A stretch of DNA of 64,000 nt from Vibrio sinaloensis. Lineage in GTDB: Bacteria; Pseudomonadota; Gammaproteobacteria; Enterobacterales; Vibrionaceae. Position numbers and translations under genes: made by a program. Numbering within the stretch: the stretch's first letter is position 1; each line of letters opens with the position of its first letter. Location: assembly GCF_000808535.1 (NCBI RefSeq), contig NZ_JWLV01000009.1, positions 62,001 to 126,000 of the forward strand. Reading direction: 5' to 3'. Shown piece by piece: positions 1-64,000 of this stretch. The notes under the pieces are model-generated. The model worked only from the letters and a program-made list of their open reading frames with translations. It did not search any database and was not told the DNA's origin.

Positions 1-1
1 T

Positions 2-730
2 ACAGAACCGTCAATCATCGCGGCAGAGCCACCAAACCCTATCGTCAATGAGCTGGTGATCATGCCAGACATCGAGAAGCGTCTCGAGGCATTCGTGCGC
101 ATGGCGCATGGCATCGTCATTTTCCCTGGCGGCGCAGGAACGGCTGAAGAACTTCTCTACATTCTTGGCATCATGATGCACCCAGAGAACAAAGATCAAC
201 CGTTGCCAATTGTGCTGACCGGACCAAAAGAGAGTGAAGAGTACTTCCGCTCTATTGACCGCTTTATCGGTGAGACTCTGGGTGAAGATGCACAGAAACA
301 CTATGAGATCGTGGTCGATGATCCAGCTCGCGTTGCACAAATCATGAAGCAAAGCATGACGGATGTTCGCCAGTACCGCAAAGATACGGGTGACGCCTAC
401 AGCTTTAACTGGTCGCTCAAAATCGAACCTGAGTTCCAGCTTCCCTTCGAGCCAACCCATGACAACATGGCCAGCCTCGACTTGCATCTTAACCAAAGAC
501 CTGAAAATCTCGCTGCCGCTTTACGCCAAGCCTTCTCAGGTATTGTCGCGGGTAACGTAAAAGCAGAAGGCATTCGTGAAATTGAGCGTCACGGTCGATT
601 CAAACTCGACGGCGACAGCAGCTTAATGAAGAAAATGGACAAGTTGCTCCGCGATTTCGTTGAGCAAGATAGAATGAAACTGCCTGGAGGCTCAGCTTAC
701 GAGCCTTGCTATGAGATCAAGACAGGCTAG
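2..730 (+). CDS. ppnN: Nucleotide 5'-monophosphate nucleosidase PpnN (YgdH), C-terminal part
   Basis: The frame is open from base 2, so the start lies outside the window; 242 residues remain of a family protein of about 450. PpnN cleaves purine and pyrimidine nucleoside monophosphates to the free base and ribose 5-phosphate, a salvage and (p)ppGpp-responsive function known from E. coli. The LOG-type nucleotide-binding signature [13 protein letters not shown] is visible near visible residue 43, and the C-terminal part matches the E. coli protein closely, including [10 protein letters not shown] and [14 protein letters not shown] at the end. A strong intrinsic terminator follows directly. Assignment is confident; only the N-terminus is missing. 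Confidence 0.95.
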
Positions 731-758
731 CGGTGGTATTCTCACTCTCATTCGATAC

Positions 759-787
759 AATAAGGGCTTAATGCCCTTATTTTTTTG
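759..787 (+). terminator. Intrinsic terminator after ppnN
   Basis: A perfect 9-bp stem AATAAGGGC/GCCCTTATT with loop TTAAT runs into a T-tract. It ends just before the xni start codon, so xni probably has its own promoter or depends on readthrough. Confidence 0.85.
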
Positions 788-793
788 AGTTTT

Positions 794-1573
794 ATGTCTA
801 TTCATCTTGTTATTATCGATGCCCTTAACTTAATCCGACGCGTTCACTCCGCACAACCGGATCCTAACGATATAGCAAGAACCATCACCACCACGACGCG
901 AACGCTGAATAAAATCATCAACGAATCAAAGCCGAGTCACATGATTGCGGTTTTCGATCACCACCTCCAGGAACGTGGCTGGCGCGCAGAGATCCTGCCT
1001 GAATATAAACAGAATCGAAAGCCAATGCCTGAGCCGCTGTTAAACGGATTAGAGTCCATTCAAGATGCTTGGTGGCAAAAGGGCATTGATTCACTCCTGT
1101 CGGATGGCGATGAAGCGGATGATTTGGTCGCGACGCTCGCCATGAAGGTGGCCAATCATGGTGAAAAGGTCACCATCATTTCCACGGATAAAGGATACTG
1201 TCAGTTGCTCTCTCCAACACTGCAGATCCGAGACTACTTCCAGCACCGTTGGTTAGATGCGCCTTTTATCGAAAAAGAGTTTGGCGTCACGCCAAAACAA
1301 CTGGCCGATTACTGGGGTCTTACAGGGGTGAGTTCGAGCCAAGTTCCAGGAGTTCCGGGTATTGGCCCTAAAGCTGCGAAAGAGATCTTGACCCAGTTTA
1401 ACGATATCGAAGCTGCCTACGCCAGCGACGAGTTGCCAAGCAAATATCGGAAGAAGCTCGACGAACACATCGATTCGGCTCGACGTTGCAAACAGATTGC
1501 CGCGTTAAAAACAGACATCGAACTCGGCTTTAACTTGCAAGCGATTCGCTATACTGGTCCGCAAACCGCTTAG
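794..1573 (+). CDS. xni: Flap endonuclease Xni (ExoIX)
   Basis: A 259-residue protein of the 5'-3' exonuclease/flap endonuclease family that lacks a polymerase domain. It acts on branched DNA during repair or Okazaki fragment processing; E. coli Xni is 251 residues. Family landmarks are visible: MSIHLVIIDALNLIRR at the N-terminus (first metal aspartate), GDEADDLVATLA (acidic cluster), STDKGYCQLL and the helix-hairpin-helix GVPGIGPKAA. The start is placed at ATG 794; an in-frame TTG at 785 would add three residues but overlaps the preceding terminator T-tract. No strong ribosome binding site is visible. Confidence 0.93.
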   Translation: MSIHLVIIDALNLIRRVHSAQPDPNDIARTITTTTRTLNKIINESKPSHMIAVFDHHLQERGWRAEILPEYKQNRKPMPEPLLNGLESIQDAWWQKGIDSLLSDGDEADDLVATLAMKVANHGEKVTIISTDKGYCQLLSPTLQIRDYFQHRWLDAPFIEKEFGVTPKQLADYWGLTGVSSSQVPGVPGIGPKAAKEILTQFNDIEAAYASDELPSKYRKKLDEHIDSARRCKQIAALKTDIELGFNLQAIRYTGPQTA

Positions 1574-1787
1574 GACTCAGTACATCACGTTCTCACGACA
1601 TGTTTATTAGTAAGTTATTGATTAGTTTACGGTTGTTAAACTTAGCTGTTGGGTAAACCGTTGCCCTCTCAACTTCGACAGTTACCTAGCTCTTACCCGA
1701 TCAAGTACGGTGCAAAGTCGCACTTTCATCACAGAAGCCGCTACTGATTAATCTATTTTTAGTGCTCCACTAACAAGGAGCACAATA

Positions 1788-2537
1788 ATGAAAAAAGGTC
1801 TAATTCTCTCCCTTACGTGTCTATTCTCTCTACCCGCTTTGGCTGCCACATGTGGTCAGCACCTTGCGATGGGCACGCCCTCAGAACTTTCGGATCAACT
1901 GTTATGCCGTGACGGATATGCCGTTGGCTACAACTATCAAACGAAGAACGCCGACTGGGTGGCGTATCACCTCACTGCTGAAAGCGTTAACGCCAGTTAC
2001 AAGCGGAGCAACAGCTTTAAAATCGACGCTGAGCTGCCTGACTATGCGCAATCAACCTTGGATGACTATCGAAGCTCTGGTTACGACCGCGGTCATTTGG
2101 CCCCTTCAGCGGCGATGGACTTTACTCAAGAATCTATGAAGCAGAGTTTTCTTATGAGTAATATGTCGCCACAACTTCCGGGGTTCAACCGTGTAGGATG
2201 GCGTTTACTTGAAGAGCACGTGCGCGATGTCACTAATGAGTACAATGAAGTGTACGTGGTCACCGGACCAATTTATAACGGCAATGAAAGCACCATTGGT
2301 GATGGCGTGGTGATTCCAAGCGCGTTTTACAAGGTCATCTTAGACCCTTACTTTAATGACGCGATTGCGTTTATCGTGCCGCACCGTGATGTGTCTGGCA
2401 GCGAGCTAGCAAACTTTGTCACTACAGTCGATGACGTGGAACAGCAGACAGGGTTAGATTTCTTCTCGATGATTGAGGACAGCGCTGAAAACACAATGGA
2501 GTCACAACTATGGGAAATGTGGCCAACGTCTAATTAG
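1788..2537 (+). CDS. Secreted DNA/RNA non-specific endonuclease (NUC family)
   Basis: A 249-residue protein with a signal peptide (positively charged MKK, hydrophobic core, ALA-A cleavage region near residue 20). The mature part is a beta-beta-alpha-metal nuclease of the Serratia nuclease type: the catalytic DRGH motif lies at residues 100-103 followed by LAPSAAM, and the metal-binding asparagine region NMSPQ...FN follows at about 124. It should degrade extracellular or periplasmic DNA and RNA. Two Cys near the mature N-terminus (residues 22 and 40) could form a disulfide. It has a good AAGGAG ribosome site 8 bases before ATG and stands alone between terminators. It belongs to a different family from the vibrio Dns enzyme (endonuclease I). 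Confidence 0.9.
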   Translation: MKKGLILSLTCLFSLPALAATCGQHLAMGTPSELSDQLLCRDGYAVGYNYQTKNADWVAYHLTAESVNASYKRSNSFKIDAELPDYAQSTLDDYRSSGYDRGHLAPSAAMDFTQESMKQSFLMSNMSPQLPGFNRVGWRLLEEHVRDVTNEYNEVYVVTGPIYNGNESTIGDGVVIPSAFYKVILDPYFNDAIAFIVPHRDVSGSELANFVTTVDDVEQQTGLDFFSMIEDSAENTMESQLWEMWPTSN

Positions 2538-2567
2538 GGTCTATTAACCCTTGTACTTCTGCTACAA

Positions 2568-2595
2568 AAAAACGCTCCAATCGGAGCGTTTTTGT
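2568..2595. terminator. Bidirectional terminator between the nuclease gene and rlmM
   Basis: Stem AAAACGCTCC/GGAGCGTTTT with loop AATC and A/T tracts on both sides. It can serve the rightward nuclease gene and the leftward rlmM operon. Confidence 0.85.
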
Positions 2596-2603
2596 TGGTT
2601 TAA

Positions 2604-3695
2604 CTATCGCGGTGAGATATTCGACAAGCACTGGACATGGACGGTGATTTCTTCACGGTCATGGTAAAGGTGCTTAGCCTGCAGCTTGAACTTTACCTCA
2701 TTGTCTTTTAAGAAGATTTTCAGGTTTTCAATATCCTGAAGCACTTCATCGTAACGCCCTTTCATCGGCAGTTTAAGGTTAAAGATCGCTTCTTTAGCCC
2801 AACCACTGATGATCCACTCACCCATCAACTGAGCAACGCGAGACGGCTTTTCAATCATGTCACAAACAAGCCAAGTAACGTTCTTACGCGCAGGTTCAAA
2901 TTTGAAGCCATCTTCTTGGTGATGTTTTACCTGACCGGTTTCCATCAGGCTGTCTGCCATCATGCCATTATCAACTGAGTGAACAAACATCGAGCGTTTC
3001 ACAAGCTGATACGTCCACCCGCCAGGGCAAGCACCGAGGTCCACTCCCCACATGCCAGCAGCAAGACGCTCCTCCCACTCTTCACGAGGGATAAAGACAT
3101 GAAATGCTTCTTCAAGTTTTAGCGTAGAGCGACTTGGTGCATCCGCTGGGAACTTGAGTCGAGGAATACCCATAAAGAACTGCGAGTTGTTTGTTGGCAG
3201 AGAGTAACCGACAAAACAGTGGCCAGGCGCAACAAAGCAGATGTGTAACACAGGCTTTTTCGGGCTGTCTTTTGGAAACAAAATGCCTTTTCCGCGAAGT
3301 GCTTGACGCATAGGTACGGTGAACTTACGGCAGAATTTCAGTAACTCTTTTGCTTCATTGGTGTCGGGCGTTTCAATACGAATATCGCCACAACGAGGCA
3401 TGGTTTCTACATAGCTCAGATCGTGCAAGATTGGGGAAATACGGTCTTCACGTGGCAACTCTTGGATTTCAGCCGCAACCGCAAAGATCTGGCGAGCGAA
3501 GATCAAAGACTTAAAATCGAGTTCTTTAACCAATCGCTGCGCGTCACCTTCTTGATAACATTCAAAAATAACGTAGCCACTGTTTTTCTTAACGCGAGGG
3601 AAACCAAACACTTCTAGCTGAGTGGCACGATCTTGAATTTCACCTGCACACTCTTTTTCAAAGCCGCTGCGGCAATAGAGCATTAATTGTTTCAC
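2604..3695 (-). CDS. rlmM: 23S rRNA 2'-O-methyltransferase RlmM (C2498)
   Basis: A 363-residue protein, the usual RlmM length. RlmM methylates the 2'-OH of C2498 in 23S rRNA using S-adenosylmethionine. The N-terminal part ([13 protein letters not shown]) is the THUMP-like RNA-binding region; the Rossmann methyltransferase core carries the SAM motif [14 protein letters not shown], then LVCDMIEKP and the catalytic lysine region [12 protein letters not shown]. It is the last gene of the leftward group gcvA-hydrolase-ygdD-rlmM and overlaps the upstream ygdD by four bases, so the two are translationally coupled. Gene order matches E. coli gcvA-ygdD-rlmM. Confidence 0.96.
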
Positions 3696-4090
3696 TGATT
3701 CACCTCTTTAATCTGTAGTGCTGCGTAAACGAACATTCCCCACCCAAGCATAAACGTCAATCCACCGAATGGCGTGACTGGACCAAACCATTTGATTCCC
3801 GTTATGGCTAAAGCGTAAAGGCTGCCGCTAAAACAAAAGATGCCGATGATAAAGCAAATCGCGGCTAGGAAGAAATATTTTTGTGACTTAGGTGGTAATT
3901 TTATCAGCAACAGAGCGCCGCATAACACTAGCCCAATAGCATGGATAAATTGATACTGAACGCCTGTATTAAACACATCTAACAAATACGGAGAGAGCAT
4001 TTTCTTTAGCCCATGCGCAGCAAATGCGCCAAGCGCTACGCCAGTACCCGCAAACAAACCACCGATGGTAAGTAACTGCTTACTTTTCAC
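3692..4090 (-). CDS. ygdD: DUF423 inner membrane protein YgdD
   Basis: A 132-residue membrane protein with four predicted hydrophobic segments (about residues 7-27, 48-64, 72-94 and 102-124). The family signature [13 protein letters not shown] is near the N-terminus. Biochemical function is unknown; related proteins are annotated only as DUF423 membrane proteins. The gene overlaps rlmM by 4 bases and the upstream hydrolase by 11 bases, so it is embedded in the same transcript. Confidence 0.9.
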
Positions 4091-4706
4091 GCTGAACCTC
4101 GAAGATGAACTTAGCTAACTTTTCGACCGCTAACTCAATATTGCCTTGCTCCGTATAGCCAGAGCTTTTGCGTGGTTTAAAACTGTGGTCCCCATCAGGA
4201 ATAAACTCAACTTGCACCGCTGAAGACAAGTCAAAATCGGAGAACTCCTCCTTTTTACCAAAGGTGTCACGCTCTCCTTGAAGGATGAGTGTTGGCTTAT
4301 CGAGTTCGGCTAAGTGCGCACCCTTGTAGTTTTCAGGTTTGCCAGGAGGATGAAATGGAAAACCCAAACAAGCAACGCCGGCCACTTGGCTCTCACCTGA
4401 TAGAAGACTTGCCATTCGCCCCCCCATCGACTTGCCACCAATCACGACCGGCTTCTGGCCTGCGACATCTGCAATCACAGCTTGATACGCTTCCAGCAAC
4501 TTTGGAGCACGATCTGGCGGACGCTTTTTACCATCTTCTGCACGCTTAATCATGTATGGGAAATTAAAGCGCACCACTTGAATGCCTTTAGTTGCCAGCC
4601 CTTGGGCCACCGCCGCCATAAAAGGATGATCCATCCCTGCCCCCGCACCATGCGCGAAAACAAAAATCGGCTGTGTTTTCTGCCCATCAATAAGATAGCT
4701 ACTCAT
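4080..4706 (-). CDS. Alpha/beta hydrolase, KANL3/TEX30-like (dienelactone hydrolase superfamily)
   Basis: A 208-residue alpha/beta hydrolase. The oxyanion region FAHGAGAGMDHPFM, the nucleophile elbow GGKSMGG with the catalytic serine, a late Asp in QGERDTFG and the final GDHSFKPRK histidine make a full catalytic triad. The substrate is unknown. The start at ATG 4706 (MSSYLIDG) is chosen because GAGGAG lies 8 bases upstream and earlier in-frame starts lie inside gcvA and give an unrelated sequence. It overlaps the gcvA stop by 8 bases, indicating coupling. It is an insertion between gcvA and ygdD relative to the E. coli order. Confidence 0.88.
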   Translation of the reverse strand: MSSYLIDGQKTQPIFVFAHGAGAGMDHPFMAAVAQGLATKGIQVVRFNFPYMIKRAEDGKKRPPDRAPKLLEAYQAVIADVAGQKPVVIGGKSMGGRMASLLSGESQVAGVACLGFPFHPPGKPENYKGAHLAELDKPTLILQGERDTFGKKEEFSDFDLSSAVQVEFIPDGDHSFKPRKSSGYTEQGNIELAVEKLAKFIFEVQREK

Positions 4707-5607
4707 CCAACAACTCCTCTTGTTCACTTTGCGCTTTTGCCAGCATCCAATCTCGGAACGTTGCGATTCGTCCCATATCAGCTTGTTTTTCGTGACACAC
4801 GACATAGAACGCATTCTTAGTAACGAGTACTTCGTCAAACGGCGCAATCAAACGACCCGCTTCCATCTCTGGCTGGGCAAGAACGTTGTTCCCTAATGCC
4901 ACCCCTTGGCCATGGGCCGCTGCTTGCAGAACCATTGTCGAGTGACTGAAGATAGGACCATGATTGACGTTCACCCCCTCAATACCATTCTGCTTGGCAA
5001 ATTGTTTCCAGTCTTTTCGAGATGTATCGTGCAATAACGTATGTTGTTTCAAATCACTTAGCGTTTCTAATGGTTTGGGTCCAAGAAGAAGCGACGGTGA
5101 ACAGAGCGGGATTAGGAATTCTTGGTAAAGTTTGTCGGCTCTTAACCCAGGCCAATTCCCTCGTCCGTAGTAAATAGCGACATCGACATCGTCCGTTAAT
5201 GAGCCTTCATCCATATCAACGGCTTTGATGCGTACATCGATATCAGGCTCTTGTTGGTTAAAGTCGGCCAAACGCGGCACCAACCATTGAATAGCGAAAC
5301 TTGGTGGTAAGCTAATGGTCAACGCACCTTTTTCACTACGTTCAAGCACTTTATCAGTCGCTTCTGCTAGTGAGGTAAAGATATCTTTGATATCGAGAAA
5401 GTAACTTTGCCCTTCTTCAGTAAGAAGCAAGGAGCGATTTCGACGACGGAAGAGTTTTAAGCCAAGGAATTCTTCTAACGCTTTGATTTGATGACTCACT
5501 GCAGCTTGTGTGACGAATAACTCTTCCGCGGCACGCGTAAAACTGAGATGGCGCGCGGCGGCTTCAAACACTTTTAGTGAATTAAGTGGAGGCAATCTTC
5601 TGGACAT
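4699..5607 (-). CDS. gcvA: LysR-family glycine cleavage regulator GcvA
   Basis: A 302-residue LysR-type regulator. The winged helix-turn-helix (FTRAAEELFVTQAAVSHQIKAL) is at about residues 23-45, followed by the effector-binding domain. Sequence and context match GcvA, which represses or activates the glycine cleavage operon and activates the divergent small RNA gcvB in enterics. A gcvB homologue does lie divergently at 5.70-5.90 kb, which makes the assignment firm. The gene heads the operon with the hydrolase, ygdD and rlmM. An inverted repeat GATTA...TAATC just upstream is a plausible self-binding site. Confidence 0.95.
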   Translation of the reverse strand: MSRRLPPLNSLKVFEAAARHLSFTRAAEELFVTQAAVSHQIKALEEFLGLKLFRRRNRSLLLTEEGQSYFLDIKDIFTSLAEATDKVLERSEKGALTISLPPSFAIQWLVPRLADFNQQEPDIDVRIKAVDMDEGSLTDDVDVAIYYGRGNWPGLRADKLYQEFLIPLCSPSLLLGPKPLETLSDLKQHTLLHDTSRKDWKQFAKQNGIEGVNVNHGPIFSHSTMVLQAAAHGQGVALGNNVLAQPEMEAGRLIAPFDEVLVTKNAFYVVCHEKQADMGRIATFRDWMLAKAQSEQEELLDE

Positions 5608-5626
5608 GTTGGCCTTCTATAAATTG

Positions 5627-5643
5627 GATTAGTTTTTTTAATC
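5627..5643. promoter_or_regulatory. Putative GcvA-binding inverted repeat
   Basis: The sequence GATTAG-TTTTTT-TAATC has arms GATTA/TAATC and contains the ATTAG (CTAAT) element reported for GcvA sites in E. coli. It lies between gcvA and gcvB, about 57-73 bases upstream of the inferred gcvB start, inside the interval used by GcvA in E. coli. Binding is inferred. Confidence 0.45.
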
Positions 5644-5664
5644 TGAAACATTATAAAATGTCCA

Positions 5665-5693
5665 TTGCCTGACGACCAGAGAAATTCTATATT
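5665..5693 (+). promoter_or_regulatory. Sigma-70 promoter of gcvB
   Basis: TTGCCT at 5665-5670, a 17-base spacer and TATATT at 5688-5693, predicting initiation at about 5700, just before the first conserved GcvB bases. Confidence 0.65.
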
Positions 5694-5699
5694 TCACCC

Positions 5700-5899
5700 C
5701 GCAGCAAAGAGCCAGAACGGCTTGATTCCTTTTCGAATCAATTGGCATATTGTTGCGATGTTGTGTTTGCAAACTCGTATTTCGAGTTAGGTAGGTTTCT
5801 ACCAAGTTTTGTCTCCCGAGACGAAACATATACTTCCTGTATTTATTTTGACCTGTCTGTCAAATTTTTTAGCACCGCCTATATGGCGGTGTTTTTTTA
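5700..5899 (+). ncRNA. gcvB: Small regulatory RNA GcvB
   Basis: An RNA of about 200 nt divergent from gcvA. Recognised from conserved blocks: GAGCC-GAACG near the 5' end, the G/U-rich R1 seed GCGATGTTGTGTTTGCAAAC (about 5755-5774), the block ACTTCCTGTA followed by CCTGTCTGTC (about 5830-5860), and the final terminator GCACCGCC-loop-GGCGGTG plus seven T. In enterics GcvB is an Hfq-dependent repressor of amino acid and peptide transporter mRNAs through the R1 seed. The first half is shorter in G/U repeats than in E. coli. The 5' end is set from the promoter and is approximate. Confidence 0.9.
5872..5898 (+). terminator. Terminator of gcvB
   Basis: Stem CACCGCC/GGCGGTG with a 5-base loop followed by TTTTTTT, the characteristic GcvB 3' end. 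Confidence 0.9.
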
Positions 5900-5923
5900 T
5901 GCCTGCGATTACCCAATACAATG

Positions 5924-5960
5924 AAAAAAGCGCAAACCGAATGAACGATTTGCGCTTTGT
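5924..5960 (-). terminator. Intrinsic terminator after thiI
   Basis: Stem AAAGCGCAAA/TTTGCGCTTT with a 12-base loop. Read leftward it is followed by T residues, so it terminates thiI. Confidence 0.8.
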
Positions 5961-5985
5961 TTATTCTGAAGGCAAGTCTCAACGA

Positions 5986-7434
5986 CTAAGGGCGGTAAAC
6001 CTTAACGTTGTTGAAACCTTGCTCTTGTAAGTAGAGAGCTTGTAGGCGGCTCATCACACCACGGTCACAGTACAGAAGGTACGTTTTAGATTGGTCTAAA
6101 TCACCAAACTGCGTGCCTAACTTGAAGAATGGGATGTGCTTCACTTCCACGCCATCGATTTCAAGCGGGTTATCGTCTTCCTCTTCAGGACTGCGGATAT
6201 CCAGCACGATTGCGTGCTCTTCGACCGCTTGAACCTGTTCAACCTCTGGTGCTGCTTGCTCGGTCTCTTTAGCGATATCACGAATGTCCATCACACGTGC
6301 GTCACGAACAACCTGCTCTAGGATATCAAAGTCAAACTTCGCTTCTTCCTCATCCAACTTGGCTTTCACCGCTTTGACTGTTGGCTTCTTAGAAATGACG
6401 CCGCAGTATTCTGGCATCGTTTTCGCAAAATCTTCCGTACCGATCTCACGTGCAAGATTGATGATGTCTTCTTTATCCCAGTTAATCAGTGGACGTAGAA
6501 TCAATGTATCAGTCACGTTGTCGATATGACGAAGGTTTGTCAGTGTTTGGCTTGAAACCTGACCAAGCGCTTCACCAGTTACCAAGGCTTCAATCTTAAA
6601 CTTGCTGGCTACCATACCTGCCGCACGCATAAACATACGTTTTAGGATAACGCCCATTTGGCCATCATCCACTTTCTCAAGAATTTCCGCCACAACTGGC
6701 TCAAAGTCGACAGAAATGAAACGCACCTTGGCAGAAGAGCCGTATTTGTTCCATAAGTAGTGAGAGACTTGCTTAACCCCAATCTCGTGTGCAGGACCGC
6801 CTAAGTTGAAGAAACAGTAGTGCACTTTAGAGCCGCGCTTGATGTGCAGATAGCTTGAAACGCCCGAGTCAAATCCACCCGAGATAAGGCTAAGCACATC
6901 TTCTTGAGTGCCCAGTGGGAATCCACCAAGACCTTTGTAGCGAGCGATCACTTGGTTGAGTGTCTCACCTGACACTTCAACGTTCACCGTAACATCAGGA
7001 TTACGCAGCTTAACGCTCGCGCTTTCGATCGCTTGGTTTAAGCCGCCACCCACGTAGCGCTCTAACTCAATTGAGGTAAAGTCATGCTTGCCACGACGTT
7101 TCGCACGAACAACAAACGTTTTGCCAACCAAACTGTCTCGGTTTAGTTCCAATACCTGTTCAAAGATATCGTGCAGATCTTTAAAGCCAGACTGCTGCAC
7201 TTCCAGAACATGGTGAATACCTGGCGTGTGCGTTAAGACTTCAATCACTTCCTGGCGATATTGATCGGACTCTGACGTCACTTCAATATGGTCACGGCGG
7301 TTGAAGACAGCGACAGACTCACAGCGGCTTTTAATGATGTTGCGAATATTACATTCAAGAATCTTTGTGAAGCGCTTGCGCACCGATTCACTTTTAACGA
7401 AGATTTCTGGATGGGGCTTAACGATAAATTTCAT
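5986..7434 (-). CDS. thiI: tRNA 4-thiouridine sulfurtransferase ThiI
   Basis: A 482-residue protein of the long gammaproteobacterial form. ThiI adenylates U8 of tRNA and transfers persulfide sulfur, giving s4U8, and also supplies sulfur for the thiamine thiazole ring. Order: an N-terminal ferredoxin-like/THUMP region (about 1-165), the PP-loop adenylation domain with [14 protein letters not shown] near residue 185, and a C-terminal rhodanese domain with the active-site loop [13 protein letters not shown]. The conserved C-terminus [10 protein letters not shown] is present. The gene is monocistronic with its own terminator. An 18-bp palindrome lies about 55 bases upstream. Confidence 0.96.
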
Positions 7435-7486
7435 GGTTCACTTCACAAGTTAACAGGTTTGTAGATTCGCTTTGGGTCGCTACCAT

Positions 7487-7504
7487 AATAGTAGTCATAC
7501 TATT
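7487..7504. repeat. 18-bp palindrome upstream of thiI
   Basis: Perfect inverted repeat AATAGTA-GTCA-TACTATT, 53-70 bases before the thiI start. It overlaps a possible leftward -10 (TATTAT), so an operator role is conceivable. No known regulator is recognised. Confidence 0.4.
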
Positions 7505-7556
7505 TGTACGGTCACCACCCTCTAAGGGCGCAAGATTATACATTAAGCGACAGACA

Positions 7557-7583
7557 TAAAAAAGACGAGCGTGATGCTCGTCT
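7557..7583 (-). terminator. Intrinsic terminator after pomB
   Basis: Stem GACGAGC/GCTCGTC with loop GTGAT; read leftward it is followed by TTTTTT. Confidence 0.85.
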
Positions 7584-7599
7584 CATTGTTTAGTGGGGT

Positions 7600-8544
7600 T
7601 CAATTATTGAGGACAGGCACTTCGTCACTTTGGAGCGCTTCGCCCTGCATGATGCTGATTTCCACACGGCGGTTACGCGAACGCTGCGCTTCAGTATCGT
7701 TTGGACCGAGAGGCTCGGTATCTGCCATACCTCGAACACGCAACCTCTGCGAGGTAAATCCACGGACTTTTTCCATCTCTTGGGCAACCGAAACGGCGCG
7801 TTGAGCAGAAAGATCCCAGTTTGAACGATACAGCTCTGACTCAATTCGCTGATTGTCCGTATGGCCCGATACTCGCACAATGCCCGGAATGTCTTTGACG
7901 AGATCAGCAATCTGCCTCACTAATGGGCGGAACTTAGGCTGCAAGAATGCAGAGCCTTCAGGAAATGCGCCTTTTTCTCGAATTCGAATATCGATTTGCT
8001 GACCAAGGTTCTCCACTTCAATGGCTCCTTGTTCAATCTCTCGCTCGAGCGCTTTCTTGATGCTTTCCATCAAGGTTTCAAGCTCTTGAGACATTTCCGC
8101 TGACTGCTGTTGCTGGCTGTCTGATTCCGAGTTCTGGTTGTTCTGGGTTGACGTATCAGGCGATTGCCCACCCGTTAACTTACCTTGGTCACGCTGCGTG
8201 CCCCCCGCTCGGTCAGACTCCCCCTCGTGGAACTCCAACGTCTGCTGAGTAATATCGATGGTTTGCTGCATGATGACGTCAATCGGTGTCGGCTCAGGAC
8301 GCCCCGGACGAAACTCTTGTGCAATGATACTTGTCCCTTTTGGAATGTCTTTCACTTCCAAACGGTTTTGTACACCAAAGGCAAATTTCATCGAACCCGC
8401 GATCTGCTTGAACTTCAGTACATCCATCTCAGAAAACGAGAGCAGAAGTACGAAGAAGCACATCAACAGAGACATTAGGTCAGCAAAGGTCCCCATCCAT
8501 AATGGAAGGCCAGGTGGTGGACATTTGGGTTGTTCGTCTTCCAT
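7600..8544 (-). CDS. pomB: Sodium-driven flagellar stator protein PomB
   Basis: A 314-residue MotB/PomB family protein. One transmembrane helix (about residues 16-38) carries the ion-binding aspartate in GTFADLMSLLMCFF (Asp22 here, equivalent to Asp24 of V. alginolyticus PomB; the N-terminus is two residues shorter). A plug and Q/N/S-rich linker follows, then an OmpA-like peptidoglycan-binding domain (about 175-300) with VSGHTDN and NRRVEIS. With PomA it forms the Na+ channel that drives the polar flagellum. The gene starts 10 bases after pomA ends, so they share one transcript. Confidence 0.96.
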   Translation of the reverse strand: MEDEQPKCPPPGLPLWMGTFADLMSLLMCFFVLLLSFSEMDVLKFKQIAGSMKFAFGVQNRLEVKDIPKGTSIIAQEFRPGRPEPTPIDVIMQQTIDITQQTLEFHEGESDRAGGTQRDQGKLTGGQSPDTSTQNNQNSESDSQQQQSAEMSQELETLMESIKKALEREIEQGAIEVENLGQQIDIRIREKGAFPEGSAFLQPKFRPLVRQIADLVKDIPGIVRVSGHTDNQRIESELYRSNWDLSAQRAVSVAQEMEKVRGFTSQRLRVRGMADTEPLGPNDTEAQRSRNRRVEISIMQGEALQSDEVPVLNN

Positions 8545-8554
8545 CCCTTTACCC

Positions 8555-9319
8555 TTACTCGTTATCTACATCAAGAGCACGTTTACCTTCGTTGAGGTAG
8601 TTCTTCAGATAACTATCAATGACACGAGGGTTCTGGCCATCTTGGATTGCTAACACACCATCCATAATCAGGCGACGATTAAGTTTTTCTTGTTCACGGC
8701 GAAGCGAAAGTTTATCGGCAATTGGGAAGAAGACCATGTTTGACAGGATTGCACCGTAGAGAGTGGTCAAAAGCGCTACCGCCATTGCCGGACCGATCGA
8801 TTTCGGGTCATCCATGTTAGACAGCATGGCTACCAGACCAACGAGGGTACCGATCATTCCCATCGCTGGTGCTACGTCACCAAAGGCTCTAAATACACTG
8901 GAACCAAAATCGTGACGCTCGTCAGTGAGGGCGATGTCTTTTTGCAGGGCAGCTCGAACCACATCCGCATCGTGACCATCCACCAGCAAGTCGATGCCTT
9001 TCTGCATAAAGCTGTTGGTGATCTCCATCTCTTCTAGAGCAAGAAAGCCACCTTTGCGCGCTGCATCTGCCATTTCGACGACTTTAGCGATGAGATCTTC
9101 TGGTTCATCCGCTTTAAACATGAAAGCTTTCCCCGCGATCTTCGCGGCTCCGAAGAACTGGCCCATAGTAAACTTCATCAACACAACAAATGTTGAACCA
9201 CCTACTACGATCAGAATCGACGTTACGTCGACGAACATCATGATGCTTCCGCCCAGTATCATCGCCATGATAACGAAAGCAAAACCACCGATCAGTCCTA
9301 CCAGCGTTGCTAAATCCAC
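8555..9319 (-). CDS. pomA: Sodium-driven flagellar stator protein PomA
   Basis: A 254-residue MotA/TolQ family membrane protein with four hydrophobic segments: two near the N-terminus (about 2-22 and 28-48) and two at about 150-170 and 182-202, bracketing the cytoplasmic loop that contacts the rotor protein FliG. GDVAPAMGMIGTLVGLVAML is the conserved stator helix. Paired with pomB downstream. A sigma-28-like promoter lies upstream, as expected for a late flagellar motor gene. Confidence 0.96.
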   Translation of the reverse strand: MDLATLVGLIGGFAFVIMAMILGGSIMMFVDVTSILIVVGGSTFVVLMKFTMGQFFGAAKIAGKAFMFKADEPEDLIAKVVEMADAARKGGFLALEEMEITNSFMQKGIDLLVDGHDADVVRAALQKDIALTDERHDFGSSVFRAFGDVAPAMGMIGTLVGLVAMLSNMDDPKSIGPAMAVALLTTLYGAILSNMVFFPIADKLSLRREQEKLNRRLIMDGVLAIQDGQNPRVIDSYLKNYLNEGKRALDVDNE

Positions 9320-9356
9320 AAAGCACTCCTCATGCTATCTCAAAGCTTCTACCAAA

Positions 9357-9384
9357 TTATATCGGCAACATCTTCAGATCTTTA
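9357..9384 (-). promoter_or_regulatory. Sigma-28 (FliA)-type promoter of pomAB
   Basis: Read leftward: TAAA (9384-9381), 14 bases, then GCCGATAT (9366-9359), a close match to the flagellar sigma factor consensus TAAA-N15-GCCGATAA. It lies about 40-65 bases before the pomA start. Confidence 0.75.
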
Positions 9385-9569
9385 GTGTTTTCTCTACTTC
9401 TACTATAGATACTTATCCCAACTAGTAAACTAGCCTTTCGTCAACTGTTGACCTTTCCCTCGCTTATCAACGTCTCAGTTCGACTTTTCTGACAAATTTA
9501 CTCGGTTAAATTTGACCATCATTGGCCGCTAAGGTAACTTTCGTGCATCTTTATCAACGTAGACATATT

Positions 9570-9812
9570 ATGGCGAGCAAAAAACCTGAAAATATGACCT
9601 TCGAAGCCACTATCGAAGAGCTCGATGTTATCGTAGACAGTTTGGAAAATGGTGACTTAGCTTTAGATGATGCACTCAAAAAATTTGAACGCGGCATTGC
9701 CCTAGCACGCTCAGGTCAAAGCAAACTTCAAGACGCCGAACAGCGCGTCAGCATTTTGCTCAATAATGATGACCAATCGCCACTTACTGACTTTAACGCT
9801 CAGCCAGAATAA
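9570..9812 (+). CDS. xseB: Exodeoxyribonuclease VII small subunit
   Basis: An 80-residue small subunit of exonuclease VII, which with several copies per XseA degrades single-stranded DNA. The helical hairpin is recognisable from MTFEATIEELDVIVDSLENG and the paired helix LDDALKKFERGIALA. The start at ATG 9570 (MASKKPENM) is chosen; an upstream TTG at 9522 adds 16 residues without family similarity. It begins the xseB-ispA-dxs group, with ispA 20 bases downstream. Confidence 0.93.
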   Translation: MASKKPENMTFEATIEELDVIVDSLENGDLALDDALKKFERGIALARSGQSKLQDAEQRVSILLNNDDQSPLTDFNAQPE

Positions 9813-9832
9813 TTGATTTAGAAGATACCCCT

Positions 9833-10717
9833 ATGCAAGAGGCTCTAACCTCACTCCAACAACGTAGCAACCAACAGCTTGAACGTTGGCTTGATACGCT
9901 CCCTCACCAGCAACAACCGCTTATCGACGCCATGCGCTACGGACTGCTGCTCGGTGGCAAGCGTGCAAGACCATTTTTGGTCTATATTACAGGCCAAATG
10001 CTAGGCTGCTCACTTGAGCAACTTGATACGCCCGCAGCGGCCATTGAGTGCATTCACGCCTATTCATTGATCCATGATGATTTGCCTGCGATGGATGACG
10101 ACGAACTGCGTCGTGGACAGCCGACCTGTCACATTAAGTTTGATGAAGCGACCGCAATCCTAACTGGCGACGCTCTACAGACACTTGCGTTTACAATTTT
10201 GGCAGAAGGTCAGTTGAGTCCTGAGGCGGAAGCTCAACGTATAATGATGGTTAAAGTACTGGCAGAAGCCTCTGGCGCTGCAGGTATGTGTATGGGACAA
10301 GCGCTCGATTTGGCGGCGGAAAATCGTGTTGTTTCACTGCAAGAGCTCGAAGAAATCCACCGCAACAAGACCGGAGCTTTAATGAAATGCGCCATCCGTA
10401 TGGGCGCGTTAGCAGCCGGAGAGAAAGGCATTGAGGTCCTTCCTCTACTTGATAAATACGCCGACGCGATTGGTCTGGCGTTTCAAGTTCAAGACGACAT
10501 TTTAGACGTCATTAGCGATACAGAAACCTTAGGTAAGCCGCAAGGTTCTGACCAAGAATTAAACAAGAGCACCTACCCAGCCTTGCTTGGACTGGAAGGC
10601 GCTATTAACAAAGCTCACACTCTGTTAAAAGAAGCACTTCAAGCCTTGGATGCTATCCCATACAATACAGAGTTACTCGAAGAGTTCGCCCGATACGTCA
10701 TCGAGCGCAAGAACTAA
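9833..10717 (+). CDS. ispA: Farnesyl diphosphate synthase
   Basis: A 294-residue all-helical prenyltransferase. It condenses dimethylallyl and geranyl diphosphate with isopentenyl diphosphate to make farnesyl diphosphate for ubiquinone, undecaprenyl phosphate and other isoprenoids. The first Asp-rich motif DDLPAMDDDELRRG and the second motif QVQDDILD are intact, as is the GGKRARPFL substrate-binding region. It lies between xseB and dxs with gaps of about 20 bases, as in E. coli. Confidence 0.96.
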   Translation: MQEALTSLQQRSNQQLERWLDTLPHQQQPLIDAMRYGLLLGGKRARPFLVYITGQMLGCSLEQLDTPAAAIECIHAYSLIHDDLPAMDDDELRRGQPTCHIKFDEATAILTGDALQTLAFTILAEGQLSPEAEAQRIMMVKVLAEASGAAGMCMGQALDLAAENRVVSLQELEEIHRNKTGALMKCAIRMGALAAGEKGIEVLPLLDKYADAIGLAFQVQDDILDVISDTETLGKPQGSDQELNKSTYPALLGLEGAINKAHTLLKEALQALDAIPYNTELLEEFARYVIERKN

Positions 10718-10737
10718 CAGAATAAGCGCGCAAAACT

Positions 10738-12603
10738 ATGACTCTTGATATTTCAAAGTACCCAACACTGGCACTGGCTGATACGCCAGATGAGTTACGC
10801 AGCCTTCCGAAAGAAGTGCTGCCTAAGCTGTGTGATGAGTTACGTACTTACCTTTTAAACTCAGTTAGCCAATCTAGTGGTCACCTTGCCTCAGGCTTAG
10901 GTACGGTCGAACTGACCGTTGCACTTCACTACGTCTACAACACGCCGTTTGACCAATTAGTGTGGGACGTCGGCCACCAAGCCTACCCACATAAAATTTT
11001 GACTGGACGTCGCGATCAAATGCCGACCATTCGTCAGAAAGACGGTTTACACCCTTTCCCATGGCGAGAAGAAAGTGAATACGACACCTTGTCTGTTGGT
11101 CACTCCTCTACCTCGATCAGTGCCGCGCTAGGCATGGCGATCAGTGCCGGTAAAGAGGACAAGAATCGTAAAGTTGTCAGCGTGATTGGTGATGGCGCCA
11201 TCACCGCGGGTATGGCCTTCGAGGCAATGAACCACGCAGGTGATGTCCACCCTGATATGCTGGTGATTCTCAACGACAATGAAATGTCCATTTCAGAAAA
11301 CGTTGGAGCACTGAATAATCACTTAGCACAAGTCCTTTCCGGTAGCCTTTATACCTCGATTCGTGAAGGCGGCAAAAAAGTACTGTCGGGCGTTCCACCA
11401 ATCAAAGAGTTGGTGCGCCGCACAGAAGAGCACTTGAAAGGCATGGTTGTTCCAGGGACGCTTTTTGAAGAACTTGGCTTTAACTACATAGGCCCAGTTG
11501 ATGGCCATGACGTGAACGAGCTGGTCAAAACTCTCAAGAATATGCGAGAGCTTAAAGGCCCACAGTTCCTACACATCATGACGAAAAAGGGTAAAGGGTA
11601 CGAGCCGGCTGAGAAAGATCCAATCGGTTATCATGGCGTGCCTAAGTTCGACCCTAGCCACAACTCACTGCCAAAAAGCAGCGGCGGAAAGCCAAGTTTC
11701 TCCAAGATTTTTGGTGATTTCCTATGTGACATGGCTGCGCAAGATCCTAAGCTTATGGCAATCACGCCAGCCATGCGTGAAGGCTCTGGCATGGTACGCT
11801 TTTCGAAAGAGTATCCAGACCAATACTTTGATGTGGCGATTGCAGAGCAACATGCTGTGACGCTAGCTACGGGTATGGCGATTGCTGGTGATAACCCTAT
11901 CGTCGCGATTTATTCAACGTTCCTTCAGCGTGGTTATGACCAGTTAATCCACGATGTTGCCATCATGGACCTTCCTGTGATGTTTGCCATTGACCGTGCT
12001 GGTTTGGTGGGCGCCGATGGTCAAACTCACCAAGGCGCGTTCGATCTTAGCTTCATGCGCTGCATACCAAATATGGTGATCATGGCACCTAGCGATGAGA
12101 ATGAATGTCGCCAAATGCTCTACACTGGCCATAAGCACACTGGCCCTTCAGCAGTGCGCTATCCTCGTGGTACAGGTATGGGAGCCGAGATAAAACAAGA
12201 ATTTACCGCACTAGAGATTGGTAAAGGACGCCTGATTCGCCAAGGTGAAAAAGTCGCGATATTGAGCTTTGGTACATTCTTGGCTAATGCGCTAGAAGCC
12301 GCTGAGAAATTGAACGCGACTGTGGCGGACATGCGATTTGTAAAACCTCTCGACGAAGCACTCATTAAACAACTGGCGGATGAGCACGACGTAATTGTTA
12401 CGCTCGAAGAGAATGCGATTTCTGGTGGCGCAGGTGCGGGTGTCGTTGAGTTCATGATGAAAGAGAAAATCATCAAGCCCGTCTTAAACCTTGGCTTACC
12501 GGACAAATTCATTGCTCAAGGCACTCAAGATGAGCTCCATGAAGAGCTCGGCTTAGACGCCAAGGGCATAGAAAAATCGGTCCTAGAGTACCTCGCTAAA
12601 TAA
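10738..12603 (+). CDS. dxs: 1-deoxy-D-xylulose-5-phosphate synthase
   Basis: A 621-residue thiamine diphosphate enzyme joining pyruvate and glyceraldehyde 3-phosphate, the first step of the MEP isoprenoid pathway. Visible landmarks: the TPP/Mg motif [18 protein letters not shown], the transketolase pyrimidine-domain motif [15 protein letters not shown], and [18 protein letters not shown]. Length matches E. coli Dxs (620). It ends the xseB-ispA-dxs operon, followed by a strong terminator. The ribosome site before ATG 10738 is weak, possibly relying on translational coupling. Confidence 0.97.
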
Positions 12604-12623
12604 GCAAGGCTCTCTCAAATCTA

Positions 12624-12656
12624 AAAGCCCTCACACTGCTGTGAGGGCTTTTTTGT
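12624..12656. terminator. Terminator between dxs and truC
   Basis: Stem AAAGCCCTCAC/GTGAGGGCTTT with loop ACTGCT and T-tract; it is usable by dxs and, in reverse, by truC. Confidence 0.88.
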
Positions 12657-13379
12657 CTAGTTCGGCATCTGCCAATCAAACTCCTGACACAGCGCTTGCC
12701 AGGTCTCGTCCACACTCGCTTTAATGAGCAGTTTCTCATTGGTGAAGGGGTGAACAAACTCTAGACTTGACGCGTGAAGCAGTAATCGGTGCGAGTCATA
12801 CACGTCTCTAAATAACTTATTGTGTTTTCCATCACCGTGAGTGGTGTCTCCAACAATAGGGTGCCTTAGATGGGCCATGTGCCGCCTAAGCTGGTGTTTT
12901 CGTCCTGTCAGTGGCTTCATCTCCATCAGACAATAACGAGTCGTTGGGAATTTACCTGTCGAGTGAGGAACCTCGACTTTGGCAAGAGGCCAATAGTCCG
13001 TAATCGCTTCTTGCGCTTCATTGTCTTGGCTCGCGTGTTTGTCGGCAATCTTATCCAGCTCCACTTTCAGTGCATAATCCAACCGCCCAGACTCTTCTAT
13101 CCAACCGCGCACGATTGCATGATAGGTTTTCTCCATCTCATGGTTGGCAAACATCGGCATCACCTGTGAAGCAACTTCACTGGATAAAGCAAAAATCAGC
13201 ACACCCGAAGTCGGCCTATCTAAGCGATGAAGTGGAAATACATGCTGACCAATTTGGTCACGTAGGGTTTGCATGACGAATTGTGTTTCATGCTTATCTA
13301 GCCAACTGCGATGGACGAGCATCCCCGCGGGCTTATTGACGGCAACAAAGTAGTCGTCTTGATAAATAATCTCGAGCAT
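12657..13379 (-). CDS. truC: tRNA pseudouridine(65) synthase TruC
   Basis: A 240-residue RluA-family pseudouridine synthase. TruC modifies U65 in several tRNAs. The catalytic aspartate lies in FPLHRLDRPTSGVL and the second conserved region is KPLTGRKHQLRRHMAHL. The N-terminus MLEIIYQDDYFVAVNKP and the rest align well with E. coli TruC, although that protein has a longer C-terminal tail. The start is set at ATG 13379, which overlaps the yqcC stop as TAATG; a GTG nine bases upstream is a less likely start. Confidence 0.93.
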   Translation of the reverse strand: MLEIIYQDDYFVAVNKPAGMLVHRSWLDKHETQFVMQTLRDQIGQHVFPLHRLDRPTSGVLIFALSSEVASQVMPMFANHEMEKTYHAIVRGWIEESGRLDYALKVELDKIADKHASQDNEAQEAITDYWPLAKVEVPHSTGKFPTTRYCLMEMKPLTGRKHQLRRHMAHLRHPIVGDTTHGDGKHNKLFRDVYDSHRLLLHASSLEFVHPFTNEKLLIKASVDETWQALCQEFDWQMPN

Positions 13380-13693
13380 TATCTGCACACCTCATCAATG
13401 GAAACCAATAAACTGAGCACCGGTGCGTACTCTGGGCAAGATTTCCAGCTCTCCTCAAAGTAAGGGGAAATCGAAAAGCCCGTCGGCAAAGGCATTTTTT
13501 GCTCGACTAGAGCCCTCATTTTAGGAAGGAAAACCCATTGCAACCATTGCTCTGGCTTCAAAGTATCGACAGAAAAAGGCTCATTACTTGACAGCTCTTC
13601 CGTTGATGGGGCGTCTTGCTGCCACAGCCCCAATTGGCGCATAACTAAAGGAAGTTGCTGTAAAAGAGGTAACAATTGTTGTGCTTTTGTCAT
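13379..13693 (-). CDS. yqcC: YqcC family protein (DUF446)
   Basis: A 104-residue protein of unknown function. The conserved features of the family, a leading helix and FSVDTLKPEQWLQWVFLPKM, are clear. Its stop overlaps the truC start, the same gene pair found in E. coli (yqcC-truC). Probably a soluble cytoplasmic protein; the association with a tRNA modification gene is positional only. Confidence 0.88.
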   Translation of the reverse strand: MTKAQQLLPLLQQLPLVMRQLGLWQQDAPSTEELSSNEPFSVDTLKPEQWLQWVFLPKMRALVEQKMPLPTGFSISPYFEESWKSCPEYAPVLSLLVSIDEVCR

Positions 13694-13769
13694 AAACCGT
13701 TCGTGTTGGCCTTGAAAAATGCTGTAAGGGTACCATTTATAGTAGAAATAAAGTTAGGACTATTCTCTA

Positions 13770-14807
13770 ATGGAAACCATTCATACTCTGACCCAACTTC
13801 TCACCAACAGTCACTGTCAGTATCAAGTTTATGATCTCGGCCGTCGTATCCGCCATATTGACAGCAAAGTATTTGCTGATGTCGAGCAAGGCTCAATGCC
13901 CTATCCATTTCCAATGCAACGCAAGGCTCACCTTGCCATCGCTTACTGGAATGAGCAAAAACAGCCTTGGATTTGGTTTCTAAAGTTCGAACTGGATGAG
14001 CGCGGTCTATTTAAGCAAGCGGATATTGGCAACTTCCTCAAATACGTTATCGAAGCAATGGGTACTCGCATTAGCCAAGATATGAGCGAAGAGCAACAAC
14101 AAAAACTGTCGAACAATCCGTATACTTTCAAGCCATCTGAAGACAAAATGGCGGTTTTCCACAGCCAAATTCGCGCCCAGCTGGATTTACCGTGTAGCCA
14201 ATATTACGAACACGCACAGCACTACTTTGCTGGAGGCTTAGGGTGGGATAAGTGGCAAACTGTTGGTCTGCAAGGTGTCACAGATATGTGTGCTCGATTG
14301 GGACAAGAACAAAATGGGGTGAATATTCGCAAAGCGTTAAAACACCTTCCCAATGAGCCTCTCTATGCCCTGCTCGGCGCGCTCGAACATAGCACATTAC
14401 CGACCAAACTGGCCCATCGGCTTGCTGAACTGGCGATGGATCAAATCAACAGTAACGACCCCGATATCTTTTTACTAGGCGCATTAAGTCGAGCACTCTC
14501 TGGCGCGGAAGATAGTATCGCTACGCCAATTTTACAACAGATACTGAGCTCCCCTCGCCTAAGTCATCAAGAGGTCCTCATTGGCATCGCAGGACGAAGC
14601 TGGCACCTATTAGCAGATAGCGACATCGCAGAATCTTACTTGCTGCGCTTGGCTCAAACAGGCAATCAAACCTTGTTCAATCAGTTATTTGCAGATTTGG
14701 TCATGCTACCGGAGCTTCGCATGGTATTGCTACCCCTGCTTCACTCTAGTCCTTCAGAAGAACTCGCAAAAGCGCTTCTTTCATTGCAACAAGCTGCGCG
14801 AGGGTAA
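13770..14807 (+). CDS. DUF3549 family protein
   Basis: A 345-residue protein without signal peptide or membrane segments, belonging to a family found mainly in Vibrio, Shewanella and relatives (DUF3549). Function is not known. The N-terminal part (VYDLGRRIRHIDSKVF, then a WIWFLKFELDERG strand region) is followed by a mostly helical C-terminal half with Leu/Ala-rich repeats resembling HEAT-like packing, seen only from composition. It begins a two-gene group with the DUF3301 gene three bases downstream. Confidence 0.85.
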   Translation: METIHTLTQLLTNSHCQYQVYDLGRRIRHIDSKVFADVEQGSMPYPFPMQRKAHLAIAYWNEQKQPWIWFLKFELDERGLFKQADIGNFLKYVIEAMGTRISQDMSEEQQQKLSNNPYTFKPSEDKMAVFHSQIRAQLDLPCSQYYEHAQHYFAGGLGWDKWQTVGLQGVTDMCARLGQEQNGVNIRKALKHLPNEPLYALLGALEHSTLPTKLAHRLAELAMDQINSNDPDIFLLGALSRALSGAEDSIATPILQQILSSPRLSHQEVLIGIAGRSWHLLADSDIAESYLLRLAQTGNQTLFNQLFADLVMLPELRMVLLPLLHSSPSEELAKALLSLQQAARG

Positions 14808-14810
14808 CCT

Positions 14811-15110
14811 ATGATCGGAGACCTCCTTGCTATTCTCACCCTTGCTATTGTCTGCTTTGCCTTTTGGCAGCAACGACGTCAGGCCGAACTGGCAAAAATG
14901 ATCGCAGCAAGAAAGTGCGAGCAGATGGAGTTGCAACTGATCAGTGTGGCGTTAAAAGGCCATAAACTAAAAACGCCAGAGGGTATCTGGCGTTGGCATT
15001 CTATCTATCAGTTTGAGTTTTCATCTTTAGGTGATGACTGCTACCAAGGCTCTCTTGTTATGCAGGGATTCCACTTAACCAAGATTGACCTTCCACCGCA
15101 TCGGATGTGA
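14811..15110 (+). CDS. DUF3301 family small membrane-anchored protein
   Basis: A 99-residue protein with one N-terminal hydrophobic segment (about residues 3-19) followed by basic WQQRRQ and a soluble tail with IWRWHSIYQFEFSS, the family signature. It is probably inner membrane anchored with the tail in the cytoplasm. Function is unknown. Its start is three bases from the stop of the DUF3549 gene. Its last 53 bases overlap the 3' end of the convergent acetyltransferase gene. Confidence 0.83.
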   Translation: MIGDLLAILTLAIVCFAFWQQRRQAELAKMIAARKCEQMELQLISVALKGHKLKTPEGIWRWHSIYQFEFSSLGDDCYQGSLVMQGFHLTKIDLPPHRM

Positions 15111-15576
15111 AAACAAACTCGTCATAAGGGCCGAATGTATCACGCTTATGTGCAGAGAACTGAAAGCCCAATTTTGTCAGCAGCTTGATAGAAGCATGAT
15201 GCTCGACATTGGAGGTTGCAGATACCTGAGTCAGGTTTAAATCTCTGACTGCTTTAGGAAAAAAAGCAGCCAGTACTTCGGTCGCAATTCCCTTCCCCCA
15301 AAATGCTTTATCGAACAAATAGCCAAGCTCAGGTTTGTTGTCTAAATCACTGATGAATACATGTCCCATGTACTCGCGAGTGTGGCTATCTAATACCGCT
15401 CTGGCGTAGATATTGGGATCATGCATTACTCGTTCAAACAACTGCTTTGCAGACGACACGGTATGAGGCCCATTCATCTGAGCACGGTTTTTGGCGCAGC
15501 AATTAAGCAATAAGAAGTCTGATTGTAACGACTCGTTATAGGGGACCAATAACGAACGGCGAGTCACTATTGTCAT
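15058..15576 (-). CDS. GNAT family N-acetyltransferase (RimJ/RimL-like)
   Basis: A 172-residue acetyltransferase of the RimJ/RimL/SpeG-like branch. It contains LGYLFDKAFWGKGIATEVLAAF, which includes the acetyl-CoA pyrophosphate-binding loop (GKGIATEV), and the later conserved NVEHHASIKLLTKLGF. The acetyl acceptor is unknown. The 3' end overlaps the convergent DUF3301 gene by 53 bases, and no separate terminator is visible between them. Confidence 0.87.
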   Translation of the reverse strand: MTIVTRRSLLVPYNESLQSDFLLLNCCAKNRAQMNGPHTVSSAKQLFERVMHDPNIYARAVLDSHTREYMGHVFISDLDNKPELGYLFDKAFWGKGIATEVLAAFFPKAVRDLNLTQVSATSNVEHHASIKLLTKLGFQFSAHKRDTFGPYDEFVFTSDAVEGQSWLSGIPA

Positions 15577-15759
15577 AAGACATCCTTGTAAACAGCGTGC
15601 TGTCTATTGTTTTAATCATCACCATAGAGAACTCACATCACTAAAATGATAAACGCGAGCTATGGTAGAAAACAAAGCCGAAAAGTTATACCAACTGGAC
15701 AAATATATTATTGATCTAGGTTGTTTTTTGGTCGAAGTGATAAAGAAAAAGAGTATTAA

Positions 15760-15790
15760 GAAAAGCCCCGACACTCACGTATCGGGGCTA
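15760..15790 (-). terminator. Terminator of the CsrB-family RNA
   Basis: Stem AGCCCCGA/TCGGGGCT around a 10-base loop; read leftward it is followed by TTTTC. Confidence 0.85.
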
Positions 15791-16185
15791 TAGTCTTACT
15801 CGCAGCAGTCCGGCTACAAAAGTTGCTCCATGCATCTTCCATAATAGTTGCTGATTCCATCAGCAATTTCCATTCATCGCCGTCCTAGCGGTGTCCTAAT
15901 CATCCTGAAAGCCAACATTCCCCGTTAGCGCACTTCACTTGTTCCTTGAGCGGTGTCCTTGGTATCGTCCTGATACAGTCCTTCCTCTTCCAAAAGGCGT
16001 CCATCTCAATCCTTTGTCACCGATTTCCTATCGATGAACGTATCCATACAGCGTCCTTCGCATCCTGCCGATCGACTTCCTAGTCAATCAAATCTTCTTC
16101 CTGAAGATAACCGCATCCTTGGTTATTCCTATTCCCTGTCAGTATCCTTCCGACACCTTCCAATTTACTCCAACCACTGATTTAA
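15760..16185 (-). ncRNA. csrB: CsrB-family regulatory RNA (CsrA-sequestering)
   Basis: A gene-free stretch whose leftward strand carries about 30 GGA triplets in under 400 bases, many displayed in hairpin loops: TTGCTGA-TGGAA-TCAGCAA (about 15847-15866), GTATC-AGGAC-GATAC (15962-15976), ATCTTC-AGGAA-GAAGAT (about 16092-16108) and GACT-AGGA-AGTC (about 16075-16085). This is the defining architecture of CsrB/CsrC RNAs, which titrate CsrA. It ends at a GC-rich terminator. The 5' end is not fixed by the sequence and is placed just before the first GGA cluster. Vibrios have several such paralogues, so the letter B is by family only. Confidence 0.9.
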
Positions 16186-16301
16186 ACAATGGAGTAATGG
16201 TCATCTTTTTCTGTAACAATTGTTATACAACTCATCATTTAAATACAAATCAGATACTTAAGCTAAAATCATAAGAAAACTCTGCGTATCATTTCTGCTT
16301 G

Positions 16302-16331
16302 TCTTACATCATTTGTAAGAGATCTCGCACG
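16302..16331. promoter_or_regulatory. VarA/UvrY (GacA)-type box upstream of the CsrB-family RNA
   Basis: TGTAAGAGATCTCGCACG at 16314-16331 matches the E. coli UvrY site TGTAAG-N6-CTTACA perfectly in its left half and spacer, but its right half is degenerate. Immediately left, TCTTACA-N5-TGTAAGA (16302-16320) forms a perfect inverted repeat sharing the TGTAAG arm. It lies roughly 120-140 bases upstream of the RNA, like the GacA boxes of other csrB genes. Confidence 0.65.
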
Positions 16332-16408
16332 CGCGGTTGCCAAAATTTCCATTCGCCAAATGTGGGGGGCCGCAGTAATATGAAGCCAACGATAGAAATG
16401 GAGGTAGT

Positions 16409-16690
16409 ATGCTCACACAAAACGTAAGCCAAGAGCTCAAAGATGTATTAGAACAACTGCATCAAGAGGGAAAAGAGCCGACCGTTGCGCTAGTCAAGGC
16501 GCGCCTAACAACCTCAGTCCCTATGCCAGCCCTGATCACAACGCTCAAAAGTTGGAAGAGCTCCAAACGAGTACCAAAAGTTGAAGTGGCAGCCGCTCCG
16601 AAGACTGAGCAGGATCGCATCAGTGAGTTGGAACAACAGGTCGCCGATCTGACTAAACGAATTGCGCAACTAGAATCAAAGTTCAATTAA
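16409..16690 (+). CDS. Small KfrA-like DNA-binding/coiled-coil protein
   Basis: A 93-residue protein with two parts. Residues 1-50 resemble the winged-helix N-terminal domain of KfrA-type proteins (GKEPTVALVKARL...MPALITTLKSWK). Residues 63-92 form a heptad-patterned coiled coil (ISELEQQVADLTKRIAQLE). The linker is Ala/Pro/Lys rich. Such proteins bind DNA as dimers, but no function is recognised for this one. The ribosome site GGAGG is ideal, 5 bases before ATG. It diverges from the CsrB-family RNA, sharing the upstream region with the VarA-like box. Confidence 0.75.
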   Translation: MLTQNVSQELKDVLEQLHQEGKEPTVALVKARLTTSVPMPALITTLKSWKSSKRVPKVEVAAAPKTEQDRISELEQQVADLTKRIAQLESKFN

Positions 16691-16893
16691 TCGATGTCGG
16701 CTTCGCTATTGAAGCTGACATTCACGATATCTCAAATTCGAAATGCAATTCACCGCATATGCATCAATTATTTGCGATTCAGGTCATTGTTTAGCGTCAC
16801 ATCTGATAATAAAATCCACACTTAACTTATTAATTGCATTACTGTTTCCTAAATCTGTGATGCCTAACTTTGTGCGAAAAAGTGTGTATCAAG

Positions 16894-17946
16894 ATGATGC
16901 GATGCGGTCATGAAATTAATCAAACATCAATCCCCCATTATTTCATTCGGTTGAAACCCTTGTTTCTCCTATTTTCGCTGTGTCTGTCATTGGTGACTTC
17001 GGCAGTCGCAAGCGATGACAACTTTAAGCCAGTTGTATTGTTCCAAGGTGAGGTTCAGCCTGGTTCATACCTGCAGCTGATCGAGCAAGGCGTGGCAAGG
17101 TTCGAGCAAAACACTGGGATTTTGGTTAAGCGAATTCATTTAAAACCCAATAATGAGAAATATTTAGCTGAACTCGAGCAGGCCGCCAAGGACGGATTGA
17201 GTCCAATCATCGTCCAAGAATCGAACATCATCACAACCTTTCCTGATGTGGCCCTGCGTTATCCGTCTACACGGTTTATTTCGCTCGATGTCGCCTATCA
17301 CGTACCCAATATCCTCGGCCTTACTTTCAGCCATGCGGAAGGAGCCTATGTCATTGGCTACCTAGCCGGTCGTAAGACTGAAAGCAATAAGCTTGGTTTT
17401 GTCGGTGGTGTGGATGTTGATGTCATCAATCAGTTTCGCTGCGGCTTTGAACTCGGTGCTCAAGATGCCAACCCGCTAGCAACGGTTGATGCGCAATATA
17501 TAAACAAAGGCGCATTCTCTTGGGAAGATACTCAAGGGGCTGAGACCATCACTCAATCCTTGTTAGACCAGGGAGTTGACGTAATCTTCCCTGTGGCGGG
17601 GTTCGCAAGTTTAAGTGTGGTTGAAACCATTAAAAACAGTGGCCACGGCTTTAGTTTCGGGGTTGATTACGACTACTCTCAACGCTACCCAGAAACAACC
17701 CTAGCGTCGATGGAGAAGAAGGTGGACCTAGCCGTTTACGCCGCTCTAATGCAACTCAAAAATGGTATTTGGAATGGAAACCAGAAAAAATTTGGCGTGA
17801 AACAGGACGTTATCTCTATCTCGTTAAATCAAGACAATCCAAACTTAAGCGAAGACGACAAGCAAGCGGTTAAGAACATCTTGCTCGATCTCAAAGGAAA
17901 AAGCAGCGTCATCTCTCAACGAATTGACCAGCGCTGTGCCAGCTAA
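16894..17946 (+). CDS. Periplasmic BMP/PnrA-like binding protein, likely sensor partner
   Basis: About 350 residues with an N-terminal hydrophobic segment (KPLFLLFSLCLSLVTSAVAS) that fits a signal peptide after a long n-region. The mature part is a type I periplasmic-binding fold of the Bmp/PnrA family: GLTFSHAEGAYVIGYLAG, KLGFVGGVDVDVINQFRCGF, GVDVIFPVAG and MEKKVDLAVYAAL are typical. PnrA relatives bind purine nucleosides for ABC importers, but no permease or ATPase gene is nearby. Instead the next gene, two bases downstream, is a membrane GGDEF protein, so a ligand-sensing role is inferred. The start is uncertain: ATG 16894 or 16897 are chosen over an upstream TTG at 16870; no strong ribosome site is visible. 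Confidence 0.82.
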   Translation: MMRCGHEINQTSIPHYFIRLKPLFLLFSLCLSLVTSAVASDDNFKPVVLFQGEVQPGSYLQLIEQGVARFEQNTGILVKRIHLKPNNEKYLAELEQAAKDGLSPIIVQESNIITTFPDVALRYPSTRFISLDVAYHVPNILGLTFSHAEGAYVIGYLAGRKTESNKLGFVGGVDVDVINQFRCGFELGAQDANPLATVDAQYINKGAFSWEDTQGAETITQSLLDQGVDVIFPVAGFASLSVVETIKNSGHGFSFGVDYDYSQRYPETTLASMEKKVDLAVYAALMQLKNGIWNGNQKKFGVKQDVISISLNQDNPNLSEDDKQAVKNILLDLKGKSSVISQRIDQRCAS

Positions 17947-17948
17947 AG

Positions 17949-19445
17949 ATGAAAAATCTATACTCTTACGTCATTAAGAACTATTTATTGCTGACCACCA
18001 TCCCATTCTTCATTTTCGGCGGGTTGGATATCGCAAACGATATCTACTTCACCCACAATGTGGAGAATGCACAATATCAGCGGGTTATCGCTCAACAACA
18101 AACCGATTCAAAACGGGCACTACTAAACTTCGACTTACTGGAAGCCGAGCTCGTCGCAACGCGTATTTCTCAGCTCGATTACATCGTCTCAGTTACGCTC
18201 GACTCCTATCAATACGGGATGAAAATGGCGGAGATTATCAACTCCAACTCAACCAGAGGTGTCCCTCTTTACTACCCTATATTTGATGATCAACGTCAAC
18301 AGATCGGCCAGCTCATCGTCGTCAAAGATTATTCAGCCTATTACACTCAAGTAATCTATAATGTGCTTCCTAGGGCTATCGGCTTTTTAGTTATCTTATG
18401 CGCTATCTCACTGCTGTTTAGCCGAATACTCACTTCTGCACTCAAAAAACCATTTTTAGACTTACAGCGGTTCGCCCTGCAGATCGCAAGTGGTGACTAC
18501 CAAACACCTTCGAAAACCGACTCCAGCTTTGTTGAGATCACCAATATATTCCGCGCGTTAGAGACGATGCGTGCAAAGTTAAAAGAATCAATCAGCAAGC
18601 TAACATTGAGCGAAGAACGTTATTCACGCACCTATAATTTGACCCAAGTCTGCTTGTTCGTTGTCAACGTAAAGCATGGAAAGATCGTACGTTCAAACCA
18701 AAAGTTCAATCAGGTACTCGAGCGAATCCCTCAATCAGTCAGGCAATCAGCACTTCAGCACTTCATTGATGAACTGCTTACCTGCGCCTCTACCGAGAGC
18801 TTTCGACATTCACTCGACGTGGGTGGTAAACAACGATACTTTCAAATCAACCGAAGTGATATCTACAACCATGAAATTGAGTGCTCAGCGCTCGACATCA
18901 CCGAACTGGTGACCGCAAAGCAGACTTTGGAGTCGCAGCTGGTTACAGATGTACTTACGCAAGTACCTAATCGCTATCGTTTTAATCAATTAATCTGGCG
19001 AGTGAACAACGGTGAGCTAAATACGGTCACGGTTCTAATGATTGACCTGAATGGCTTTAAGCAGATTAATGATACTTACGGACACGCCGCTGGTGACCAT
19101 CTGCTGGTAGAAATCGCCAAGCGCATAAAGCAACAACTTAAGCTGTCGACTCAAACGGTATATAGACTTGGAGGTGATGAGTTCGTCGTAACCGTCCACG
19201 ATTCAATCACAAGAGATGAAGTACAAGATCTCGCCATGAGAATCCAAGCAGTGTGCAGCCAGCCCGTTCAGTACATAAACAAAAGCTTTAGCGTTAGCCT
19301 AAGTATTGGTGTCGAAAGTTTTAACAGCGACATTCATCTCGACTTAGAGCGTTGCCTAAATAATGCCGACGCCGCAATGTATTTAGCAAAAACGAGCAAA
19401 ACAGGTATTGTTTACGCCAGTGAACACCCTGAAAACTCCTTTTAG
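17949..19445 (+). CDS. Membrane diguanylate cyclase (HAMP-PAS-like-GGDEF)
   Basis: A 498-residue signalling protein. Transmembrane helices at about 8-25 and 141-163 bracket a periplasmic loop of about 110 residues. HAMP-like sequence follows (about 164-218), then a PAS-like region (about 222-320) and a GGDEF domain (about 330-490). The active-site motif RLGGDEF is intact at 407-412, as are the substrate-binding [15 protein letters not shown] residues, so it should make cyclic di-GMP. The inhibitory RxxD site expected nine residues before GGDEF is absent (LSTQ). No EAL domain. It starts two bases after the BMP protein gene, so the two form a unit. Confidence 0.9.
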
Positions 19446-19464
19446 AAGTCAGAGTCGACGATCA

Positions 19465-19495
19465 AAAAAGGCTTGGTCAGACCAAGCCTTTGTTT
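19465..19495. terminator. Bidirectional terminator between the GGDEF gene and sucD
   Basis: Stem AAAGGCTTGGT/ACCAAGCCTTT with a 3-base loop; A- and T-tracts flank it so it can end both the GGDEF transcript and the suc operon. Confidence 0.88.
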
Positions 19496-19509
19496 ACTAA
19501 TAGGTTTGA

Positions 19510-20382
19510 TTACCAACCTGTGATTTCACGTAGACCTTTACCGATGTCCGCTAGAGACTTCACGGTCTTAACGCCTGCTGCTTCTAGAGCTGAAAACTTG
19601 TCTTCCGCTGTACCTTTACCACCAGAGATGATTGCACCAGCGTGGCCCATACGTTTACCTGGAGGAGCAGTCACACCTGCAATGTAAGAAACCACTGGCT
19701 TGGTGACGTTCTCTTTAATGAACGCTGCGGCTTCTTCTTCCGCTGTACCACCGATTTCGCCAATCATTACGATTGCTTCTGTTTCAGGGTCTTCTTGGAA
19801 TAACTTCAGGATGTCGATGAAGTTTGAACCAGGGATTGGGTCACCACCAATACCAACACAAGTAGACTGACCGAAACCTTCGTCTGTCGTCTGCTTAACT
19901 GCTTCATACGTTAGCGTACCTGAGCGTGAAACGATACCCACTTTACCTTTCTTGTGGATATGACCAGGCATGATACCAATCTTACACTCGTCTGGAGTGA
20001 TTAGACCCGGACAGTTAGGACCGATCATGCGAACGCCAGTCTCTTCTAGCTTAACTTTCACATCGATCATGTCTGTTGTAGGGATACCTTCCGTGATTGT
20101 TACGATAAGCTCAATGCCTGCATCAATCGCTTCTAGGATTGCATCTTTACAGAAAGGTGCTGGTACGTAGATTACCGTCGCTGTTGCGCCAGTTGCTTCA
20201 ACAGCTTCACGTACTGTGTTGAATACAGGTAGACCTAGGTGCGTTTGACCGCCTTTACCTGGAGAAACACCACCTACCATTTGCGTACCGTATGCGATAG
20301 CTTGCTCAGAGTGGAAAGTACCTTGACCACCAGTGAAACCCTGACAGATTACTTTCGTGTCTTTGTTAATTAGTACAGACAT
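19510..20382 (-). CDS. sucD: Succinyl-CoA synthetase alpha subunit
   Basis: A 290-residue subunit that binds CoA and carries the phosphohistidine. The N-terminal Rossmann domain has [16 protein letters not shown]; the ligase domain contains [14 protein letters not shown] with the active-site histidine. With SucC it converts succinyl-CoA to succinate with nucleotide phosphorylation. Its start overlaps the sucC stop as TAATG, and it closes the sdh-suc cluster just before a terminator. Confidence 0.97.
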
Positions 20383-21548
20383 TATTTGCCCTCCGCAGCA
20401 GCAACAACTTTCTGAGCTGCGTCAGTTAGTGACTCAGCTGCAATGATATCAACATCAGAATTAGCAAGAACTTCGCGACCTAGGTCTGCGTTAGTACCTT
20501 CTAGACGAACAACGACTGGTACGCTTACGCCTACCTCTTTAACCGCACCGATGATACCTTCAGCGATCATGTCACAACGCACGATACCACCGAAGATGTT
20601 GACGAGTACTGCTTTTACATTGTCATCAGATAGGATGATCTTGAATGCTTCAGCTACACGCTCTTTGGTTGCGCCGCCACCTACATCTAGGAAGTTAGCT
20701 GGCTTGCCGCCGTGTAGGTTTACGATATCCATCGTACCCATTGCTAGGCCAGCACCGTTAACCATACAGCCAACATTTCCGTCTAGTGCTACGTAGTTCA
20801 GCTCCCACTGAGCTGCGTGCGCTTCACGCTCATCTTCTTGCGAAGGATCGTGCATTTCACGTAGCTTAGGCTGACGGTACATCGCGTTAGAGTCGATGTT
20901 GATCTTACCGTCAAGACAAAGAAGGTTGCCTTCACCAGTAATAACAAGAGGGTTGATCTCTAGTAGAGCAAGATCGTACTGAGAGAACATGTTGCCAAGA
21001 CCCATGAAGATCTTCACAAATTGTTTGATTTGGTCGCCTTCAAGACCTAATTTGAACGCAAGTTTACGGCCTTGGTAAGCTTGAGGGCCGACTAGTGGAT
21101 CGATAGCTGCTTTGTGAATCAACTCTGGAGTTTCTTCTGCAACTTTCTCGATTTCTACACCACCTTCAGTAGAAGCCATGAATACAACTTTACGCGTAGC
21201 ACGGTCAACAACAGCACCTAGGTAAAGTTCGTTCGCAATGTTTGACGCTTCTTCAACTAGGATTTTTGTTACAGGCTGGCCGTTTGCATCTGTTTGGTAA
21301 GTCACTAGATTTTTACCTAGCCACTTCTGTGCGAACTCTTTCACGCCGTCTTTAGTGTCGTGTAGCTCTACGCCACCCGCTTTACCACGTCCACCAGCGT
21401 GAACCTGACATTTAACGACTTTTTTCTCTGTAGAGATACGACCCGCCGCTTCAAAAGCTTCTTGAGGTGTATCACACGCGTAACCTTCCGGTACAGGCAA
21501 ACCGAATTCTGCAAACAGCTGTTTGGCTTGGTATTCATGCAAATTCAT
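20382..21548 (-). CDS. sucC: Succinyl-CoA synthetase beta subunit
   Basis: A 388-residue ATP-grasp subunit, the same length as E. coli Suc[21 protein letters not shown] begins the ATP-grasp domain, the [11 protein letters not shown] nucleotide loop follows, and the C-terminal domain contains [16 protein letters not shown]. It provides nucleotide and succinate binding. It is separated from sucB by about 200 bases that hold two stem-loops, and is coupled to sucD. Confidence 0.97.
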
Positions 21549-21672
21549 TTTGATATTCCGTTTATTTTCCCTTAAGGGATTATTATTTCCATAACGCCGC
21601 TATGTTGCGGGCGTCTGTAGGGTCTTCTCAAATAAATCACTAATTATTTCAACAACAAATAGTGACTCAAGT

Positions 21673-21703
21673 GAAGGCCAGACGCTGAGCCAGTCTAGCC
21701 TTT
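21673..21703. repeat. Stem-loop in the sucB-sucC spacer (first)
   Basis: An imperfect inverted repeat AAGGC-C-AGAC ... GTCT-A-GCCTT with a nine-base loop. There is no clear T-tract in the leftward direction, so it is more likely a processing or stability element than a terminator. Confidence 0.5.
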
Positions 21704-21712
21704 GAAACTATC

Positions 21713-21747
21713 GAACGTCTAGTTACCAACGGCAACTAGACGTTTTA
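21713..21747. repeat. Stem-loop in the sucB-sucC spacer (second)
   Basis: A perfect 11-bp inverted repeat AACGTCTAGTT/AACTAGACGTT around ACCAACGGC, immediately downstream of sucB in the leftward transcript. There is no leftward T-tract. It could stabilise the upstream mRNA or cause partial termination. Confidence 0.65.
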
Positions 21748-21753
21748 GCGATA

Positions 21754-22962
21754 TTAAACGTCTAATAGCAGACGTGCTGGATCTTCTAGTAGCTCTTTAA
21801 TGGTTACTAAGAAGCCCACTGACTCACGGCCATCGATTAGACGGTGGTCGTAAGATAACGCTAGGTACATCATAGGTAGAATTTCTACTTTGCCATCAAC
21901 TGCCATAGGACGTTCTTGGATCTTGTGCATGCCAAGAATTGCAGATTGCGGCGGGTTGATGATTGGCGTAGACATAAGTGAACCAAATACACCACCATTA
22001 GTGATAGTGAAGTTACCACCCATGAGTTCATCAACCGTTAGCTTGCCGTCACGTCCTTTGATTGCTAGCTCTTTGATGCCTTTCTCTACGTCAGCAAAAC
22101 CTAGTGTGTCGCAGTCTTTCAGTACTGGCGTTACTAGACCACGTGGCGTAGATACTGCCATGCTGATGTCGAAGTAGTTGTGGTAAACAATATCATCACC
22201 GTCGATAGACGCGTTCACTTCTGGGTAGCGTTTTAGTGCTTCCGTTACCGCTTTCACGTAGAAAGACATAAAGCCTAGACGAATACCGTGACGCTCTTCG
22301 AACTGGTCTTTGTACTGCTTACGAAGGTCCATGATTGGCTTCATATTCACTTCGTTAAACGTCGTTAGCATTGCCGTGTTGTTCTTCGCTTCTAGAAGAC
22401 GGTTTGCAACAGTCTTACGTAGGCGAGTCATTGGTACACGTTTTTGGCTACGAGCTGCTGCTGGAGCTTCTACTGCCGCAGGAGCTTCTGCTTTAGGCGC
22501 CGCTTTTGCATTCGCTATGTGAGCTTCAATATCTTCACGAGTAATACGACCACCCACACCAGTGCCTTTCACTTGGCTAGCTTCTAGGCTATGTTCAGCT
22601 AGAAGACGGCGAACCGCTGGGCTTAACGCATCGTTGCTTTCTTCAGTTAGAGACGCTTTGTGGCGCTTATCTGGAGACGCTTCTGTTGATTCAGTTGTGT
22701 CCGTCGTAGGCTCGCCGGCAACTGCACCTGGTTTAAGCTTAGCGATTAGCTGCTTAGAAAGTACTGTCGCGCCTTCTTCCTCGATGATTGCTTCAAGTAC
22801 GCCCGCTTCTGGAGCTGGTACTTCAAGTACAACTTTGTCTGTTTCGATATCAACCAGAACTTCATCACGCTCTACCGTGTCGCCTGGTTGTTTGTGCCAT
22901 GTCGCTACCGTAGCGTCAGCGACAGATTCAGGTAAATCTGGAACCAGAATTTCAATTGTCAT
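21754..22962 (-). CDS. sucB: 2-oxoglutarate dehydrogenase E2, dihydrolipoyl succinyltransferase
   Basis: A 402-residue E2 core protein. Order: one lipoyl domain (1-76) with the lipoylated lysine in ETDKVVLEV, an acidic/Ser/Thr linker, the peripheral subunit-binding domain (about 112-147: [21 protein letters not shown]), an Ala/Pro-rich linker ([18 protein letters not shown]), and the catalytic domain ending with [16 protein letters not shown]. It transfers succinyl groups from lipoate to CoA. It lies 28 bases downstream of sucA. Confidence 0.97.
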
Positions 22963-22990
22963 ATCGGTTTCTTCCTTTAACTTCTAGTTC

Positions 22991-25816
22991 TTAGTCCGAA
23001 GTTTTTGTATTCACGTTTAGTGCGTCTTCAACTAACGCTTTCTGTTGTTTCAAGTGTACTGACATGTAACCTACTGCAGGTGATGCTGATGCTGGACGAC
23101 CAGCGTATTTAAGATCTGCACCTGCTGGAATGGCAGCACGGAAGTTATGTTGGCTACAGTACCAAGCACCCTGGTTTTGAGGCTCTTCTTGACACCATAC
23201 AAAGTCTTCTACATTGGTGTACTGTTCGATCGCCGCTTTCACTTCATCCATCGGGAATGGGTATAGCTGCTCAATACGAACAATTGCCACATCGTCTTGC
23301 TCATTATTGCGACGCTGTTCTAGTAGATCGAAGTAAACCTTACCTGAACAGAACACAACACGTTTCACTTTCGATGCGTCCAAGCTGTCGATTTCTGGAA
23401 TCGCTGGTTGGAATGTACCTTCCGCCAGCTCCTCTAATGTCGACGTACACAGTGGGTGACGAAGCAGTGACTTAGGTGACATAACAACCAGTGGTCGACG
23501 CATTGGGCGAACAACCTGGCGGCGAATCATGTGGTAAACCTGAGCCGGAGTTGATGGTACAACAACCTGCATGTTTTGCTCAGCACACAACTGAAGGTAG
23601 CGCTCTAAACGTGCGGATGAGTGCTCAGGACCTTGACCTTCATAACCGTGAGGGAGCAACATCGTTAGACCACATAGACGTGCCCACTTCTGCTCACCAG
23701 ACGAGATGAATTGGTCAATCACCACCTGTGCACCGTTGGCAAAATCACCAAATTGCGCTTCCCAAATGGTTAAACCGCCCGGCTCAGCCGTTGCGTAACC
23801 ATACTCGAATGCGAGAACCGCTTCTTCAGACAATACAGAGTCAAAAACTTGGAAAGGACCTTGTTTGTCATGGATATTTGCCAGTGGAATGTAAGTACTT
23901 GCATCATTCTGGTTGTGAAGTACAGAGTGGCGATGGAAGAATGTACCACGCCCAGAATCCTGACCCGAGATACGAATACGCTTGCCATCGTCGACAAGTG
24001 TCGCATACGCCAACGTTTCAGCCATACCCCAGTCAATCGCTTTTTCACCACTAACCATCGCTTTGCGATCATTGTAGAGCTTGTTAACTCGACTTTGCAG
24101 CTTGTGACTCTCTGGGTAGTTACACAAGCGTTGACCAAGCTCAACTAAGCGGGTTGTATCAAACTTGCTGTTCCACTCTACGTCCCAGTCATGCCCTAAG
24201 TATGGAGACCAGTCAACCGAATGCAGAGCCATCGGACGCCACTCTTTAACCACGACTTCACCATGATCAAGGGCATCACGATACTCGTTGACAAGTTGAG
24301 TAGCGGTATCGATACCGAGAACACCTTTTTCCATCAGCACATCAGCGTATAGCTTGCGTGGTGTTGGGTGCTTCTTAATCTTCTGGTACATCAGAGGCTG
24401 AGTCGCATTAGGCTCATCCGCTTCATTGTGGCCGTGACGGCGATAACATACCAGATCGATCACAACATCACGCTTGAACTCATTTCGGTAATCCAGCGCG
24501 ATACGAGTAACAAAAGCAACCGCCTCTGGATCATCGGCATTCACGTGGAAAATCGGTGCCTGTACCATCTTAGCGATGTCAGTACAGTACATGGTCGATC
24601 GGGTGTCATTAGGATTGGAGGTTGTGAAACCAACTTGGTTGTTCACAACGATACGCACAGTACCACCAACACAGAAACCACGCGCTTGCGACATATTGAA
24701 TGTCTCTTGCACAACCCCTTGACCCGCTATTGCAGAGTCACCGTGAATGGTAATTGGTAGAACTGTACTGCCTGTCGTGTCGCCTAAACGGTCTTGGCGT
24801 GCACGAACTGAACCAATAACTACTGGGTTTACAATTTCAAGGTGAGACGGGTTAAACGCTAACGCTAAGTGAACATCACCACCTGGCGTTGCGAAATCCG
24901 CAGAGAAACCTTGGTGATACTTAACGTCACCCGTACCCCACGTTTCATCGTGCTTACCAGCAAACTCGTCGAATAGGTCTTGTGGTTTCTTGCCCAACAC
25001 GTTAACCAACATGTTCAGGCGTCCACGGTGAGCCATACCGATAACCACTTCGCGCATTCCACTCGCACCCGCGTGACGAATCAACTCTTTCGTCATCGGA
25101 ATCAGCGCATCACCGCCTTCTAATGAGAATCGCTTCGCACCCGGAAATTTTGCACCTAGGTAACGTTCTAGGCCTTCAGCTGCTGTCAGCTCATCTAGGA
25201 AGGTTTGCTTTTCTTCATTAGTAAAAGAAGGCTGACCAACTACAGACTCTAAACGTTGCTGGATCCAACGCTTCTGCTCTGTGTCTGTCATGTGCATGTA
25301 CTCTGCACCAATAGAACCACAGTAGGTTTTTTTAAGAGCTGAATAGATATCTTTCAACGGCATGGTCTCTTGGCCAACGGCAAAAGAACCTACGTTGAAA
25401 GTTTCTTCGAGGTCATCTTCGGTAAGATTGTGGAATGCTGGGTCAAGCTCCGCCACAGGTGGGCGTTGCCATAAACCAAGAGGGTCAAGCTGTGCCGCTT
25501 CGTGTCCTCGGAATCGGTAAGCATTGATTAATTGGAGTACTTTTACTTGTTTAGCGTCGACATCTGGATCACTAACCTGGACACTGTAATGCTTTGTTTC
25601 TTGAGCGAGTCGTCGGAAGTAGTCACGGACACGCGAATGTGGTTGTTCAACCACTTCTTCTGATGGCTTAGGTAAACCATCAAATACGCGTTTCCACTCC
25701 TCACTTACCAGATCGGGGTCACTTAGATACAGTTCGTAGAGGTCCTCTACATACGTTGCATTGGCGCCAGCCAAGTGTGAAGACTCGAGCCATGCCTTCA
25801 TCACGCCGTTGTGCAT
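22991..25816 (-). CDS. sucA: 2-oxoglutarate dehydrogenase E1 component
   Basis: A 941-residue thiamine diphosphate-dependent decarboxylase, close to the E. coli length of 933. The N-terminus MHNGVMKAWLESSHLAGANA matches the E2-binding start of the family and supports ATG 25816. Visible landmarks: GMAHRGRLNMLVNVLGK, GDVKYHQGFSAD, NADDPEAV, the GHNEADEP motif and HGYEGQGPEHSSARLERYLQ. It forms the entry enzyme of the complex with SucB and a separately encoded E3 (lpd), which is not in this window. It follows sdhB after about 100 bases that contain a stem-loop. Confidence 0.97.
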   Translation of the reverse strand: MHNGVMKAWLESSHLAGANATYVEDLYELYLSDPDLVSEEWKRVFDGLPKPSEEVVEQPHSRVRDYFRRLAQETKHYSVQVSDPDVDAKQVKVLQLINAYRFRGHEAAQLDPLGLWQRPPVAELDPAFHNLTEDDLEETFNVGSFAVGQETMPLKDIYSALKKTYCGSIGAEYMHMTDTEQKRWIQQRLESVVGQPSFTNEEKQTFLDELTAAEGLERYLGAKFPGAKRFSLEGGDALIPMTKELIRHAGASGMREVVIGMAHRGRLNMLVNVLGKKPQDLFDEFAGKHDETWGTGDVKYHQGFSADFATPGGDVHLALAFNPSHLEIVNPVVIGSVRARQDRLGDTTGSTVLPITIHGDSAIAGQGVVQETFNMSQARGFCVGGTVRIVVNNQVGFTTSNPNDTRSTMYCTDIAKMVQAPIFHVNADDPEAVAFVTRIALDYRNEFKRDVVIDLVCYRRHGHNEADEPNATQPLMYQKIKKHPTPRKLYADVLMEKGVLGIDTATQLVNEYRDALDHGEVVVKEWRPMALHSVDWSPYLGHDWDVEWNSKFDTTRLVELGQRLCNYPESHKLQSRVNKLYNDRKAMVSGEKAIDWGMAETLAYATLVDDGKRIRISGQDSGRGTFFHRHSVLHNQNDASTYIPLANIHDKQGPFQVFDSVLSEEAVLAFEYGYATAEPGGLTIWEAQFGDFANGAQVVIDQFISSGEQKWARLCGLTMLLPHGYEGQGPEHSSARLERYLQLCAEQNMQVVVPSTPAQVYHMIRRQVVRPMRRPLVVMSPKSLLRHPLCTSTLEELAEGTFQPAIPEIDSLDASKVKRVVFCSGKVYFDLLEQRRNNEQDDVAIVRIEQLYPFPMDEVKAAIEQYTNVEDFVWCQEEPQNQGAWYCSQHNFRAAIPAGADLKYAGRPASASPAVGYMSVHLKQQKALVEDALNVNTKTSD

Positions 25817-25874
25817 ATTTTCCCTTAACCAGTAGTTTTCACGTTTGCTTCGGTCTTATGCCGAGCTATTAAGA

Positions 25875-25896
25875 GCCGACCCGTTGGTGGGTCGGC
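25875..25896. repeat. Stem-loop in the sdhB-sucA spacer
   Basis: A perfect 8-bp GC-rich stem GCCGACCC/GGGTCGGC with loop GTTGGT. Read leftward it is followed by TCTTAAT rather than a T-run, so termination would be inefficient; it may set different sdh and suc mRNA levels. Confidence 0.6.
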
Positions 25897-25912
25897 AATT
25901 TTTGTTGTTAAA

Positions 25913-26623
25913 TTAGACGGAGCGGTTTACCAGCATTGTCTTGATGTGGCCAATAGCTTTCGTCGGATTTAGCCCCTTAGGACAAACACTTACACAATTC
26001 ATGATGCCGTGGCAACGGAAAACGCTAAATGCGTCATCAAGATTTGACAAACGTTCATCTGTCGCGGTATCTCGGCTATCAATTAGCCAACGATACGCTG
26101 CAAGTAGACCCGCAGGGCCGATAAATTTGTCCGGGTTCCACCAGAAAGATGGGCAAGATGTTGTACAACATGCACACATGATACATTCATACAATCCATC
26201 TAAGTGAGCACGCTCATCTGGTGTTTGTAGATTCTCTCGTGAAGGTGGCAACGCACCATCATCCATCAAGAATGGCTTAACTTTCGCATAGTTATCATAG
26301 AACTGTGTCATGTCAACGATAAGATCACGCACAACAGGTAAGCCTGGTAGTGGACGAATCACTATCTTGTCTGCTTTTAGTGCAGAGAGTGGCGTGATAC
26401 ACGCTAGGCCATTTTTACCATTCATGTTCAAACCATCTGAACCACATACACCTTCACGGCAAGAGCGACGGAATGAAATGCTCGGATCTTGCTCTTTAAG
26501 CAGAATCAAAGCATCCAATAGCATCATGTCCGAACCTTCTTCTACCTCAAGCGTGTAGTCTTTCATGTAAGGCTTTTGGTCGACATCCGGATTGTAGCGG
26601 TACAAAGAGAAATTCAGTTTCAT
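25913..26623 (-). CDS. sdhB: Succinate dehydrogenase iron-sulfur subunit
   Basis: A 236-residue subunit with three cluster motifs: 2Fe-2S in SCREGVCGSDGLNMNG...C, 4Fe-4S in CIMCACCTTSCPS, and 3Fe-4S in CHGIMNCVSVCPKGLNP. It passes electrons from the SdhA flavin to ubiquinone at the membrane. It is preceded by sdhA at 18 bases and the ribosome site AAAGGAGG is strong. Confidence 0.97.
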   Translation of the reverse strand: MKLNFSLYRYNPDVDQKPYMKDYTLEVEEGSDMMLLDALILLKEQDPSISFRRSCREGVCGSDGLNMNGKNGLACITPLSALKADKIVIRPLPGLPVVRDLIVDMTQFYDNYAKVKPFLMDDGALPPSRENLQTPDERAHLDGLYECIMCACCTTSCPSFWWNPDKFIGPAGLLAAYRWLIDSRDTATDERLSNLDDAFSVFRCHGIMNCVSVCPKGLNPTKAIGHIKTMLVNRSV

Positions 26624-26641
26624 AATTATGTCCTCCTTTCC

Positions 26642-28408
26642 TTAGTACGTACGAGCTTTTGGCGGGAATGCGTCACGATGAACAGGTTCCATGTTCACGT
26701 CGCGTTTCGCCATCGCTTCTGTTTCCGGATTGTAAATCGAGTGACATAACCACTGCGCGTCATCACGATCTGGGAAGTCAAAACGAGCGTGAGCACCACG
26801 GCTTTCTGTACGGTAGTTTGCCGCTACAGCCGTTGCGTAAGCTGTTTCCATCAGGTTTTCAAGCTCTAGACATTCAATACGTTGAGTGTTGAACTCTGTC
26901 GATTTGTCCGCAAGGTGTGCGTTTTTCAGACGTTCACGAATCACTTTTAGCTCTTCTAGACCTTTAGCCATTGCGTCACCCTCACGGAATACCGAGAAGT
27001 TGTTCTGCATACACTGCTGTAGATCTTTACGGATTTGCGCTGGGTCTTCACCTTCAGTGCTGTTTTCCCAACGGTTGTAACGCTCTAGAGAACGCTCAAT
27101 ATCGGCTTCAGTCGCTGGTTTCGCATCCGCTTGTTTCGCTAGCGTTTCGCCAAGGTGTAAACCTGTTGCACGGCCGAACACCACTAAGTCAAGTAGCGAG
27201 TTGCCACCCAGACGGTTTGCGCCATGTACTGATACAGAGGCAATCTCACCACAAGCGAATAAGCCTTGAACTTCGACATCTGCGCCAGCTTCGTCTTGCT
27301 TAATCGCTTGACCTGATACTTGCGTTGGAATGCCACCCATCATGTAGTGACAAGTAGGGATTACTGGAATTGGCTCTTTCACTGGGTCAACGTGTGCGAA
27401 GGTACGCGACAGTTCACAAACACCCGGTAGGCGTGACTCAAGCGTCTCTTTACCCAAGTGATCCAGTTTCAGTTTAATGTGAGGACCCCAAGGGCCATCG
27501 CAGCCGCGACCTTCACGGATTTCGATCATCATTGAACGTGCTACCACGTCACGACCTGCAAGGTCTTTTGCGTTAGGCGCGTAACGCTCCATGAAGCGCT
27601 CGCCATCTTTGTTAAGAAGGTAACCACCTTCACCACGACAACCTTCTGTAACAAGAACACCCGCACCAGCGATACCAGTTGGGTGGAACTGCCACATTTC
27701 CATGTCTTGCATTGGAACACCCGCACGTAGCGCCATACCAACACCGTCACCCGTGTTAATGTGAGCATTAGTGGTAGACGCGTAAATACGACCGGCACCG
27801 CCAGTCGCAAGAACTGTCGCTTTAGACTTGAAGTAACAAACTTCACCGGTTTCCATACTAAGAGCCGTACAGCCAAGCACAGCACCATCTTCATTCTTAA
27901 CTAGATCAAGCGCATACCATTCAGAAAAGATCGTTGTCTTGTGCTTGATATTTTGTTGGTACAACGTGTGAAGAAGCGCGTGACCTGTACGGTCAGCAGC
28001 CGCTGCAGTGCGAGCCGCTTGCTCACCACCAAAGTTCTTAGACTGCCCGCCGAATGGGCGTTGATAGATCTTACCATTGTCGAAGCGTGAAAATGGGAGA
28101 CCCATTCTCTCTAGTTCGATGACAGATTCTGGACCGTTCTTACACATGTACTCGATCGCATCCTGATCACCAATGTAATCAGAACCTTTGACTGTATCGT
28201 ACATGTGCTGTTCCCAGTGGTCTTCGTGCGCATTACCTAGCGCTACCGTAATACCACCTTGAGCTGAAACTGTGTGTGAACGGGTTGGAAATACTTTTGA
28301 GAGCAATGCACATGAAAGGCCTTGCTCAGAGATTTGCAGTGCAGCACGCATACCTGCACCACCTGCGCCGATTACTACGGCATCAAATTCACGAACTGGA
28401 ATAGACAC
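26642..28408 (-). CDS. sdhA: Succinate dehydrogenase flavoprotein subunit
   Basis: A 588-residue FAD protein, exactly the E. coli length. The dinucleotide fold [14 protein letters not shown] opens the protein; the covalent FAD histidine lies in [19 protein letters not shown] and [17 protein letters not shown] form the active site. It oxidises succinate to fumarate. It abuts sdhD directly, with the sdhD stop just before the sdhA start. Confidence 0.98.
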
Positions 28409-28753
28409 TTACGCACCCCACAAAATAAATAGACCAGAGAAGAAATAACCTAACAACACAGCAATCACACCGAGTTGGAGGCCACCACGAAGCTTCGCGC
28501 ATTTAATGTAATCCGTCAGTACCTGCCATAAGCCTATCCAAGCGTGGATAAGTACTGAAACCAGCGCTAGCATCGTGAACACTTTAGTGAACGTGCCACC
28601 AAAGAACTGAGTCCAAGATACGTAAGAAATATCTGTGAAAGCACAAAAGCTAACCAGATAAATAGTGTAAAGTGTCATGATGATCGCAGTAGCACGAATC
28701 AGTAAGAAATCGTGCACGCCATTACGACCAAAAGATGAAATATGTTTTACCAC
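28409..28753 (-). CDS. sdhD: Succinate dehydrogenase membrane anchor SdhD
   Basis: A 114-residue protein with three transmembrane helices (about 16-38, 55-78, 90-112). It carries the haem b ligand histidine and quinone-site residues in the LIHAWIGLWQVLTDYI segment. It overlaps the sdhC stop by seven bases. Confidence 0.95.
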   Translation of the reverse strand: MVKHISSFGRNGVHDFLLIRATAIIMTLYTIYLVSFCAFTDISYVSWTQFFGGTFTKVFTMLALVSVLIHAWIGLWQVLTDYIKCAKLRGGLQLGVIAVLLGYFFSGLFILWGA

Positions 28754-29139
28754 ACCATGATCCCCGCTAATAATGACAATACGGCTGTCGCTGCGAATGC
28801 AACCTTAGCGCTCATTGCGCCAGATTCCAGCTCTTCAAAATGACCGAGATCCATCAACAAGTGACGGATACCACCAGCAATGTGGTAGGCCAATGCCGTT
28901 AGGATTCCCCACAAGATAAACTTCACAAAGAAGCCATCTACGATGTCGACTGCTTCTGCATAACCGACAGGGGAAGATAAGGATATGGATAGTAACCAAA
29001 GTAGGATCCCGACCGCGACAAACGTAATTACACCGGAGACACGGTGTAAGATAGATGCGATTGCTGTGATCGGAAAGCGGATGGTCTGTAAATCTAAATT
29101 AACAGGTCTTGACTTTCTTTCTTTCACGGGCTTGCTCAC
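28747..29139 (-). CDS. sdhC: Succinate dehydrogenase cytochrome b556 subunit SdhC
   Basis: A 130-residue protein with three transmembrane helices. The family signature SILHRVSGVITF and the haem ligand region YHIAGGIRHLLMDLGH are present. It is the first gene of the sdhCDAB-sucABCD cluster. A candidate promoter and a row of ArcA-like repeats lie upstream, in the region shared with the divergent gltA. Confidence 0.96.
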   Translation of the reverse strand: MSKPVKERKSRPVNLDLQTIRFPITAIASILHRVSGVITFVAVGILLWLLSISLSSPVGYAEAVDIVDGFFVKFILWGILTALAYHIAGGIRHLLMDLGHFEELESGAMSAKVAFAATAVLSLLAGIMVW

Positions 29140-29155
29140 TCAGCTCCATTGAGCA

Positions 29156-29185
29156 TTTATAGTTATGAACGAATTTTGGTTGCAA
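29156..29185 (-). promoter_or_regulatory. Candidate sdhC promoter
   Basis: Read leftward: TTGCAA (29185-29180), an 18-base spacer and TATAAA (29161-29156), about 17 bases before the sdhC start. Such a short leader leaves little room for a ribosome site, so another start may also be used. Confidence 0.4.
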
Positions 29186-29196
29186 AACCTGCAAAA

Positions 29197-29220
29197 GTTA
29201 ACATTTACTTAACAATTAAC
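29197..29220. promoter_or_regulatory. ArcA-like direct repeats upstream of sdhC
   Basis: TTAACA occurs at 29198-29203 and again exactly 11 bases later at 29209-29214, followed by TTAACC at 29216. Read leftward this gives TGTTAA-N5-TGTTAA, the spacing typical of ArcA-P sites. Repression of sdh by ArcA under low oxygen is known in enterics. A further TTGTTAAC lies at 29263-29270. Binding is inferred. Confidence 0.5.
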
Positions 29221-29454
29221 CCTCATATTGGACCGGGTATTTTGTAAAATATTTGTTAACAACAAGACTAAAAACTTCACCTCACATTTGTTTCAAGCCT
29301 TGAATTTATTAGGTTTCCACCAAAATTTACTGCGCCACTATACGGCTGGCAACATTCTAATACAATTGATGTAACAATTTTTGCTACACAGCACAGATTT
29401 TTAACCTTACGTGTTCAAAAAATCATAACAAGTGCACACATCAGAGGAGAGAAA

Positions 29455-29483
29455 TTGACTTTGATAACGAATACACGTACAAA
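29455..29483 (+). promoter_or_regulatory. Candidate gltA promoter
   Basis: TTGACT at 29455-29460, a 17-base spacer and TACAAA at 29478-29483, about 54 bases before the gltA start. The rest of the 397-base spacer is AT-rich and holds the sdhC promoter elements but no open frame of note. Confidence 0.5.
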
Positions 29484-29536
29484 AATGTCACACAAACATC
29501 CTGGACGGATTAAATAATAAAACAAAGGAGATTGTT

Positions 29537-30826
29537 ATGGCGGATAAGAAAGCTACCCTTCATGTTGAAGGTCAAGCGCCAATCGAACTGCCAATTATGG
29601 AAGGTGCCCTAGGTACACCTGTAATTGACGTTCGTAAACTTGGAGCGAATGGATTTTTCACTTTTGACCCAGGTTTTCTTGCCACTGCATCTTGTGAATC
29701 TCAAATCACCTACATCGATGGCGGCAAAGGTATTCTTTTGCACCGCGGTTACCCGATTGATCAGTTAGCTAATAATGCTGATTATTTAGAAGTGTGTTAC
29801 ATCCTTCTTTATGGTGAAGCCCCTACCCGTGAACAATACGAGCAATTCAAAACGACAGTAACGCGCCATACAATGGTACATGAGCAAATCGCAAGCTTCT
29901 TCCATGGCTTCCGTCGCGACGCTCACCCAATGGCAGTTATGTGTGGTGTGGTTGGCGCACTCGCTGCGTTTTATCACGATTCACTAGACATCAACAATGA
30001 CGAGCACCGTGAAATTGCGGCATATCGTCTATTATCGAAAATGCCTACACTGGCAGCGATGTGTTACAAGTACTCTATCGGCCAACCATTTATCTACCCT
30101 CGCAACGACCTAAGCTACGCAGAGAACTTCCTACATATGATGTTCGCAAATCCTTGTGAAGAGTATGAAGTTAACCCTGTTGTTGCTCAGGCAATGGATA
30201 AAATCTTCACGCTACACGCGGATCACGAGCAAAACGCATCTACGTCTACGGTTCGTTTGTCTGGCTCTTCAGGCGCTAACCCATTCGCATGTATCGCTGC
30301 AGGTATCGCTTCGCTATGGGGTCCTGCGCACGGTGGTGCTAATGAAGCATGTCTGAAGATGCTTGAAGAAATCGGCAGCGTGGAAAACATTCCTGAGTAT
30401 GTTGAGCGCGCGAAAGACAAAGATGACCCGTTCCGCCTAATGGGATTTGGTCACCGTGTTTACAAAAACTACGACCCACGTGCTACGGTAATGCGTGAAA
30501 CTTGTCACCAAGTACTGAAAGAGCTCAATATCAAAGATCCACTACTAGACGTCGCGATGGAACTTGAGCGTATCGCACTTTCTGACGATTACTTCGTGTC
30601 TAAGAAACTCTACCCGAACGTAGATTTCTACTCAGGTATCATCCTTAAAGCGATCGGTATTCCCGTATCAATGTTTACCGTGATCTTCGCTATTTCTCGT
30701 ACTATCGGTTGGATTGCACACTGGAACGAAATGCACAGTGATCCTCTAAACCGCATCGGTCGTCCACGTCAGCTTTACACTGGTGAAGTACAACGTGACT
30801 TCCAGCCTATTCATGAACGTGAATAA
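29537..30826 (+). CDS. gltA: Citrate synthase (type II, hexameric)
   Basis: A 429-residue enzyme condensing oxaloacetate and acetyl-CoA, of the NADH-sensitive Gram-negative type. Catalytic regions are visible: [43 protein letters not shown] and the Asp-containing [16 protein letters not shown]. The AAAGGAG ribosome site is six bases before ATG. It diverges from sdhC, the classical gltA/sdh arrangement. Confidence 0.98.
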
Positions 30827-30843
30827 TCGCTAACAAGTAACTA

Positions 30844-30881
30844 AAAAAGGGTTGATGTGCAAACATCAACCCTTTCTTTTA
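30844..30881. terminator. Terminator after gltA (and ybgI)
   Basis: A 13-bp stem AAAGGGTTGATGT/ACATCAACCCTTT with loop GCAA, flanked by A- and T-rich tracts, usable from both sides. Confidence 0.88.
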
Positions 30882-30908
30882 TCTTCAACATTCAAGAATA
30901 TCTTGGCC

Positions 30909-31667
30909 CTATACGGGATTATCAATATCTATAAACTCAACATCCAAGCCATGTACATCTGCCAACCACTCGCCTAACGCTTTCACACCGTATCGCTCAG
31001 TCGCATGATGACCCGCGGAGAAATAATGGATACCCATTTCACGTGCCGTGTATGTAGTACGTTCCGAGATCTCACCTGAAATAAAGGCATCTAACCCCTG
31101 CTGAACAGCTAGCTCAATAAAATCTTGACCACCACCAGTACACCAACCTACGGTTTCGATCATTTTATCCGCCCCTTCGGGAACAATATGTAATGGCGCA
31201 CGTTGCAACACCTTGTTGATACGCTCAGCAAATTCTTCACCAGAAATAGCCGTCTTGAGACGACCATACATGGCAACAGATTGAGGGTGCCCTTCCATCC
31301 CTCCTTCCACTTGAATATCTAGCAGCCTTGCCAGCTCCGCATTGTTACCCAGCTCAGGGTGGATATCCAACGGCAAGTGATAGCCAAACAAGTTGATATC
31401 ATTTTTAATCAAGGTACGAATACGCTTGCCCTTCATACCGCGGATAGGTTCAGGTTCACCCTTCCAAAAATAGCCATGATGAACTAACAGCGCGTCAGCA
31501 TTGAGCTCAACTGCTTTATCAATTAATGCCTGCGAAGCCGTCACGCCGGTTACGATCTTTCTTATCTGCTCCTTCCCTTCCACCTGCAAACCGTTCGGTG
31601 CATAATCTTTGATTAGCTGTGGAGAGAGCTTCTCGTTAAGGATTCTTTCTAATTGCAAGTTGTTCAT
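30909..31667 (-). CDS. ybgI: Nif3-like dinuclear metal-binding protein YbgI
   Basis: A 252-residue member of the NIF3/YbgI family, which forms a hexameric toroid with a two-metal site; its cellular role (possibly a cyclohydrolase-like or repair function) is unsettled. Metal-binding regions are visible: LLVHHGYFWKG and, near the end, FSAGHHATERYGVKAL. ATG 31667 (MNNLQLERIL) is chosen because it aligns with E. coli YbgI and has GGAAG upstream; an ATG four codons earlier is possible. Confidence 0.93.
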   Translation of the reverse strand: MNNLQLERILNEKLSPQLIKDYAPNGLQVEGKEQIRKIVTGVTASQALIDKAVELNADALLVHHGYFWKGEPEPIRGMKGKRIRTLIKNDINLFGYHLPLDIHPELGNNAELARLLDIQVEGGMEGHPQSVAMYGRLKTAISGEEFAERINKVLQRAPLHIVPEGADKMIETVGWCTGGGQDFIELAVQQGLDAFISGEISERTTYTAREMGIHYFSAGHHATERYGVKALGEWLADVHGLDVEFIDIDNPV

Positions 31668-31789
31668 GACAGCTTCCATCTAATTGCTAACATTGTGCTT
31701 TATCTTAGTGAGCAAAGTGTATTCGAACCATAGCAACCTTACCAGCACCTCGCTACAATACCGGTGTTTGAGTAGATGTAGGTTTAAGG

Positions 31790-32539
31790 ATGAACGCTTT
31801 AGAACGTTTTTATCACTGGGTCCATGAGACGCCGTCACTGTTTGAGATAACACCACCATTTGTCGACATCAAAGCACTGAATATCACTCCTCTAACACAA
31901 GATGATTATCTGGGGAACCCTCGACTCGGTTTCATCTATCAACACCTATGCACAGAGCTCTTAAGGAATAGCGAAGAGTACTCGCTGCTAGAAGAAGAGA
32001 TTCAAATCAACAAAACGTCAGGCCAAACATTAGGGGCGATTGATCTCATTTTAAAAAACCGTCAATGCCAACAAAATGAACATTGGGAAGTCGCCATCAA
32101 GTTTTACTTGCTACACCAAGGGATCTGGTATGGTCCTAATGCTCATGATCAACTCGATAAAAAGCTCGCTAGGATGCTCTCTCATCAACTAAAAATGAGC
32201 GCTTCCCCTGAGTTCCTTGAACAGTACCCTCACTACTCTGGTCTCACTGAGCGTCTGCTAATTCAAGGGCGGCTATATATCAATCCTTTTTCGCCAGAGA
32301 CAACTCCGAAAGAGTGCCTAGGGCTTACGATAAACCCTAGCCAAATTACTGGTTATTGGTGCTATCAAAGTCAATGGGATCTGATAGACGAACCGCTCTA
32401 TGAACTCGAAAAGCCGCTTTGGGCTATTGGTTTGGAAGAATTCAATACCCCAATCGACAAACCCAATGGACGATTTGTTCATGCTCAGACCCAAGGTGGT
32501 CAATTTTGGTTTGTTGTGCCTGATAGTTGGCCAAATTAA
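31790..32539 (+). CDS. DUF1853 family protein
   Basis: A 249-residue cytoplasmic protein of unknown function. The conserved family features are present: LGFIYQHLCTELL, the EEEIQI...GAIDLIL strand pair and HWEVAIKFYLL followed by YGPNAHDQLDKKLARML. The D-x(n)-ExK-like pattern (GAIDLIL ... WEVAIKFY) resembles a PD-(D/E)xK nuclease core, which is an inference from pattern only. It sits alone between a divergent ybgI and a terminator. Confidence 0.85.
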   Translation: MNALERFYHWVHETPSLFEITPPFVDIKALNITPLTQDDYLGNPRLGFIYQHLCTELLRNSEEYSLLEEEIQINKTSGQTLGAIDLILKNRQCQQNEHWEVAIKFYLLHQGIWYGPNAHDQLDKKLARMLSHQLKMSASPEFLEQYPHYSGLTERLLIQGRLYINPFSPETTPKECLGLTINPSQITGYWCYQSQWDLIDEPLYELEKPLWAIGLEEFNTPIDKPNGRFVHAQTQGGQFWFVVPDSWPN

Positions 32540-32546
32540 AGATATA

Positions 32547-32577
32547 AAAAAGGGCTGACAATTGTCAGCCCTTAACA
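32547..32577. terminator. Bidirectional terminator between the DUF1853 gene and pgm
   Basis: A near-perfect 24-base palindrome AAGGGCTGACAA/TTGTCAGCCCTT with A- and T-tracts on the two sides. Confidence 0.85.
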
Positions 32578-32596
32578 AAACAAGTCATCGATTGAA

Positions 32597-34243
32597 TTAC
32601 AGGCCTGCGTTAGCGAATACCTGATTTACGATCTCTTGCGCTTCTGCTTCGATCTGTTTTAAGTGCTCGGCACCTTTAAAGCTCTCACAGTAGATTTTGT
32701 AGATATCTTCAGTGCCCGATGGACGCGCAGCAAACCAGCCATTTTCAGTAGTCACTTTAAGACCGCCAATCGCAGCGCCATTACCCGGAGCATGCGTAAG
32801 GCGAGCCGTAATTGCATCACCCGCGAGTGTCTCAGCCGTTACCATTTCAGCAGAAAGCTTAGACAACACGGCTTTTTGTGGGCCATTTGCCACAGCTTGA
32901 ATACGGTTGTACTCAGACGCACCGTGTTTCGCTGCTAGCTCTTCGTAGTATTCTTGTGGATTCTTGCCTGTTACCGCTGTGATTTCAGCGGCTAGCAGAC
33001 ATAAGATGATGCCATCTTTATCAGTTGACCACGGCGTACCGTCTTTGCGTAGAAATGAAGCACCTGCAGACTCTTCACCACCAAAGCCGAATTTACCTTC
33101 ATAAAGACCGTCAACAAACCATTTGAAGCCAACTGGCACTTCACAAAGTTCGCGACCAAGATCCGCGACAACACGGTCAATCAACGCACTTGATACCAGC
33201 GTCTTACCGACAGCAACATCTTTACCCCAACCCTCGCGATGGCGGTATAGGTAATCGATACATACAGCTAGGAAGTGGTTAGGGTTCATCAAACCTTTTG
33301 GCGTCACGATACCATGACGGTCATAATCTGGGTCATTACCAAACGCTAGATCATACTCATCTTTAAGTGCTAGCAAGCCTGCCATCGCGTAAGGAGATGA
33401 ACAGTCCATACGAACCACGCCATCTTTATCTAACGACATAAACTGGAACGATGGGTCGATGGCTTCACTCACTAGCGTCAGGTCAAGGTTGTACGCTTGA
33501 GCAATTTGACGCCAGTAATCAATACCACTGCCACCAAGTGGGTCAACACCAAGCTTTAGATTCGCCTTTTGGATCGCTTCCATGTCGATAACATTCACTA
33601 GGTCATCAATGTACGGCTTAACGAGATCCATTTGAACGAACAGTTCTGACGCCTTTGCATCCGCAAGCGGCATACGCTTAACACCTTGCAGCCCCTCAGC
33701 AATGAGAACATTCGCGCGATCTTGAATCGCTTTAGTCAGTTCACCTTCCGCTGGGCCACCGTGTGTCGGGTTGTACTTAATACCACCATCTTGCGGCGGG
33801 TTGTGCGATGGCGTGATGACGATACCATCCGCTTTATCTTCATGCTGGAGGTTATATGTCAGAATTGCGTGCGACACACCTGGAGTTGGAGTGTAACCAT
33901 TATCTTGCTGCACAATCACCTGCACACCATTTGCGATCAAAACTTCAACAACACTTGAAAACGCAGGCTCAGACAACGCATGCGTATCTTTACCAACAAA
34001 CAGAGGACCTGTTGTGCCTTTTTCAGCGCGAACTTCTGCAATTGCCTGAGCGATTGCAAGAATATGATGTTCATTGAAAGTTGATTTGTCCGCCGTTCCT
34101 CGGTGACCGGATGTACCGAACTCGACTTTGTGATCAGTGTTTGCAGGATCGGGTTGAAGTAAGAAGTAGTTAGAGACCAAAGCAGGAATATTGTGTAAAT
34201 CCTGTTGTTGGGCTTTTTCTCCAGCACGTGGGTGCATAGCCAT
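32597..34243 (-). CDS. pgm: Phosphoglucomutase (alpha-D-glucose phosphate-specific)
   Basis: A 548-residue enzyme interconverting glucose 1-phosphate and glucose 6-phosphate. The phosphoserine loop is in [13 protein letters not shown], the Mg-binding loop in DPDYDRHG, the sugar loop in GFGGEESAG and the phosphate loop in [16 protein letters not shown] 34243 ([14 protein letters not shown]) is chosen over an upstream start because AAAGGATG precedes it and it matches E. coli Pgm. It is downstream of seqA as in E. coli, but a strong hairpin terminator separates the two here. Confidence 0.96.
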
Positions 34244-34269
34244 GTTGACATCCTTTCTTAAAATTATAT

Positions 34270-34322
34270 AAAACAAAAAACCTCATAATACTGGAAGTGA
34301 CTTGAGCATTATGAGGTTTTTA
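34270..34322 (-). terminator. Hairpin terminator between seqA and pgm
   Basis: Arms AAAACCTCATAAT and ATTATGAGGTTTT flank a loop of about 20 bases, and leftward the second arm runs into TTTTTTGTTTT. TATAAT lies just after it and could be the -10 of a separate pgm promoter, though no good -35 is visible. Confidence 0.75.
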
Positions 34323-34332
34323 TCAGACTTCT

Positions 34333-34875
34333 TTAAATTGAGTTGACAACTTTTTCTGTCAAATCTGACGGGAAATTCATTCTTCCCATCAGTTGATCGA
34401 CCATCTGCCGTTTACGACTCGTGTTTGTGTTTGTAATCACCCAAAATGGTGAATGTGGAATCGCTTTCGGTTTAGTCGTATTGCCGCTAGCTAGAAGGGT
34501 TTGCTCATCATTGGCAAAGTAAACGCGCTTACGGCCTTTCACTTGTGTTGCTTCGGAGAAACCATTTGGGTCAATGCGATGAAGAGTTGATAACACCAAC
34601 ATAAATCGATCAATCGCTTTTTTAAGCCCTGCAAACTCATCTGAAATCAATAAAGAACGCATCTCTTTGACAGTATCGACTGTCTCTTCCATACCTGCAT
34701 CACGGCTTACGACAATGCCTTTTGGCTCAACCGGATTTGCAACAGGTGTTGGTTGCGCATTTTGACCGTCAACATTTAAAAGACGGCGCAAAATATCGGA
34801 CGCACTCTCACCAATGTGTTGGGTTTGACTTGCGATGTAACGGTATAGATCCTCATCAACCTCAATTGTTTTCAT
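34333..34875 (-). CDS. seqA: Replication initiation sequestration protein SeqA
   Basis: A 180-residue protein (E. coli 181). SeqA binds hemimethylated GATC sites, sequesters oriC and blocks re-initiation. The N-terminal oligomerisation motif MKTIEVDEDLYRYIASQTQHIGESASDILRRLL and the C-terminal DNA-binding domain (about 65-180, with PHSPFWVITNTNTSRKR) are complete. It diverges from ybfF, as in E. coli. Confidence 0.97.
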   Translation of the reverse strand: MKTIEVDEDLYRYIASQTQHIGESASDILRRLLNVDGQNAQPTPVANPVEPKGIVVSRDAGMEETVDTVKEMRSLLISDEFAGLKKAIDRFMLVLSTLHRIDPNGFSEATQVKGRKRVYFANDEQTLLASGNTTKPKAIPHSPFWVITNTNTSRKRQMVDQLMGRMNFPSDLTEKVVNSI

Positions 34876-34967
34876 TCGCTTTTCACAATCTCTATGTTTA
34901 AACTCTGGGGGATTATAGCGAGATCTTTACAGAGACTCTACGGTTAACCTGCTACGAATATAATAAA

Positions 34968-35732
34968 ATGTCACAACTGCTCAACTATAAAGTCGAAGGG
35001 AATGGCCAGCCGATCATATTGATCCACGGTCTCTTTGGTAACTTGGACAACCTTGGATTACTTGCACGCGACCTACGCGCAGACTACCAAGTGATTAGCG
35101 TCGATCTGCGCAACCACGGTCAATCATTTCAAAGCGACCAACACACATACGACTTAATGGCTCAAGACTTGATCCAACTGGTGAATGAGCTCAAGCTCGA
35201 GACGTACACTCTTATTGGCCACTCGATGGGAGGAAAAGTCGCCATGCAAGTGTGTGCCATCGACCACGATCGTGTGGAACAATTGATCGTCCTTGACATG
35301 GCCCCAGTACAATATACACAGAGTCGCCACGATAACGTGTTCAATGGATTAAAAGCGGTACTGAGCGAGCGTCCAACAAGTCGCAAACAAGCACTCGAAG
35401 TTTTAGCCAACCATATTGAGCTAGATGGCGTTCGACAGTTTCTCGGAAAATCGCTCTACAACTCTGGTGATCACTTTACCTGGCGTTTTAATGTTCAGAG
35501 CCTCTGGGAAAACTATTGGCAGATTCTCGGTTGGACCCCAATCCAACAAGTCGATACTCCTACCTTGTTCATAAAGGGCGGTGATTCCGACTATCTGACT
35601 GCCGAGCACCAGACTCACGTTCAACAACAGTTTTCCAATGTAAAGGCACATGTGATTGCAAATACTGGACACTGGTTACACGCAGAAAAACCTACCGAAG
35701 TTTTGCGTGTTATACGAAAGCATCTTAGGTAA
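34968..35732 (+). CDS. ybfF: Alpha/beta fold esterase YbfF
   Basis: A 254-residue alpha/beta hydrolase. ILIHGLFGNLDNLG (oxyanion), LIGHSMGGKVAM (serine nucleophile), a C-terminal Asp region (FIKGGDSDYL) and NTGHWLHAEKP (histidine) complete the triad. E. coli YbfF has esterase activity on acyl-CoA and short-chain esters; the physiological substrate is uncertain. Divergent from seqA. Confidence 0.93.
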   Translation: MSQLLNYKVEGNGQPIILIHGLFGNLDNLGLLARDLRADYQVISVDLRNHGQSFQSDQHTYDLMAQDLIQLVNELKLETYTLIGHSMGGKVAMQVCAIDHDRVEQLIVLDMAPVQYTQSRHDNVFNGLKAVLSERPTSRKQALEVLANHIELDGVRQFLGKSLYNSGDHFTWRFNVQSLWENYWQILGWTPIQQVDTPTLFIKGGDSDYLTAEHQTHVQQQFSNVKAHVIANTGHWLHAEKPTEVLRVIRKHLR

Positions 35733-35825
35733 AACAGATTGAGAGATGAGTTACATTCTCACCGTTAACTTTATCTACTAACAGTGGTATAGTGCGGCGC
35801 AAGTAATTTGGCATAAAGGGATTCC

Positions 35826-36047
35826 ATGCTCTACGACTACATGAACATGCTCGAGTCAATTGGTCTCGATTTACTTTTTGCGTCTATCTTCTTTCTTATC
35901 GGTATGGCAATAAAAGATGTCTTAAAAGCGGGTAATGTTCCCCCTTTCGGTCGTCGTATTGTATGGTTAGTCCTTTTCCTAGGCTGTGCTGGGTTTATCG
36001 CCAAAGGTATTATTCAGCTTAGTTGGGAAGGTGGTGGTATCGGCTGA
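35826..36047 (+). CDS. DUF2788 small membrane protein
   Basis: A 73-residue protein with two hydrophobic segments (about 11-31 and 45-66) separated by KDVLKAGNVPPFGRRI, the family signature. It is likely an inner membrane protein of unknown function. It is located 44 bases upstream of fldA, an arrangement suggesting cotranscription with flavodoxin. Confidence 0.85.
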   Translation: MLYDYMNMLESIGLDLLFASIFFLIGMAIKDVLKAGNVPPFGRRIVWLVLFLGCAGFIAKGIIQLSWEGGGIG

Positions 36048-36091
36048 TATTAACCGTGCCCACAACAGAAATTAGTAAAGGTAACGAATCT

Positions 36092-36625
36092 ATGGCAAGT
36101 GTAGGCATCTTCTTTGGTAGCGATACAGGTAACACTGAAGCTGTTGCAAAGATGATTCAAAAGCAACTAGGTAAACAACTGGTTCACGTACAAGATATCG
36201 CGAAAAGCAGCAAAGAAGATATCGACAACTTCGATCTTCTGCTACTAGGTATCCCAACTTGGTACTACGGTGAAGCACAGTGTGATTGGGATGACTTTTT
36301 CCCAGAGCTTGAGCAAATCGATTTCTCGACTAAGCTAGTCGCTATCTTTGGTTGTGGTGACCAAGAGGACTACGCTGAGTACTTCTGTGATGCGATGGGT
36401 ACGGTTCGTGACATCGTTGAAGCAAAAGGCGGTACTATCCTAGGTTACACATCAACTGAAGGCTATGAATTCGAAGCTTCTAAAGGCTTGGTTGAAGGCG
36501 ACGACAGCCTATTTGTTGGTTTGTGTATTGATGAAGATCGTCAACCAGAATTGACCGAAGAGCGCGTAAACAATTGGTGTAAGCAAATTCACGAAGAGAT
36601 GTGTCTTGCCGAATTAGAAGACTAA
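36092..36625 (+). CDS. fldA: Flavodoxin FldA
   Basis: A 177-residue long-chain-type flavodoxin (E. coli 176). The FMN phosphate loop GSDTGNTEAVA, the Trp of the FMN sandwich in IPTWYYGEAQCDWDDF, and the Tyr loop FGCGDQEDYAEYFCDAMG are conserved. It donates electrons to enzymes such as MetH, IspG/IspH and ribonucleotide reductase activation. ATG 36092 is chosen because AAAGG lies upstream; an earlier ATG would overlap the DUF2788 gene. Confidence 0.95.
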   Translation: MASVGIFFGSDTGNTEAVAKMIQKQLGKQLVHVQDIAKSSKEDIDNFDLLLLGIPTWYYGEAQCDWDDFFPELEQIDFSTKLVAIFGCGDQEDYAEYFCDAMGTVRDIVEAKGGTILGYTSTEGYEFEASKGLVEGDDSLFVGLCIDEDRQPELTEERVNNWCKQIHEEMCLAELED

Positions 36626-36648
36626 TCGCTTTCTTCATATTAAATTCA

Positions 36649-36676
36649 AAACCTCCGCATGCGGAGGTTTTTTTAT
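36649..36676. terminator. Terminator between fldA and the DUF4442 gene
   Basis: A 22-base palindrome AAACCTCCGCA/TGCGGAGGTTT followed by TTTT on the fldA side. Confidence 0.85.
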
Positions 36677-37173
36677 GCCGTCTGCTGCTGAGCCTCTTCC
36701 CTATATTTTGGTTTTTTTCGTACATACAGCTTACGTTGAACCTCAGAAACCACGTTGCCATTTCTATCTTTAACGTGAATAACAAACTCTGGAAAGCACT
36801 TCTCTCCGTTAGCGGTTTGACGAAGTATCTCTTCCAGTTGCTCAGAAGGCACAATAAAATCTGCATACAAATCGCTTTGTCCAGGTTTGATGAAGTTGAT
36901 GCTCGCTTCTTTATCCCAAACATAGTATTGGTCGCCCAGAATTCCCATTAGCATCAGAGAATAAACGGGATCGGTGAGCGAAAAAATACTTCCGCCATAT
37001 TGGGTGCGATTGGCATTTTTATTCCACCAACGCAACTTGAGTTTCATTTTAACTTCGCGGAAATCATCGCTGATGGAGAGAATCTTAATGCCAGCTCCCC
37101 AGAATGGCGGCCAACTGTTCAATGCAAGTTTAACGATCTTCGGTTTGTAGATCTTAGACATCCAGTTTCCCAT
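36673..37173 (-). CDS. DUF4442 hotdog-fold thioesterase-like protein
   Basis: A 166-residue protein of the DUF4442 group in the hotdog superfamily. Family features: NSWPPFWGAGIKIL, RWWNKNANRTQYGGSIFSLTDP and a final basic KLYVRKKPKYR. Related proteins are predicted acyl-CoA thioesterases, but activity here is not shown. It is convergent with fldA and divergent from fur, interrupting the fldA-fur pair. An alternative start four codons later (MSKIYKP) is possible. Confidence 0.85.
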   Translation of the reverse strand: MGNWMSKIYKPKIVKLALNSWPPFWGAGIKILSISDDFREVKMKLKLRWWNKNANRTQYGGSIFSLTDPVYSLMLMGILGDQYYVWDKEASINFIKPGQSDLYADFIVPSEQLEEILRQTANGEKCFPEFVIHVKDRNGNVVSEVQRKLYVRKKPKYREEAQQQTA

Positions 37174-37372
37174 TCAAACTACCCTGAATAAATATGAACA
37201 ATGTTACACAATTGTAACTGGTTAGACCTCTAATATCAGTGACGTAAACCTTGTTTATTAAAAATCCCTAGTAACCCTTTGAACTTCGTGGTTTATTGTT
37301 GCTTGCGACTGCCCTATAATGATAGGAATATTGAATTCTGTTAATTACTGCAGATCATCAACAGGAAAGTAT

Positions 37373-37822
37373 ATGTCAGACAATAACCAAGCGCTTAAGG
37401 ATGCTGGTCTAAAGGTAACCCTTCCTAGACTAAAGATTTTAGAAGTACTCCAGCAGCCAGAATGCCAACACATTAGCGCTGAAGATTTATATAAAAAGCT
37501 GATTGATCTTGGGGAAGAGATCGGTCTTGCGACTGTGTATCGTGTCTTGAACCAATTTGATGACGCAGGTATTGTGACCCGCCACCATTTTGAGGGTGGC
37601 AAGTCTGTGTTCGAACTTTCAACTCAGCACCACCACGATCACCTTGTGTGTCTAGACTGTGGCGAAGTGATTGAGTTTTCAGACGATGTCATTGAAGAGC
37701 GCCAAAAAGAAATTGCCGCACAATACAATGTAACGTTAACCAACCACAGTTTGTACCTATACGGAAAATGCGCTGATGGCAGTTGCAAAGACAACCCAGA
37801 TGCACATAAATCGAAAAAGTAA
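37373..37822 (+). CDS. fur: Ferric uptake regulator Fur
   Basis: A 149-residue Fe2+-responsive repressor, the usual vibrio length. The winged-helix domain (GLKVTLPRLKILEVL ... GLATVYRVLNQFDDAGIV) is followed by the metal and dimerisation domain with HHHDHLVCLDCGEVIEF and CADGSC. ATG 37373 is supported by AGGAAAG seven bases upstream. A TATAAT at 37315-37320 may be its -10, without a convincing -35. Fur controls iron acquisition genes. Confidence 0.97.
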   Translation: MSDNNQALKDAGLKVTLPRLKILEVLQQPECQHISAEDLYKKLIDLGEEIGLATVYRVLNQFDDAGIVTRHHFEGGKSVFELSTQHHHDHLVCLDCGEVIEFSDDVIEERQKEIAAQYNVTLTNHSLYLYGKCADGSCKDNPDAHKSKK

Positions 37823-37844
37823 TTCGATCTAAACACCCAAATGA

Positions 37845-37876
37845 GAACGTCAGCGATAAGCTGGCGTTTTTTTATT
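37845..37876 (+). terminator. Terminator after fur
   Basis: Stem AACGTCAGC/GCTGGCGTT (one G-T pair) with loop GATAA and seven T. Confidence 0.8.
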
Positions 37877-37895
37877 ACTCATTTTAGATATCGAT

Positions 37896-37925
37896 AAAAA
37901 AGCCAGTCTCAAGGACTGGCTTTAT
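37896..37925 (-). terminator. Terminator after glnS
   Basis: Stem AAAGCCAGTC/GACTGGCTTT with loop TCAAG; leftward it is followed by TTTTTT. Confidence 0.85.
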
Positions 37926-37943
37926 GGCGTTTACAAATGGTGA

Positions 37944-39614
37944 TTACTTAGCTTCAATCTTAGCCCATGTATCACGCAAACCTACTGTACGGTTGAAGAC
38001 GAGAGCTTCTGGCTTTGAGTCTTTCGCATCGGCACAGAAGTAACCCATACGTTCAAATTGATAACCTGCTTCAGCTTTCGCATTAGCCAAGCTTGGTTCT
38101 ACAAAACCATTAAGCTTAACTAAAGAGTCAGGGTTTATCGTTTCTGCAAAGTTGTCTGCTGCAGCCGGGTTAGGTACTGTAAATAGACGATCGTACAAAC
38201 GAATTTCAGCAGGAAGACCTTTATCCGCTGATACCCAGTGGATTACACCTTTCACTTTACGACCATCTGCAGGGTTCTTACCTAGCGTCTCGTTATCGTA
38301 CGTACAGAAGATAGTTGTGATGTTACCTTCTGCATCTTTCTCGATACGCTCAGCCTTGATCACATACGCACCACGTAGGCGAACTTCTTTACCTAGAACC
38401 AAGCGCTTGTATTTCTTATTCGCTTCTTCACGGAAGTCTTCACGCTCAATCCAAACTTCACGAGTAAACGGCACTTCACGTTCGCCCATTTCTGGCTTGT
38501 TCGGGTGATTCGCAACCGTTAGTGACTCAACTTTACCTTCTTCGAAGTTTTCAATCACGATCTTAACAGGGTCAAGAACAGCCATGGCACGCGGTGCATT
38601 TTCGTTTAGGTCATCACGAATACAAGACTCTAATGAACCCATTTCAATCATGTTGTCTTGTTTAGTTACACCAATACGCTTGCAGAATTCGCGAATAGAT
38701 GCTGGCGTAAAGCCACGACGACGCAGACCCGAAATGGTTGGCATACGTGGGTCATCCCAACCATCAACCAATTTCTCAGTCACTAACTGGTTTAGCTTAC
38801 GCTTAGACATTACCGTGTACTCAAGGTTCAGACGGCTGAACTCGTACTGACGAGGCTGACAATCAATCGTGATGTTGTCTAGAACCCAGTCGTATAGACG
38901 ACGGTTATCTTGGAACTCAAGCGTACAGATAGAGTGCGTAATACCCTCTAACGCATCAGAGATACAGTGCGTGAAATCGTACATTGGGTAAATGCACCAT
39001 TTGTCACCCGTTTGGTGATGCTCGGCGAAACGAACACGGTATAGAACAGGATCGCGCAATACGATGAATGAAGAGGCAAGGTCAATCTTCGCGCGTAGAC
39101 ACGCTTTACCTTCTTCGAAGCCACCATCACGCATCTTTTCGAATAACGCTAGGTTCTCTTCAGGTGTACGATCACGATACGGGCTTGGCTTACCAGGCTG
39201 GGTAAGTGTGCCACGGTATTCACGGATCTGCTCAGGACTTAGCTCTTCAACGTACGCTAAGCCTTTGTTAATTAATTCCACTGCGTAGCCGTAAAGCTTG
39301 TCAAAGTAGTTTGATGAGTAACATACATCACCGCTCCACTCGAAGCCCAACCAGCTCACATCATTCTTAATTGACTCAACGTATTCAACGTCTTCTTTTT
39401 CTGGGTTTGTGTCATCAAAACGAAGATTACACTGACCCTGGTAGTCCTGAGCAATACCGAAGTTCAAGCAAATTGACTTAGCGTGACCGATATGCAGATA
39501 ACCATTCGGCTCTGGCGGGAAACGAGTATGCACGCTTGTGTGTGTACCATCCGCTAAATCTTTATCGATGATTTGGCGAATGAAATTCGATGGACGAGCC
39601 TCAGCTTCACTCAT
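37944..39614 (-). CDS. glnS: Glutaminyl-tRNA synthetase
   Basis: A 556-residue class I synthetase (E. coli 554) charging tRNA-Gln. The HIGH motif is in [17 protein letters not shown] and the KMSKS-like motif is VMSKRKL. The two C-terminal beta-barrel anticodon-binding domains are complete. It lies downstream of nagE on the same strand, as in E. coli, but has a separate terminator between. Confidence 0.97.
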
Positions 39615-39819
39615 CTATAGCACCTCAATTGTTGTAGTATTGTTCAGATAATTCTTTATCTTGACGGCATCTCCCTCCGTCAAGCACATAGCGACTAATG
39701 ATCCACAATTCTGGTGGAATACACAACAATATCTCGAGCGAAAACACCTTTTTTTTCATTGTCTGGTTAAGAAGCTAGCATTGTTTGTCCTCAAATTTCA
39801 TCACAAAGCTCATAAACGC

Positions 39820-39847
39820 AAAAAAGCCTCCCGAAGGAGGCTTTTGT
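39820..39847 (-). terminator. Terminator after nagE
   Basis: Stem AAAAGCCTCC/GGAGGCTTTT with tetraloop CGAA; leftward T-tract TTTTTT. Confidence 0.88.
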
Positions 39848-39872
39848 TACTTACTTAACTTACTCGAGGTAA

Positions 39873-41447
39873 TTAAGGAAGTTTTACATCTGATAGGTCT
39901 TCGTTTGCACCGATTGCTTTCATTTCGCCAGCAACGATTTCCGCTAGAGGACCTAAGATAACTTGAAGGTTGTTTTCACCTAGCTTAACCACACCTTTCG
40001 CACCTAGTTTCTTAAGTACAGCTTCGTCAGCAACAGAGCGGTCTTTAAGAGTAAGACGTAGACGAGTGATACAAGCATCGATAGAAGTTAGGTTGTCATG
40101 ACCACCTAGAGCTTTTAGGTATTGGCGTGCTAGGTCACCATTTTTAGCTTCGCCAGTTGACGCTGAGCCTGCAGCTTCTTCGTCATCTTCACGACCTGGT
40201 GATTTCAGGTTGAAAGCGCGGATTGCGAAGCTGAATGTGAAGAAGTATAGAGCACCGAAGCCAAGACCGATTGCACCCAGTAGTAGAGGCTTAGTAGCAA
40301 GACCGAAGTTCAATAGGTAGTCGATTAGACCCGCAGAGAAACCGAAGCCGTGTAGCGTACCAAACATGTTAGCAACAACTAGAGACAGACCTGTAAATAC
40401 AGCGTGCATTGCGTATAGAGCAGGTGCTAGGAATACAAACATGAATTCTAGCGGCTCAGTGATACCTGTTAGGAAAGAACAGAATGCTACTGAGAATAGT
40501 GCACCACCAACTTGGCTACGTTTTTCAGCAGGAGCTGCTAGGTACATTGCAAGTGCTGCACCTGGTAGACCGAACATCATGATTGGGAAGAAGCCGTTCA
40601 TGAATACGCCAGCACCTTTATCGCCACCGAAGAAGCGGTGTAGGTCACCAGATTTAACAGTTTCAGTAACTTCTTTTACTGTTGCAGTGATTTCTGGAGT
40701 TACAGAGTTAGCAAACTCAAATGTGTGAGTTTGGCCAGCAACAAGAGTCTTCGCTAGAGCTGGGTCAACACAAAGCTGTTGTAGTGACGGTAGAGCCTGA
40801 CCAGCAGCTTGCGCGCCAGTTACTAGGATCTCTTGACAAGTACCCATACCGAACCAGAAGTATGAGTTAAGAACGTGGTGAAGACCTACAGGGATAAGTG
40901 CACGGTTAAGAGTACCGTATACGAACTGACCGATAGCGCCAGATGTAGATACTGCGTGTGCTAGAGCGTCAAGACCACCTTGAATAGTTGGCCATACAAC
41001 ACCACCGATAGCACCAGCTACGAGAGCAAACAGACCAGCCATAATAGGAACTAGACGTTTACCAGCAAAGAATGCTAGCCACTCTGGAAGGCGAGTTGCG
41101 TGGAAAGCGTTGTAAGAGTGACCCGCGATGATACCAGCGATAATACCGCCGAAGAACGACATGTTTACACTAGCGTCGATTGTTGTTGCCGTAGCAGTTA
41201 GTACGAAGTACGCTACCGCACCCGCAAGACCTGCAGCACCGTTTCCGTCTTTAGAAAGACCGATCGCGATACCTAGACCGAATAGTAGTGGAAGGTTACC
41301 GAAGATAGCACCACCAGCTTGTGCCATAAACGGAATGTCTAATAGGTCACCTTGACCTAAGCGTAGTAAAAGCGCCGCAACTGGAAGCGTTGCGATAGGT
41401 AGCATAAGAGCTTTACCTAACTTTTGCGCATATCCAAGAATATTCAC
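39873..41447 (-). CDS. nagE: N-acetylglucosamine PTS transporter, EIICB
   Basis: A 524-residue permease that imports GlcNAc and phosphorylates it to GlcNAc-6-P. The IIC domain (about 1-400) has about ten hydrophobic segments and the sugar-site signature TGITEPLEFMFVFLAP. The IIB domain (about 440-520) has the phosphocysteine in IDACITRLRLTLKD. Unlike E. coli NagE (648 residues) it lacks the C-terminal IIA domain, so a separate glucose-type IIA must phosphorylate it. The start codon is GTG at 41447, preceded by GGGGGAA. Divergent from nagA-nagC. Confidence 0.95.
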   Translation of the reverse strand: MNILGYAQKLGKALMLPIATLPVAALLLRLGQGDLLDIPFMAQAGGAIFGNLPLLFGLGIAIGLSKDGNGAAGLAGAVAYFVLTATATTIDASVNMSFFGGIIAGIIAGHSYNAFHATRLPEWLAFFAGKRLVPIMAGLFALVAGAIGGVVWPTIQGGLDALAHAVSTSGAIGQFVYGTLNRALIPVGLHHVLNSYFWFGMGTCQEILVTGAQAAGQALPSLQQLCVDPALAKTLVAGQTHTFEFANSVTPEITATVKEVTETVKSGDLHRFFGGDKGAGVFMNGFFPIMMFGLPGAALAMYLAAPAEKRSQVGGALFSVAFCSFLTGITEPLEFMFVFLAPALYAMHAVFTGLSLVVANMFGTLHGFGFSAGLIDYLLNFGLATKPLLLGAIGLGFGALYFFTFSFAIRAFNLKSPGREDDEEAAGSASTGEAKNGDLARQYLKALGGHDNLTSIDACITRLRLTLKDRSVADEAVLKKLGAKGVVKLGENNLQVILGPLAEIVAGEMKAIGANEDLSDVKLP

Positions 41448-41530
41448 CTTAAGTTCCCCCTATAGGATTTTTGTATTTTGGCCGAGCCACTTTTTTTAGT
41501 CGCTCAATTTAGTCAAGGTCAGTTTATGAC

Positions 41531-41555
41531 ATTAATTTTGCTCCGCAAATTAAAA
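41531..41555. promoter_or_regulatory. NagC-like operator, nagE side
   Basis: An AT-rich inverted repeat TTAATTTTGC-TCC-GCAAATTAAA (8 of 10 positions paired) centred at about 41542, resembling NagC boxes of the form TTATTT...AAATAA. Confidence 0.55.
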
Positions 41556-41565
41556 CCTCATCATT

Positions 41566-41581
41566 TGTGATCCTAATCACC
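41566..41581. promoter_or_regulatory. CRP site between nagE and nagA
   Basis: TGTGA-TCCTAA-TCACC differs from the palindromic CRP consensus TGTGA-N6-TCACA at one base. It lies between the two NagC-like boxes. Confidence 0.75.
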
Positions 41582-41625
41582 AGAAACAGCCAATCGGGAA
41601 GGTTTTTGCTAGCTAGATCATAAAA

Positions 41626-41650
41626 CTTATTTTACAATACGAAAAAATAG
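41626..41650. promoter_or_regulatory. NagC-like operator, second copy
   Basis: TTATTTTAC-AATAC-GAAAAAATA, centred at about 41638, roughly 96 bases from the first box, similar to the spacing used for NagC-mediated looping between nagE and nagB in E. coli. The remaining 480-base spacer is AT-rich and without an open frame. Confidence 0.55.
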
Positions 41651-41927
41651 CAATCATCGGATAAGATTCGAAGTATTCTCTTATCGTAGAAAAGCTTTCA
41701 AGTATTGCCATACAACGGGTGAATAGATTCCCATCCTTTTACTCCTATTCTTTTCATGGCAAGCTTTTATCGCTCGAAAGCACGACATAGATTGAATCAT
41801 TTTTCGTTTGCTAAAGATATTTTGCAACCTAATTGAAGCGTACAAATAAAGTCTCAGTTTGTGGCATAATGACTTCAATTAGATGACTAAAAAGTATTAA
41901 GAATCTAAACATAAGGATTAGCTAACC

Positions 41928-43064
41928 ATGTATGCGCTAACTAACTGTAAAATCTATACCGGTAACGAAGTTCTCGTTGATCATGCGGTCGTCATCAAGA
42001 ATGAGTTGATTGACGCTGTTTGCCCAATTTCAGAGCTACCTGAGGGCATTGAAACACGCGATCTTGGCGGCGCGAATGTTAGCCCAGGCTTTATTGACCT
42101 ACAGTTAAACGGCTGCGGTGGCGTTATGCTAAACGATGAAATCACCGCAGACACCATGCAAATCATGCACGAAGCTAACCTTAAGTCAGGTTGTACAAGC
42201 TTCCTTCCTACGCTCATCACTTCATCAGATGAAGACATGCGCCAAGCGGTTGCAGCAGCTCGTGAATATCACGCAAAATACCAAAACCAATCACTTGGTC
42301 TTCACCTTGAAGGCCCTTACCTTAACGTAGCGAAAAAAGGTATCCATAGCGTCGATTACATTCGCCCTTCCGATGACAGCATGATCGATTTCATGTGTGA
42401 AAATGCAGATGTCATCGCTAAAGTGACGCTAGCACCAGAGCACAATGAGCCAGCACACATCGAACGCTTAAAGAATGCGGGGATTGTTGTGTCGATTGGT
42501 CACACCAATGCAACTTATGCGGAAGCTCGACGTAGCTTCGATGCAGGTATTACTTTTGCGACTCACCTATTTAACGCGATGACGCCAATGGTTGGTCGTG
42601 AACCAGGTGTTGTTGGGGCAATCTACGACACGCCTGACGTATACGCCGGTATCATCGCAGACGGGTTCCATGTGGATTATGCAAACATCCGTATTGCTCA
42701 CAAAATTAAGGGTGAAAAATTAGTATTAGTGACCGATGCCACAGCTCCTGCAGGCGCTGACATGGATTACTTTATTTTTGTAGGTAAGAAAGTATATTAC
42801 CGTGATGGTAAGTGTGTTGATGAAAATGGCACACTTGGCGGCTCAGCACTCACTATGATTGAAGCAGTTCAAAATACAGTTGAGCACGTCGGAATCGCAT
42901 TGGACGAAGCACTTCGTATGGCTACTTTGTATGCAGCGAAAGCGATCGGTATGGAAGATAAACTAGGCCGCGTTAAGAAAGGCATGGTTGCTAACCTGAC
43001 CGTATTTGATCGTGACTTCAATGTTCAAGCGACTGTTGTTAACGGACAATACGAGCAAAATTAA
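41928..43064 (+). CDS. nagA: N-acetylglucosamine-6-phosphate deacetylase
   Basis: A 378-residue amidohydrolase converting GlcNAc-6-P to GlcN-6-P and acetate. Metal and catalytic regions: [45 protein letters not shown] and the catalytic Asp in [10 protein letters not shown]. It is followed two bases later by nagC. The deaminase nagB, which usually precedes nagA in E. coli, is not in this window. Confidence 0.96.
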
Positions 43065-43066
43065 GA

Positions 43067-44281
43067 ATGAATGGCGGACAAATAGGTAACGTAGATTTAG
43101 TTAAGCAACTAAACAGTGCAGCTGTATACAGATTGATTGACCAGCAAGGCCCGATTTCTAGGATCCAAGTCGCTGATGTCAGTCAACTTGCTCCTGCCAG
43201 TGTTACCAAAATTACCCGCCAACTTCTCGAGCGCGGCCTAATTAAGGAGGTCGCGCAACAAGCTTCGACAGGGGGACGCAGAGCGATCTCTTTGACAACA
43301 GAAGTGGAACCGTTCCATTCAGTGGCAGTACGTATTGGACGAGACTACATCCAATTCAGTTTGTACAACTTGGGTGGTAAAGAGCTTGCTTCTGACTACA
43401 CAGAATTCTTCTACACCACGCAAGATGAACTCGTTGACGGTTTACTCTCTCATCTCAAACAGTTCATCACTGATAATCACACGATTATCAATCAACTTAT
43501 CGCCATCGGCATCTCTTTACCTGGTCTAGTCAACCCAGAAACAGGGGTTGTCGAATACATGCCTAACATCACTATTGATAACCTTGGTTTGGCTGAACTC
43601 GTTAAAAATACCTTCCACGTTCAGTGTTTCGTGGGTAACGACGTTCGTGGCATGGCGCTCGCAGAGCATTACTTTGGCGCCAGCAAAGACTGCCAAGACT
43701 CCATTTTAGTCAGTGTTCACAGAGGTACCGGTGCGGGCATCATTGTTAATGGGCAAGTTTTCCTTGGTTATAACCGAAATGTTGGTGAGATTGGTCATAT
43801 TCAAATCGACCCACTCGGTGAACAGTGTCAATGCGGGAACTTTGGTTGTTTAGAAACCGTTGCCGCAAACCCAGCAATTGTTGAGCGCGTAAACAAACTG
43901 ATTGCGCAAGGTTATGAATCAAGTTTAACAGCCTTAGAATCCATCACCATTGGTGACGTGTGTGAGCACGCAAATCTTGGTGATGAACTGGCCAAACAAA
44001 GCTTAGTGCGCGTCGGTAATCAATTGGGTAAAGCGATCGCGATAACCATTAACTTGTTCAACCCACAGAAAGTCATCATTGCGGGTAACATCACTCAGTG
44101 TGAGGATATCGTCTTCCCTGCAATTCGCCGCAATGTTGAAAACCAATCTTTAACAACGTTCCACAGTGACTTACCGATTGTTGCCTCTCAGATAGACAAA
44201 CAACCAACCTTAGGTGCATTCGCAATGATCAAACGTGCGATGTTAAACGGCGTTTTGTTACAAAAATTACTCGAAGATTGA
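43067..44281 (+). CDS. nagC: ROK-family transcriptional regulator NagC
   Basis: A 404-residue repressor of the ROK/NagC family. The N-terminal winged helix-turn-helix (RIQVADVSQLAPASVTKITRQLLERGLI) is followed by a sugar-kinase-like domain binding GlcNAc-6-P, with GTGAGIIVNG and the zinc motif CQCGNFGCLETVA. It starts two bases after nagA ends, so it is translationally coupled. It probably acts on the operators between nagE and nagA. Confidence 0.95.
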   Translation: MNGGQIGNVDLVKQLNSAAVYRLIDQQGPISRIQVADVSQLAPASVTKITRQLLERGLIKEVAQQASTGGRRAISLTTEVEPFHSVAVRIGRDYIQFSLYNLGGKELASDYTEFFYTTQDELVDGLLSHLKQFITDNHTIINQLIAIGISLPGLVNPETGVVEYMPNITIDNLGLAELVKNTFHVQCFVGNDVRGMALAEHYFGASKDCQDSILVSVHRGTGAGIIVNGQVFLGYNRNVGEIGHIQIDPLGEQCQCGNFGCLETVAANPAIVERVNKLIAQGYESSLTALESITIGDVCEHANLGDELAKQSLVRVGNQLGKAIAITINLFNPQKVIIAGNITQCEDIVFPAIRRNVENQSLTTFHSDLPIVASQIDKQPTLGAFAMIKRAMLNGVLLQKLLED

Positions 44282-44310
44282 TCGCCTACGCAATTAGTTG
44301 AGTTAGAATA

Positions 44311-44347
44311 CGGGGCTATGTTGAAAGACATGGCCCTGTTTTTTTAG
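44311..44347 (+). terminator. Terminator after nagC
   Basis: Stem GGGCTATGT/ACATGGCCC (one G-T pair) with loop TGAAAG, followed by TGTTTTTTT. Confidence 0.78.
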
Positions 44348-44366
44348 GATAGAATTACAAACAACT

Positions 44367-45956
44367 ATGGAACTGATCTTAATCACCACCGCCTTTCTCG
44401 CGGGCTTTATTGCGCTGAAATGCAACCTTCCGCCATTAGTCGGTTTTTTGCTCGCGGGCTTTGGCTTACACGCAATCGGCTTTCAAACTAATGACACCAT
44501 CATCACTCTCGCCGATTTGGGCGTGACTCTGCTGCTGTTTACTATCGGCTTGAAGCTCGATATCAAAACTCTACTGTCTAAAGAAATTTGGGCAGGCGCA
44601 ACCATACATAACCTTTTGTCTACTGCTCTGTTTAGTGGTGCGCTTCTCTGCTTTAAGTTTCTCGGGATCAGCTCTCTGGCAGCAATGACCATTGACCAAG
44701 TCGTCTTGCTTGGCTTCGCATTGTCATTCTCCAGTACTGTGTTTGCGGTGAAATCATTGCAAGAAAAAGGCGAAATGAATGCGACTTACGGTACCATCGC
44801 TATTGGTATCTTAGTCATGCAAGATATTTTTGCGGTGGTATTCCTAACGGCATCAACAGGTAAATTGCCCGAGTGGTATGCTATTGCCCTATTCGCACTT
44901 CCATTGATGCGTCCACTCTTCTATCGCTTATTAGACTGGGTGGGGCATGGAGAAATGCTAGTACTATTTGGCATATTCTTCGCGCTCGTTGTTGGTGCAG
45001 GCTTGTTTGAATTCGTTGGAATGAAGCCAGACCTCGGCGCCCTGATATTGGGGATGCTACTTGCGGGGCATAAAAAGGCTTCAGAACTCTCTAAATCTTT
45101 ATTCAATTTAAAAGAACTGTTCCTAGTCTGCTTCTTCCTCAATATCGGATTATCTGAGCAGCCAACCTTGTCAGGCTTCGCCCTATCAATTCTGTTCTTA
45201 TTACTGTTGCCACTAAAAGGCATTCTTTATTTTGTGGTTTTAAACGCGTTTAAATTCCGCGTGCGCACCTCGTTACTAGCCTCTCTGTGCCTGTTCAACT
45301 TCAGTGAATTTGGCCTAATCGTCGGTGGTTTAGCCTTTAAAATGGGCTGGATGAGTGGTGATATTCTGGTCGCTCTTGCACTCGCGGTGTCGATTTCATT
45401 TGTTCTTTCTGCGCCAATCAACCGCTATGGACACCAAATTTATCAGCGCTCAAGCCGTTGGTTAAAAGAGACTGCCGCAGAAAAACTCAATACTCGAGAC
45501 CAATTAATTAATCCTGGCCACGCACAAATTCTTATCTTGGGCATGGGGCGTATTGGGACAGGTGCTTACGACGAGCTTCGCAATCGATACGGAAAAATCA
45601 GTCTAGGGATTGAAGTGCGAGAGGAAGCCGCAAAAGAGCACAAAGCTCAAGGCAGGAACGTTATTGCGGGTGATGCAACCGACCCTGACTTCTGGGAACG
45701 GATCCTCGACACGGCAAATGTAAAACTCGTGCTACTTGCGATGCCCCATCACCAAGGTAATCAAATCGCGCTTGAGCAGTTACAGCGGCGACACTTTAAA
45801 GGTCAAATCGCGGCTATCGCAGAATATCCCGACCAATTAGAAGCTTTAACAGAAAAAGGCGTTGATGCAGCCTTTAACATTTACAACGAGGCTGGTAGCG
45901 GTTTTGCACGTCACGTATGTGACCAATTGAAACCCGAGTTCAATCCACTTCGTTAA
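44367..45956 (+). CDS. CPA2 family monovalent cation:proton antiporter with TrkA-N domain (KefB/YbaL-like)
   Basis: A 529-residue protein. Residues 1-370 contain about 12 hydrophobic segments of the Na+/H+ exchanger fold, with DLGVTLLLFTIGLKLD and FSSTVFAVKSLQEKGE typical of the Kef/YbaL branch. Residues 385-510 form a RCK/TrkA-N nucleotide-binding domain (ILILGMGRIGTGAYDEL). It probably exports K+ or Na+ in exchange for protons; the ion specificity cannot be read from the sequence. It has its own terminator. Confidence 0.88.
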   Translation: MELILITTAFLAGFIALKCNLPPLVGFLLAGFGLHAIGFQTNDTIITLADLGVTLLLFTIGLKLDIKTLLSKEIWAGATIHNLLSTALFSGALLCFKFLGISSLAAMTIDQVVLLGFALSFSSTVFAVKSLQEKGEMNATYGTIAIGILVMQDIFAVVFLTASTGKLPEWYAIALFALPLMRPLFYRLLDWVGHGEMLVLFGIFFALVVGAGLFEFVGMKPDLGALILGMLLAGHKKASELSKSLFNLKELFLVCFFLNIGLSEQPTLSGFALSILFLLLLPLKGILYFVVLNAFKFRVRTSLLASLCLFNFSEFGLIVGGLAFKMGWMSGDILVALALAVSISFVLSAPINRYGHQIYQRSSRWLKETAAEKLNTRDQLINPGHAQILILGMGRIGTGAYDELRNRYGKISLGIEVREEAAKEHKAQGRNVIAGDATDPDFWERILDTANVKLVLLAMPHHQGNQIALEQLQRRHFKGQIAAIAEYPDQLEALTEKGVDAAFNIYNEAGSGFARHVCDQLKPEFNPLR

Positions 45957-45971
45957 TTCAAACTCCATTTC

Positions 45972-46000
45972 CTGGCTGCCATTTGGCAGCCTTTTTTTTC
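45972..46000 (+). terminator. Terminator after the CPA2 antiporter gene
   Basis: Stem GGCTGCCA/TGGCAGCC with a short TT loop, followed by eight T. Confidence 0.88.
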
Positions 46001-46099
46001 AGAAAACGCTCACTTAACCACCAAAACATCAATTTCATTCACCTAAAGCTCGCTTTAATTAAATAACATTTACCAAGAAGCGCTTTATAGTACTTTTTT

Positions 46100-46117
46100 A
46101 ATCAATCACGGTTGATT
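46100..46117. promoter_or_regulatory. Inverted repeat upstream of asnB
   Basis: AATCAA-TCACGG-TTGATT, a perfect 6-bp inverted repeat 61-78 bases before the asnB start in an AT-rich leader. It could be a regulator site; none is recognised. Confidence 0.35.
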
Positions 46118-46177
46118 TTTTTAATCAGAATGGCAAATTGAACTCAGCAAGTTAATTAATTATTAAAGGGAAGTTGT

Positions 46178-47842
46178 ATGTGTTCGATTTTCGGTATTTT
46201 AGATATAAAAAGTGATGCTGCGGCGCTGCGCCCAATCGCACTAGAAATGTCTAAAACGCTTCGCCATCGTGGGCCTGATTGGTCAGGTATCTACTCCTCA
46301 GACAAAGCGATTCTAGCGCACGAACGTTTAGCCATCGTTGGCCTAAACAGTGGTGCACAACCACTTTACAGCCCAGATAAAAAACACATCCTTGCCGTAA
46401 ACGGTGAAATCTATAACCACAAAGAGATTCGCGCACGTTACGAAGGTAAATATGACTTCCAAACCGATTCCGACTGTGAAGTTATTCTAGCGCTATACCA
46501 AGATATGGGGGCCGATCTACTTGAGGAGCTAAACGGTATTTTTGCGTTCGTTCTCTACGATGAAGAAAAAGACACATACTTAGTAGGCCGCGACCATATC
46601 GGTATCATCCCTCTATACCAAGGTTATGACGAGCATGGTAACTACTATGTCGCTTCAGAGATGAAAGCACTGGTGCCAGTGTGTAAAACGGTCAGTGAGT
46701 TCCCTCCTGGTTGTCATTACAGCAGCGCAGATACAGAACCACAACGCTATTACATCCGTGACTGGAATGAATATGCTGCTGTTCAAGGTAACAGCACAAG
46801 TAAAGAAGAACTGACTGAAGCTTTGGAAGCCGCTGTAAAACGTCAGCTAATGACCGATGTACCATACGGCGTTCTTCTTTCTGGTGGTCTTGATTCATCT
46901 ATTACTTCTGCGGTAGCGAAACGATTTGCGGCAATGCGTATTGAAGACGATGAACAGTCGGAAGCATGGTGGCCTCAACTGCACTCCTTCGCTGTCGGCC
47001 TAGAAGGTGCGCCGGATCTAAAAGCAGCTCGTGAAGTTGCGGACCAAATCGGTACGGTTCACCACGAGATGACCTATACGATTCAAGAAGGCTTAGATGC
47101 AATTCGTGACGTTATCTATCACATCGAAACCTACGATGTCACAACCATCCGAGCGTCTACCCCAATGTTCCTAATGGGTCGTAAGATCAAAGCGATGGGT
47201 ATCAAGATGGTTCTGTCTGGCGAAGGTGCGGATGAAATCTTTGGAGGTTATCTCTACTTCCACAAAGCGCCGAACGCTAAAGAGTTCCACGAAGAGACAG
47301 TTCGTAAACTGCTTGCTCTGAACATGTTTGACTGTGCTCGTGCGAACAAATCGCTGGCTGCATGGGGCGTCGAAGGTCGCGTTCCTTTCCTAGACAAAGA
47401 ATTTATCGACGTTGCGATGCGCTTAAACCCAGAAGACAAGATGTGTGGTAACGGTAAGATGGAAAAACACATCCTGCGTGAATGTTTTGAACATTACCTA
47501 CCAGAGTCAATCGCATGGCGCCAAAAAGAGCAGTTCTCTGATGGTGTAGGTTATAGCTGGATTGATACCTTGAAAGAGGTTGCTGAAGAGAAAGTCACTG
47601 ATCAACAGATGGAAACAGCGGCATTCCGCTTCCCATACAACACACCAACGACTAAAGAAGGTTACGTTTACCGCGAAATTTTCGAAGAGTTGTTCCCACT
47701 ACCATCAGCAGCTGAATGTGTCCCTGGTGGTCCTTCAGTCGCCTGTTCTTCGGCAAAAGCGATCGAGTGGGATGAATCATTTAAGAACATGGCAGACCCA
47801 TCTGGTCGCGCAGTACAAAGCGTCCACAATGATTCGTACTAA
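46178..47842 (+). CDS. asnB: Asparagine synthase B (glutamine-hydrolysing)
   Basis: A 554-residue enzyme, exactly the E. coli length. The catalytic N-terminal Cys2 is in MCSIFGILD (glutaminase domain, about 1-190), followed by the ATP-pyrophosphatase domain with LLSGGLDSSITSAVA. It amidates aspartate using glutamine and ATP. The AAAGGGAAG ribosome site is appropriate. An inverted repeat and AT-rich leader precede it, and a strong terminator follows. Confidence 0.97.
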   Translation: MCSIFGILDIKSDAAALRPIALEMSKTLRHRGPDWSGIYSSDKAILAHERLAIVGLNSGAQPLYSPDKKHILAVNGEIYNHKEIRARYEGKYDFQTDSDCEVILALYQDMGADLLEELNGIFAFVLYDEEKDTYLVGRDHIGIIPLYQGYDEHGNYYVASEMKALVPVCKTVSEFPPGCHYSSADTEPQRYYIRDWNEYAAVQGNSTSKEELTEALEAAVKRQLMTDVPYGVLLSGGLDSSITSAVAKRFAAMRIEDDEQSEAWWPQLHSFAVGLEGAPDLKAAREVADQIGTVHHEMTYTIQEGLDAIRDVIYHIETYDVTTIRASTPMFLMGRKIKAMGIKMVLSGEGADEIFGGYLYFHKAPNAKEFHEETVRKLLALNMFDCARANKSLAAWGVEGRVPFLDKEFIDVAMRLNPEDKMCGNGKMEKHILRECFEHYLPESIAWRQKEQFSDGVGYSWIDTLKEVAEEKVTDQQMETAAFRFPYNTPTTKEGYVYREIFEELFPLPSAAECVPGGPSVACSSAKAIEWDESFKNMADPSGRAVQSVHNDSY

Positions 47843-47850
47843 CCTCTAAA

Positions 47851-47885
47851 AATAAGGCTCCTAATATTAGGAGCCTTATTTCTTT
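47851..47885. terminator. Bidirectional terminator between asnB and rfaH
   Basis: A long stem AATAAGGCTCCTAA/TTAGGAGCCTTATT, symmetrical with A/T flanks. Confidence 0.88.
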
Positions 47886-48381
47886 ACTGTAAATCTAAAT
47901 CTTTGTTGTCAACCGTCACTTCGACTTGCTTACTCAGCATATTGACAAGCAATATGGAGCGTCTCTCACCATCGGGCTCTTGATAAATCGCTTCCATCCC
48001 AGCGAACTGCCCCGTGGCGACATTCACTGTGTCTCCCTTTTCAGGTAATCCAGCCTGCATTAAGCCCTCTTGCTCTGTTTCGAGCTCCTTGAGAGTAACG
48101 ATCAAGTCGCCTTGTAAAATTTGAGGAAGCGCCCCTCGACGAACGAAATCGACAACACCACGAGTAGAACGGATCGTCGTGAACGTCGGTCCCTGCTCTA
48201 CATCAAACCGAGCAAATATGTATGACGGGAAGAGTGGCTCTTTTTTTACTTGTCTCTTACCACGAACCATTTTTTCGATTTGTATTTCCGGGTAGTAACA
48301 CTCTACCCCTTGATTTTCTAAGTGCATCTTCGCACGCTGCTGTTCACTGCGTTTACAGTAAAGCAAGTACCACTGTTTCAT
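47884..48381 (-). CDS. rfaH: Transcription elongation/antitermination factor RfaH
   Basis: A 165-residue NusG paralogue (E. coli RfaH 162). The NGN domain begins MKQWYLLYCKRSEQQRA, with RGKRQVKKEPLFPSYIFARF, and the C-terminal KOW-type domain is short. RfaH binds RNA polymerase at ops elements and enables expression of long surface polysaccharide and similar operons. The polymerase-binding regions match RfaH rather than NusG. Confidence 0.94.
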   Translation of the reverse strand: MKQWYLLYCKRSEQQRAKMHLENQGVECYYPEIQIEKMVRGKRQVKKEPLFPSYIFARFDVEQGPTFTTIRSTRGVVDFVRRGALPQILQGDLIVTLKELETEQEGLMQAGLPEKGDTVNVATGQFAGMEAIYQEPDGERRSILLVNMLSKQVEVTVDNKDLDLQ

Positions 48382-48689
48382 TATTATTTAGCCAACTGTT
48401 GTTTTGCCTAACATCCTAGCAATTTTCACTATTGTTAGTAAGGCTAAAATTGCAAGCATATTTAAGCGCGGAAAATAACAGCTGACTGTCATTTACAACC
48501 ACCGATTTTGCAAAGTTAGTTTGTAGCACAGCCCCACCCCTTCCCTATCTTGGTTTTAATTTCGCATTTTCAATCACTTACAGTAAACATGAGAACAGAT
48601 ACCATCAAACCACCCATTGCAGTCAATTAATCTGAGAGGTATATGTAATCAAAAATAAAATTCTTTAATAGATAAGATTAGTAATATTT
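48382..48689. other. Intergenic region between rfaH and the peptide transporter gene
   Basis: About 308 AT-rich bases between divergent genes. No convincing open frame, small RNA or conserved operator was recognised. The transporter start codon lacks a clear Shine-Dalgarno sequence. Confidence 0.5.
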
Positions 48690-50081
48690 ATGTCAAACCA
48701 ACATCAACAATTCTTCGGCCATCCTCGTGGCCTGTTCCTACTGTTCGGAACCGAACTTTGGGAGCGATTTTCTTACTATGCGATGCGCGCAATCTTGGTG
48801 CTCTATTTAACCGATACAACGATAAATGGTGGGTTAGGATGGACAACTAAGGATGCCCTTGACCTTTACGGTACTTATACAGGGCTTGTTTACATTACAC
48901 CTTTGATTGGCGGTTACTTAGCGGATAACTATTTAGGTCAACGTCGCTCTGTCTTGATTGGCGGTATGTTGATGGCTTGTGGCCAATTCACCCTCGCAAT
49001 GCCAGCAAACGCTTTTGGCCTTGATACCCTCAGTGCCTTTTACCTTGGCCTGGCGCTATTAATTGCTGGTAACGGTATGTTTAAGCCAAACATTTCTACT
49101 ATGGTTGGTAATTTGTACCAAGAGGGAGACAACCGTCGCGATGGCGCCTTTACCATCTTTTATATGGGGATCAACATTGGTGCCCTGCTAGCAGGGTTCG
49201 TGTCAGGTTCAGTCACAACCTCTTTTGGCTGGAAAGCAGGTTTTGTCGTTGCAGGTATTGGTATGGTCATTAGCCTTGTTATGCAAATGACTTTGGCTCA
49301 ATCATGGCTCGGTGATATTGGCCGTGAACCCGCAGCGAAACGAGATTTATCGACTAAAAACTCGGTCCAAAAGCAACCACTAACAAAAGAAGAATTTGAC
49401 CGCATCAAAGTTATTCTGGTGATGAGCTTATTCACTATCGTATTCTGGGCAGGTTTCGAGCAAGCTGGCGGCCTAATGAACATCTACACCCAACAGTACA
49501 CCGACCGTATGATTGGCGGGTTTGAAGTTCCTGCAGCTTGGTTCCAATCTTTGAATCCATTCTTCATTATCACCCTAGCGCCAGTATTGGCCGTATTATG
49601 GGTTAAACTCGGCAAACGCGAGCCAAACTCTCCTGTGAAGTTTGCACTGGCAATGTTCTTCCTAGCGCTTGGCTTCTTATGTATGGTCGGTGCGGTGATG
49701 GAGCAAGGTGGCGACACGACAGTGAAAACATCAATGCTTTGGTTAGTCGGTGCATTTTTCTTCCATACCCTTGGTGAGCTTTGCTTATCGCCAATTGGCC
49801 TTTCTCTGGTAACAAAGCTAGCCCCGCTACGTCTAGCGTCACTGATGATGGGCGCTTGGTTTGGCTGTAATGCGATTGCTAACTACGTGGCAGGCTATGT
49901 GGGATCTCACGTTGGTGAGCTAGGTGCAATGGCAATCTTTAGCGGTATTGCTGTGACTGCAACGGTATCTGGTGTCATTCTGCTATTGTTCTCTAACACA
50001 CTGGTTCGTTGGATGCATGGTGCAGAAAGCCCAATGAGCCATGCTGAACAAGTTGAAGAGCAGCAAACACAAATCGCTTAA
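48690..50081 (+). CDS. POT/PTR2 family proton-dependent oligopeptide transporter
   Basis: A 463-residue major facilitator protein with about 14 hydrophobic segments. The family's ExxER motif is in FGTELWERFSYYAMRAIL, followed by the PTR signature FTIFYMGINIGALL. It imports di- or tripeptides with protons (DtpA-like); which Dtp paralogue it equals is not decidable. The start codon has only a weak ribosome site. A GC-rich terminator follows. Confidence 0.92.
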   Translation: MSNQHQQFFGHPRGLFLLFGTELWERFSYYAMRAILVLYLTDTTINGGLGWTTKDALDLYGTYTGLVYITPLIGGYLADNYLGQRRSVLIGGMLMACGQFTLAMPANAFGLDTLSAFYLGLALLIAGNGMFKPNISTMVGNLYQEGDNRRDGAFTIFYMGINIGALLAGFVSGSVTTSFGWKAGFVVAGIGMVISLVMQMTLAQSWLGDIGREPAAKRDLSTKNSVQKQPLTKEEFDRIKVILVMSLFTIVFWAGFEQAGGLMNIYTQQYTDRMIGGFEVPAAWFQSLNPFFIITLAPVLAVLWVKLGKREPNSPVKFALAMFFLALGFLCMVGAVMEQGGDTTVKTSMLWLVGAFFFHTLGELCLSPIGLSLVTKLAPLRLASLMMGAWFGCNAIANYVAGYVGSHVGELGAMAIFSGIAVTATVSGVILLLFSNTLVRWMHGAESPMSHAEQVEEQQTQIA

Positions 50082-50102
50082 TAGCGGCCTACTCGCTATA
50101 AA

Positions 50103-50142
50103 AAATAAAAACGCCCGACCATCACTGGCCGGGCGTTTTTCC
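50103..50142. terminator. Terminator between the peptide transporter gene and the chitobiase gene
   Basis: Stem AAAAACGCCCG/CGGGCGTTTTT with a loop of about 11 bases, T-tract on the transporter side and A-tract for the reverse direction. Confidence 0.85.
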
Positions 50143-50177
50143 CTTTCCATTCTGTTTAGATTGGAAGGGAGGGGGAA

Positions 50178-52829
50178 TTATTTCACGCTAGTCACTCGAC
50201 TCGCTTTCTCGCCAGTCACAGACACTGAACGGATGAAGACTTCACCTTCTACTGCTGGGCGTTCGCTGTCAGCATAAGTCAACCAGTTTTCACCATCTAG
50301 AGAGTATTGCAGTTCAACACCAGGGAACTGAACGTTCATTGCTAGCTTGCCATCTTCTACTTTCGCACCTGGTACAGGTAGGCGGTAGTCGATGCCTGAT
50401 TTCTCTAGCTTAGCCAGTTCACGTTGACCAAGTACGTTCGCAAAGCGGTTGTAGTCTTGGTTTAGCGCAGCTTTGTCCACTAGGTTTGAGTTTTGCGAAT
50501 ATTCAACACCCACTTTGTAGTCGTTTTCCCAGTCTGCACGGTGCCATGCACGCTCAGCCGCCGCTAGTACGCGAGGGAATACCATGTACTCGTATTGCTC
50601 GTCGTTACGTACTGTCTCAGACCAAAGCTGTGCTGATAGACCGTAGAAAGGTTTCGCTTCGATTTCACCTTTACCAGTAAAGCCGTTGCCATCGCGATCT
50701 AGAGACGTTTCTGCGTTCTGAGGCATGTTCTCTGGTGCAAAGCCAAACATCTTACGAGTATCTGTTGCACGCGTTGCCCAGTAGTAACCACGCTCTTTCG
50801 GATCCACTTCGTATGGCATATCCATGTAGACGTAGTCTGGGTTAGAAACGATCACGTCGTAACCTTTCTTAGACCACTCGTACACTGATGATGTGCCACC
50901 CCAGTAAAGAACGTCCCAGAAGTTAACACGTGTGTTTTCTGTTGCGAACGCTTTCTCACCTTCACTGTACTTAAGGCCATCTTGCCAAGCTTGGAAGTTT
51001 GGAATGCCCTTCTCTGCAACAATCTTAGACACTTCTTCTGCGAAGTGGCTTGGTAGATGAGCAAAGTCGCTTACCGTACCGTCTGCAATTAGCGTCTGAC
51101 ATTGTGGAGACTGTGCGAATGGCTTGTCTTGTTTAGACAGGTCAATCGTGCCTTTCCAGCTTACTTTGTCTTGTGCGTTAACATCTTGGAAACCAGCGCC
51201 TAGCTTAATGTTCTTCGCTTCGTCACCACCAAAGTGCCATGTTGTTAGCGGTGCACCCGCCTCAGCATGCATTGCCGCAACTTCTGAAATCACTTTATCA
51301 ACAAAGCGAGTTGAGGATTGCATACATGGGTTAATGAAGCTTTGCTTGTTGTAGAACTGAACCGTCGTTACGTTCGATGTATCTTGAGGATCCATCAAAC
51401 GGTATTCGTTCGCTTCCGCTTCTTTACCTTCTTCCATTAGACGGTCGTAACGCGCTTCCATTGATACTACTGCTGCGCGAGCATGCGCTGGCATATCGAT
51501 TTCTGGAATCACTTCGATGTTACGCGCTTTCGCGTATTTCAAGATTTCCACGTAATCTGCTTTGCTGAAGTAGCCAGAACCAAAGTTGTCTGATGTTGGA
51601 CCAGAGCCAAGCTGAGGCAGTAGACAGCTTTTCTCTTCAACATCGAAGCAACGATTAGCACCTACTTCTGTCAGTTCAGGCAGACCCGGAATTTCTATAC
51701 GCCAACCTTCATCATCCGTTAGGTGAAGGTGTAGTTTGTTCATCTTGTACGCTGCCATTTGGTCAAGCGTTGCAAGAATTGCGTCTTTAGAGTGGAAGTT
51801 ACGAGCCACGTCCACCATTACACCACGGTAATCAAAACGAGGCGCATCTTTAATAGACAGTTGTGGTAGAGAATCAGCGTTTTGGCTATCTACCAGGCCA
51901 AAGATAGATTGTACCGCGTAGAAAGCACCCGCTTGGTCGAACGCCTTTATCGCAATACCGTCGCCTTTGATGCTCATCTCGTAAGCACCAGATTTTGCTA
52001 ATTCACCGGTGAAGTCTGCAGGAACAACTGTGATGCTAACTGGAACATCACCGCGAACATCCACACCTACCACTTCTGCACGACCTTGGATTGCAGTAAA
52101 TTGAGTCGCATCAAACGCATCTTTAGGTAGTGCAATACCTCCAGAGATATCGACTGTGCCTTTGCCCGCTTCAACAAACATTGGCGTTGGCAGCAGCGTG
52201 GTTGATACGTCTTGTTTTGCTAAATCTTCGTTCTTTTCAAAACGAGACACAGCGTTGGCAAATACGTTGTTGTCATCTGGTGTACGTTTAAGGTTGTTAC
52301 CTTCAAGGCCAGTAACGAAAGAGGCAACGTCTTCAGTGTTAAGAGAAGCGATCATCTTAGGCTCTGCATTTGGTGCAGCAACGAATGCGCCTGGCATGAA
52401 GTCAGTTTCAAATAGCTGCCAGTATTCAGCAACAAGAGGAAGCACAACTTCTTCACCCGCAGCAAAACCATCAAACTTATCTGTTGGTTCTAGTTTGTGT
52501 AGGTCTCCCGTTACGCGAGAGATTTTGAACTGCTCGTTGTCAACACCCAGAATCAGACGAATGCTGTGGAAGTAAATAGCCCAATCTTTAGAGTCAACCG
52601 CTTCACCTTGGTTAACTAGCGTCATGTTTACTTTGTTACAAGACGCCCACTCTGCGCCCATGTCTTGACATGCAAGACCTTCGTTAGCACCATGGTTAGT
52701 GAGTACTTCGTATTGAACATCTAAGTTTGCTGCAAGTGAGTTCACAACATTTTGTTCAGTAGACTGGAATGATGCGCAACCTGCTAGCGTAGCCAACACA
52801 GAAGTCGCGATGAGCGTTTGTTTAAACAT
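50178..52829 (-). CDS. Lipoprotein beta-N-acetylhexosaminidase (chitobiase, GH20)
   Basis: An 883-residue enzyme, the length of the chitobiase of V. harveyi. The start ATG 52829 gives a lipoprotein signal peptide, MFKQTLIATSVLATLAGCA, with the lipobox LAGC; an upstream in-frame start gives an unlikely N-terminus. Order: carbohydrate-binding N-terminal domain (about 30-180), GH20 small domain, catalytic TIM barrel (about 310-770) with the Asp-Glu pair in WHFGGDEAKN, and a C-terminal beta domain. It hydrolyses chitobiose to GlcNAc at the outer membrane, feeding NagE. Confidence 0.95.
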   Translation of the reverse strand: MFKQTLIATSVLATLAGCASFQSTEQNVVNSLAANLDVQYEVLTNHGANEGLACQDMGAEWASCNKVNMTLVNQGEAVDSKDWAIYFHSIRLILGVDNEQFKISRVTGDLHKLEPTDKFDGFAAGEEVVLPLVAEYWQLFETDFMPGAFVAAPNAEPKMIASLNTEDVASFVTGLEGNNLKRTPDDNNVFANAVSRFEKNEDLAKQDVSTTLLPTPMFVEAGKGTVDISGGIALPKDAFDATQFTAIQGRAEVVGVDVRGDVPVSITVVPADFTGELAKSGAYEMSIKGDGIAIKAFDQAGAFYAVQSIFGLVDSQNADSLPQLSIKDAPRFDYRGVMVDVARNFHSKDAILATLDQMAAYKMNKLHLHLTDDEGWRIEIPGLPELTEVGANRCFDVEEKSCLLPQLGSGPTSDNFGSGYFSKADYVEILKYAKARNIEVIPEIDMPAHARAAVVSMEARYDRLMEEGKEAEANEYRLMDPQDTSNVTTVQFYNKQSFINPCMQSSTRFVDKVISEVAAMHAEAGAPLTTWHFGGDEAKNIKLGAGFQDVNAQDKVSWKGTIDLSKQDKPFAQSPQCQTLIADGTVSDFAHLPSHFAEEVSKIVAEKGIPNFQAWQDGLKYSEGEKAFATENTRVNFWDVLYWGGTSSVYEWSKKGYDVIVSNPDYVYMDMPYEVDPKERGYYWATRATDTRKMFGFAPENMPQNAETSLDRDGNGFTGKGEIEAKPFYGLSAQLWSETVRNDEQYEYMVFPRVLAAAERAWHRADWENDYKVGVEYSQNSNLVDKAALNQDYNRFANVLGQRELAKLEKSGIDYRLPVPGAKVEDGKLAMNVQFPGVELQYSLDGENWLTYADSERPAVEGEVFIRSVSVTGEKASRVTSVK

Positions 52830-53232
52830 CTTACTTACCCTTAAAAGTGGAGCGAAGCCTGAAAAAGTAGGCGTCAAAATCAAGATGTAATCACAATAAC
52901 TCGAGTTATTTTTTATCGTAAAATTAATCATCTTCGAAAGTGATCAATTTCAAACCTTATAAATCCCCACACTTCTAAAGCCATATAAAACATAAACTTA
53001 TAATTAACGTCAATTTCGTCGGACTTATTTTGACGGGATTACTGAGAAGTAAGTCACAGCTTTTCACTAGGTTTAGATTGAATGAAGAATAAAGATCACA
53101 CTGGCTTAATTCATGTCTTAAAATAAAATTGACTCATGGCGTGAAAAGCGTGAATTAACGCACACTTTCCACTCGTCAAAACACGTCGTTTTTTTTAGTT
53201 TAAACAATTTTTCAGTAAGGGCTGTATCTCAT
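52830..53232. other. Intergenic region between the chitobiase and TraB/GumN genes
   Basis: About 400 AT-rich bases between divergent genes. It includes CGTCAA (53008-53013) and TTGACG (53030-53035) as separated inverted arms. No open frame, small RNA or clear operator was recognised. Confidence 0.45.
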
Positions 53233-54102
53233 ATGCGAATTCTCATCGCCACGCTGGCTGGCTTACTAACTAGCCCCGCATTGGTAGCCGAACCGCTTTT
53301 TTGGCAAGCGAACAAAGGCGCGCTCACCTACTACATATTCGGTTCAGTCCATGTCGGAGATGAGAGTATGTACCCTCTCCCCAATAAAGTGACAGATAAG
53401 CTTCAGGAGAGCGATGGGTTGATTATTGAAGCCGATATTCGAAATACACAAGGGATCAGTTATCCACCCATCACCCTTTTGAGCAAAGATGTCCTAACGA
53501 ACAAACATAAGGATGAGTTGAAGGGCATCGCGACTTTGCTCGAATTGAACTCCGACCAATTACTCAACTCACCGCCATGGGCAGCCGCCTTGGCTATTCA
53601 GATGAAACAAATTGAGTACTTAGGCTATCAAGCCGAGAAGGGAGTCGACACGCACTTGATGAACAAGGCATCGTTAAAAGATACGCAGATCATCAGCCTA
53701 GAAAGCCTTCAGTCACAAATCGATTTGCTGACAGGGCAAGCTCAATCAGGGAAAGAACTACTCGTAAGTGCGATTGAAGAGTTTGACCACTCTGAAGACG
53801 CAACTCGCTGCTTGATTAAAAGCTGGCAAGCGGGTGACTTAGATAAATTAATCGAGTTTTCCTCTCTTACGGAAATGTCACCAGAGTTTGAACAGTCATT
53901 TTTAATAGATCGTAATCTAAATTGGGTGAAGCAGTTGGCCAGTCCTGATTGGTCTAAAGGCAATAAAGGCTCTTACATGATGGTCGTGGGTACACTACAC
54001 CTCATTGGTGAGCACAGTGTTATTGAGTTACTCAAACAAGATGGCTTTGCGGTAAAACAACTTTCAGAGAGTAAACAGGCATTTTGTGAGTTTCAGTATT
54101 AG
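53233..54102 (+). CDS. TraB/GumN family protein
   Basis: A 289-residue protein with a cleavable-looking signal peptide (MRILIATLAGLLTSPALVAEP). The TraB/GumN fold is recognised from YYIFGSVHVGDESMYPLP near the N-terminus and VVGTLHLIGEHSVIELLKQDGF near the C-terminus, which carry the conserved histidines of the metal-binding family. Some relatives are called metalloproteases, but a role for this one is unknown. Probably periplasmic or surface associated. Four Cys are absent from the mature N-terminal half. Confidence 0.87.
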   Translation: MRILIATLAGLLTSPALVAEPLFWQANKGALTYYIFGSVHVGDESMYPLPNKVTDKLQESDGLIIEADIRNTQGISYPPITLLSKDVLTNKHKDELKGIATLLELNSDQLLNSPPWAAALAIQMKQIEYLGYQAEKGVDTHLMNKASLKDTQIISLESLQSQIDLLTGQAQSGKELLVSAIEEFDHSEDATRCLIKSWQAGDLDKLIEFSSLTEMSPEFEQSFLIDRNLNWVKQLASPDWSKGNKGSYMMVVGTLHLIGEHSVIELLKQDGFAVKQLSESKQAFCEFQY

Positions 54103-54128
54103 TCCCGCAGGTCTCCCGCCAGTTCACT

Positions 54129-54213
54129 AGCCTGCTACGAAAGCACGCTCTCTTAATGTAGTTAGTGAAGAGACATTCTTTCAACATCAGGCGAACCCAC
54201 CTCGGCTCGAATC
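54129..54213 (-). repeat. Decayed tRNA-Pro 3'-end repeat, copy A
   Basis: Read leftward, TCTTCACTAACTACATTAAG and an adjacent hairpin TGCTTTCGTAGCA closely match the corresponding 3' end and terminator of tRNA-Pro (TCTTCACCGACCACATTAAG, TGCTTTTATAGCA). A GGTTCG T-loop-like element lies further upstream. It is not a functional tRNA. Confidence 0.6.
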
Positions 54214-54229
54214 TCTAAACCACAAATGC

Positions 54230-54320
54230 AAAAAGTGCCCTACATTTCTGCAGAGCACTTCTTTAAATATGGCCGGTGAAGAGCCAGATTCTAATTTCAG
54301 ACGAACCCCACTCGGGTTTT
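54230..54320 (-). repeat. Decayed tRNA-Pro 3'-end repeat, copy B
   Basis: Read leftward: GGGGTTCG, then TCTTCACCGGCCATAT, then an imperfect hairpin AAGTGCTCTGC...GGGCACTT. Same order of tRNA 3' part and terminator as the functional tRNA-Pro, but with an extra segment of about 15 bases between the T-loop-like part and the acceptor-like part, shared with copy A. Confidence 0.55.
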
Positions 54321-54347
54321 AATCCTATTTCCTATATCCAGAAACGA

Positions 54348-54376
54348 CGAAAGCCTGCTATAAAAGCAGGCTTTCT
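54348..54376 (-). terminator. Terminator of tRNA-Pro
   Basis: Stem AAAGCCTGCT/AGCAGGCTTT with loop ATAAA, directly downstream (leftward) of the tRNA. Confidence 0.75.
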
Positions 54377-54381
54377 TAATG

Positions 54382-54458
<77 letters not shown>

Positions 54459-54723
54459 AGACGTTTCTTCGAGCTCATTGCCCGTCAACGAGAGCGTATA
54501 TTACGGATTCTCGAAGCTAACGCAACCCCTATCGATTAACTTTTTCAAATTATTAGTTTGTTTGACTAAAACAACATCAACGGGCCACAAACTGTGAGCA
54601 AAAACACACCAACAAAAACAAAGCTGCAACCTAATAACAACATTTGATCCAGATCAGTGTTGCATAATTAACCAGAGTTTACGGTATCTCCTGTCATCTC
54701 ACTTTGTACTCGATGGAGGAACT

Positions 54724-54864
54724 ATGGACTTTTGGCTTGATCTCCTATTTGGTAATGCGGTAGGTCTATCTTCAATGATTGTGATCTTTGGCGCCTTAGG
54801 TCTAATGCTATTCTATGGCGGTTTCATCATCTACAAAGTGATGAACGACAAATCTCCTCACTAG
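54724..54864 (+). CDS. DUF3149 small membrane protein
   Basis: A 46-residue protein read as MDFWLDLLFGNAVGLSSMIV and onward. One long hydrophobic segment (about 15-38) and the family signature DLLFGNAVGLSS identify DUF3149. A strong GGAGG ribosome site lies four bases before the ATG, supporting translation. It is probably an inner membrane protein; function unknown. Its own terminator follows. Confidence 0.85.
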   Translation: MDFWLDLLFGNAVGLSSMIVIFGALGLMLFYGGFIIYKVMNDKSPH

Positions 54865-54902
54865 AATCGCTTAGCCCTATTCACAGAATAGATATTCGCT
54901 AT

Positions 54903-54945
54903 GCACCGAAGTAGATACATTGTCTGCTTCGGTTTTTTATTTTTT
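54903..54945 (+). terminator. Terminator after the DUF3149 gene
   Basis: Stem ACCGAAG/CTTCGGT with inner pairing, followed by TTTTTTATTTTTT. Confidence 0.78.
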
Positions 54946-55021
54946 GGTCAGTCAAATAGTGATCATCCTATGCGGCCAAAGGTATAATGTCGGTATTGAT
55001 TTCCTACTCTGAGATATCACT

Positions 55022-55603
55022 ATGTCTCACGATGACGATTTCGCCCTCTTTCAACAAATGATGGGCGACGTAAAACCTATCCATAACGATACAGCAGAGC
55101 TAAAGAAACAACATAAAGTATCTGAAGCTCAACTTGCCAAGCGTGAAGCCGCTATTTGGTTGACCGAAGAGGATCCAGAATACCTCTCTATCGATCACGC
55201 TGAAATGCTCAAACCTGACGACATTATCGAGTTTAAGCGAGATGGCGTACAAGACGGCGTCTATAAAAAACTGCGTCTAGCAAAGTACCCTATTCAAGCC
55301 AGACTAGATCTACACAAACGGACCCTAGAGCAAGCGCGAGATGAAGTCGTCAAGTTTTTAAAGCAATGTATGCGGCTGGACATCCGCACCGTGGTCATTG
55401 TTCATGGCAAGGGTGAACGCTCTAATCCACCAGCCCTTATGAAAAGTTTCGTCGCACAATGGCTGATGCAAATCAAAGAGGTGCAATGTGTTCACAGTGC
55501 CCAACGCTTTCATGGTGGCACTGGAGCGGTGTACGTTTTGTTACGAAAAAGCGCTGAGAAAAAGATTGAGACACGTGAGCGACATCAAAAACGATTGGGT
55601 TAA
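55022..55603 (+). CDS. smrA: Smr-domain endonuclease SmrA (YdaL-like)
   Basis: A 193-residue protein resembling E. coli YdaL (SmrA). The Smr domain (about 95-180) shows ARLDLHKRTLEQARDEV, VVIVHGKGERS and a terminal FHGGTGAVYVLLRK; its DLHx and HGxG motifs are the conserved nuclease features. Smr proteins are DNA or RNA nicking enzymes; the physiological target here is unknown. The basic tail is family typical. Confidence 0.88.
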   Translation: MSHDDDFALFQQMMGDVKPIHNDTAELKKQHKVSEAQLAKREAAIWLTEEDPEYLSIDHAEMLKPDDIIEFKRDGVQDGVYKKLRLAKYPIQARLDLHKRTLEQARDEVVKFLKQCMRLDIRTVVIVHGKGERSNPPALMKSFVAQWLMQIKEVQCVHSAQRFHGGTGAVYVLLRKSAEKKIETRERHQKRLG

Positions 55604-55635
55604 CGCCCCTGCGGTGCTAGAATGCGCGCCCTCAA

Positions 55636-55664
55636 TGTGCTGATGTTTTCATCAGCACTTTTTA
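55636..55664 (+). terminator. Terminator after smrA
   Basis: Stem GTGCTGATG/CATCAGCAC with loop TTTT, followed by TTTTT. Confidence 0.85.
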
Positions 55665-55697
55665 TTAACCGCCGTTGTGAAACGTTAGGAGAACAAC

Positions 55698-56735
55698 ATG
55701 TCACAAGATAATGCAAAACGCCTCAATAAGTTCATAAGCGAAACGGGCTTTTGCTCTCGCCGAGAAGCTGATCGATTGATTGAGCAAGGTCGCGTCACCA
55801 TCAATGGTCAAGTTCCTGAAATGGGGACAAAAGTGATGCCAGGAGACGATGTTCGCGTCGATGATAAACCAATCAACGCGGTCACTGATAAGCCTGTCTA
55901 CATTGCGCTAAACAAACCAACAGGTATTACCTGCACCACGGAGCGCGATATTCCGGGCAATATCGTTGATTTCGTTGGCCATAAAAAACGCATTTTCCCT
56001 ATTGGTCGCCTTGATAAGCCTTCAGACGGTCTTATCTTTCTGACCAACGATGGTGATATCGTTAACAAAATACTTCGTGCTGGCAATAACCACGAAAAAG
56101 AGTATGTGGTTCGAGTCGATAAACCGATCAGCGATGACTTCATCAAGAAAATGTCTTCGGGCGTGAATATTCTCGATACCATCACCTTGCCGTGTAAAGT
56201 GACTAAAGAGACCAAGTTTTCATTCCGTATTGTTCTAACTCAAGGTCTCAATCGCCAAATCCGCCGCATGTGTGAAGCCTTGGGCTATGAAGTATTCAAA
56301 CTTCGCCGTGTGCGTATTATGAATATTTCACTTGATGGTATTCCGAATGGCCAGTGGCGCTACTTAACAGATGCAGAAGTGGCTGAGATTCTTGCCATGT
56401 GTGAAGGCTCAAGTAACACTGAAGAAGCTTCAAAGATCGATGCCAAAGGTAAACGTATTCGCAAAGCGACAGACGCTAAACTGTTTGATAGCCGAGAAGA
56501 AAACCAAGACTCGACCGCTCGTCGCAACCAGAAACAACGAACCTTCAAAGGCCGTAACGCGGATGAATTCCGTCATGCACCGAACTCTAAGAAAGGTCGC
56601 CACAGCGGTAAGCAAAGTGAGTTTAAAGGTAAGTCAGGTGGCAATAACGGGAAGACCTTCCATAAACCTGCGTCTGAGAACAGTCAACGCCGTAGCAAGC
56701 CAAAGCGCGGTGGCACATTAAGTCTGAAGAAATAA
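55698..56735 (+). CDS. rluF: 23S rRNA pseudouridine synthase RluF
   Basis: A 345-residue RsuA/RluB-type synthase. The S4 RNA-binding domain (about 8-60: [24 protein letters not shown]) is followed by the catalytic domain with the Asp in [18 protein letters not shown] and the [18 protein letters not shown] motif. RluF modifies U2604 of 23S rRNA, and the sequence is closest to E. coli RluF. The C-terminal tail of about 100 residues is rich in Lys, Arg, Gln and Asn and is longer than the E. coli tail (whole protein 290). Confidence 0.93.
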
Positions 56736-56744
56736 TTAGCAAAC

Positions 56745-56776
56745 GAAAAGGGAGCCAACAATCGGCTCCCTTTTTA
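56745..56776. terminator. Terminator between rluF and upp
   Basis: Stem AAAAGGGAGCC/GGCTCCCTTTT with loop AACAATC, symmetric enough to end both convergent genes. Confidence 0.85.
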
Positions 56777-56796
56777 AATCAGTAACTATCGATAGC

Positions 56797-57423
56797 TTAT
56801 AGAGTACCGAAGATTTTATCGCCTGCATCACCAAGACCAGGGACGATGTAGCCTTTATCGTTTAGCTTCTCATCGATCGCAGCAGTGAATAGCTCAACAT
56901 CTGGGTGTGCTTTTTCTAACGCTTCGATACCTTCAGGAGCAGAAACTAAAACGAGAACTTTAATTGCCTTACAACCCTTCTCTTTAAGTAGGTCGATAGT
57001 AGCGATCATTGAACCACCTGTCGCTAGCATAGGGTCAACAACAAGCGCAATACGCTCATCCATGTTAGACGCTAGCTTGTTGAAGTATGGTACTGGCTCA
57101 AGTGTCTCTTCATCACGGTAGATACCAACAACGCTGATACGAGCACTTGGCATGTGCTCAAGAACGCCATCCATCATACCCAAACCTGCACGTAGGATAG
57201 GCACAACGGTTACCTTTTTACCTTTGATTTGGTCAACTTCAACAGGACCATTCCAACCTTCAATGGTTACTTTTTCCGTTTCAAAGTCTGCAGTCGCCTC
57301 GTACGTTAGTAGGCTACCAACTTCTGTGGCTAGCTCGCGAAAGCGCTTCGTGCTGATGTCACCTTCTCTCATTAGACCTAGTTTGTGTTTAACAAGAGGG
57401 TGTTTTACTTCAACAACTTTCAT
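56797..57423 (-). CDS. upp: Uracil phosphoribosyltransferase
   Basis: A 208-residue salvage enzyme converting uracil and PRPP to UMP, exactly the E. coli length from ATG 57423 ([22 protein letters not shown]). GGAG precedes it by six bases; an ATG two codons earlier is too close to that site. The PRPP loop [16 protein letters not shown] and the C-terminal [16 protein letters not shown] uracil-binding region are conserved. It diverges from purM with a PurR box between. Confidence 0.96.
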
Positions 57424-57519
57424 TTCCATCTCCGGCTTATGTGGTGATTTTTAAACAAACCTTCAGATTATAAACGATTTCGTTCTCAATTTCTTGCGTA
57501 AAGACAAAAGAAAAAACTC

Positions 57520-57535
57520 ACGCAAACGTTTGCTA
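57520..57535. promoter_or_regulatory. PurR operator between upp and purM
   Basis: ACGCAAACGTTTGCTA matches the PurR consensus ACGCAAACGTTTGCGT at 14 of 16 bases. It lies 67-82 bases upstream of purM, indicating purine repression of purM-purN and possibly of upp. Confidence 0.85.
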
Positions 57536-57601
57536 TATGGGTTTATCCGCTGTTAGAATAGCGCCGTTTTCATATCCAACTTAAAAACCGAGGACTTCCC
57601 T

Positions 57602-58642
57602 GTGAGTGCTGATAACACATCTCTTAGCTATAAAGACGCTGGCGTAGATATCGATGCAGGCAACGCGCTTGTTGACCGTATTAAAGGTGCTGTAAAACGC
57701 ACACGTCGCCCAGAAGTAATGGGTGGTATTGGTGGTTTTGGCGCATTGTGTGAACTGCCAACAAAATACAAACAACCTGTGTTGGTATCAGGTACTGATG
57801 GCGTAGGAACCAAACTTCGCCTCGCTTTGGATATGAACAAGCACGACACCATCGGCGTTGACCTTGTTGCTATGTGTGTGAACGATCTTATTGTTCAAGG
57901 CGCGGAGCCTCTATTTTTCCTAGATTACTACGCTACGGGCAAACTCGACGTTGACACCGCAGCAGACGTTGTCTCTGGCATCGCTGATGGTTGTATTCAG
58001 GCCGGTTGTGCGCTAATTGGTGGTGAAACCGCTGAAATGCCAGGCATGTACGAAGGCGAAGACTACGACGTTGCCGGCTTCTGTGTTGGCGTGGTAGAAA
58101 AAGAAGATGTAATCGACGGTACTAAAGTAGCCGCTGGCGATGCACTTATCGCGGTCGGCTCAAGTGGTCCACACTCAAACGGTTACTCATTAATCCGTAA
58201 GATCCTTGAAGTATCTGGCGCAGATAAAAACGAAGAGCTAGCAGGTCGCACAATCGGTGAGCACCTACTAGAACCAACAAAGATTTACATCAAATCAGCA
58301 CTGAAAATGATTGAGAAACACGACATCCACGCGATTTCTCACATCACAGGTGGTGGTTTCTGGGAAAACATCCCACGCGTACTTCCTGAAGGCACTAAAG
58401 CGGTTGTTGATGGTAACAGCTGGGAATGGCCAATCATCTTCAAATGGCTACAAGAGAAAGGCAACGTAACGACTCACGAAATGTACCGCACATTCAACTG
58501 TGGTGTTGGCCTAGTGATTGCTCTTCCGAAAGATCAAGCCGATGCAGCGGTTGAACTTCTAAATGCAGAAGGTGAAAACGCTTGGGTAATCGGTGAGATC
58601 GCTTCAGCTGAAGCCGGCGAAGAACAAGTAGAGATCAAATAA
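57602..58642 (+). CDS. purM: Phosphoribosylformylglycinamidine cyclo-ligase (AIR synthetase)
   Basis: A 346-residue enzyme that closes FGAM to AIR in purine synthesis. The N-terminus [20 protein letters not shown] matches the family and the start codon is GTG at 57602, preceded by GAGGA. Conserved features: [37 protein letters not shown] and [12 protein letters not shown]. It starts the purM-purN operon. Confidence 0.97.
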
Positions 58643-58644
58643 GC

Positions 58645-59289
58645 ATGAAGAGTATCGTTGTTTTAGTTTCAGGAAACGGTTCTAACCTACAAGCAATTAT
58701 TGATGCTTGCAGCAAAGACATTACTAACGGTCGTGTCACGGCGGTCTTTTCCAACAAAGCGAATGTCTTTGCTTTAGAGCGAGCAGAAAAAGCAGGGGCA
58801 GCCGCTCACTTCCTTGATCCTAAAGCTTTCGATACTCGTGACGCGTTTGATAAAGAGCTCATGAAGCAGATCGACGAATATCAACCCGATGTCGTTGTAC
58901 TGGCTGGCTATATGCGTATTCTGAGCGGTGAGTTTGTTCGTCACTACCAAGGACGTATGATCAATATTCACCCTTCTCTTCTGCCCAAATACCCTGGCTT
59001 AAATACCTATCAGCGTGCCATTCATGCTGGTGATGAAGAGCATGGCACCAGTGTTCACTTCGTAACAGAGCAACTTGATGGCGGCCCTGTCATCCTACAA
59101 GCTAAAGTGCCAATTTTCGATGAGGATACGGTCGAAACATTGACTGAACGCGTACAAACGCAAGAGCACAGAATCTACCCATTGGTCGTAAAATGGCTAG
59201 TGGAAGAGCGCTTAGTAATGAAAGATGAAAAGGAAGCCTACCTTGATGGAGAGCTTCTTGGGATTCATGGCTACGCTGCCCAAGAGTAA
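58645..59289 (+). CDS. purN: Phosphoribosylglycinamide formyltransferase
   Basis: A 214-residue formyltetrahydrofolate-dependent GAR transformylase. VLVSGNGSNLQAIIDAC is the phosphate-binding start, the catalytic His is in INIHPSLLPKYPG, and the catalytic Asp region is GTSVHFVTEQLDGGPVILQ. It begins two bases after purM ends, so it is translationally coupled, and is followed by a terminator. Confidence 0.97.
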   Translation: MKSIVVLVSGNGSNLQAIIDACSKDITNGRVTAVFSNKANVFALERAEKAGAAAHFLDPKAFDTRDAFDKELMKQIDEYQPDVVVLAGYMRILSGEFVRHYQGRMINIHPSLLPKYPGLNTYQRAIHAGDEEHGTSVHFVTEQLDGGPVILQAKVPIFDEDTVETLTERVQTQEHRIYPLVVKWLVEERLVMKDEKEAYLDGELLGIHGYAAQE

Positions 59290-59308
59290 TTTGGTTTTCA
59301 ATCCATTT

Positions 59309-59337
59309 GGCGAGCTTTCATGCTCGCCTTTTTTTTC
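59309..59337 (+). terminator. Terminator after purN
   Basis: Stem GGCGAGC/GCTCGCC with loop TTTCAT, followed by eight T. Confidence 0.88.
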
Positions 59338-59393
59338 ATCTCTCGTTCATCTTGGGTTAGGTAAATTCAGATTGAACGCATAGGAGAATAGTC

Positions 59394-60050
59394 ATGGATT
59401 TAAAAAGTTTACTCAATCAAGCACTCAACTCAGATATAGTCCAGCAAGGTCAAAAACAACTCAAACAGTAATCCAGCTCAGGTACGCTCAAATCACTTGG
59501 CGCAGGCGCAGTTGGCGGGGGATTAGTGAACCTTCTGATGGGCTCCAAGAAGAGCAAGAAGCTTGGCAAAAAAATGGGGATCAACGCGTTAAAAATTGGA
59601 GGTGTCGCTGAGCTTGGCGCGCTGGCCTATAAGGTATACAACGACGCTCAAACCAATCAGGCCTCTCCTGAACCTCAAAATGAGTTTCGCGAAGATGATC
59701 CAATACATAGCGAACTCATCTTGAAAGCCATGATCGCAGCTGCAAAAGCTGACGGCCATGTAGACACACAAGAAATGGAGCGCATCGAGAACGCACTCAA
59801 AGAGTCGGGAGTTGGCCACCAACTTCAAAGCATTATCCACAATGAGCTGAATAAACCACTCGACCCAAATGAAGTCGCACGTTTGGCCGCGACACCACAG
59901 CAAGCCGCTGAAATTTACCTCGCCTCCTTGATAGTGATAGACGAGCAGAACTTTATGGAAAAAGCCTATTTGCAAGAACTTGCTAAACAAATGCAACTGG
60001 CGCCAGAAGTTATCAACCAGCTTGAGACACAACTGCGTATTGAGCAATAA
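59394..60050 (+). pseudogene. YebE/DUF533 (TerB-like) gene interrupted by an in-frame TAA
   Basis: The natural start is ATG 59394 with AGGAG eight bases upstream, encoding MDLKSLLNQALNSDIVQQGQ and KQLKQ, then a TAA at 59469-59471. The same frame continues for about 192 further codons as SSSGTLKSLGAGAVGGGL..., a hydrophobic glycine-rich segment, then the TerB-like domain (AKADGHVDTQEMERIENAL). YebE proteins are inner membrane proteins with a TerB-like cytoplasmic domain. The rest of the frame is intact, so this looks like one nonsense change, perhaps CAA to TAA; re-initiation at GTG 59526 or ATG 59538 is possible. The gene may be recently disabled or the base may be a sequencing error. Confidence 0.8.
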
Positions 60051-60156
60051 TTGGTCGACAGCCTCTTGGTCTTGCGCTAGAACAACCTTAGCTTTTGAGT
60101 TTGTTCAGACGAGTGTGTATAGTTGAGAGCAGTTATCATTTATTGGAGAATTAGCC

Positions 60157-60363
60157 ATGCAAGTATACGGCTGTTGTGAATTGGTTCGTGAGCTATACGC
60201 TCAGATCGGTAGTGGCGATCAAGCTTATGTCCCTCAGGCAATATCTTGTGCAGTACGAGCACTGAATGACATCGCTGCGGATGAGTCTTTACCAAAGGAA
60301 GCCAGAGAAAAAGCCGCTTTTGCTGCTGCTAATCTACTTATCTCGGACTTCGAGGATAAGTAA
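60157..60363 (+). CDS. yaeP: YaeP family protein
   Basis: A 68-residue protein matching E. coli YaeP in [20 protein letters not shown] and [19 protein letters not shown]. Function unknown. The ribosome site TTGGAG lies upstream. Its stop overlaps the start of the following DUF4250 gene as TAATG, so they are coupled. Confidence 0.9.
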
Positions 60364-60554
60364 TGAACTTAGCCAACTTTGAAACGATGGATCCTATCAT
60401 GTTGATGAGCATCGTGAACATGAAACTACGTGATGACTTTGGTGGTGATCTGGACAAACTGGCTGCTTACTTCGATATCGACAAAGCGGCGCTTGAAGCA
60501 AAATTAGCTACCGCTGGCTTTGACTTCCTACCTGATGCTGGCCAATTCCGATAA
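60363..60554 (+). CDS. DUF4250 family protein
   Basis: A 63-residue protein with the conserved DPIMLMSIVNMKLRDDFGG start and a terminal segment AGFDFLPDAGQFR. The family is short, helical and of unknown function. Translation is likely coupled to yaeP through the overlapping stop and start. A terminator follows. Confidence 0.87.
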   Translation: MNLANFETMDPIMLMSIVNMKLRDDFGGDLDKLAAYFDIDKAALEAKLATAGFDFLPDAGQFR

Positions 60555-60576
60555 TAAGAATCCACTATTCAGTTAC

Positions 60577-60610
60577 AAAAAAACCGCCCTGTTTGAGGCG
60601 GTTTTTCTTT
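60577..60610. terminator. Terminator between the DUF4250 and DUF3622 genes
   Basis: Stem AAACCGCC/GGCGGTTT with loop CTGTTTGA, A- and T-tracts on both sides. Confidence 0.85.
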
Positions 60611-60626
60611 AAGACAATATAGACGA

Positions 60627-60953
60627 TTACTCTTCGTCAAACATCTCTTCTTCGCGTGCTGCTTTTGCCGCAAGGTAACGCGCTTTTTTCTCAGCCGCTT
60701 CTTGAGCTAGACGCGCTTCGCGTTCTTCACGCTCTTTACGAGCTTCGCCTTTACGCTCATTTCGCGCGGCTTGGTTTTTGATGAAACCCGCTAACTCTTT
60801 TTCTGCCCATTCTTGAGCTGCAGCTTCTGTTTCAAAACCTGACTCACGTTTTGATACTGTCGTCTTACGTGATGTAACTTGGCGAGTAATTTCTGCACAC
60901 CAACCGTTACGTTTTTCAGTAGTACGGATGGCAAATTTTCTATTTTTAGACAT
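60627..60953 (-). CDS. DUF3622 family protein
   Basis: A 108-residue protein. The N-terminal half (RNGWCAEITRQVTSRKTTVSKRESGFETEAAAQEWAEKEL) resembles a small beta-alpha domain similar to AP2/integrase-like arms, an impression from pattern only. The C-terminal half is a long charged helix (RKEREEREARLAQEAAEKK). It is found mainly in vibrios; function unknown. It stands alone. Confidence 0.83.
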   Translation of the reverse strand: MSKNRKFAIRTTEKRNGWCAEITRQVTSRKTTVSKRESGFETEAAAQEWAEKELAGFIKNQAARNERKGEARKEREEREARLAQEAAEKKARYLAAKAAREEEMFDEE

Positions 60954-61099
60954 TTTTCATTCCTAAGGGATTAATCAGGGATTCGGTCAACTTGATCACT
61001 CCATCTAAGCTGAGCTGTTTAACACCATCCCTTGGTAAGCGCGGTATTAGAGCATAAAAGTGAGATCTATGCTCAAATTTTTCGTCGTATTGTACCAAA

Positions 61100-61132
61100 A
61101 ATAAAGCGCTGGTCTCTCAACCAGCGCTTTAC
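61100..61132 (-). terminator. Terminator after purL
   Basis: Stem AAAGCGCTGG/CCAGCGCTTT with loop TCTCTCAA; leftward it is followed by ATTTTTGG. Confidence 0.82.
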
Positions 61133-61161
61133 TATTTTTGTGAACCTTCGACTAAATCAAG

Positions 61162-63999
61162 TTAACCTAAGTTCTTACGTGCGTTTTGGAACATACGCAT
61201 CCAAGCACCGTTCTCGCCCCAACCTTCTGGAGACCATGAGTTAGCCACTGTGCGGAATACACGCTCTGGGTGTGGCATCATGATAGTTACGCGGCCATCT
61301 TGAGTCGTAAGACCTGTGATTGCGTTTGGTGAACCGTTCGGGTTGTTCGGGTATTGCTGAGTTGGGTTACCGTGGTTATCAACGTAACGAACCGCAACCG
61401 TACCTGATGCTTCAATCGCCGCTAGGTGGTCAGCGTCACGAACTTCTACGCGGCCTTCACCGTGTGATACTGCGATTGGCATACGAGAACCTTCCATGCC
61501 GTCGAAGAATACAGAGTCAGATTTCTGAACTTCGACTAGGCTGAAGCGAGCTTCAAAACGCTCAGATTCGTTACGTACGAAACGTGGCCATAGGTCTGCA
61601 CCCGGAATTAGCTCTTTTAGGTTCGATAGCATCTGACAGCCGTTACACACACCAAGTGAGAAGGTATCTTCACGCTCGAAGAATCCTTGGAACTGGCTAC
61701 GTGCTTGCTCATTGAACAGGATAGACTTCGCCCAACCTTCACCCGCACCTAGTACGTCACCGTAAGAGAAACCACCACAAGCCACTAGACCTTGGTACTC
61801 TTCAAGTACCGCTTGACCGGTTAGGATATCGCTCATGTGGATATCTGTTGCTTCAAAGCCTGCACGATCAAAGGCTGCTGCCATCTCAACGTGAGAGTTA
61901 ACACCCTGCTCACGCAGAATTGCCATCTTAGGCTTAGCACCTTTAGCAATGTAAGGTGCTGCAATGTCTTCGTTCACATCGAAGCTTAGCTTAACGTTCA
62001 GACCTGGGTCAGAGTTGTCTTTCTTCGCCTCAAACTCTTGGTCAGCACATGCTGGGTTATCACGTAGACCTTGCATCTTGTGCGTTGTCTCAGCCCAGAT
62101 AGTACGTAGTTCAGTGCGGTTACGCTCAAGAACGACTGTCTCACCAGAAGTAATCACTAGCTCATCAGATGCTTCTACAGAGCCGATTACGTGTGAACAC
62201 GCTTCTAGGCCATTTGCTGCTAACGTTGAAAGTACAGCGTCTAAATCTTCGTTCTTAACCTGAAGTACTGCACCTAGCTCTTCATTAAATAGTGCAGCTA
62301 GAGCATCATCACCTAATGCTTCAATGTTCGCTTTCACACCACAGTGACCCGCAAATGCCATCTCAGCAAGAGTAACGAATAGACCGCCATCGCCCTTATC
62401 GTGGTAAGCCACTACTTGATCGTTCGCAACTAGAGTTTGAACGCCTTCGTAGAAACCTTTTAGCTGCGCTGCGTTGTCTACGTCTGCTGGCTTGTCACCA
62501 AGCTGTTTGTAAACCTGTGCTAGTGCTGTTGCACCTAGACGGTTCTGACCGTTACCTAGGTCGATAAGAACTAGTGACGTGTCACCTTTATCAGTGCGAA
62601 GCTGAGGAGTAATTGTCTTACGTACATCTTCAACACGAGCAAACGCAGTGATGATTAGAGATAGCGGAGACGTTACTTCTTTCTGCTCGCCATTCTCTTC
62701 CCACTTAGTCTTCATCGACATTGAGTCTTTACCCACAGGGATAGTCAGACCAAGTGCTGGACATAGCTCTTCACCCACCGCTTTCACTGCTTCGTAAAGA
62801 CCAGCATCTTCACCCGGGTGACCTGCTGGAGACATCCAGTTTGCAGACAGTTTAATGTGTTTGATATCACCGATGTTAGTCGCTGCGATGTTAGTGATCG
62901 CTTCACCAACCGCTAGACGAGCCGAAGCACCGAAGTCTAGTAGAGCAACTGGCGTACGCTCACCCATCGACATCGCTTCACCATGGTAAGTGTCGTAGCT
63001 TGCTGCGGTTACCGCGCAGTTTGCTACTGGAACCTGCCAAGGGCCAACCATTTGGTCACGCGCAACAAGACCAGTCACCGTGCGGTCACCGATAGTGATT
63101 AGGAATGTTTTTTCTGCAACCGTTGGAAGACGTAGAACACGATCCACTGCTTCGTTTAGCTCGATACCGTCACGGTTAACTGCAGGGTTGTTCGCTTTTA
63201 GCGTCTTCGCATCACGGTGCATCTTAGGTGTCTTACCAAGAAGCACATCCATTGGCATGTCGATTGGCGTGTTGTCGAAGTGTGAATCTTCAAGTTTCAG
63301 TTCACGCTCTTCCGTTGCCACACCTACTACAGCGTATGGTGCGCGCTCACGCTTACAGATCGCATCGAATACTTCCATATTCTCTGGCGCAACTGCCATT
63401 ACGTAACGCTCTTGAGATTCGTTACACCAGATTTCAAGTGGGCTCATGCCTGGTTCGTCGTTTGGTACGTCACGTAGTTGGAAGATACCACCACGCTCAC
63501 CATCATCAACAAGCTCTGGAAGTGCGTTAGAGATACCGCCCGCGCCCACATCGTGGATAAACGCGATTGGGTTAGCGTCACCAAGTTGCCAACAACGGTC
63601 GATTACTTCCTGACAGCGACGCTCCATCTCTGGGTTTTCACGCTGTACTGAAGCGAAATCTAGGTCTTCTGCTGATTGACCAGATGCCATTGAAGAAGCT
63701 GCACCACCGCCAAGACCGATGTTCATTGCAGGACCACCAAGTACGATTAGGCTTGCACCTACTGGGATTTCTTTCTTCTGAACGTGCTCGTCACGAATGT
63801 TACCCATACCACCAGCAATCATGATTGGCTTGTGGTAACCACGAACCTCAACACCGGCGTGAGAGTTAACTTTCTCTTCATAAGTTCGGAAGTAACCAAG
63901 TAGGTTTGGACGACCAAATTCGTTATTGAACGCCGCACCACCAAGTGGGCCTTCTAGCATGATATCTAGTGCGTTAACGATGCGACCTGGCTTACCGAA
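61162..63999 (-). CDS. purL: Phosphoribosylformylglycinamidine synthase PurL, partial
   Basis: About 945 residues of the large fused enzyme (about 1,300 in E. coli); the N-terminal third is outside the window. It converts FGAR to FGAM with glutamine and ATP. The ATP-grasp-like synthase part shows [19 protein letters not shown] and [20 protein letters not shown]. The C-terminal glutaminase domain has the nucleophile in [10 protein letters not shown] and the His-Glu in [10 protein letters not shown]. The frame is open to the window edge with no damage. It shares the pathway with purM and purN. Confidence 0.97.
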
Positions 64000-64000
64000 A

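Follow-up and report, generated by a model that had tools for sequence, protein, structure and literature searches.

Many diguanylate cyclases have no known input, and a periplasmic binding protein encoded next to a membrane cyclase offers a testable one. Does a BMP/PnrA-family binding protein whose gene directly precedes that of a GGDEF protein still serve import, or does it inform the cyclase? We addressed this question for a locus of Vibrio sinaloensis, starting from a window (the whole stretch of DNA analysed) of 64,000 nucleotides. The explanation that we consider probable, drawn from sequence comparison, is a translationally coupled co-sensor, in which the periplasmic domain of the cyclase would read the occupancy of the BMP protein, probably by a nucleoside-like ligand.

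Gene layout and domain anatomy

The two genes are:

16870..17946, + strand: BMP/PnrA-family periplasmic binding protein, 358 aa, TTG start (ORF list, Pfam, fold match)
17949..19445, + strand: membrane diguanylate cyclase, 498 aa, ATG start (ORF list, Pfam, structure model)

The original prediction had described a binding-protein gene that ends two bases before a GGDEF gene, with no ABC permease or ATPase genes around. This layout is confirmed: the gap between the BMP stop and the cyclase start is 2 bases, and no ABC genes were seen when the ORF list was read by eye for window positions 12000-26000. The BMP start codon is uncertain (translation could equally well begin at the TTG at 16870 or at an in-frame ATG, at 16894 or 16897), because either ATG would likewise give a signal peptide. 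Read by eye, the N-terminus looks like a signal peptide and shows no lipobox. On the 5' side the pair is preceded by a small gene and by what we take, from the sequences, to be an acetyltransferase-like gene; on the 3' side, on the opposite strand, lie what are presumably succinyl-CoA synthetase genes. A promoter/terminator scan of the locus found less than in shuffled sequence (3 sites against a mean of 5.3, and 1 against 2.9). An inverted repeat near 19469-19490 is visible by eye and is absent from the output of that scan.

Within the cyclase, GGDEF is the only domain above its Pfam cut-off (residues 333-484, E = 1.9e-35, 122.4 bits against a cut-off of 23.8), and no EAL domain is present. 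A structure model (pLDDT 78.5) gives the order membrane helix 1, periplasmic domain, membrane helix 2, HAMP-like stretch, PAS-like domain, GGDEF; the periplasmic domain forms a block at 85-91, and the HAMP-like stretch is of low confidence. The features are:

18045..18362, + strand: periplasmic domain, residues 33-138, modelled as helix, helix, four strands
18429..18584, + strand: HAMP-like stretch, residues 161-212 (Pfam HAMP 15.5 bits, below the cut-off of 25)
18642..18902, + strand: PAS-like domain, residues 232-318 (structure model; 5xgb alignment)
19170..19184, + strand: GGDEF signature motif, intact, with no RxxD upstream

These features bear out most of what had been predicted for the cyclase. 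The stretch between the membrane helices measures ~106 residues (boundaries from sequence and model), close to the short loop of about 110 residues that had been proposed, and it gave no match above cut-off to a Pfam sensor family in 9 cyclase sequences. Structure searches for relatives of its fold listed GGDEF and PAS matches of the other domains. An intact GGDEF site without the RxxD inhibitory site was likewise foreseen, and RxxD is missing in all 24 family cyclases checked (the window copy and 23 others). The HAMP and PAS-like region placed in between held up in part: the PAS-like element is seen in the model, with which the PAS-GGDEF structure 5xgb aligns over residues 232-498, but HAMP is only a weak match below cut-off, so we call that stretch HAMP-like.

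Recurrence of the pair

When profiles of the cyclase N-terminus were run against sets of genomes, 20 loci of the family were found in 15 of 329 Vibrionaceae genomes and 5 loci in 5 of 129 Shewanella genomes, so the BMP-cyclase module is rare. The genus-level search gave 13 of 227 genomes, the order-level search (247 genomes) only two already known genomes and one weak, unrelated GGDEF/EAL match, and the class-level search (274 genomes) the source genome only; a wider contig scan gave 7 cyclase loci, two of them in Shewanella. A BMP gene lies directly upstream of the cyclase at 17 of the 20 Vibrionaceae loci and at 5 of 5 in Shewanella, that is at 22 of 25 overall (a set that includes a second genome of V. 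sinaloensis). The adjacency thus recurs in vibrios, and we rejected a random neighbourhood of the two genes. In all 20 intact pairs the spacing, as called, falls between -4 and +17 (-4 in ten, -1 in four, +2 in four, +5 in one and +17 in one), and because of this narrow range translational coupling is suggested. The gene neighbourhoods of the pair differ between groups. In two genomes, G240 (L071:2612-4113) and G198 (L072:2589-3785), the linked cyclase carries an in-frame stop and the BMP frame is open, which reflects either gene decay or a sequencing error.

The ligand pocket and cyclases without a BMP

The Pfam Bmp family (PF02608) matches the binding protein over residues 55-336 (E = 1.7e-48, 165.6 bits against a gathering score of 24.1). 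Its structure model is of middling confidence (pLDDT 71), and the best fold matches are nucleoside-bound PnrA, BmpD and Lbp, with TM-scores of about 0.55-0.6. Riboflavin-bound RfuA is also among the fold matches, and a flavin-like ligand may be possible on the strength of that model. Published descriptions of BmpA and PnrA (PMC13325309, PMC7093131) place the base in a sandwich of two Phe, with the ribose contacted by Asp98, Asp225 and Lys242 in BmpA numbering; the edge of the base involves Asp27 of PnrA, or Asp19 and Asn28 of BmpD. The equivalents of the aromatic and ribose-contacting residues in our protein are:

17068..17070, + strand: Tyr67, aromatic, equivalent of PnrA Phe36/BmpA Phe27 (Y or F in 21 of 21 pair-linked BMPs)
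17287..17289, + strand: Asp140, equivalent of ribose-contacting BmpA Asp98 (21 of 21 pair-linked BMPs)
17521..17523, + strand: Trp218, aromatic, equivalent of PnrA Phe186/BmpA Phe176 (W in 21 of 21 alignment rows)
17665..17667, + strand: Asp266, equivalent of ribose-contacting BmpA Asp225 (21 of 21 pair-linked BMPs)
17716..17718, + strand: Lys283, equivalent of ribose-contacting BmpA Lys242 (21 of 21 pair-linked BMPs)

Both the ribose triad and the aromatic sandwich of nucleoside-binding BMPs are therefore retained in every pair-linked BMP of the alignment. At the base edge, the residues equivalent to PnrA Asp27 and Asn37 are replaced in all 21, by Q/P/K/M/I and L/I/S/Q. We assigned the equivalence of this loop from gap-free alignments to Lbp and TmpC, and the position of Asn37 from the motif DxxGKFDKSFN, which all 21 ABC-linked BMPs in the nearest group carry. 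In this part of the alignment the ABC-linked Vibrio sequences are shifted by one residue, so that columns 67/68 do not correspond; the difference between pair-linked and ABC-linked proteins (21 of each; ABC-linked group D, 9 rows, was left out) is therefore fairly measured by the motif count. Because the sugar-contacting and aromatic residues are kept and the base-edge Asp/Asn are replaced, the ligand is likely nucleoside-like, with a base preference probably unlike that of PnrA. The protein thus resembles PnrA/TmpC, BmpA, BmpD and Lbp in family, fold, ribose triad and aromatic sandwich, but differs from them in its base contacts and in having no ABC partner found in the source genome. Of the PnrA-like nucleoside binding originally proposed, the ribose and aromatic part stands; the base-contacting part does not, so purine-nucleoside binding is not transferable from PnrA, and a plain PnrA-like purine receptor was rejected. 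The pocket would still narrow the search for a ligand to nucleoside-like compounds. As a separate observation, all 42 aligned BMPs, cyclase-linked and ABC-linked, have Cys191 (17440-17442) and Cys356 (17935-17937), which perhaps form a conserved disulfide.

The replaced base contacts also raise the question of whether the pocket is a relic. The BMP protein could be a constitutive periplasmic partner, an inhibitor or stabiliser in the manner of YfiR, which regulates the cyclase but is not a small-molecule receptor. YfiR is not a BMP-fold protein. The best NCBIfam match of the GGDEF part is DgcN/YfiN (over residues 319-481 only, 154.9 bits, below the cut-off of 325). YfiBNR sets a precedent: there a periplasmic protein reportedly controls the membrane GGDEF protein, sequestering or releasing it. 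We consider this reading unlikely, as a relic would not need the ribose triad and the aromatic pair, both of which are kept in 21 of 21 BMPs across strongly diverged sequences.

Cyclases that stand alone bear on this point too. Three family cyclases, in genomes G060, G195 and G126, have no upstream BMP; whole-genome searches gave no Bmp match in G195 or G126 and one in G060, in its A pair. In G195 and G126 the solitary cyclase occupies the place of the second pair of the source genome. Among 19 paired cyclases, 10 loop positions are invariant; 8 of these are kept in G060, 4 in G195 and 1 in G126 (only 29 residues of its loop region are left). Of 37 GGDEF invariants the three keep 37, 34 and 35, respectively. 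G195 has diverged in its membrane and HAMP-like segments as well. Loop divergence in all three was rejected, since the G060 loop is not unusual: it is 25-31% similar to A-type cyclases, against 22-31% for paired B-types, and the claim of loop decay is thus limited to the two genomes without a Bmp match. In these few cases, decay of the loop beside an intact catalytic domain fits the direction predicted for a loop that reads the BMP protein, and they may be natural examples of a sensor loop lost after its partner. Since cyclases without a BMP keep an intact catalytic domain, the BMP protein is unnecessary for retention of the cyclase; kept catalytic residues would equally be expected if a constitutive partner had restrained them.

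Transport or sensing

If the co-sensor reading is correct, the BMP protein should have no importer of its own. The source assembly (50 contigs, rated 100% complete) holds two Bmp matches in a profile search. The second Bmp gene, on a different contig, has a one-base overlap with the gene of a paralogous cyclase; this second BMP-cyclase pair is at L003:4399-6938 (contig C34). To its 5' side lie what we take to be a CDP-alcohol transferase-like gene and an ABC operon that encodes a binding protein of its own, and to its 3' side presumably Tad-pilus-like genes. As a caveat, the second pair thus adjoins an ABC operon, but that operon has its own binding protein. Only two BPD_transp_2 permease matches were found in the genome, neither in a BMP operon; we take one of the two operons to be ribose-type and the other to carry another kind of binding protein. 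As both permeases sit in other operons, searches with Bmp and BPD_transp_2 revealed no BMP-type importer for either BMP, and a cognate BMP ABC operon elsewhere in the genome was sought and not found. Unlike a Pnr-type ABC importer, then, the BMP gene has no ABC ATPase or permease genes with it, either among the ORFs nearby or in the permease search of the genome. Together with the linkage of the two genes, this supports sensing rather than transport, as had been predicted.

A protein without a dedicated importer could still lend its substrate to another ABC transporter in trans, the cyclase gene being merely co-transcribed. A BMP match at 1e-10 occurs in 59 of 196 genomes of the genus, and all 14 matches above 200 bits are cyclase-linked. 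BMP proteins are otherwise an import family, and among the 66 lower-scoring Vibrio matches 30 of 30 inspected by eye lie near ABC-type genes. However, the two BPD_transp_2 permeases of the source genome are accompanied by binding proteins of their own, alongside no more than two Bmp matches. Moreover, two Shewanella genomes carry a separate Bmp gene with an ATPase-type gene downstream in both stretches, so that a transport BMP coexists there with the cyclase-linked one. We therefore regard import in trans as very unlikely. Least probable of all is that the two proteins share an operon and its expression but act independently. Coupled spacing alone shows only co-expression, in keeping with that reading, but the linkage holds at 22 of 25 loci, in two paralogous pairs and in several neighbourhoods, and the loop decays where no Bmp is found.

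A proposed co-sensor model, its precedents and the history of the pair

Under the co-sensor model, the BMP protein would be secreted into the periplasm and bind a small ligand there, most likely a nucleoside or nucleoside-like compound whose base is read differently from that of PnrA. In one of its two states, open or closed, it would dock on the cyclase's small domain in the periplasm. From there the contact would be relayed along membrane helix 2 and the HAMP-like and PAS-like segments to the GGDEF domain, which has no product-inhibition site, and would set its activity; the BMP protein would import nothing. Docking, the nucleoside-like ligand and the control of c-di-GMP by occupancy are what we infer here. 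As to the sign of the output, we lean by analogy with NspS-MbaA towards activation by the liganded form.

NspS-MbaA is the closest precedent and is reportedly a polyamine co-sensor of V. cholerae, the subject, by its title, of Cockerell 2014. NspS is a polyamine-type binding protein of another family and does not have the BMP fold. In one account (PMC8967002), a periplasmic binding protein serves a membrane c-di-GMP enzyme and senses without transport, and MbaA has both GGDEF and EAL. The adjacency of a binding-protein gene and a membrane GGDEF gene is shared with our loci, whereas the cyclase here has only GGDEF. The suggestion of an NspS-MbaA-like logic with a different binding fold is accordingly upheld for gene adjacency and the BMP fold. 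What seems new is the BMP fold in a binding-protein/cyclase pair; the co-sensor logic is known. We found no published BMP-cyclase pair in a literature search that reached few subscription papers.

Dependence of a membrane sensor on a BMP-family protein has a parallel in Bacillus subtilis, where, to go by the title of Banse 2011, the membrane sensor KinD is said to require Med. The comK-activator structure 2hqb, presumably of a Med relative, matches both the BMP profile and our model. That system differs in having a histidine kinase as the partner and in Med being a lipoprotein; our pair has a cyclase, and no lipobox is seen. XylFII and LuxP likewise serve membrane sensors. Both have type I periplasmic binding folds, and XylFII-LytSN and LuxP are among the fold matches of the BMP model, but the match is weaker than to BMP proteins, the ligands are sugars or an autoinducer, and the partners of XylFII-LytS and LuxP-LuxQ are kinases. 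More generally, contact with receptors is known for 13 of 22 families of binding proteins (PMC9602780). If the co-sensor reading is true, the BMP fold joins the binding proteins that signal through c-di-GMP, and through the pair extracellular nucleosides, such as those from DNA breakdown, could be tied to a switch of lifestyle in marine bacteria.

Finally, we compared the histories of the two proteins. In a tree of 51 BMPs (L016 and L045, with broken BMP frames, were left out), the 21 cyclase-linked proteins fall on one side of a branch, yet its support is modest (63/82), and we did not accept a single origin. The cyclase alignment and tree omit the broken G240 and G198 cyclases, whose BMPs are absent from the comparison of 19 pairs, and the trees and residue counts exclude the G944 pair, which was found later. 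Over these 19 pairs, the BMP and cyclase trees agree on most groups. The correlation between the two sets of distances is 0.91, a value that none of 2000 permutations reached (0.94 when A is taken together with Shewanella, 0.88 for A by itself). One Vibrio pair, that of G060, groups with the Shewanella pairs in both trees, which fits movement as a unit. Linkage and tree agreement amount to co-inheritance, not contact. More tentatively, a branch of BMPs might have left transport to become dedicated nucleoside-like receptors that set c-di-GMP, with two paralogous versions in vibrios that moved between Vibrio and Shewanella as a unit, each perhaps with a ligand of its own, recognised by a base-reading loop that has been rebuilt. 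Apart from these, a further Vibrio BMP group (L037-L046) lies near ABC permease or ATPase genes and in several genomes adjoins what we take to be xanthine-dehydrogenase-like genes; it is perhaps a purine importer.
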